In this document: positions 1 through 33,373 of the stretch, piece after piece
Numbering within the stretch: the first letter of the stretch is position 1
How the letters are laid out: each line of letters begins with the position of its first letter
Translations under genes and position numbers: made by a program
The notes under the pieces: model-generated
Database searches by the model: none
The model's input: only the letters and a program-made list of their open reading frames with translations
What the model was told of the DNA's origin: nothing
NCBI GenBank assembly: GCA_003280265.1
Contig: QCFJ01000016.1
Span: forward strand, 1-33,373
Length of the DNA: 33,373 nucleotides
From: Prochlorococcus sp. AG-363-G03
GTDB taxonomy: Bacteria > Cyanobacteriota > Cyanobacteriia > PCC-6307 > Cyanobiaceae
Direction: 5' to 3'

Positions 1-66
1 CCACTTAACCTGATCAAAAATAATAAGTTTGGGGTCTAGCTAAGATCTAATCAATAAATCAAAAAC

Positions 67-261
67 ATGGATCAGTCTCAAGAGAAAGAGAAGGGAATGA
101 GCTTTATTAAAAAAGCTGGTAAATGGGCTCCATTAGTTGGAGGAGCATGGATTGTTCTAAATATTGTTCTTCCATTAGCTCTTCTTCGTATTCCTGCAGT
201 CCAAAAATACTTAGTAGTACTGGAGGACAAACTCCCTTTTGATATTCCAGGTATTGGTTAG
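67..261 (+). CDS. small membrane protein, conserved-hypothetical type
   Basis: 64 aa ORF with one hydrophobic segment (WAPLVGGAWIVLNIVLPLALL); its stop at 259-261 directly abuts the next ATG at 262. Confidence 0.7.
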   Translation: MDQSQEKEKGMSFIKKAGKWAPLVGGAWIVLNIVLPLALLRIPAVQKYLVVLEDKLPFDIPGIG

Positions 262-438
262 ATGGCAACAGAGATTATTTGTTTTTTCTTGCTTGGTATT
301 GCAGCACTGCTTCTAAATGCTGGACTCGACGCTCAAGTTCTTCCACTCTTTTGGCTAATTCTTCCATTAGTAATCAAATTAAGTTTCGACAATATAACCA
401 GAAAGAATGCTCTCCTCATCAACAAAAAATCAAAATAG
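262..438 (+). CDS. small hydrophobic protein (58 aa)
   Basis: Hand-translated MATEIICFFLLGIAALLLNAGLDAQVLPLFWLILPLVIKLSFDNITRKNALLINKKSK; starts on the base after the previous stop; below the ORF-track cutoff. Confidence 0.55.
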   Translation: MATEIICFFLLGIAALLLNAGLDAQVLPLFWLILPLVIKLSFDNITRKNALLINKKSK

Positions 439-734
439 AGGCTAAGGTCGTGAAAAATTAGCCGCAAAGCTTTGAACGAGTTACAAGCATTGACGCTATC
501 AGGGGCATTAGCTGTATTTGCTATCACCTGGCTATTTTTTGGTTTTGGGGACGATGATGATGATGGAGGCGGGATGATGAGACCTATCAGACAAAATGCA
601 GATTAAAATCAGTAGGGAATAAAAAAGAGAAAAGCCTCGATTTAGAGAAGACAATCCAAAAGGTAATTTTACAAGTCCTAAAGCTAATCAACCTTCTGAT
701 CAAGCATTAGCCTAAGTAATGAGAGCATAGGTAT

Positions 735-980
735 ATGAAAAATTTTCTAATCAAATTAGCTTTATTCGTATTCATTGTTTTCTCTGGATTGAATAGTGCT
801 GAGGCTGTAATACAAGGCTGGGTACCACCAGAAGATTATGGAGAAGGGGACTCATATGAAATGGGAATGGAATCCGAAGAAGAAGCTGTAGGAATGGAGT
901 CACAAAGTGAAGAATTGAGTTTGGAGGATATTTTTGGGGATGAACAAGTTTTTCCTTTTCCACCTGGTCTAGGCAATTAA
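735..980 (+). CDS. small secreted acidic protein, C-terminal FPF motif
   Basis: Signal-peptide-like N-terminus (MKNFLIKLALFVFIVFSGLNSAEA) then a very acidic domain ending LEDIFGDEQVFPFPPGLGN. Confidence 0.7.
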   Translation: MKNFLIKLALFVFIVFSGLNSAEAVIQGWVPPEDYGEGDSYEMGMESEEEAVGMESQSEELSLEDIFGDEQVFPFPPGLGN

Positions 981-1050
981 TCAAAAGGCAAACATTCGCT
1001 TTAGTAATGTAGATACAGATAACTATCTAACTTTTAAGTTTTTTGAACTA

Positions 1051-1455
1051 ATGGCAGCAATAAAAAAAGACTCAGAGCCTCTAGATAACTTATCCAGTCA
1101 AGAGATAGAGGATATTGTCAGATCAAACGAAATCTTGGATCAAGAAAATGAAAGACTACTCAAAGAAGAAGAAATAGAGGCACAAAGATTCTCAAAGAAC
1201 AAATCTACAAAAAGATTGCTTAGACGATTACGAAGATCTCCACTTGAAGTGATAAATCGATCACTCTTTTTTGTATTCATTGGTAGTTTTATCTTCTCCT
1301 TTGTCTCTGTTTACTCAATCAACAAATTGTGGTTTATCTTTTATGTCATAAGTGCCTTCTCATGTGTCTTATACACTCCCAATAGACAAGCCCTCAAGGA
1401 ACTAATTGCAGCATGGCCAAATATCGAAGATCTTTTAAAAAAAAGAAGTCTCTGA
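1051..1455 (+). CDS. hypothetical membrane protein with N-terminal charged/coiled-coil region
   Basis: 134 aa ORF; Glu/Lys-rich N-half followed by two hydrophobic segments. Confidence 0.75.
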   Translation: MAAIKKDSEPLDNLSSQEIEDIVRSNEILDQENERLLKEEEIEAQRFSKNKSTKRLLRRLRRSPLEVINRSLFFVFIGSFIFSFVSVYSINKLWFIFYVISAFSCVLYTPNRQALKELIAAWPNIEDLLKKRSL

Positions 1456-1548
1456 AAATAAATTATTGAGACTTATAGGAGATTGATTTGAAAATTATTT
1501 TTTGAGCTAAGTCTGATCTATCCTAAATTCATAATTAATTAAAAGGTA

Positions 1549-1890
1549 ATGGATAAGAAAGGAGCCAAAGGGTACTGGATCTCAACGGCAAAGGTTATTA
1601 ATCAAGAATTATTTAATGAATATGTCGAAAAAGTTGGGCCATGGCTCAAAGAAAATGGTGGGGAGGTATTTGCAAAAGATACAGGCCCAATAGGAAAAGA
1701 AAAAACTGAAGATTCAAACCTAGCCGTCATTTGTGAATTTCCATCAATGCGAATAGCAGTAGAAGCTTATGAATCCAGTGAATATCAAGAGCTATCAAAG
1801 CTACGTACAGCCGCGACAGTTAATTCTACTTTCACAATCATGGAGGGAATGGACGAGGCGACAAAACTTAGAAGAGCAATGGGAATGTAG
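1549..1890 (+). CDS. DUF1330-like protein
   Basis: KGYWISTAKVINQELFNEYVEKVGPWLKENGGEVFAKD ... YESSEYQELSKLR pattern typical of DUF1330. Confidence 0.8.
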   Translation: MDKKGAKGYWISTAKVINQELFNEYVEKVGPWLKENGGEVFAKDTGPIGKEKTEDSNLAVICEFPSMRIAVEAYESSEYQELSKLRTAATVNSTFTIMEGMDEATKLRRAMGM

Positions 1891-1983
1891 ATAATGGCAT
1901 CAGCCACTTCACCATTCATTTCACATGGATGTATGAATTGATCTAATTCCTTACCGTATAAAAACTCAAGGAGGCATATTTTG

Positions 1984-2832
1984 ATGAGTACTCAAAATAG
2001 AAGTGACGATCTAGCACTAGTCAGGAAAAACCTTGAATTAATTATTAGTTCGAACAATTACCAATTAGCCCATGAAGATAGAGAGTTACTCAATAGTGAT
2101 GAAATGAGAGGAGTTCGAATGCTTCTAGAAATTAATAAACCAGAAAAAATCCTAGAAGAACAAAATATTTTATCAACCATCATCGTCTTTGGAGGAGCAA
2201 GCCTTACCGATAAAAGCACTATAGATAACAGACTTGAACTAGCTAAGAATTCTCTCACCCAAGATCAAAGTTCATCTAATTTACAGAGAGAAATAACACG
2301 TCTAAAAAATTTACAATCAATATCTCATTACTACGATTCGGCCAGAGAATTCGCAAAGATTGTCTCCAGACAAAACCAAAAAGAACACTGCAATTCACAT
2401 GTAATTGTCACTGGTGGCGGACCAGGGATTATGGAGGCTGCTAATCGAGGCGCTTTTGATGCCGACTGTAAATCCATAGGTTTAAACATAAGTCTCCCAA
2501 ACGAACAACATCCCAATTCATATATCACGCCTGGGCTTTGCTTCAAATTTAATTATTTCGCCTTACGAAAATTTCATTTTGTAATGCGATCAGTTGCAGC
2601 TGTCTTTTTCCCTGGGGGATTTGGAACATTTGATGAACTCTTCGAATTACTGACTCTTCGTCAAACAGGAATGAAAACACAAATTCCAATTATTCTATTT
2701 GGTCGAGACTATTGGTCGAAAGTAATCAACTTTCAATTCCTTTCCGATCACGGACTTATCTCAGATGAACACATGAATCTCTTTCAATACGCGGATAGTG
2801 CTTCAGAAGCATGGGAAATTATCAAACCATAG
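1984..2832 (+). CDS. LOG family protein (lysine-decarboxylase-like fold)
   Basis: GGGPGIMEAANRGA and PGGFGTFDELFELLTLRQTG motifs; alternative TTG start at 1981. Confidence 0.88.
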   Translation: MSTQNRSDDLALVRKNLELIISSNNYQLAHEDRELLNSDEMRGVRMLLEINKPEKILEEQNILSTIIVFGGASLTDKSTIDNRLELAKNSLTQDQSSSNLQREITRLKNLQSISHYYDSAREFAKIVSRQNQKEHCNSHVIVTGGGPGIMEAANRGAFDADCKSIGLNISLPNEQHPNSYITPGLCFKFNYFALRKFHFVMRSVAAVFFPGGFGTFDELFELLTLRQTGMKTQIPIILFGRDYWSKVINFQFLSDHGLISDEHMNLFQYADSASEAWEIIKP

Positions 2833-2847
2833 ACGTAACATCTGATA

Positions 2848-3129
2848 ATGGATTGGAAAACATCACTAGATTGGTATTGCTCAGGTAACATTCTCGATAA
2901 AGAGGATCTAGAGCTTTTAGAAAAACATTATCAACAGGTAATCAATGAAATTGATACAAATATCTCCTTTGAACTAGCTCCAAAACATATTTGTAATCAA
3001 ACCAATATTCCAGAGGGAAGTTCTTGGTTTACAGCAGTAGCAGTTGTACTTGATCGATTAAATCCTGTTAAGACTGGCAAGCCAAGAAGTTTAATCGTTG
3101 ATCAATTAAGAAGAAAGCAAAGCAATTAA
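2848..3129 (+). CDS. small protein, member A of a local ~95 aa paralog family (APKHIC..EGSSW)
   Basis: APKHICNQTNIPEGSSWFTAVAVVLDRLNP resembles ORFs 15037-15339 and, more weakly, 6180-6476. Confidence 0.75.
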   Translation: MDWKTSLDWYCSGNILDKEDLELLEKHYQQVINEIDTNISFELAPKHICNQTNIPEGSSWFTAVAVVLDRLNPVKTGKPRSLIVDQLRRKQSN

Positions 3130-3516
3130 GCCCTCTTTGTACAATAGAGTTGAACATAAAAGGCCAGATGCCCAACAAAGTCCCCTAGCAGGAGGAATAT
3201 CACCAACATAAGCACCGATATAAATAAACCTCACAAATGGGTGAACCCACGCAGCTATCACGGCTACAGGAGAGACAACACCGGCAATCAGACATAGTAA
3301 ACACGCAGGAGCGTGAAGAGTGATACTCTCCCAGCAATTTTGATGACACCAGACAGCTCTTTTCCCAAAATCAGGGAGTTCATCAAACAAAGCTCTTGGA
3401 GCACTCATATTCTCGGCCGAATACCCAGCTTTGACTCGGCCAAAAGTTAGTGGCCCAATTGAAAGCAAAACAACAATGGCAGAAAGACAAAGGCTCCAAG
3501 CAAAAGCTGTTTCCAT
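3106..3516 (-). CDS. MAPEG-family-like membrane protein
   Basis: 136 aa, four hydrophobic segments, ENxxAPRALFDELPDFGKRAVWCHQNCWESITLHAPA; convergent overlap with 2848-3129. Confidence 0.72.
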   Translation of the reverse strand: METAFAWSLCLSAIVVLLSIGPLTFGRVKAGYSAENMSAPRALFDELPDFGKRAVWCHQNCWESITLHAPACLLCLIAGVVSPVAVIAAWVHPFVRFIYIGAYVGDIPPARGLCWASGLLCSTLLYKEGLIALLSS

Positions 3517-3724
3517 GGAATTGAAAATGATATTTCAAGCTTAAGTGAAGCAGAGTCAAAAGGAGGATAAAAGGTTGGGTTAAAATTGATATGCCTAAAG
3601 TTAATACAAATAAAGTTTTAAAAGAGAAGGTAAAAACACAATATTTAGTACATAAACTTGTTATCCTTTGGGAGTCATAAGAGTTCTGCTCGACTAAATC
3701 ACCCATTATTAAAGCAATCCAACC

Positions 3725-3889
3725 ATGGACTGGGATTCTGCAAAACAACATTGCAACGAGCGAAACTGGCAATGGTCATTGGAATTAATCAATCAGGCTC
3801 AAAAGGAGATGGAAGAGTTAGAAACGAAACTAAAAAGATGTGAGGATCAACAGAAAGCGAATCGTTTATATAACGCCTGTAATTACTAA
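3725..3889 (+). CDS. small hypothetical protein (54 aa)
   Basis: Hand-translated MDWDSAKQHCNERNWQWSLELINQAQKEMEELETKLKRCEDQQKANRLYNACNY; TAATG overlap with next CDS. Confidence 0.6.
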   Translation: MDWDSAKQHCNERNWQWSLELINQAQKEMEELETKLKRCEDQQKANRLYNACNY

Positions 3890-4095
3890 TGGAAGAAATG
3901 AGCGCAACAATAGTGCCATTGGGTTCACTTGCACTCATATTTGCTGTGATTTCAATCCTTGTCTTCCTTAGGAAAGCAAGTATCGCAAGACAAGCTGATG
4001 AGTCTATAAAAAATAGAATGGAAGCAAAAAGAAATGAAAAGAGCGAATCTCTTGAAGAACAAAAAAAACGCTTAGAAATTTTGCTTAGAAAATAA
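3889..4095 (+). CDS. small membrane protein, one TM plus charged helix
   Basis: 68 aa ORF; start codon overlaps the upstream stop (TAATG). Confidence 0.65.
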   Translation: MEEMSATIVPLGSLALIFAVISILVFLRKASIARQADESIKNRMEAKRNEKSESLEEQKKRLEILLRK

Positions 4096-4107
4096 AAAGA
4101 TACATAC

Positions 4108-4368
4108 TTACAAATTATCGTCGCTTATTTTACCAATCCTTTTAATCGGATTTGACCCATCTCTATGATTTGCTGGATCAAATGGAAAATTTGTATCTGG
4201 TCCTAAAAGATCATCAATACGTTTTGAATCCATAGAACTTTGATCATTTTCAATATCAACATCCATTGTCATTAACACAAGCTGTGCTTCGACAGACTGG
4301 AAGCAAATACTAATTATTAAAAATAGGGAAAGTAGTAATCCAAACCAAATTTTGATAACACTTTTCAT
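4108..4368 (-). CDS. small secreted acidic protein, FPF motif
   Basis: Signal peptide (MKSVIKIWFGLLLSLFLIISICFQSVEA) then IDDLLGPDTNFPFDPANH, resembling the tail of ORF 735-980. Confidence 0.7.
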   Translation of the reverse strand: MKSVIKIWFGLLLSLFLIISICFQSVEAQLVLMTMDVDIENDQSSMDSKRIDDLLGPDTNFPFDPANHRDGSNPIKRIGKISDDNL

Positions 4369-4430
4369 TGAGAAGTAAAAGATTAACTATTTGCTCAATG
4401 AAAGTATATTTCCTTATGTCCTATCAACTA

Positions 4431-4592
4431 CTAGTCGTCAAAAATAAGACATGCAGGTGAGGAAGGATTTAAAGCACACTCTCTCTCCCAGTATGAAGCT
4501 ATCGATGTCATTCCTTTTTTGACTAACTCGTGCTTTCTACCTATGTCAGCCATATACTCACTTGGGACGCTAAATGAAGTTTGAAGTTTCAT
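4431..4592 (-). CDS. mini-protein with CP12-like CX8C C-terminus (53 aa)
   Basis: Hand-translated MKLQTSFSVPSEYMADIGRKHELVKKGMTSIASYWERECALNPSSPACLIFDD. Confidence 0.6.
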   Translation of the reverse strand: MKLQTSFSVPSEYMADIGRKHELVKKGMTSIASYWERECALNPSSPACLIFDD

Positions 4593-4781
4593 AGTTTTCC
4601 TCTTCAATTAAATTCGGTATAAACCATCAAGAAGGGCTATGGCAAGTGAATTTATCCTCATCTTTCTCTTAAATTATTTTATAGTCATCAATTAAGATAT
4701 TTTTAATCAGGGAAATTTCTGACATCTGATGAGCTGCTTAAAAAAAGCGAAATCAACCAAAACAATTAAGGGTTATAACAA

Positions 4782-4916
4782 GTGACTTTAACAATAGTTT
4801 CAATAATGACATTAGGCATCGCCATTACAGGAATTTCAGTTTGGTGGGTCAGAACTACCCTAAAAGAAGGTAACAAAGCACTTGAAGAAAGCCAAAAAGA
4901 GAATCCAGACAATTAA
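4782..4916 (+). CDS. small single-TM protein (44 aa, GTG start)
   Basis: Hand-translated MTLTIVSIMTLGIAITGISVWWVRTTLKEGNKALEESQKENPDN. Confidence 0.5.
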   Translation: MTLTIVSIMTLGIAITGISVWWVRTTLKEGNKALEESQKENPDN

Positions 4917-5038
4917 CACTTTCATAGATTTAGGTACAAAGAAATGCTTTGATAAAAATCATTTGAACATTTAGTAAAAAAGCACCTAAATTTAAATAGG
5001 GAAGTACTAAGAAACACATTCTTCAGACCAACTATCAG

Positions 5039-5239
5039 TTACATCTTATTAAGGGCAGTCTTAACCTTTGTAGGAGACAAAGCCTTAAGTTCCCCTTTTA
5101 TCTCATTTTGACGTTCATCAAGAACTTTAATACGACCTTGATACCACTCTTCTAGTCTTTTTCTGGAGTCCTCGATGTCGTCGAGTTCTTCTTGACGTTG
5201 ATTACACCTAAACTCATCAAGCCGAATTTCAGAAACCAC
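5039..5239 (-). CDS. small charged helical protein, GTG start
   Basis: 66 aa ORF with Glu/Arg/Lys-rich heptad-like composition. Confidence 0.5.
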   Translation of the reverse strand: MVSEIRLDEFRCNQRQEELDDIEDSRKRLEEWYQGRIKVLDERQNEIKGELKALSPTKVKTALNKM

Positions 5240-5479
5240 ATAAACAGTTCTGGTAGGTGCAATTAAGGAATCAGAGAAAAGGTGTCGAAGAGTGAATGTA
5301 CATAACTTTTCTTTCGGAGTACAGAACTACTCTGTCTAAATTAATTTAGTTAGGGATTAGGCATACCGTAACAATTGATTCAGTAAATACAACTCACTTC
5401 GGTTGCTACTACACAAAAGTTAGGTATTCCGACCTCTAAACTTTTTTACAAAACGTCTCTTGAAAGAGACACCAAAATA

Positions 5480-5638
5480 ATGGCTGCATATTCACTCTTT
5501 CTTGGAATCCTCGTGATAATCATTTCATGGAAATTTTACAATGACTGGGCTTCTGGTCTGGCAGGATTTATTTATGGAGGCATCTTATTTTGGAGCATAA
5601 AATTATTTGTTGAGCTCATTAAAACTTTATTTGGATAA
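5480..5638 (+). CDS. small membrane protein (52 aa)
   Basis: Hand-translated MAAYSLFLGILVIIISWKFYNDWASGLAGFIYGGILFWSIKLFVELIKTLFG. Confidence 0.55.
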   Translation: MAAYSLFLGILVIIISWKFYNDWASGLAGFIYGGILFWSIKLFVELIKTLFG

Positions 5639-5672
5639 AAAATAATTTCTCTATTGAAATTAAATAAAACTA

Positions 5673-5877
5673 GTGAAACCATGTTTTAAGCCCCAAAAGA
5701 TAGTCACCAAAATTGCTGACAAAGGTAGTGCGATGGCAAGTGTGATATTGATTGTTCTAAAAATCTTACCAACTCCATTACTCGTATCTTTAGAAGGATC
5801 TACGATAAGTGGCATAGCGCATACGTTTTTTTTTATTTATAGGCGCAATTTCCATTCAATTGGTTAGATTGTCGTAA
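5673..5877 (+). pseudogene. small membrane protein ORF, possibly frameshifted at a T9 run
   Basis: 0 frame ends FFFIYRRNFHSIG; loss of one T at 5826-5834 would give HTFFLFIGAISIQLVRLS with stop at 5875-5877. Confidence 0.3.
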
Positions 5878-5893
5878 TTATCGAGACAGTCTC

Positions 5894-6109
5894 ATGTATT
5901 TATTAGGTCTTGGACTATTAGTTTTAAGCACTTGGTATCTGATGAAGCTATACACAAATTTCAATAACGATCCGATAGCAAAGAAAGAAATCGACAATGC
6001 ATGGCAAGAAGCAATGAAAGAGGCAAAAGGTAAAAATCCTTTTGCACCAGGAAGAATTAAAGAGGCTCTCAATGCATATAAAGCTGATATGAATAAAAAA
6101 GACAACTAA
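5894..6109 (+). CDS. small membrane-anchored protein
   Basis: 71 aa ORF: N-terminal TM then charged helix; the antisense ORF 5878-6105 is less protein-like. Confidence 0.65.
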   Translation: MYLLGLGLLVLSTWYLMKLYTNFNNDPIAKKEIDNAWQEAMKEAKGKNPFAPGRIKEALNAYKADMNKKDN

Positions 6110-6179
6110 AAGATAAAAAATCCAAAGAGATCAAAATATTTCTAAAAAGTAGTTAAATTAGTTTTTTGTAGATTTAGTA

Positions 6180-6476
6180 GTGACGCCATCATTAGTTCTA
6201 ATGGATTATGTAGACAGAAAGACATTGAATAACGAACAACTAGAGTATCTCGAACAAGTTTTAAAAGCATCAATTCAGAAATTGAAATTTACTGGTATCG
6301 AACCTGTAATTGCTAATAATGAAATATGTGATGCAGCACTGATTTCCCAGGGTTCCTATGAAATAAGTTGTATTGCGTCCATACTTGATATGCTTCAGCC
6401 AACAGAAAAAACAATGGAGCGCAAAAAAAAGGTATTCAACGCTCTATGCAATGCAGGTTTAATAGTTACTAATTAA
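6180..6476 (+). CDS. small protein, divergent member B of the ~95 aa paralog family
   Basis: NNEICDAALISQGSYEISCIASILDMLQP aligns with HIC..A..CEGSSWLTCFASILDKANP of ORF 15037-15339. Confidence 0.65.
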   Translation: MTPSLVLMDYVDRKTLNNEQLEYLEQVLKASIQKLKFTGIEPVIANNEICDAALISQGSYEISCIASILDMLQPTEKTMERKKKVFNALCNAGLIVTN

Positions 6477-6531
6477 AGAAAAAGACCTACCTGAGCAAAC
6501 AGATCCAAACAAATATTAACAAGATATCTAC

Positions 6532-6564
6532 AAAAAATACCAGTGAGAGGCTTTGAACCTCTCA
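6532..6564 (-). terminator. rho-independent terminator for the 6590-7108 gene
   Basis: 7-bp perfect stem TGAGAGG/CCTCTCA (6544-6550, 6558-6564) followed on the minus strand by a T6 run. Confidence 0.7.
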
Positions 6565-6589
6565 TGCCGCCTGACGGTCTGGGTAAGCT

Positions 6590-7108
6590 TTATTTAGCTG
6601 CTTCAGGTGCTTTTCTGGCTTTGCGTGCACGTCTAGCAGGTCTACCAGCACTTGGCTTAACAACTGCAGAAACCTCAGCTTTATCTTTAGCTGCAGCCTT
6701 TTTAGCTACTGGCTTTTTAGCTACTGCTTTCTTTGCTGTTGCCTTTTTAGCTACAGACTTTTTAGCTACTGCTTTTTTAGCTGTGGTTTTTTTTGCTGCA
6801 GCAGCTTTTGGAGCAGAGCCTTTACGTGTGCGATGAGAAAGAATTAAAGCCCATTCATCAGCGCTAATATTTGCTGGCTTATTTCCATGAACCTCAGACA
6901 CTTTAGCTGCTTTTTCGATATCTTTAATTAGGTTTTTCCAAGAAGCTGCGTAACGTTTATCAGACTGAGATTTAGCACCGCTTTCAACAAGGGTTTCAAC
7001 GACTTGAGAAGCAGTAACCTTCTTACGACGTCTGTTAAAGATCTCCTTTTGCAAGGTAGCAATCAAGGCATCACCTTTAGCACTAACTTTGATGGATAAC
7101 TGAGACAT
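6590..7108 (-). CDS. histone-H1-like nucleoid protein: conserved N-domain, AKKxV-repeat tail, GRP motif
   Basis: First ~100 aa nearly identical to ORF 17517-18134; tail is Ala/Lys repeats ending AGRPARRARKARK. Confidence 0.85.
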   Translation of the reverse strand: MSQLSIKVSAKGDALIATLQKEIFNRRRKKVTASQVVETLVESGAKSQSDKRYAASWKNLIKDIEKAAKVSEVHGNKPANISADEWALILSHRTRKGSAPKAAAAKKTTAKKAVAKKSVAKKATAKKAVAKKPVAKKAAAKDKAEVSAVVKPSAGRPARRARKARKAPEAAK

Positions 7109-7384
7109 AACTCAATAATTACTTTCTTAATACATCTATCACACATAGGGTATTAAATTCAATAGTCAATGGTTAATCGACTACTAAATTTTCATATATC
7201 TATCAATATAATTAAAGTAACACCTTCAAATAATTGGATCTTGACTATAAAGCCATATCAAGTAGGGGAGAGAAAAGCCAAAAACTAATGCAAAAACAAT
7301 GCTAGTCAATAAAGCTAATAGACCTCATATGCAGATCAAAGATGGCATGGTAACAGTAATAAGCAAATTGATCTATTCAAAGTG

Positions 7385-7552
7385 TCAGGCCAACTCTGAA
7401 CACCAACCAATCTCTTTCTCTCGTTGCCGCATCCAAAGAAGACAACGTGAAATCAAATGGTCACCAAGAGGAATAAAACGACGATGAACATGACACGGAA
7501 GAATTGTTCTGCAATGCTTGTCACTGGAATAATTGAAATGTTGACATGTCAT
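7385..7552 (-). CDS. Cys/His-rich mini-protein (55 aa)
   Basis: Hand-translated MTCQHFNYSSDKHCRTILPCHVHRRFIPLGDHLISRCLLWMRQREKEIGWCSELA; ATGA overlap with upstream ORF. Confidence 0.6.
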   Translation of the reverse strand: MTCQHFNYSSDKHCRTILPCHVHRRFIPLGDHLISRCLLWMRQREKEIGWCSELA

Positions 7553-7749
7553 GCAAACGCAAGCTGAACATGTTTTTTTGAAAATCCCTTTCTCAAGGAA
7601 TTGCCACTCTTCTTCTTAACCGAAGATCTGATCGGTGAAAGTTTCTTTGGGGTGAGTCGTAGACATTGGCCAATTCCAATAGGTTGGGCTACGGCAGATA
7701 CCCATTCTTCAGCCTTAAAGACAGCATATGGGGAAGCAGATAAAGTCAT
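7549..7749 (-). CDS. small basic protein, coupled to 7385-7552
   Basis: 66 aa ORF; its TGA overlaps the next ATG (ATGA), favouring it over antisense ORF 7601-7789. Confidence 0.5.
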   Translation of the reverse strand: MTLSASPYAVFKAEEWVSAVAQPIGIGQCLRLTPKKLSPIRSSVKKKSGNSLRKGFSKKHVQLAFA

Positions 7750-7950
7750 TTACCTAGAGCAGTACACATGTACTAACAAGAATCAATAGGTAATGTCAAG
7801 TCATATATTTCAAAACATCTAAAATATGTCGCTTGCAAGACCAAAAATCGAATAAACAAAATGCTCAAACACCATGAATATTTCAAGGATATAAAGGCTA
7901 ATTAAAAATAATTAAACTGATAGGTCCACCACAAAACAAAATAAGAAATA

Positions 7951-7974
7951 AAAAAGCCCTCATCTCATGAGGGC
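7951..7974 (-). terminator. rho-independent terminator (minus strand)
   Basis: Perfect 7-bp stem GCCCTCA/TGAGGGC with 5-nt loop; T-run on the minus-strand 3' side. Confidence 0.75.
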
Positions 7975-7992
7975 AAAATAAACTGCTGAAGG

Positions 7993-8007
7993 ATCCCCAT
8001 CACCCAG
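7993..8007. repeat. 15-bp direct repeat copy 1 (ATCCCCATCACCCAG)
   Basis: Identical to 8139-8153. Confidence 0.9.
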
Positions 8008-8095
8008 CTTTTCAAAAATAATAATCAAATCAATCAGATTAGGCAACATTAAAGCACCATATGTTTTATCTCGGGCTTAAATGAACACCATCTGT

Positions 8096-8105
8096 GGGGG
8101 GGGGG
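8096..8105. repeat. G10 homopolymer
   Basis: Ten consecutive G in an AT-rich intergenic region. Confidence 0.95.
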
Positions 8106-8138
8106 TTGATTTATATGAGAAATAGGGTTAGAAATAGT

Positions 8139-8153
8139 ATCCCCATCACCCAG
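8139..8153. repeat. 15-bp direct repeat copy 2 (ATCCCCATCACCCAG)
   Basis: Identical to 7993-8007; directly abuts the terminator stem. Confidence 0.9.
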
Positions 8154-8186
8154 ACCCGTAGGACACCATGCCTAGGGTCTTTTTTA
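8152..8186 (+). terminator. rho-independent terminator (plus strand)
   Basis: AGACCC-g-TAGG / CCTA-GGGTCT stem (10 bp, one bulge) followed by a T run. Confidence 0.75.
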
Positions 8187-8463
8187 TTGGAAAACCTTTT
8201 ATAGAGGTATTTCGACAATATTAAGCATATAGGAACTGTGGAAAACTTTTGTTATTTGAATGAATTTGCGAGATACAAAAATTTGCCCTTACCTATATCT
8301 TCGGAAAAGTAGCTTATAAAGGTTTAAAAACGATTAATTGAAAAATCTTCTCAATTAAGTAAAAAGGTTCTAAATCTGTTAATTGATAGGAAAAAGACAA
8401 TTGCACTAAAGAAATTAAATCTATCGAATAAATCCAGTAGAAATCTTTATGTGATTACACAAA

Positions 8464-9324
8464 ATGATTGATCTCAAAAGAAATAGCAAAAAAGAACCAA
8501 TTGAAGCCACAGGCCTTCGAAGTCGTAAGTCTTCTCTGTATAAGCCAAATCAACAAGAAGATTTCAAAATTAGTAGAGGTCGTTTCTCAAATTTTCTGAC
8601 GTGTCAAAGGTGCTTTTATCTCGATAGAGTAAGAGGTCTTGATCCTCCAGGTACACCAGGTTGGACTCTCAATGAAACCACTGACCTATTATTAAAAAAA
8701 GAATTTGACGATTGCAGACAAAAGCAGGTTCCACACAGAATATTTGTCTCTAATGGACTATCTCATGTAGTTCCATTTGATCATCCTGAAATAGATAACT
8801 GGAGAAACTCACTTCATCGGGGACTAATGCATCGTTACAAAGATACCGGCATAATTTTGACTGGAGGTGTAGACGATATTTGGCAAGACACTATTACAAG
8901 ACAACTAATAATTGTGGATTACAAATCACAAGCAAAAAACGGACGAGTTGATAAGAAAGAATATTTAAAGGATCCTTTTCACGAGGCCTATAAAATTCAA
9001 ATGGACTTTTATGCTTACTTACTCTCGGGGATGGGTTTTAGTGTTCATCCAATATCATATTTTCTAGTTTGCAATGCAAAAAGGGATGAAGATGAATTTA
9101 ATAAGACCATGCGTTTTGATGAATATCTTGTTCCCTATAAATGGAGCAATGATTGGATAGAGAGTCGACTAGATGAAATGGTCTCACTAATGAATCAATC
9201 AGAGATTCCAGAATCAAATCCTTCATGCAAGAACTGCGCCTATGCAGATCAATATTCGAAAATACTATTTTCAGGAAATTCAAGTAAAAAAGAAATTACA
9301 CAAGGAACTTTGCCATTATTTTAA
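8464..9324 (+). CDS. PD-(D/E)XK (RecB/Cas4-like) nuclease with putative 4-Cys cluster
   Basis: GGVDDIW...LIIVDYKSQAK and QMDFYAYLL motifs; CQRC near N-terminus and CKNC near C-terminus; ends QGTLPLF. Confidence 0.75.
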   Translation: MIDLKRNSKKEPIEATGLRSRKSSLYKPNQQEDFKISRGRFSNFLTCQRCFYLDRVRGLDPPGTPGWTLNETTDLLLKKEFDDCRQKQVPHRIFVSNGLSHVVPFDHPEIDNWRNSLHRGLMHRYKDTGIILTGGVDDIWQDTITRQLIIVDYKSQAKNGRVDKKEYLKDPFHEAYKIQMDFYAYLLSGMGFSVHPISYFLVCNAKRDEDEFNKTMRFDEYLVPYKWSNDWIESRLDEMVSLMNQSEIPESNPSCKNCAYADQYSKILFSGNSSKKEITQGTLPLF

Positions 9325-9381
9325 GAACGCTAATAGTTTTAAAAATGATTTTGATCAAAAGGCGTCTAAAGGTTTAATGGG

Positions 9382-10020
9382 ATGTGCGGAAGATATCAGC
9401 TATTAACAAAATTTATAAATTTACCTGATCTTTTAAAAAAAGATGTGCCAAGAGGATTGAGTCAAAATTATGAACCACAAATATTAATCAAACCAGGTTC
9501 TCCAGTTCTTGTTCTTAAGAATGAAGGCAAGACACAAACATCAATAATGCTATGGGGGTTTATATCTGAGTGGAGTAAAGACCCTTTTGACAACACAAAG
9601 CCAAAGCCATTTAACGCGAGATCAGAAAGTATTGAAGAGAAGAAACTTTTTCGTGCAAGCTGGAGGCATAAGAGATGTTTGATACCAGCCAGTGGTTTTC
9701 TAGAAAAAGGTCACCTAATAGGAAGAAAAGATTCTCAAACTTTCTGGTTAGGAGGACTTTGGAATCGATGGATGTCTAAAGAAGGATGTGAACTAGAGAG
9801 CTGTTGTGTGCTAACGACCGAACCAAATGATTTAGTCAAACAATTTCATAACCGTATGCCCGTTATTATTCCAAATGGGCTAGAAGAAGAATGGATCTCT
9901 TCAGTTAAAAATGCTCAAGACCTTAAAGCTTTAAAACCACTAATGACTAAATGGGACCCAGAAGAATGGAAAGCCGAGCCAATAAACAAAACTAATGCCG
10001 ACCAATTATCCTTCCTATAA
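9382..10020 (+). CDS. SRAP/HMCES-family (YedK-like) abasic-site processing protein
   Basis: MCGRY with catalytic Cys2; FNARSES; PASGFLEK; FHNRMPVII; ends DQLSFL. Confidence 0.93.
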   Translation: MCGRYQLLTKFINLPDLLKKDVPRGLSQNYEPQILIKPGSPVLVLKNEGKTQTSIMLWGFISEWSKDPFDNTKPKPFNARSESIEEKKLFRASWRHKRCLIPASGFLEKGHLIGRKDSQTFWLGGLWNRWMSKEGCELESCCVLTTEPNDLVKQFHNRMPVIIPNGLEEEWISSVKNAQDLKALKPLMTKWDPEEWKAEPINKTNADQLSFL

Positions 10021-10034
10021 AATCAAGATAAAAA

Positions 10035-10059
10035 AAGGGCCTATACGAGCCCTTATTTT
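10035..10059. terminator. probable bidirectional terminator
   Basis: AAGGGC/GCCCTT stem flanked by an A run and TTATTTTA. Confidence 0.6.
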
Positions 10060-10073
10060 ATAAGATCAGGACT

Positions 10074-10247
10074 TCAATGATCGTGATGCAATTCTGCCGA
10101 GTTAGGCATTTCATGGGCAGATGACAATTTCTTCAATGATTGAGATCCACAAATAGCAGACAGAGCGATCACAACCAAGGATGCAGTGCTTAACAATTGA
10201 AGCACTATCGGGAGATGTGAATTAATTCTTTCTCTAAAGGTAGTCAT
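10074..10247 (-). CDS. small membrane protein with His-rich C-terminus (57 aa)
   Basis: Hand-translated MTTFRERINSHLPIVLQLLSTASLVVIALSAICGSQSLKKLSSAHEMPNSAELHHDH. Confidence 0.6.
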   Translation of the reverse strand: MTTFRERINSHLPIVLQLLSTASLVVIALSAICGSQSLKKLSSAHEMPNSAELHHDH

Positions 10248-10629
10248 TTGGGAAGTTAATTAACACTCCATTCAAACAAAAAGAATAAGCACCGTCCATA
10301 GCTTGAATATTATGAACTAAATAGCTAAAAGCAAAAAAATAAGCATAAATAAATTTAGTCCTACTGTTAAGAGTGATGTACTTGGTTTAAATTTATTAGC
10401 CAAAACTAGGAACACACTCTCTTATTGATTTCTAATTATGACCTAAATATTTAAAAGTCTCATAAGATACATAATGAAAATTAGATATTGAAAGAAAGCA
10501 TATGAAAAAATAAATGTACAATTAAACCAATAATTAACTCAAAACTACTCATGGATGACCAATTAATAAACCCTAAAACCACTAGACATAGGATATCTGA
10601 TTAAAATTATCCAAACAAAATTAATTGTA

Positions 10630-11133
10630 ATGGACGGAAATAAAATGGATCTTCCTTCTCTAGACAAGCTTAAAGAATTAGAAAAAAGTGCAAGAGTAGA
10701 TGGGAGTGGCATTGAATTTGACTCTCTATTAGGACTATGGAGATTTAATTCAGTTTGGAAGCAGGGCTCAGATACAGAAGACACGATTTCAAGCACTTTG
10801 CTACAGGTTCTTTCAGCCAGTCTAGAGTTGAAGAAGGATACACAGAATCCAGAAGAAGAGAAATTTACTATCGCCAACGCAATTAAATTTGGATTACTAA
10901 CTCTGAGATTCAGTGGTTACGCAAATTTAGAAAGGAAGCAACCATTATTACCTTTTTCTTTTGATTGCATTCAAATAAAACTAGCTTCATTTTCTATTCT
11001 AAAGAGATCTCTACCGGCACCTGATCAAAAGAAGAGGCCGTTTTTTGCACTAATAGCTATTGACCCAAATGGTAAATGGTTGTCAGCAAGGGGAAAGGGT
11101 GGAGGACTTGCTCTATGGGTAAAAGATAAATAA
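10630..11133 (+). CDS. conserved hypothetical, possibly PAP/fibrillin-like
   Basis: 167 aa; LLGLWRFNSVWKQG start and FFALIAIDPNGKWLSARGKGGGLALW end suggest a beta-barrel-type protein. Confidence 0.65.
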   Translation: MDGNKMDLPSLDKLKELEKSARVDGSGIEFDSLLGLWRFNSVWKQGSDTEDTISSTLLQVLSASLELKKDTQNPEEEKFTIANAIKFGLLTLRFSGYANLERKQPLLPFSFDCIQIKLASFSILKRSLPAPDQKKRPFFALIAIDPNGKWLSARGKGGGLALWVKDK

Positions 11134-11251
11134 GCTACCAGCTTTGAAATACCTTAGATATTTTGTTCAGAAAACTATCCTAATAATATTTGTAATAACC
11201 AATATCTTCTTAAATAAATTAATAAGCAAATGTCACAAAGATGTAGTGACA

Positions 11252-11449
11252 TCAAACGATAACTTTATTTCTCAGAGAAATCCTTTCAATAGAATTTGGA
11301 TGCTCTCGTACAAATTTATTGAACTCAATAGCTAATTGTCTAGCTTCAAAAGCATCAATAGCATAAAATCCTAACTCATGTCTTTTGTTAGCTAAATCTC
11401 GGTAGCTAACAGAGTATCTTTTGCAGGATGTAATTGGTCTTGAGGACAT
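11252..11449 (-). CDS. small hypothetical protein
   Basis: MSSRPITSCKRYSVSYRDLANKRHELGFYAIDAFEARQLAIEFNKFVREHP...; start placed at the internal ATG. Confidence 0.6.
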   Translation of the reverse strand: MSSRPITSCKRYSVSYRDLANKRHELGFYAIDAFEARQLAIEFNKFVREHPNSIERISLRNKVIV

Positions 11450-12198
11450 TTTTTCAAAATTCGATAATACAAATATTAAAAACAACTACTTCCCTCTGAA
11501 TGAAATCTACCGAACAACATTTAGACAGGAAACCGAATCTAAATTCTGTTAAAGATTTAGACCCACTAGATCACAGATAAGATCAGACCTAAATACTTGA
11601 TGAAAATAAGCTCTAAAGAATGAAAGCTAAACTATTTATAGAGATTTTACAATAATTTTAAAAGACGTAAAATAAGTAGGTACGTAGGTACATATATAAA
11701 GAATTATCAGAAAAACTAATTACATTAATAATTTTTACTTTTTATATTTGGTATTTCTCCCTACATACTGTCAATAAATAAAAAGTTAACTTTTAATTGT
11801 TTTCAGATTTAATTAAAGTTATGACTTTAGATATTTACAAAGCGATTGTTAAAGCATCCGAGCAAGGAAATTTATGGGGACTCACTCGAACTGATTACTA
11901 ACTATGTTTAAATTTACCAAATTTAAGTTTATTCAGCTCATTATATTAAGGATCTACCAATCCTAATTTTTTTTATAGGAATAATCTCAATACCCATTGA
12001 ATTATCTTTTTCAATTTAAATTTTTTAACATCTAATATCTCTACACAAAAAATTTCGTTTTGGTAGAGAAATAATTAATCAATATGTGCAACCATGAAAA
12101 TCTAAATAAACACTACTTTTAAACAGATTGAATGGCTAAAATAGTAAAAATCTGGTATTTGACTATGGCGATTCCATAGTTAAATGGCCTGTGTTTGA

Positions 12199-12510
12199 TT
12201 AGGCAGCTTTAAACTGATCACTACTGTTGTCGGTCCATGTCCAAGCAGACTTCTCCATTGTGGATAGATCGACTCTGTGGCTCGCCATCCAGTCTCCATT
12301 GGCTTCTATAAATTTCTCAATATTACCCTCTGGGTGCTGATGTATAACAATTATTTTTTGAGGGTCATCATCACTACAACCTCTGTACAAGGGCTGAATA
12401 TTAAACTCTCTATGCCTTCTGGTAGCATCTTTGCTGTCGAAGATTGCAGCCCACTCATCAAAGGTGCTTTCAACCTTAAAAGTAAAAACTGAGGTGACAG
12501 TAGAAGACAT
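12199..12510 (-). CDS. small conserved protein, possibly DUF3764-like
   Basis: 103 aa ORF FTFKVESTFDEWAAIFDSKDATRRHREFNIQPLYRG...VIHQHPEGNIEKFIEANGDWM; family recalled, not searched. Confidence 0.7.
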   Translation of the reverse strand: MSSTVTSVFTFKVESTFDEWAAIFDSKDATRRHREFNIQPLYRGCSDDDPQKIIVIHQHPEGNIEKFIEANGDWMASHRVDLSTMEKSAWTWTDNSSDQFKAA

Positions 12511-12615
12511 CTAAAATCTTTTAATATGGGCAAACCATACCCAAACAAAACAAAACTGACTAACAGTTGTTGTAAAAACTAGATAAATAAGAAAACTTTC
12601 TGCTAGAAATAGCTA

Positions 12616-12837
12616 ATGCAGATACCAAGAAAAACCCTCAAACGAATCATCAACTTAATTGTTGTTCTAATCGTTGCCATTGTTGGATTCATCAAAGTAA
12701 AGCACCCATTTAGTTATTTAATTGGAGTGCCTGTTACCAGTTGGGTCGTTTATCTTTTATGTAATGCCATGTGCACAGATATTCTTTTTGGAGAAACATT
12801 AGGTTGTTCAGAAAAAAGTATTTACAAGGAGGAATAA
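12616..12837 (+). CDS. small membrane protein
   Basis: 73 aa ORF with two hydrophobic stretches. Confidence 0.6.
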   Translation: MQIPRKTLKRIINLIVVLIVAIVGFIKVKHPFSYLIGVPVTSWVVYLLCNAMCTDILFGETLGCSEKSIYKEE

Positions 12838-12994
12838 GCTAACTAAGAATTAAAACTTTCTCAATAAGTGAAGAGAACCAGATCACCATAACCTGAAAAG
12901 TACATGCAAAGATAAACTCAAGTTAAGATAACGAATAAATCATAAAATTAGTCTTGACCACTCAAAATAACAAAATGATATTTGCTTTACTCAG

Positions 12995-13912
12995 TTGGAA
13001 ATAATCTTTCTTTTAGCTGAATTAATACCATGTCTTTTAATAGGCTATTTACTAGGACGATTTAAAAAAGATTTATCCCTAACGATATCTCGTCCTTTAA
13101 TGAGCTATGGAATTCCTATCAGCTTGATGGGGATATTACTTAAGTCTGGACTTGAATTCCCTTTGATACAATCTGCGGCTTTAGCACTGGTAGCTATTGG
13201 CTTTTTAATGACTCTATTAAATTGCCTTCCTGGTATAAAAAACTTAATACCTAACAGATCTCTTCAATTAGGTAGTGCATTCGGAAATACTGGGTATTTC
13301 GGAATACCAGTTTCACTAGCACTGCTTCCAAATCATGCTTTGATTTACAGCATAGGTTTTGACCTTGGTGCGACATTAGTAATTTGGAGTATCGGTCCAA
13401 TACTGATAACAGATCCTTCAAAAGTTTTAAGTTCTAATAGATACTGGCAGAATTTCATAAAAGCAATCTTTAGAAGCCCTGCTGTAAAAGGACTCATTGG
13501 CGCATTAATTGTTCATTCATCACAATGGAATGAACAATTAACAGCCTTACTATGGATACCTTCAAGGGTTGTAATTGTTTTAGCACTTGTAATCGTTGGA
13601 ATGCGTCTAAGTTGGTTGAGGAAAGCAAATCTCTCAAGAATAAAAATCCAAATAACATCCATAAAAAATGCTTTAATCATGAAACTGGTTGGATTGCCAG
13701 TCATTATGTTGATCATTTCCTCAGCGATCAGATTACCCAACGTCATGCGAGAGGCATTAGTACTTCAATCAGCTGCGCCAACAGCAATATCTGTCTTACT
13801 AATATCCCAAGCAGCGTCAAGAGATGAAGATGAAGCCACATCGCTTGTTGTCTTAAGTACGATTATCGCGCTCATATCAATCCCTGCTTGGCTGATGATT
13901 TTAAGATTGTAA
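12995..13912 (+). CDS. AEC (auxin efflux carrier) family transporter
   Basis: About 10 TM segments; GSAFGNTGYFGIPVSLALLP; TTG start. Confidence 0.85.
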   Translation: MEIIFLLAELIPCLLIGYLLGRFKKDLSLTISRPLMSYGIPISLMGILLKSGLEFPLIQSAALALVAIGFLMTLLNCLPGIKNLIPNRSLQLGSAFGNTGYFGIPVSLALLPNHALIYSIGFDLGATLVIWSIGPILITDPSKVLSSNRYWQNFIKAIFRSPAVKGLIGALIVHSSQWNEQLTALLWIPSRVVIVLALVIVGMRLSWLRKANLSRIKIQITSIKNALIMKLVGLPVIMLIISSAIRLPNVMREALVLQSAAPTAISVLLISQAASRDEDEATSLVVLSTIIALISIPAWLMILRL

Positions 13913-13975
13913 AAAGTTAACAACTATCGCCTTTTAACTCAGTTTGTCTAAGTTATAAGAAATACAATTTTTTTA

Positions 13976-14176
13976 ATGACCTCAGCTACAGCAACAAAAG
14001 CGACAGCAAAGAAAACAGTGGCAGTAAAATCATCCGCAGTAAAATCTCAATCAATTTATTCATCAACCCAATCAAGATTTGCCAGTTCAAAGCTAATTCA
14101 AAACCTAGGTTCATCTAATGATGGGGTTCAATTCGATTTTTCAAGTTCGTTAAGAACTGCATTTGGAAGGGACTAA
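13976..14176 (+). CDS. small protein, Ala/Lys/Ser-rich N-terminus
   Basis: MTSATATKATAKKTVAVKSSAVKSQSIYSSTQSRFASSKLIQNLGSSNDGVQFDFSSSLRTAFGRD. Confidence 0.6.
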   Translation: MTSATATKATAKKTVAVKSSAVKSQSIYSSTQSRFASSKLIQNLGSSNDGVQFDFSSSLRTAFGRD

Positions 14177-14182
14177 AAGGAT

Positions 14183-14366
14183 ATGGACCTTTTAAAAACA
14201 CTTTTTACAGTTGCTATATGTCTAGGTATTGGATGGGCAATCTCAAAAGGGATCATGTTTGGTTTGACTCATATTTAATATTCCTGAAAAATGGCATCCT
14301 ACAAATGAGGAACTTGAAGTGATAGAAAGTGCAAGGAACAAGTCAAGGTCGCATGCGAATAAATAA
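14183..14366 (+). pseudogene. small membrane protein apparently split by a +1 frameshift
   Basis: MDLLKTLFTVAICLGIGWAISKGIMFGLTHI* (stop 14276-14278) then FNIPEKWHPTNEELEVIESARNKSRSHANK* in the +1 frame without its own start. Confidence 0.4.
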
Positions 14367-14442
14367 AAGTGCAAACAACTGCAAATAAAAAATATATTTC
14401 AAATATGCTTAAAGAAATAGCAGATCATTATCAAGAAAATTA

Positions 14443-14634
14443 ATGGCTAAAGAATGGGAACCCAAAGAAGAGCATCAAGCAGTTATTGCAAGGAGTATAG
14501 AGTTTATTTCAGATGAATTAGCTGAGTTAAAAGTTGCTTTAAGATGTCCAAATTCATTTATTGTTGAAATAGCTAATAGGGTAGTATCTAAATATAAAAC
14601 AAACCAAATCATCACTCTAAGAGATGAAGAATAA
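14443..14634 (+). CDS. small hypothetical protein
   Basis: 63 aa MAKEWEPKEEHQAVIARSIEFISDELAELKVALRC...; preceded by a short ORF sharing TAATG. Confidence 0.6.
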   Translation: MAKEWEPKEEHQAVIARSIEFISDELAELKVALRCPNSFIVEIANRVVSKYKTNQIITLRDEE

Positions 14635-14754
14635 ATGGAATTTCTGCAATCACATGATTTAAACCAATTGGGGCTTTGGACCCCCCTTATTGGAGGTATT
14701 CTTCTTTACGTTGGCTTAAATCTAAAAATCACTGAAGTTGATACAAATGAGTGA
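14635..14754 (+). CDS. small single-TM protein (39 aa)
   Basis: Hand-translated MEFLQSHDLNQLGLWTPLIGGILLYVGLNLKITEVDTNE; ATG directly follows the previous stop. Confidence 0.5.
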   Translation: MEFLQSHDLNQLGLWTPLIGGILLYVGLNLKITEVDTNE

Positions 14755-14815
14755 TCAATACATGAAAAATGAGTACAACGATAAAAAAAGGTTAAATTTA
14801 ATAGTATAGTTTGGT

Positions 14816-15007
14816 ATGAAACAAGGAACTCTTGAACTAAGTTTTTTTGCTCTGATTTTCTTGAGTCTTCAATTTTGGTGGATAAGGATGACAATTAAAA
14901 ATGGTCGAACTGGAGAAGTAGATAAATGGGGAAAAAAAACAAACCAAAAAAAACCAAATGAATTGGAGAATGTGAAGCAAGATTTAGAAAAACTTTTTCG
15001 ATCTTAG
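14816..15007 (+). CDS. small single-TM protein, FWWIRMTIKNG motif
   Basis: 63 aa ORF; juxtamembrane motif resembles ORF 4782-4916. Confidence 0.6.
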   Translation: MKQGTLELSFFALIFLSLQFWWIRMTIKNGRTGEVDKWGKKTNQKKPNELENVKQDLEKLFRS

Positions 15008-15036
15008 TTCTCAATACTACTAAAACTCTTTAAATA

Positions 15037-15339
15037 ATGAACTATCAAATTTTGCTTGAAAGCTACGCTGCTGGTGAATTTATTAATAAAGACGAAATAT
15101 CATTACTAGAATTAGAACTTGATTCTCAACTAGAATCTATTAAATTTTCTCGCACTCAAGGTTGCACAGAAAAAGCACCAAAGCACATTTGCGAGGCAGC
15201 TCAAGTTTGCGAAGGTAGTAGTTGGCTCACTTGCTTTGCTTCAATACTAGATAAGGCTAATCCCCTTTCTCTTGGGAATAAATCCAGAGGAGCAAAAGTC
15301 ATTGATGCACTTCTAGATAACAATTATTTAATGAATTAA
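15037..15339 (+). CDS. small protein, member C of the ~95 aa paralog family
   Basis: KAPKHICEAAQVCEGSSWLTCFASILDKANP. Confidence 0.75.
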   Translation: MNYQILLESYAAGEFINKDEISLLELELDSQLESIKFSRTQGCTEKAPKHICEAAQVCEGSSWLTCFASILDKANPLSLGNKSRGAKVIDALLDNNYLMN

Positions 15340-15398
15340 ACTAGTAAAAACAATTATCAATTCATTATTAATAGACAAATTATTATTAAACAAACCCA

Positions 15399-15611
15399 AT
15401 GAGCAATATTGAAAGTCGTGAAGAAAGGAAAAAACGTTTTAAAAATCTCTCAAGTGCAGAAAGAAAAATGTTGATTAGAAAGAAACTAAAATTACAAGGT
15501 TTAACAGAGGGAAGCGGTGTGAGGGGAAAGGACCAATCTTCTTACGACAAAGAAGAAATGATAGATTTAATTCTATTAACAAGATGTTTTCAAAAGAATA
15601 AATTTCAATAA
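15399..15611 (+). CDS. small basic protein
   Basis: 70 aa ORF, Lys/Arg-rich. Confidence 0.5.
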   Translation: MSNIESREERKKRFKNLSSAERKMLIRKKLKLQGLTEGSGVRGKDQSSYDKEEMIDLILLTRCFQKNKFQ

Positions 15612-15662
15612 CTCATCCAACCAAAATTTGTTTTACGAAGTTAGTACCTGCAAAATGGGCAT

Positions 15663-15866
15663 ATGAATAAACCTATTAAAAAAAAGAAAATTACCTTTGC
15701 AAGGTTTGCTGTTCGTACTCTTGCTATTTCTGCAAGCACCCTCGCTCTATTTGATTTTCTAAAAGGAGACTATCAAGATGGAGGGCTTCTAGCAATTGGA
15801 TGGTTAACCATCGTGATCGGGGAGAAAAGGATGTTTAATGAGGAAAAGACAAATGAAGAAACCTAA
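15663..15866 (+). CDS. small membrane protein
   Basis: 67 aa ORF with basic N-terminus and hydrophobic stretches. Confidence 0.55.
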   Translation: MNKPIKKKKITFARFAVRTLAISASTLALFDFLKGDYQDGGLLAIGWLTIVIGEKRMFNEEKTNEET

Positions 15867-16003
15867 GAAAATTTCCCACTGTTAACTATCAATAAATAGA
15901 TCTATAAAATTCATTCAGCTTTTATTCTCTATGCCACCATAAAAGAGGTAAGAGTATATAAAACTTTAAATATTAAGGCATTTTATTCCATCCCATTAGT
16001 TCT

Positions 16004-16264
16004 ATGAGTGAGACAAAGAAAAATAAGAACTTCAATCTGACAGAAATGAAGTTCAAGTTTAATGATCTATTTACTGGAATTGCGTTGCTTTTGTGTGCAT
16101 TTTTATGTGCGTTTAGCCTTGCACTAATTGCAATAAGGCTAGGGCCAATAGCTAAATGGGCTAATTATCAAACTATTTGCGTGGAACAAGAAAGTTTAAA
16201 ATCTCCAATCGAATGGTCGGTGCGTAAATGCAATGGAAGATCAAAAGTTTATCAAGTGAAGTGA
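16004..16264 (+). CDS. small single-TM protein with C-terminal Cys pair
   Basis: 86 aa ORF; TM then QTICVEQ...WSVRKCNGRSKVYQVK. Confidence 0.65.
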   Translation: MSETKKNKNFNLTEMKFKFNDLFTGIALLLCAFLCAFSLALIAIRLGPIAKWANYQTICVEQESLKSPIEWSVRKCNGRSKVYQVK

Positions 16265-16268
16265 AGGC

Positions 16269-16296
16269 AACTCAATTAAAATTGAGTTTATAATTT
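16269..16296 (+). terminator. candidate terminator
   Basis: 9-bp inverted repeat AACTCAATT/AATTGAGTT followed by T-rich sequence just after the 16004-16264 stop. Confidence 0.55.
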
Positions 16297-16355
16297 TCAG
16301 CATTAAGATGATCACGTGTTTCTTAAGAAGCAATAACATCGAATAAATTGTTTGC

Positions 16356-16970
16356 TTAGAGCCAAAACAATAGAAATCCCGCCAAAAGTCCAGACATATG
16401 ACCTAACAAGCTAATTCCAGGTAGGAATGACCAAATAATTCCAATACCTGTGAGTACTGAAATAGATTTAAGTAATCTTTGATCTTTCTTTAACTCGCAT
16501 CCAATGTAAACAAATTTTTTCTTTCCATAAATTGTAGTCATTAGAATAAAAGCGTCGATACCAAATAAAACTCCACTAAATCCAATAGCTAGAGACATAG
16601 GATTTCTAAAAACTAAAATATCTATACACCAACAAATGATCGCTTGGAGAGGCATGATCAATACAATAAAAGCCAGAAAGAAATAGTCACTTTGAAGGCT
16701 TAAAGATTTAAGAAAATATCTAGCTACGATGATCCCAGAGATATTTGCCAATAAATGATTAAAGTTACCATGAAAAAAATGGGATGTAATAATCCTGTAT
16801 GGCTCATAAAACAAACGTCCAGACCAATAAGCAATAGAAGTCTTATCAATTATTCCTAAGAAATCTGTTGCAAAGAAGCAAATAGCGCAAGCCAAAAAGG
16901 GGAGAAAATATTGCCAATCATCTTTTGAAATTCTCTCAAGCATTCGTAAATACATTTGCCAATAATTCAA
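16356..16970 (-). CDS. rhomboid family intramembrane serine protease
   Basis: HFFHGNFNHLLANI, GFSGVLFG (GxSG) and GHMSGLLAG motifs with multiple TMs. Confidence 0.88.
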   Translation of the reverse strand: MNYWQMYLRMLERISKDDWQYFLPFLACAICFFATDFLGIIDKTSIAYWSGRLFYEPYRIITSHFFHGNFNHLLANISGIIVARYFLKSLSLQSDYFFLAFIVLIMPLQAIICWCIDILVFRNPMSLAIGFSGVLFGIDAFILMTTIYGKKKFVYIGCELKKDQRLLKSISVLTGIGIIWSFLPGISLLGHMSGLLAGFLLFWL

Positions 16971-17116
16971 TCGTAACTGGTGAATATGATCAATTGAAAA
17001 GCGAATAGGGTTAATTCATTAACTAAGTGAATAAGCTAAAATATTTATCTATCAAGAACTTCATCAATAAAGAAAAGGATTAAAGCCTAAGGTGAACATA
17101 TCTATCATTTATATAA

Positions 17117-17443
17117 ATGTACATTGGTTTAAAAAAGAAACTAAATCTCAATAGTTATGAATGGTGGAGAAACCACCGAAGATTTGTAACCCTTGGATTA
17201 TTTCTGGCATTTTTTTCTGGTTATGTCAGAGGTCCTTCAGCGAAAGACTTCAAAGTGAATGATATTTGCGGACGTCTAAGCGCTGATTTAATTACAGGAG
17301 AAAAGGCTGCAAGAGAATTGAAATTAGGAAAGAAAAGAATCGATGGACTAGAAGGAGAGAAAGTTGATATTACTAATCACTACTACCATGCCAAGTACTA
17401 CTGCCAAGGCTACACAAAAGGCAATGTAGGCTTGGGATACTAA
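17117..17443 (+). CDS. small membrane-anchored or secreted protein with Cys pair
   Basis: 108 aa ORF with N-terminal TM; ICGRLSADLITGEKAARELKLGKKRI...YYCQGY. Confidence 0.65.
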   Translation: MYIGLKKKLNLNSYEWWRNHRRFVTLGLFLAFFSGYVRGPSAKDFKVNDICGRLSADLITGEKAARELKLGKKRIDGLEGEKVDITNHYYHAKYYCQGYTKGNVGLGY

Positions 17444-17516
17444 TAACATATTTACTAAAATAGCCAGAGTAAAGCATTGCTCTTTTCAGGCCGCTTTAAC
17501 GGATCTGGCTTTTTGA

Positions 17517-18134
17517 CTAAGCTTTTACAGCTTTAAGACTAACTTTTCTTGCACGCTTCGCAGGTCTTCCTGCTACAGCCTTAGATGCTCTATTTGAAGC
17601 TGATTTAGCGCTTGAAGTTACCTTTTTAGCCTGAGCAGAAGCTACTTTCTTAACTGCTGTTTTAACTTTAGAAGTCTTAACTTTTGCCTTTGCAGCGCTC
17701 TTGGCTGGAGCCGCTTTAGTTACTGCTTTCTTTGCAATTACATTTTTAGCAGCAGTTTTTTTGATTGCGGCCTTTTTAGCAATAGTTTTCTTGACAGCAG
17801 CCTTTTTAGCTGAGGGTTTTGCTGAAACTTTTTTAGCTCTCGTAGTCTTACGAGTACGGTGAGAGAGAATCAAAGCCCACTCATCAGCACTAACATTTGC
17901 AGGCTTATCACCATGGATCTCAGAAACTTTTGCAGCTTTCTCAATATCCTTTATTAAGTTTTTCCAAGAAGCAGCATAACGCTTATCAGATTGTGACTTA
18001 GCACCGCTCTCTACAAGAGTTTCAACAACTTGTGATGCTGTTACTTTTTTTCTTCTTCGGTTAAAAATTTCCTTTTGAAGAGTAGCGATCATTGCTTCGC
18101 CTTTAGCGCTAACTTTGATACTTAATTGAGACAT
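17517..18134 (-). CDS. histone-H1-like nucleoid protein, second paralog with longer Ala/Lys tail
   Basis: N-domain near-identical to 6590-7108; ends AGRPAKRARKVSLKAVKA. Confidence 0.85.
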   Translation of the reverse strand: MSQLSIKVSAKGEAMIATLQKEIFNRRRKKVTASQVVETLVESGAKSQSDKRYAASWKNLIKDIEKAAKVSEIHGDKPANVSADEWALILSHRTRKTTRAKKVSAKPSAKKAAVKKTIAKKAAIKKTAAKNVIAKKAVTKAAPAKSAAKAKVKTSKVKTAVKKVASAQAKKVTSSAKSASNRASKAVAGRPAKRARKVSLKAVKA

Positions 18135-18351
18135 TGAATTAAGAATTACCTATATACAACATCTAGCACATTGTGGGTTTCCAAACCGAACAATCTATTT
18201 ACATGTAGATGTAAATAGCATTTGCATCTTATTAATTTACAATAAAAACTATTCATAAAAAGGCATAAAGAGTACCAAGGACAAGTTTTAGCAACGTTTT
18301 AATATAGATAGGAAAATTTTCTCATATAGCGAGAATGACTATCCAGAAGGA

Positions 18352-18498
18352 ATGAAAGGTTTATTTTTTCTCAAAGAAGCAAGCAATAATCACGATAAAC
18401 ACAAAACACAAAAATTTGACCAATCACCTAGCTATCTATCGCAAATATTCTTTCTAATTTTGCTTTTATTTGCTTTAAAGACGGTTCTGAGACCTTGA
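18352..18498 (+). CDS. small single-TM protein (48 aa)
   Basis: Hand-translated MKGLFFLKEASNNHDKHKTQKFDQSPSYLSQIFFLILLLFALKTVLRP. Confidence 0.4.
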   Translation: MKGLFFLKEASNNHDKHKTQKFDQSPSYLSQIFFLILLLFALKTVLRP

Positions 18499-18710
18499 GT
18501 ATTTTTTTATAGAAGCCAAAAAATTTATGACACGCCAATGGAACAAATATTGTCAGTAGTAAGCTTTTAGTTGTAATCATATGTATGTTATAAGCCAAAT
18601 CAATGATAAACGCTCAAATATTATTTATTAAACCTATATATAAACTCAAGTTCTTTAGGAAATTTTAGTTAAGGTCAAGGTGTTAAGAACGAATTATCCA
18701 ATTCAACAAA

Positions 18711-19463
18711 ATGCAAGATAGGAAAGATCTCAAAGCCCTTATTTACCAGATAGCTGCAGCTACAGATAGAGGTCAAAGAATGAACGCGATGATTGCTCCC
18801 ATGTACCAAAATAAATTAGTAGAGATGAATAAATTAGTTGAAGATCTACTGCCCCTATCAGATGAAATAACTCAGAGCTCTATTGAAGGTGAATGGGAGC
18901 TTATTTACTCATCAGTTGAATTATTTAGAAGTTCTCCATTTTTTTTAGCCATTGAAAAGGCTTTAAACGACAAATCAAAAAGCGATTTATTTTTCAAGCT
19001 TCATCTTTTACAAGTTGGTTCATTTGGTTTATCAACAGTTGGAAGAGTCGGTCAATATCTCAATTTTAATAAAGGGGAAATGATCTCCACTTTTGATACC
19101 ACTATCTTTGGACTTACAACCATCCCAATCCTTGGGTGGTTCAAGCTTCTGCCTACCTTTGGTGGTCGCGTCATAACTCTCGCTAAGGGGCTTCAACTAA
19201 AAGACAACATACTTTCTATGGAGTTAGAGAAGACTAAGGTGTCAGAGGTTGATGGTCTGGGGAAAATTCCCTTTGTAAATTCCATTCTCATGGAAAGATG
19301 GTATCCAGTTAAAACCGTATGGAAACTTCTTCCATGGAATAAAGAAAATCCAAGTTGTGAGATTAACGTGATCTATGTAGACGAAGATTTAAGAATCATT
19401 AGAGATATGCACGGAGCAATTTTTGTTTACATACGACCATCTATTCCTCTTCTAGATCAATAA
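18711..19463 (+). CDS. PAP/fibrillin family protein
   Basis: LIYQIAAATDRG... IEGEWELIYSSVELFRSSPFF... typical of PAP_fibrillin. Confidence 0.85.
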   Translation: MQDRKDLKALIYQIAAATDRGQRMNAMIAPMYQNKLVEMNKLVEDLLPLSDEITQSSIEGEWELIYSSVELFRSSPFFLAIEKALNDKSKSDLFFKLHLLQVGSFGLSTVGRVGQYLNFNKGEMISTFDTTIFGLTTIPILGWFKLLPTFGGRVITLAKGLQLKDNILSMELEKTKVSEVDGLGKIPFVNSILMERWYPVKTVWKLLPWNKENPSCEINVIYVDEDLRIIRDMHGAIFVYIRPSIPLLDQ

Positions 19464-19566
19464 AAAATTTAAGCAAATTCCCTACTCAAATACTAAATTC
19501 ACTGAGGCAATTCCGATGAATTTGTAGTAGAAACTCTAAAGAAGAAAAATTCCTTTAAAAAAATAA

Positions 19567-21096
19567 ATGAAAAATCCAGAAGTAATAGTTATTGGGAGTG
19601 GTATAGGAGGGTTATGTTGTGGAGGATTACTCGCAAAAGCTGGCAAAAAAGTCCTGATTCTTGAGGCTCATTCAAAGCCAGGAGGAGCCGCCCATGGTTT
19701 TGAGAAAAATGGTTATAAATTTGAATCTGGTCCCTCTCTATGGAGTGGAATAGGTTCTTGGCCTACTACAAATCCATTAGGTCAAGTCCTTAAAGCTCTT
19801 AATCAAAAAGTTGAATTAATCAAATATCAGGATTGGAATGTTCAAATTCCTGAAGGCGAATACACGATTGGAGTTGGAGATAGACGATTCCTTGATCAAA
19901 TTAATTCAATTAGCGGAAATGACGCCATTAAAGAGTGGGAACATTTTCTTCAAGTGATTAAGCCAATTGGTGCAGCAGCTAATGCAATTCCCCTAATAGC
20001 ACTAAATCAAAACAAAGAAACCGTTTTTCAGCTGTTAAAACGCAGTAAAACTCTCCTCACACACTTGAAATCCTTTAAATACCTAGGAGGGGCTTTTGGG
20101 AATTTGGTTGACAAACATCTTGAAGATCCTTTCCTGCGAAATTGGGTTGAATTACTTTGTTTTCTAATAAGCGGTTTATCCAAAGACGAAACGAATGCAG
20201 CTGCGATGGCAACACTTTTTGATGATTGGTTTAAACCAGATGCATACTTGGAATATCCGAAGGGAGGAAGTGAATCAATCGTTAAGGCTCTATTAAATGG
20301 AATTTATGCATTTGGAGGGAATCTTAGACTTAATTCAAAAGTAAGTCAGATAATTATAAAAAGGAACAAAGCAATCGGAGTTGAGTTAAAAAATGGCGAA
20401 AAAATATTTGCAGATCATATTGTTAGCAATGCAGATATTTGGAACACCATTGATTTAATACCAAAAGAAATATCTAAAAAATGGAGAGAGGAAAGATCTA
20501 TGACTCCAAAATGTAAGTCATTTCTTCATCTACATCTTGGGTTTAATGCAGAAGGTCTAGAAAATATTCCACTCCATTCAATATGGGTTGATGATTGGTC
20601 GAAAGGTATTACTGCCGAAAGAAATGTAGTAGTTCTCTCTATTCCATCGGCCTTGGATCCAACAATGTCTCCTCCAAACAAACATATTCTTCACGGATAT
20701 ACGCCTGCTAATGAGCCTTGGGAGAAATGGGAAAATCTCAAAATAGGTACCAAAGATTATGAAAAAACAAAAGATGAGCGCTGTTCAGTCTTCTGGCAAC
20801 CAATAAAAAAACTTATACCTGATATTCAAGAAAGAATCGAAATAAAAATGCTAGGGACACCACTTACACATCAAAGATTTCTAAATACTAAACATGGAAG
20901 TTACGGTCCAGCATTATCAGCGGCAGAAGGGCTTTTCCCAGGGAATAAAACTCCAATTAAAAATCTTTTAATGTGCGGTTCAAGTACATTCCCAGGGATC
21001 GGTATTCCACCAGTAGCAGCCAGTGGCGCTATGGCCGCCACTACAATTCTTGGTTCCAAATTTCAAAGAGATCTAATCAAAGAGCTAGACATATAA
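19567..21096 (+). CDS. FAD-dependent oxidoreductase, CrtISO / phytoene-desaturase-like
   Basis: VIVIGSGIGGLCCGGLLAKAGKKVLILEAHSKPGGAAHGFEKNGYKFESGPSLW; C-terminal LLMCGSSTFPGIGIPPVAASGAMAA. Confidence 0.88.
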   Translation: MKNPEVIVIGSGIGGLCCGGLLAKAGKKVLILEAHSKPGGAAHGFEKNGYKFESGPSLWSGIGSWPTTNPLGQVLKALNQKVELIKYQDWNVQIPEGEYTIGVGDRRFLDQINSISGNDAIKEWEHFLQVIKPIGAAANAIPLIALNQNKETVFQLLKRSKTLLTHLKSFKYLGGAFGNLVDKHLEDPFLRNWVELLCFLISGLSKDETNAAAMATLFDDWFKPDAYLEYPKGGSESIVKALLNGIYAFGGNLRLNSKVSQIIIKRNKAIGVELKNGEKIFADHIVSNADIWNTIDLIPKEISKKWREERSMTPKCKSFLHLHLGFNAEGLENIPLHSIWVDDWSKGITAERNVVVLSIPSALDPTMSPPNKHILHGYTPANEPWEKWENLKIGTKDYEKTKDERCSVFWQPIKKLIPDIQERIEIKMLGTPLTHQRFLNTKHGSYGPALSAAEGLFPGNKTPIKNLLMCGSSTFPGIGIPPVAASGAMAATTILGSKFQRDLIKELDI

Positions 21097-21139
21097 GAAA
21101 ACAACTATTATTGATAGACAACATGAAAACACAAATCAA

Positions 21140-21403
21140 ATGAATAACTCACTTAATAAAGCTTTAACAGGAGTAATCGCTCTAGCTCTGATTGTGATAG
21201 CTGTAGGTCGTATCCCATTTTCAAGAGAGAAAGAGCTATCAAATTTATGCAGGGAATACTACACAATGAACCTTAATCAGAATGACTACTCACTAAAAGA
21301 AAAAAACACAAAGATCAGATTGATTGCAAAGAAAACAGGTCTTAAAGCTGAGACAAATAATGTTGGTAATTTTTGTAATTCGTTCTATTTCAACCAAAGA
21401 TAG
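21140..21403 (+). CDS. small membrane-anchored protein with Cys pair
   Basis: 87 aa ORF: N-terminal TM then LCREYY...GNFCNSF. Confidence 0.6.
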   Translation: MNNSLNKALTGVIALALIVIAVGRIPFSREKELSNLCREYYTMNLNQNDYSLKEKNTKIRLIAKKTGLKAETNNVGNFCNSFYFNQR

Positions 21404-21612
21404 ATTTTAAATAAGAAAATAGAAAAGTTTTCTGAATACAATTAATCAATTTCTAATAGGAACAGATACATCCGTAATTATATCGATAGATTTAATATCA
21501 ATTTATTAGTTAAATAAGCATAGTAACGACGAAAAATCATGAAGAAAGAAACTTCATCAAATATCCTTAAAAAAATTGATGTCGCTAAAGAAAGAATCAA
21601 GGAATAGAAACA

Positions 21613-21732
21613 ATGATTAGTCCTTCAGAAGATATCGAAGTTGAAGGCTTTTGGGATGCTGAATGCTCTATAAATCCATCATCTCTGGCTTCCTTCTCTT
21701 TAATAATTGACCTTCAATCAGTAAAACTTTAA
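21613..21732 (+). CDS. mini-protein related to 4431-4592, second Cys replaced by Ser
   Basis: Hand-translated MISPSEDIEVEGFWDAECSINPSSLASFSLIIDLQSVKL; FWDAECSINPSSLAS vs YWERECALNPSSPAC. Confidence 0.4.
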   Translation: MISPSEDIEVEGFWDAECSINPSSLASFSLIIDLQSVKL

Positions 21733-21922
21733 GCGAGCTCAAGCAAATCATCTCAGATCAAAAGCTATTCTAATAGCCATATTAGTGATTAAAAATTAAC
21801 TCAAAGACAAAAGAATCACTTAACGAGACGCAAAGGTATTTTTCTTTAACTGGTGAAATCTACATTTTAAACTCATGATTCACAAAAAAATTTTATAGAG
21901 TAAAAAAAATTGTAGATAAAAA

Positions 21923-22483
21923 ATGACGGAGCCATCAAAAGTCGTGTCATCCAGTGACTTTGATGATTGGTTTTCTTTGAACGACACTGTTATGGGAGGT
22001 TCAAGCAAGGCAGTTTGTAGATCATCCTCAAAAGGCCTCTCCCTGGAAGGTGTTGTAGTTGAGGAAAAAGGAGGTTTTGTTAGTTGCAAATCTCCAATAT
22101 TTTCACCAGTTCTAAATTTATCCAATTATCAAGGTTTTGAATTAAAAATTAAAGGTAAAGGTCGAACTTTAAAATTTGGAGTGTCATGTAAATATGGAAT
22201 TTTTGGATTAAGAGGATTTTTCTTAGACAAATCACCTGGTGGGCTCAGATGGGTAGCAGAAATAGAAACAAAACGATTTGGGACAACAACTATCAAAGTA
22301 CCTTTTGAAAGCCTTGAACCAACAGTTCTTGCAAAAAAAATTTCTATACCAATTTTATTTAAATCAGAATCTATAACCCAATTTCAATTACTACATTCAA
22401 AATTTGGTAAACCAGGAGAATTGAATCCTGGCTTTAAGGCTGGCAAAATAAATTTTGTATTACAATCGATTTGTGTCTATTAG
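21923..22483 (+). CDS. CIA30 family protein
   Basis: WFSLNDTVMGGSSKAVCR, NYQGFELKIKGKGRTLKFGV pattern. Confidence 0.85.
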   Translation: MTEPSKVVSSSDFDDWFSLNDTVMGGSSKAVCRSSSKGLSLEGVVVEEKGGFVSCKSPIFSPVLNLSNYQGFELKIKGKGRTLKFGVSCKYGIFGLRGFFLDKSPGGLRWVAEIETKRFGTTTIKVPFESLEPTVLAKKISIPILFKSESITQFQLLHSKFGKPGELNPGFKAGKINFVLQSICVY

Positions 22484-22679
22484 CACAATTGGAAAAATAA
22501 ATGTATTAAATTTTTCTGATTTCATAGACAATAAAAATAAAGAATAGGAAAAGTATTTCTCAAAGGAATGGACCGTATAACAAATTAAATCTATGAAAAA
22601 CATTTTTTATTGTATAGACTCAATTAATTCAGAAAACGTCCTTTCAATGGGACTGCTTTAAATATATAACCTCAATAAA

Positions 22680-24155
22680 ATGAAGAACAAAGACTTACCA
22701 CCGATATGTGGTTTTGAATTTGAAATTAATAAGTTAGTCAATAAAGAAAGAGATAGTAGACAATTCGAAGAAAAGTCAAGGCTAGAGAATGTGAATTCAG
22801 GATTTGCATGTGCCCTCCATATGCATCAACCGATAATTCCAGCAGGTGAGAATGGAAAGCTCATTTCACATTTACAATATATGTTTGAGCACACTTCAGA
22901 AGGAGACAATCACAATGCCGAACCATTTGCTCAATGCTATAAACGTTTGGCTCAAATCATTCCAAGCCTGATAGATGAAGGATATGATCCCAAAATAATG
23001 CTTGATTACTCCGGCAATCTTCTTTGGGGAATCGAACAAATGGATCGCGAGGATATTCTCAAATCGTTAAAACTCCTAGCGTGTGATCAGACAGTTCAAC
23101 CACATGTTGAATGGCTAGGAACCTTTTGGAGTCATGCTGTAGCCTCTTCGACTCCAACTTCTGACTTTAAATTACAGATAACAGCCTGGCAGCACCACTT
23201 CTCGTCATTATTTGGAGAAGATGCATTGCGTCGAGTAAATGGGTTCTCTCTTCCTGAGATGCATCTTCCAAACCATCCGGATGTTCTATTTCAGTTAATC
23301 AAAGCTCTTAAGGAATGTGGATATCGTTGGGTTATGGTTCAAGAACATAGTGTTCAAAATATAGATGGCTCTAATCTAAGAGACGAGCAAAAATATATTC
23401 CCAATAGGCTAAAAGCTCAAAGTAGTAATGGAGAGACCATCTCTATTATTTCACTAATAAAAACTCAAGGATCAGATACAAAGCTTGTTGGACAAATGCA
23501 ACCTTATTACGAGGCAATAGGTCTAAATAAACAAAATTTAGGTCAACATATTATCCCCTCGCTGGTTTCCCAAATTGCTGATGGAGAAAATGGCGGTGTA
23601 ATGATGAATGAATTTCCACAAGCTTTTATTCAGGCTTATAAAAGAATTGGTCCAAAAAACGACATAAGTCCCACAATTGCTATGAACGGATCTGAATACC
23701 TCGACTTCCTGGAGACTTTAGATATTGATGAAAATAATTATCCATTGATACAAGCAGTTGGTCAAGACAGAATATGGCGAAAAATCTCAGGGCCTATAAC
23801 TCCTACTTTGGTTAAAAAAGCAATTAATGAATTAAAAGAGGAAGATCAATCTTTTTCTTTGAGTGGAGCCAGCTGGACTAACGATTTGAGTTGGGAAGAT
23901 GGATATATAAATGTTTTAGAACCAATTTCAAAACTTAGTTCCTATTTTCATGAAACATTTGACCATTTATTAGTTAAAAATCCATCGTTAACGAAAACCC
24001 ATGACTATCAAGAAGCGCTCCTATACCTTTTGCTATTAGAAACTAGCTGCTTCCGTTATTGGGGACAGGGGAAGTGGACTGAATATGCTAAAACGATCTT
24101 CAGAAAGGGTCAAGATGTGATTAAAAACTTTGAAATCTCAGCACAGAAAAGTTAA
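22680..24155 (+). CDS. glycoside hydrolase family 57-like protein
   Basis: ALHMHQPI motif near N-terminus; EWLGTFWSHA; GFSLPEMHLPNHP. Confidence 0.85.
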   Translation: MKNKDLPPICGFEFEINKLVNKERDSRQFEEKSRLENVNSGFACALHMHQPIIPAGENGKLISHLQYMFEHTSEGDNHNAEPFAQCYKRLAQIIPSLIDEGYDPKIMLDYSGNLLWGIEQMDREDILKSLKLLACDQTVQPHVEWLGTFWSHAVASSTPTSDFKLQITAWQHHFSSLFGEDALRRVNGFSLPEMHLPNHPDVLFQLIKALKECGYRWVMVQEHSVQNIDGSNLRDEQKYIPNRLKAQSSNGETISIISLIKTQGSDTKLVGQMQPYYEAIGLNKQNLGQHIIPSLVSQIADGENGGVMMNEFPQAFIQAYKRIGPKNDISPTIAMNGSEYLDFLETLDIDENNYPLIQAVGQDRIWRKISGPITPTLVKKAINELKEEDQSFSLSGASWTNDLSWEDGYINVLEPISKLSSYFHETFDHLLVKNPSLTKTHDYQEALLYLLLLETSCFRYWGQGKWTEYAKTIFRKGQDVIKNFEISAQKS

Positions 24156-24245
24156 TCAATTTTATAAAGGCATCAATCAAGAAAAGGAAATAACTAGCAA
24201 AAAGTAATTTTTTGCGTTAATGTCACCGACCAAAGCTTTAATAAA

Positions 24246-24437
24246 ATGACTAGTACAAGTTTTGACAAAAATGGACTTGATAAAGCAGGTATTCATTGGA
24301 TGCAATATCTTTCAATGACATCGATGTCATTGCTTATATTTCTTATAGCATTAGACAAAGCAGTTCCCAGCTTTCATCGTCTTGTCTTACTTTTAATGGC
24401 CAAAGCAGGAATTATTTGTAATGGGATAGCTGGATAA
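24246..24437 (+). CDS. small membrane protein
   Basis: 63 aa ORF with two hydrophobic segments. Confidence 0.55.
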   Translation: MTSTSFDKNGLDKAGIHWMQYLSMTSMSLLIFLIALDKAVPSFHRLVLLLMAKAGIICNGIAG

Positions 24438-24483
24438 AGCACTTATGAAGTTACTGATCTTGCAAAAGTAAAAATACTAAACT

Positions 24484-24618
24484 ATGAAAGTCAAAATCAA
24501 TCCAGACAATGATTGTTATGATCCATCAGACGAATACTTCAAAAAGAAAGGTGAAACATATGAAAATGAAACTGAAGAATATTTCCCTCAAGAGACATCT
24601 AAGCCCCCACATTATTAA
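24484..24618 (+). CDS. small acidic protein (44 aa)
   Basis: Hand-translated MKVKINPDNDCYDPSDEYFKKKGETYENETEEYFPQETSKPPHY. Confidence 0.5.
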   Translation: MKVKINPDNDCYDPSDEYFKKKGETYENETEEYFPQETSKPPHY

Positions 24619-24655
24619 AGCAACTAAGAAAGGGCTGAAGATAATCTAAAATCAA

Positions 24656-24889
24656 CTAATTATTGTTATCTATGTGAAATGTATGTACCTTTTGGATAGA
24701 GCCTTGAGATAGCATTGTATCGCTTTGATATTTGTCGTTCTTTGTCAATGTTGACTTTGCGATTAAGAACCAAAACGTTGTGAACCATCCATAGAAAAAA
24801 ACCAACAAGCCAATACCAAGATATGGGATGAGCCAAAACTTTTAAATATCATCTAATTTAAAGATGGCAATTTTAGCAGTTTTTTTCAT
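24656..24889 (-). pseudogene. small membrane protein gene with in-frame TAA
   Basis: MKKTAKIAIFKLDDI*KFWLIPYLGIGLLVFFYGWFTTFWFLIAKSTLTKNDKYQSDTMLSQGSIQKVHTFHIDNN*; TAA at 24842-24844. Confidence 0.45.
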
Positions 24890-25225
24890 AAGTATTTAAT
24901 CCTTTTATTCTTACCCCAACATAAAATAGATTTTAAAAGCCAATTAATAGGGAATATCACGCCTTATACTGCTTCTTCATCTTTGGAGAAATAATTAAGA
25001 ATTTAAAAGATATTGATATTAAGTAATCATAGAAAATTTGATGTAAGCAAGACAATAAGGTTCACAAGGAACTTATCGACTGAATAATTCGTAGTCTTTT
25101 CTAAGGTTACTATTCGGAGGATAAGGCACTTGGTTTAGTCATCTAATTTTAAATTGTGAGTCTAAAAATTGATTGAATCACTAAAAGAGCTGAAATCTAT
25201 TCTGGTTTAGTATTTTGATAAAAAG

Positions 25226-25384
25226 TCAAAAATATGAACTTTTCAAATGCCTTTCCATGCATATTGTTTGGCAATCATTCTCTTCCGCACTGCTAGATAT
25301 TGAACAATATGTAACACACTCAAGATAATCTTCAATTGGATCCACTTGACCATGGGAGATTTTCTTAGCATCAATCTTATTCAT
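25226..25384 (-). CDS. small twin-CX3C protein (52 aa)
   Basis: Hand-translated MNKIDAKKISHGQVDPIEDYLECVTYCSISSSAEENDCQTICMERHLKSSYF. Confidence 0.6.
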   Translation of the reverse strand: MNKIDAKKISHGQVDPIEDYLECVTYCSISSSAEENDCQTICMERHLKSSYF

Positions 25385-25624
25385 AAAAGTCTCCTACCGT
25401 TTGGCTTAATCTATCCTTTCTTTTTATTTTTTTCTATCGGTATTACTTACTAACCTGTAAGCATAAGAAAAACTGATAAATCTATCAATTCCAAATAAAA
25501 ATCAATAGCGTAATACGCTAGATCTAAATTTAAATAGCTTATAAGAATAGTTATATAAACACAGTGTATAAAAAAAAAGGGAATATTAAGATCCAACTCA
25601 ATCAAAATTTAAATAATTTTTGTT

Positions 25625-25804
25625 CTACTTTCTCAATTTTATTCTGATTCCTATTCTTTCTCTAATAGCTTTTATCGGAATCATATCTTTCATTTGATCA
25701 TCAATTTGCTTTCTAATTAAATTTCTAAGTAATTGAGAAAGCCAAAACAAAATCAAAAGTGATAATACAAAGGTTCCCAATGCAATTAATGAAAAAGTAT
25801 CCAT
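25625..25804 (-). CDS. small membrane-anchored basic protein
   Basis: MDTFSLIALGTFVLSLLILFWLSQLLRNLIRKQ...; start placed at the ATG just downstream of the 25806-26069 stop. Confidence 0.6.
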   Translation of the reverse strand: MDTFSLIALGTFVLSLLILFWLSQLLRNLIRKQIDDQMKDMIPIKAIRERIGIRIKLRK

Positions 25805-25805
25805 T

Positions 25806-26069
25806 TTAAAGCTCTCTATATATTGCCCATTCATCACCATCAGCATTGACTTCAGAAAGTAAAGCAACCGCTATGTCAGACTGATCAGTGCGTTTAACGA
25901 TAATCTCTTTACCTCCCAGATACGGATGATTGAACTCTGATTTTGAACGATTAGCCTCTAACTGTTCAGTTGGTGTCAAGACTTCAAGAATTTTAATCCA
26001 TATCTCATCATCTGAAGCGAAAGGAGGAACAGAAAACTTACTCGGGCTATTTCCTTTTTTTTTATCCAT
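25806..26069 (-). CDS. small hypothetical protein
   Basis: 87 aa ORF immediately upstream of 25625-25804. Confidence 0.6.
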   Translation of the reverse strand: MDKKKGNSPSKFSVPPFASDDEIWIKILEVLTPTEQLEANRSKSEFNHPYLGGKEIIVKRTDQSDIAVALLSEVNADGDEWAIYREL

Positions 26070-26074
26070 ATTCT

Positions 26075-26281
26075 TTAATTTTCGGCATTAATCTCATTTA
26101 TTTCATTTATTAATCGCTCTTGTCGTTCAGGCGTAATAAATCCAAGTGCTCCACACTCATTAATGTCTTGAATGGGATCTGAAAGTCCATCATGTTTATC
26201 TAGCCAACCCTCAGTGCATCCTTTGCATGCTAATTCATTTAATTCATTGGCCAAATTCTTTGCTTTCAAGGTATCCATCAA
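26075..26281 (-). CDS. small hypothetical protein with CKGC motif
   Basis: 68 aa ORF 5 nt upstream of 25806-26069; alternative ATG at 26278. Confidence 0.6.
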   Translation of the reverse strand: MMDTLKAKNLANELNELACKGCTEGWLDKHDGLSDPIQDINECGALGFITPERQERLINEINEINAEN

Positions 26282-26445
26282 TAAAAATTTTAATACTACT
26301 TTCTTTCTAGTTTACAGCCACTAATTAACTCAAGAAAAAAAATTAATACGCCTAACTCAATAAAATTACAAAGTTGTAAAATTTGTACCTAAAATAGATT
26401 AGTGGAATCAAATAAAATAAGAACTAAAAAAATTAAATTAGGAGC

Positions 26446-26691
26446 TCAAGCAGCTTCCTTTAAGAATTCCCTATAAATAGAAATATCGATAGGTCTATTC
26501 ACATCTGATTGAAAATCAACAATGTCTTGATAAATCTCATTAGGTAAAGGTTCCATTTGGCATCTTGAATAACATTTGTTAATGTCATTTTTTTTTATTG
26601 AAAACCTATCGCTTAAACGCTTAAAGATCGACAATGCCACAATGCAACTTGAGTTAGTTATATCGTCAGAGGTTCTAGATGCAATACGCAA
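26446..26691 (-). CDS. small hypothetical protein
   Basis: 81 aa ORF. Confidence 0.5.
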   Translation of the reverse strand: MRIASRTSDDITNSSCIVALSIFKRLSDRFSIKKNDINKCYSRCQMEPLPNEIYQDIVDFQSDVNRPIDISIYREFLKEAA

Positions 26692-26758
26692 AACTACTAG
26701 TATTCTCTATTAATCGAGTAAATAATTATTACTAATGCTTTTTCAAAGAGTTACCACC

Positions 26759-26848
26759 ATGGAACCGAAGTCAATTGTTGAAGCCTCTAATCATTTTTAC
26801 AATGAAACAAAAATCATAAGATGGATAAACAATTGTCCTAACTGCTAA
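26759..26848 (+). CDS. micro-protein ending CPNC (29 aa)
   Basis: Hand-translated MEPKSIVEASNHFYNETKIIRWINNCPNC; convergent 4-nt overlap with 26845-27018. Confidence 0.35.
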   Translation: MEPKSIVEASNHFYNETKIIRWINNCPNC

Positions 26849-27018
26849 TTTTCATGTGTTGAAGTTCCACTAGAAATCGTATGTGGAATCATAGGTATTG
26901 AATGTTTTTTGCCATCTGGACTTACATATATATTCTCCTTCCCATATTCAGTATCAATGATTTTTTCAAAATGAGTCCCCCTTGGAAGATGTTGAAAATA
27001 TTTTTGTGCTCTATTCAT
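26845..27018 (-). CDS. small hypothetical protein (57 aa)
   Basis: Hand-translated MNRAQKYFQHLPRGTHFEKIIDTEYGKENIYVSPDGKKHSIPMIPHTISSGTSTHEN. Confidence 0.55.
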   Translation of the reverse strand: MNRAQKYFQHLPRGTHFEKIIDTEYGKENIYVSPDGKKHSIPMIPHTISSGTSTHEN

Positions 27019-27096
27019 CTTAATATTATAGTTATTTAAAAATAACTATAATATTTCAAAACGACAACTATTGATTGTTTTATAAAAGTTTGGTAG

Positions 27097-27438
27097 CTAA
27101 CTATTTGATTTTTCTAGTTCAGTTAATAATCTCCCCACTCTAGCTCCATTAACTCCAAGATCTCCTCCACCATATCTTGATGCTGATTTGATTTGAATCT
27201 TCTTATCAATTTTTAAAATCTCCAAGTCATCTGGAAATCTAAAAATCAAACTACGACAAACCCCTTTCCAATAACTTTGATTACTCTCTAAAACTTTTGT
27301 TCTAGGAATCTTCTGGGCAATTCTGACAAGTTGATCAAATGTCTTGTCAACATCTTCAAAATCTTTTTGAAAGAAAACGCAATTTAGTGGATTTAAACAG
27401 GGACTAAGACTTGATTTAAGATCTGGCATATTTCCCAA
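27097..27438 (-). CDS. DUF1499-like protein
   Basis: CRSLIFRFPDDLEILKIDKKIQIKSASRYGGGDLGVNGARVGRLLTEL. Confidence 0.85.
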   Translation of the reverse strand: MGNMPDLKSSLSPCLNPLNCVFFQKDFEDVDKTFDQLVRIAQKIPRTKVLESNQSYWKGVCRSLIFRFPDDLEILKIDKKIQIKSASRYGGGDLGVNGARVGRLLTELEKSNS

Positions 27439-27588
27439 TAGTTTATATATTGATCATGACACAAAGTTTATCCGCCCTGTGGTCTTGTTTTTCATAAATT
27501 TTACTCAGTAATGTCTAGTTTTTACTACATAAAATACCCATAGCAATAAAATTCTCCGATTAAATTGTAAAAACTGTATTTGTTAGTT

Positions 27589-27684
27589 ATGAAACGATTA
27601 GATAAGACAGGGATGTTGCTTATTGTTTTTAGTGTGGCCTCAACACTTCCTTATCAGTTTCATAATCTATCTTCTGTGAGTTAA
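27589..27684 (+). CDS. possible micro membrane protein (31 aa)
   Basis: Hand-translated MKRLDKTGMLLIVFSVASTLPYQFHNLSSVS. Confidence 0.35.
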   Translation: MKRLDKTGMLLIVFSVASTLPYQFHNLSSVS

Positions 27685-27693
27685 GCCAAGTTA

Positions 27694-28245
27694 CTAATCC
27701 CTCTCTCTATAGATAGTACTAATAGGAGGCCTTTTGATCAAAGGCGGCTCAGCTCCATATCCAATCCATATAAAACCAATTATTTCCTCCTCAGATGGAC
27801 TTATTTCTAAGATTTTATAAGTATTAGGGTCTTTTGTGATTTTACCTGTTGACCACTTGCAACCGACATAATCTGCAACAAGTGAAAGCGACAGGTTTTG
27901 GATTGCGCAAGCACAAGCGGCATAATCTTCGAGTTTTTGAACTTGATTATCCGTACATATTTGAGTAGCAATAAGCAAATGCGAAGGATTGAACATTTTG
28001 TCCCTTATTTTTTTTAAACTAGATTCATCTGTTGGCTTATCACCAAACTTCAGAGTTAGCTGTAGTTGATATAGAAGTTCTCGTTTTTTTATTCCAATTT
28101 TGGTAAAACGCCATGGAAAAGTTCTTCTATGGCAGGGCGCTTGATTAGCTGCACCTATTGATTTTTCAACAACTTCATTAGAAACACTTTTTTTAGAAAA
28201 AATATGAATTGTCCTTCTTTTTTGAATTGCTTGAGCTATTTCCAT
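27694..28245 (-). CDS. nitroreductase family protein
   Basis: IQKRRTIHIFSKKSVSNEVVEKSIGAANQAPCHRRTFPWRF; C-terminal IGFIWIGYGAEPP. Confidence 0.85.
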   Translation of the reverse strand: MEIAQAIQKRRTIHIFSKKSVSNEVVEKSIGAANQAPCHRRTFPWRFTKIGIKKRELLYQLQLTLKFGDKPTDESSLKKIRDKMFNPSHLLIATQICTDNQVQKLEDYAACACAIQNLSLSLVADYVGCKWSTGKITKDPNTYKILEISPSEEEIIGFIWIGYGAEPPLIKRPPISTIYRERD

Positions 28246-28391
28246 GATTTTTTGTTGACGTAATTAACTATAGTGCTCCGATAATGAATTTCTCACAGCA
28301 AGCTGATTAAAGGCTTGAATAAATAAACGATGATTTGATCTTCGACTTACTTGAATTTTTTCTGAATAGAAGTGCAAAAAAAAATCAACTG

Positions 28392-28661
28392 TTAAGCAAC
28401 TTGATCAAAAACCACATTTGATGAGTTGGAGAACAAAGAGACTACTTGGCCTTTAGGTGTCTTGAACACGCGTTCAACTATTTCTCCATCATTGATAATC
28501 ACTTTTGTATTCAAGGATCCAGCAGGTAAATTTGAAACTCTATTTTTTAAAATATTCTCTAGCTCTGGATAATGATCGTTAGGTTTCAGAGCCTCTTTTA
28601 AATCAGGATGCCTGTCGAAGATTGCGTCATCAAAGGTCTTAGACTTTTTCGTTAAAACCAT
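28392..28661 (-). CDS. small protein, paralog of 32240-32455
   Basis: LPAGSLNTKVIINDGEIVERVFKTPKGQVVSLF. Confidence 0.7.
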   Translation of the reverse strand: MVLTKKSKTFDDAIFDRHPDLKEALKPNDHYPELENILKNRVSNLPAGSLNTKVIINDGEIVERVFKTPKGQVVSLFSNSSNVVFDQVA

Positions 28662-28824
28662 GCTTGCAGATAGCTGTTACCTTTGACTTTTAACCTACTA
28701 ATCTCACGACGTAAAGAGTATTTAAACTAGGATCGACTAAAAAATTAATAAGAAAACAACAAAATCATTCACGTAAGAAGAATTAAACCTAAATACTTTT
28801 CAAGCTAAAGCGACAATATAGCTA

Positions 28825-29001
28825 TTATTGAATAGATGCATCAATCACTCTTTTTGTATCATAAAAAATTGGCGTTACCTCGGTACTCTTGTCATTAAAT
28901 ACTGACTGTGTAAAAACAGTAATGGCAGCAATACCTGGTGTAATAGGTAAAAACATAAATAAAGCTAACAATGTACTGTTAGGTTTGAACGATTTTTGCA
29001 T
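28825..29001 (-). CDS. small secreted or membrane protein (58 aa)
   Basis: Hand-translated MQKSFKPNSTLLALFMFLPITPGIAAITVFTQSVFNDKSTEVTPIFYDTKRVIDASIQ. Confidence 0.55.
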   Translation of the reverse strand: MQKSFKPNSTLLALFMFLPITPGIAAITVFTQSVFNDKSTEVTPIFYDTKRVIDASIQ

Positions 29002-29076
29002 TGATTATTAAATTCCAATATATATTCTCAACAACTTTTTAGTGAGGTGCGTGTAAGGTTTTCCCGGTAAAAGCTA

Positions 29077-29328
29077 TTAATTTGACCTGTAATAAGACCT
29101 AAACACTTTTGGTCTCTTCCATAGCATTGAATAAATAGCTTCAAGTGCCTTTTGAGTTTTTGGAAGCTTACAACTTGGCCATGACTGTTCAGTAATCATT
29201 GTGATTATTTCGGAGTCAATACTATTTCTACATCCGAAAGCACCCATAAAACCAGAGTAATAGAACTCAAGCAAAAATACATATGTGCAGACTATTTTTA
29301 ATGTAGATATTAATGTATAAGTAAACAT
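29077..29328 (-). CDS. small hypothetical protein
   Basis: 83 aa ORF, true start uncertain; IITMITEQSWPSCKLPKTQKALEAIYSMLWKRP. Confidence 0.5.
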   Translation of the reverse strand: MFTYTLISTLKIVCTYVFLLEFYYSGFMGAFGCRNSIDSEIITMITEQSWPSCKLPKTQKALEAIYSMLWKRPKVFRSYYRSN

Positions 29329-29353
29329 AAAAAAAGGGGGTGGTTATGCCCCC
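29329..29353 (-). terminator. rho-independent terminator for 29368-29538
   Basis: GGGGG/CCCCC stem followed on the minus strand by a T run. Confidence 0.75.
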
Positions 29354-29367
29354 AAATATCCCTTAAT

Positions 29368-29538
29368 TTACTTTTGGTATGAATTACCTCTGTAAGTCAA
29401 GGATGCTTGCATTTGCTTCTTAGTTTCTGCTTGCCTAGAAGTGTAGACGTTACGTCTGTAACTAAGTTCTACAACTTTTTTTGGAGTAGCCTCTTTATGT
29501 TGAAGATACTCTTTGCCTCTGTAAGTAAGAACAGTCAT
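29368..29538 (-). CDS. LTYRG-repeat protein, DUF4278-like (56 aa)
   Basis: Hand-translated MTVLTYRGKEYLQHKEATPKKVVELSYRRNVYTSRQAETKKQMQASLTYRGNSYQK. Confidence 0.7.
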   Translation of the reverse strand: MTVLTYRGKEYLQHKEATPKKVVELSYRRNVYTSRQAETKKQMQASLTYRGNSYQK

Positions 29539-30173
29539 TGTTCTTTCCCGTAGCGCTCAAGACCCCGTTCCATGTCTCAAGTCTTACTGCAGCTATAAAA
29601 CAGCTGAACGTTATACAAACCTAACAGAAATTATCCTCAAATGATGTTCCTAGTGATACATAAAAGAAGGAATTTTTTAGTGTTAAACGAAATAATTACA
29701 TTTTTAACTAAAAAGAACCATTTACCCAAAAAGAAAAAAAATTTTTTGCTGATCATTCACTTTTTTAAATTTTAAATAACCTACCTCTTTGTTCCTATTC
29801 TTAAATAAGCTATTCAATAAAAAGGTTAGATAATGGCCTGAATCGTCAATGTAGTTGACAGTTTAATCCAGATAAAACACTGTTATAAAAAATCAAATAA
29901 AATGCTTCTGTAACACTTCAAGAAGGTAAACCATTTAGGAGCCACACAAAAGCTTCATTATTTAAAATCCAGTTTTTGAGTACTGATATCACTATTAAAT
30001 TAATAAAGAGAAGAACTATCAAACGAAACTTAGAATCATCCAAACCCATAAGTGCATGAAAATTTAATTTTTTTAAGCCACACCTATTAAAAAAACATAA
30101 CAGTGCTGCGTATCTGGGAACATTGATATTAGCTAAAAGAATTTGCTTGAAGTTATCACATTACCTATGGTTC

Positions 30174-30431
30174 TCAGTCTCTTTTGAAAGGCTTACCACC
30201 TTTACTTAAATAATTTAGATACCTATCAGACTCTCTGAGGTAATAATTCCTGCTTTGACCTATATATTTTGCTTCAATTAATAGTTCAGTAACTTGAGGC
30301 CAAAAAGATTCCGGAACCAACTCGAGTGGGTTAATTGCATTTGGGTTCCAATTTAACTCAGTCAAGAATAGAAACCAAATAGACTTGCACTTATTGAAGT
30401 CAGACAAAGAATCTGAGTGAAAATTATTCAT
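30174..30431 (-). CDS. small hypothetical protein downstream of purT
   Basis: 85 aa ORF overlapping the purT 3' end by 8 nt. Confidence 0.65.
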   Translation of the reverse strand: MNNFHSDSLSDFNKCKSIWFLFLTELNWNPNAINPLELVPESFWPQVTELLIEAKYIGQSRNYYLRESDRYLNYLSKGGKPFKRD

Positions 30432-31587
30432 TTATGAATTGTATTGATTGAGCTGCCTTATCGGCTTTGATTCTTGCTTCACCAATTGTTGAAGCTTTTG
30501 CTACAGCTACACCCATTCGACGGCCTTCGGTTGAGATGGGCTTACCAAAAATAAACACACTTGTATTCGCTTGACTTAAGGCTTCTTCAACTCCCTTGTA
30601 AGCTATGTTTGTGGCTTTTTTCGAAGCCAAAATTACTCGGCTCGCAGAAGCTTCAGCACACGATATTTCTGGTATTGGCAAACCTAAAACAGCTCTAAGG
30701 TGTAATTCAAACTCATTTATATTTTGGCTTATCAGAGTTACCAATCCAGTATCATGTGGCCTTGGTGAAAGTTCTGAAAAAATCACCTCCTCACCCTTAA
30801 TAAAAAATTCAACTCCAAACAAACCCACGCCTCCAAGATTATCAGTGACACATTTGGCAATCTGTTGAGCCTTCGCCAAGACACTTTCATCTAATTCAGC
30901 TGGTTGCCAACTACATTGATAATCTCCATTATTTTGCTCATGTCCTATGGGAGCACAGAATAATGTTTTACCATTAAATTGTCTAATAGTTAATAAAGTA
31001 ATTTCCAAATCAAAATCAATAAATTCTTCTAATATAACTTTATTAGATTTACCTCTTGATTTTTCAATAGCCAAGGTCCAAGCCTGTTCAAGTTCATTTT
31101 TATTGTTAACTAAACTTTGTCCTTTACCTGAAGAACTCATAACTGGCTTAATCAACAAAGGATAACCAATCTTCTCTGCATGAAAATCTAGATCAGATTG
31201 ATTCATCGCGTAACTGAATCTTGCAGTTCTTATATTTAATTCATTTGAAGCCAAATCCCTGATTTTATCTCTATTCATAGTTATTGCAGTAGCTCTAGCA
31301 TTAGGTATTACTGTAATCTTTTGTTCGATATCCTTTAAAACATCGACTGCTAATGCTTCGATTTCAGGAATAATAATATCAGGTTTACACTTATATATCG
31401 CTTCTATAAGTTCATTATCGTTATTCATATTTAACACCTCGAATTGATCAGCCACCTGCATAGCAGGAGCATTATTATATCTATCACAGGCAATAACATA
31501 ACAACCTAATCTTTTTGCAGCTATTGCCACCTCTTTACCTAATTCTCCACTACCTAAAAGCATTATCTTCTTTGGGAAAAAATTCAT
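30424..31587 (-). CDS. purT: formate-dependent phosphoribosylglycinamide formyltransferase
   Basis: IMLLGSGELGKEVAIAAKRLGCYVIACDRYNNAPAMQVAD; ATP-grasp KPVMSSSGKGQS; FSELSPRPHDTGLVTLISQ. Confidence 0.95.
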   Translation of the reverse strand: MNFFPKKIMLLGSGELGKEVAIAAKRLGCYVIACDRYNNAPAMQVADQFEVLNMNNDNELIEAIYKCKPDIIIPEIEALAVDVLKDIEQKITVIPNARATAITMNRDKIRDLASNELNIRTARFSYAMNQSDLDFHAEKIGYPLLIKPVMSSSGKGQSLVNNKNELEQAWTLAIEKSRGKSNKVILEEFIDFDLEITLLTIRQFNGKTLFCAPIGHEQNNGDYQCSWQPAELDESVLAKAQQIAKCVTDNLGGVGLFGVEFFIKGEEVIFSELSPRPHDTGLVTLISQNINEFELHLRAVLGLPIPEISCAEASASRVILASKKATNIAYKGVEEALSQANTSVFIFGKPISTEGRRMGVAVAKASTIGEARIKADKAAQSIQFINE

Positions 31588-31972
31588 AATCTTATTTATA
31601 GGTCAAGAAAATAGATATAAATATAATAAGCATAAAAATCTTAAATAGATTAAATTAATAGAAAAAGAAGTAGAAGTTAACAAGGTTTTTAAATGAAAGA
31701 TAAAATTTTTCTAGATAAAGAATTAAAAAGACTCCTCAGGAATTAAATGTTCTCATTAAATTAAGGCACTTATAATTTTGGTTAGAATTAACTGGTTATT
31801 AGCAGATATCTCTTCTAATCAAGAAAACAGAAAAATGATATTTCAACTACCTCAATAGTTTTAATTACTACTCTTTAGTAATGAAATGGTCTTAACTTTG
31901 ACATTAGGTACAACCTAATTTGACAACAATAATAATGAACCTTAGTAGAAGCAAACAAATTTATTCCTTTTA

Positions 31973-32098
31973 ATGTCATCGCTAGAGCTTGTTTTGATAA
32001 TGTTTTTTGGGAATAAGCCTGCATATGCAAACGATCAAGACAACCTAAATAAAGACATAAAAATAATTAATGGCAAAATTTACAAGCACGCCTCATGA
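31973..32098 (+). CDS. possible small secreted protein (41 aa)
   Basis: Hand-translated MSSLELVLIMFFGNKPAYANDQDNLNKDIKIINGKIYKHAS; signal-peptide-like start. Confidence 0.3.
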   Translation: MSSLELVLIMFFGNKPAYANDQDNLNKDIKIINGKIYKHAS

Positions 32099-32239
32099 AT
32101 TTTCAAAACTTGTAATTATAATCGATGTAATTAGTCAGATTTTTCACCGAATACAATAATAATGTGATTAGCTGTGCAAACTCTTTACGAGTGGAGCAAA
32201 GTTAGTTAAAAGAAAAGAATAACTTCGACTCATTCATTA

Positions 32240-32455
32240 ATGGTTGCCAAGAAAAAAGTTAAAGACTTCAAGAACCTGGATCAGTTCCCAAATTTAAAAG
32301 AAGCTGTTGTACCAGCTATCAAGACATTACCCACAGGATCAATGAACACCAAAGTAATTATTAATGAAGGTGAAATTGTAGAGAGAGTGTATGAGACACC
32401 AAAAGGTGAGATCATATCACTATTTCCAAATCAATCTTCAAAAGAAGCTGCGTAA
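32240..32455 (+). CDS. small protein, paralog of 28392-28661
   Basis: LPTGSMNTKVIINEGEIVERVYETPKGEIISLF. Confidence 0.75.
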   Translation: MVAKKKVKDFKNLDQFPNLKEAVVPAIKTLPTGSMNTKVIINEGEIVERVYETPKGEIISLFPNQSSKEAA

Positions 32456-32478
32456 ACAATCTATTTTTTAACTGATCA

Positions 32479-32870
32479 ATGTCTTCTAAAGAATAAATTA
32501 TCTCAATCCTAAAAGCATTTGCTTCTACAGAGAGAATGGGATCATTCTTTGTAGGCAATGCAACTACAGACTTTTTGTTTATTAGACCAAGCGCGAATCC
32601 CATTGATGCAAAAGGTTTTCAGAACATGTGGTCCTCAGGAGATCTTGTATTAGAAAGCGCAGAAATCACAAAGGGACATAAACTTGAACTCTTAGGCACA
32701 AATGCTGCTAAGTGCGTTTCTACCTTAGGATATAAATTTACTTACAAGGCTACTCAAAATAAAGACCTATCAACAGTCACTTCGATTTTTAAAAAATTGA
32801 CGAAAAATGGAAAGTAGCATGGATGCAAAGATCCTCAGGCCAATCAGATATTACTTTATGGAACGACTAA
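32479..32870 (+). pseudogene. NTF2/SnoaL-like protein gene, disrupted
   Basis: MSSKE*IISILKAFASTERMGSFFVGNATTDFLFIRPSANPIDAKGF...TVTSIFKK then, after a 1-nt shift at A6 (32791-32796), IDEKWKVAWMQRSSGQSDITLWND*. Confidence 0.65.
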
Positions 32871-33151
32871 TTTAAATTTACTTCTCAACGATTAATTGAT
32901 CGTAAATTGGTTATGTCTGAAAACCTCTTAAGAATTATTCAAAAAGTAGAGATGATTTAAAAGAGAAGCAAATAATATTTGAATTGATAGAGAAGACCAA
33001 TGTTTGAGAGTTAACTTCGAGTTAATGACAACCTCCTAACTAGGGCCAAAAGAATACAATAAAAATAAAAATAAAATGAGCGATTACTCAAAACATTAAA
33101 GAAGACTAAATCGTAATTGCAAGAAAAATGAATTGATCCTTGAAATCAGAA

Positions 33152-33277
33152 TCAAACAATTCCTGGAACGATCCAGCCTGTTATTCCGTAGTTAATGACT
33201 GCTGCAAAGAAACCCATCATCGCTAGACAGCCATTCATTTGCTCTGCAGTTTTCCAGTAGCTTGTTTCCTTATTCAT
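33152..33277 (-). CDS. hli: high-light-inducible protein (Hlip), 41 aa
   Basis: MNKETSYWKTAEQMNGCLAMMGFFAAVINYGITGWIVPGIV; ExxNGxxAMMGF-type chlorophyll-binding helix. Confidence 0.88.
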   Translation of the reverse strand: MNKETSYWKTAEQMNGCLAMMGFFAAVINYGITGWIVPGIV

Positions 33278-33373
33278 TAAACAACACCTGGGATGATTTG
33301 ACCGGTTGTTAGGTAAGCGCCGACAAGGGCCCAACATCCAACAAATGCTGCGTAGCCATTCAGTCTTTCGGCA
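33277..33373 (-). CDS. hli: high-light-inducible protein (Hlip), partial, runs off window
   Basis: Minus-strand AERLNGYAAFVGCWALVGAYLTTGQIIPGVV*; stop overlaps the downstream start (TAATG). Confidence 0.88.
   Translation of the reverse strand, partial: AERLNGYAAFVGCWALVGAYLTTGQIIPGVV

Follow-up and report, generated by a model that had tools for sequence, protein, structure and literature searches.

Predicted sliding-clamp-binding tails on an SRAP protein and a neighbouring PD-(D/E)XK nuclease of Prochlorococcus

A PD-(D/E)XK nuclease and the SRAP protein encoded next to it in Prochlorococcus sp. AG-363-G03 (contig QCFJ01000016.1, positions 1–33,373; this whole stretch of 33,373 nt is hereafter the window) are probably both clients of the DnaN sliding clamp, to which they would bind through disordered C-terminal tails carrying a clamp-binding motif. 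Considered separately for each protein, this predicted tethering is well supported. It builds on features established at the sequence level, namely the families and active sites of both proteins, the conservation of the motifs over variable linkers, the identity of one of them with the motif of DnaE, the DnaN pocket, and a pairing of the genes that is limited to one genus.

SRAP proteins are already known, as are clamp-binding motifs and nucleases that bind the clamp (NucS, RecB). A literature search, conducted mostly outside subscription papers, retrieved no paper linking a bacterial SRAP protein to the beta clamp, and the clamp is absent from the main text of the 2013 survey that defined SRAP. 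E. coli YedK has no evident tether, and to the question of how bacterial SRAPs reach abasic sites at the fork a clamp motif in the SRAP of most marine picocyanobacteria would provide a direct, testable answer for a very abundant photosynthetic group.

Gene layout and protein families

A preliminary description of this DNA had placed two ORFs on the same strand, 57 bp apart and ending in the peptides studied here, and had assigned them to a PD-(D/E)XK nuclease with four cysteines and to an SRAP/HMCES-type protein with its Cys2, Asn, Glu and His residues; positions, peptides and both assignments were confirmed (Table 1). The deduced nuclease ends in ITQGTLPLF, and the SRAP protein starts with MCGRY and ends in NADQLSFL. 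A consensus scan detected no terminator-like site between the genes. In LLI-type Prochlorococcus (our interpretive label for the genus of the window, based on genome size and relatives and not the output of a tool) both genes would form one short transcription unit and are, therefore, probably co-expressed; the closest relatives of the window's Prochlorococcus are single-cell genomes such as AG-402.

Table 1. Features of the nuclease–SRAP region (positions are those of the window).
Feature	Position	Strand	Remarks
PD-(D/E)XK nuclease gene, 286 aa	8464..9324	+	PDDEXK_1; Cas4/AddB/RecB-like; Pfam and AlphaFold
First of the two Cys pairs (2+2 arrangement), C47-x2-C50	8602..8613	+	Invariant in 30 aligned relatives
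Catalytic core, D137 and D138 (GGVDDIW) to D152-x-K154	8872..8925	+	Invariant in 30 aligned relatives
Second Cys pair, C255-x2-C258	9226..9237	+	Invariant in 30 aligned relatives
Nuclease clamp-binding-type peptide, QGTLPLF	9301..9321	+	Invariant in the genus except for one P to Q
Intergenic spacer, 57 bp, without terminator	9325..9381	+	Spacing of about 57–62 bp across the genus
SRAP gene, YedK/HMCES-type abasic-site cross-linking family, 212 aa	9382..10020	+	PF02586 match
SRAP clamp-binding-type peptide, QLSFL	10003..10017	+	Invariant in the genus, codons vary synonymously
Terminator-like hairpin 3′ of SRAP	10035..10054	+	Presumed end of the bicistron; consensus scan only

SOS control of the pair was rejected, as there is no LexA-like box within the 300 bp upstream of the nuclease gene, of the SRAP gene of the window or of the genes for 64 picocyanobacterial SRAPs. 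A perfect cyanobacterial LexA-type box (AGTACACATGTACT) is found at positions 7761–7774, around 700 bp ahead of the nuclease gene and just upstream of two small minus-strand ORFs (7549–7749 and 7385–7552); 18 of 20 loci of the genus retain it with minor variation, and the contigs of the other two end short of it. Also upstream of the nuclease gene, ten consecutive G (8096–8105), set in an AT-rich sequence, are flanked by two exact copies of ATCCCCATCACCCAG (7993–8007 and 8139–8153). Elsewhere, the window contains a glutamine-II riboswitch (29556–29613, minus strand; RF01704, 51.1 bits) and codes on the minus strand for two related histone-like proteins (6590–7108 and 17517–18134), which are nearly identical in their N-terminal parts (MSQLSIKVSAKG...) but differ in their Lys/Ala-rich tails.

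The nuclease matched the Pfam family PDDEXK_1 well above its cut-off (3e-9, 37.6 bits; cut-off 22), and both the catalytic D...DxK and the four cysteines are invariant in an alignment of 30 relatives that reaches down to 33% identity. Its AlphaFold model (pLDDT 84.5) was nearest to the solved folds of AdnA, Cas4-Cas1-Cas2, MGME1, EXO5 and RecE; since the TM-scores are low (up to 0.39 on the query), its closest enzyme is unsettled. We rejected its identity with Cas4, or its membership in a defence system: matches to Cas4 were only weak and below the cut-offs of Pfam (21.9 vs. 22.7) and NCBIfam (23.7 vs. 65), and the cysteines are arranged as 2+2, whereas those of Cas4 and AddB are arranged as 1+3. 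Likewise, neither Pfam nor NCBIfam returned a match to the NucS/EndoMS family up to E = 1.

The second protein belongs to the SRAP family (PF02586; 2.7e-45, 155 bits, cut-off 27.1), has a well-modelled domain (pLDDT 92), and carries residues C2 (the first residue after Met removal), N78, E108 and H156, which are invariant in 65 SRAPs; its expected chemistry is that of the studied YedK family (PMC9436759). The protein is predicted to form a covalent thiazolidine cross-link with abasic ssDNA. A tree built without the tails grouped picocyanobacterial SRAPs in a single clade, with 100/100 support in bootstraps that had not yet settled, and all other sampled cyanobacterial SRAPs, which lack the motif, fell outside it (L126–L155 and L186–L225 compared with L156–L185). 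This separation suggests either a replacement by transfer or a long divergence.

Distribution and pairing of the two genes

The adjacency of both genes, which had been put forward for examination across picocyanobacteria, is confined to the genus of the window. The SRAP gene follows 57–62 bp downstream in every LLI-type locus with the nuclease but adjoins the nuclease in none of about 60 loci from other lineages whose flanks were examined, and we therefore rejected a conserved nuclease–SRAP operon across picocyanobacteria. SRAP was present in 245 of 300 genomes and the nuclease in 74, so that most picocyanobacteria have SRAP without the nuclease; among the nine non-cyanobacterial genomes with the nuclease, just three contain SRAP. 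Additionally, stops interrupt the nuclease gene in two genomes of the genus (L054 and L112) whose neighbouring SRAP gene is intact. SRAP can thus do without the nuclease, and the pairing may reflect co-expression rather than a single machine.

Homologues of the nuclease with 60–66% identity occur in Prochlorococcus, Methylophilaceae, SAR116, OCS116, Nitrospinaceae and Flavobacteriaceae, often as several copies plus pseudogenes in the same genome, and with different neighbours almost everywhere outside the genus. It is conceivable, at somewhat less than even chances, that the nuclease is the cargo of marine mobile elements, with a motif that would target it to forks for recombination or spread, and that a single event in the LLI ancestor placed it next to SRAP. 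Transposases do bind the clamp through a C-terminal QLxLF (PMC4549789), and in the four Methylophilaceae loci inspected, which have a conserved neighbourhood, the nuclease gene starts around 5 bp after the gene for a YqaJ-type recombinase nuclease. However, within the genus it occupies one stable locus with conserved flanks, tRNAs are close to only some of the copies, and viral contigs yielded a single match. A search of 50,697 phage records yielded none, and a phage origin was accordingly rejected.

A dedicated repair module seems unlikely to us. In it, as in the model of the preliminary description, clamp-bound SRAP would cap an abasic site while the nuclease, likewise on the clamp, trims the DNA around it; alternatively, the nuclease would degrade the end of the cross-linked strand. 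The constant pairing and spacing in LLI-type loci agree with it, as do the location of the only terminator-like site 3′ of SRAP, the clamp-type tail on both proteins, and the absence of SRAP, too, from G005, G010 and G029, three LLI-type genomes that lack the nuclease. Against it stand the absence of pairing in every other lineage, the common occurrence of SRAP without the nuclease, the presence of the nuclease without SRAP, and the decay of the nuclease beside an intact SRAP. As the pairing is limited to one genus and each gene is found without the other, a joint action at stalled forks, on the same lesion, remains a guess.

Conservation of the C-terminal peptides and the DnaN pocket

The consensus for clamp binding has been given as QL[S/D]LF or QxxLF (PMC12309361) and, in a revised form, as Q-phi-x-[L/M]-[F/L] (PMC13254535). 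Peptides of the first type (QL[S/D]LF or QxxLF) end both proteins and are conserved across picocyanobacteria, within tails predicted to be disordered on otherwise well-modelled domains (AlphaFold pLDDT of 45–60 for the last 12 residues of SRAP, and below 50 for the last 15 residues of the nuclease, 272–286). The resemblance of both C-termini to clamp motifs, noticed in the preliminary description from a single genome, therefore withstood the examination of its conservation, which extends far beyond the genus.

In the genus, 21 distinct DNA tails all encode the SRAP ending QLSFL. Synonymous variation at four of its five codons, next to a residue that can be D, N, A, E or H just before the peptide, indicates that QLSFL is under selection. 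The peptide corresponds to QLSLF with F and L exchanged and has, outside the revised consensus, a Phe at position 4; this off-consensus form is fixed in the genus under purifying selection. Picocyanobacterial SRAPs end in QMSLF, QMNLF, QMTLF, QLSLF, QLDLF, QLPLF, QLDLL, QLSLL or QGSLF, preceded by linkers that are hypervariable in length and sequence. Three of them show QGSLF where their relatives have Q[LM]xL[FL], so that position 2 accepts Gly as an equivalent.

Using regular expressions of our choice on genomes that are samples, we found that 49 of 64 picocyanobacterial SRAPs carry a strict motif within their last 15 residues, where shuffled tails would give 0.26, and that 54 of the 66 SRAPs of the clade carry a relaxed one; several Cyanobium-type SRAPs lack the motif. 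The strict motif was found in none of 29 SRAPs from other cyanobacteria and in none of 22 from beta- and gammaproteobacteria, and was present in 9 of the 29 top-scoring SRAPs from Alphaproteobacteria. Likewise, among the few top-scoring Bacteroidia SRAPs extracted, some end in QGTLF or QGSLF. Well-supported branches of the SRAP tree force at least 12 changes of motif label, although some of the scattered labels will be false because each is the result of a regular expression.

The nuclease ending QGTLPLF was kept in 18 of the 19 distinct tails from the genus. In non-LLI Prochlorococcus, 44 of 45 copies end in Q[GR]x[LF]F, in the forms QG[NST]LF or QRxLF and most frequently as QGNLF or QGSLF, and altogether 82 of 91 distinct nuclease sequences have a clamp-type motif. 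The linker is almost free to vary (about 2–3 bits at most positions) and entropy is low at the motif, which at pattern-fixed positions is so by construction, because the search pattern fixes them; what is informative is how many of the copies match and how freely the linker varies. The Gly at position 2 falls outside the revised consensus (PMC13254535). Beyond Prochlorococcus, a Nitrospinaceae copy ends in QLELFK, and the ends of the copies from Methylophilaceae, SAR116, OCS116 and Flavobacteriaceae lack the motif.

Two other forms of the nuclease were observed. Some Prochlorococcus encode it as part of fusion proteins of approximately 860–960 aa that also contain a trypsin-like protease domain and TPR repeats; four of these fusions have no clamp tail. 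A shorter relative with 33–36% identity and a CxxC...CxxC arrangement is present in many genomes of one group (g41), often near 36–44 kb, and its C-terminus lacks the motif in the five sequences inspected (e.g., WQLSIT).

In seven picocyanobacteria, the sequence QGNLF of DnaE (Pol III alpha) aligned exactly at QADMF (920–924) of the E. coli alpha subunit and is, letter for letter, the commonest ending of the nuclease outside the window's genus. UmuC, in which the stretch from the IMS_C domain to the C-terminal end contains QLSLF or degenerate versions of it, is a weaker control than DnaE because its motif is degenerate in the genus; this region reads KQNLIF in three loci of the genus, and QLSLF in genome G069. 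At the positions compared in DnaN, which we take to be those forming the pocket of the E. coli clamp, residues L155, T172, G174, H175, R176, L177, P242, N320, Y323, M362 and P363 (E. coli numbering) are kept, and the changes are V247L, S346P and V360L.

That these peptides are conserved to fit another hydrophobic pocket, or as tags for protein turnover, and not for DnaN, appears improbable. DnaN binding is a prediction, and QLSFL and QGxLF do depart from the strict consensus; but the latter coincides position by position with the DnaE motif of the same genomes, and textbook motifs (QMSLF, QLSLF, QLDLF and QLPLF) alternate at a single orthologous position in SRAP. Chance, a caveat of the preliminary description that is reasonable for short peptides from a single genome, can be discarded with near certainty, in view of the excess over shuffled tails, of the invariant peptide over synonymous variation, and of a background in which none of 575 ends from other ORFs of the same loci matched the SRAP motif patterns.

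Proposed roles and relation to known systems

Our preferred reading is that each protein combines a folded enzyme with a short disordered tail that has a clamp-binding motif at its tip, from which we infer DnaN binding and localisation to the fork. SRAP would ride on DnaN by its tail and, at the fork, cross-link abasic sites of single-stranded template. The nuclease would be a Cas4/AddB-like DNA exonuclease, both activity and polarity being predicted, that is retained at clamps through the same form of motif as in Pol III alpha and acts on single strands or ends nearby. As a second predicted client reusing the motif of the replicase, it raises the question of competition with Pol III alpha. 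As the clamp is dimeric and its two pockets can be occupied by different partners (PMC13254535), SRAP and the nuclease, or one of them with Pol III, could in principle bind simultaneously.

A broader proposal, that SRAP tethers arose independently in several phyla (picocyanobacteria, Alphaproteobacteria and some Bacteroidia, convergent with HMCES–PCNA) and that the LLI unit of shield plus nuclease acts on the same lesion, is doubtful as a whole.

Several known systems share features with the proteins of the window. The RecB-type PD-(D/E)XK fold is common to the nuclease and to Cas4, AddB, EXO5 and MGME1, although the scores and cysteine pattern described above, as well as the clamp-type tail, set the nuclease apart from Cas4 and AddB. 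NucS/EndoMS is likewise a nuclease with a C-terminal clamp-binding motif (PMC11109965), comparable to the tail predicted here, but its family is different and so is, as far as known, its substrate. In RecBCD, a RecB-type nuclease touches the clamp pocket through a motif (PMC13254535, from 2026); nevertheless, that motif is an internal QVEMEF within a helicase-nuclease, whereas the nuclease of the window is small and its motif is free at the C-terminus. E. coli YedK has the same SRAP domain (PF02586) and Cys2, Asn, Glu and His catalytic residues, but ends in GAELIQPV, with no clamp motif, while picocyanobacterial SRAPs, which branch apart from it, have a short variable tail plus the motif. A parallel to the SRAP tether would be human HMCES, an SRAP enzyme with a proposed C-terminal PCNA-binding motif (PMC8053108), of which the bacterial tether would be the counterpart, although with another clamp and another motif (PIP/APIM vs. 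QxxLF). The distribution of the bacterial motif in the part of the tree sampled suggests an origin independent from that of HMCES, and a convergence with the proposed PCNA tether; the match of both C-termini to the motif of the replicase suggests that marine cyanobacteria carry a fork-tethered damage-capping protein, as is thought for human cells.
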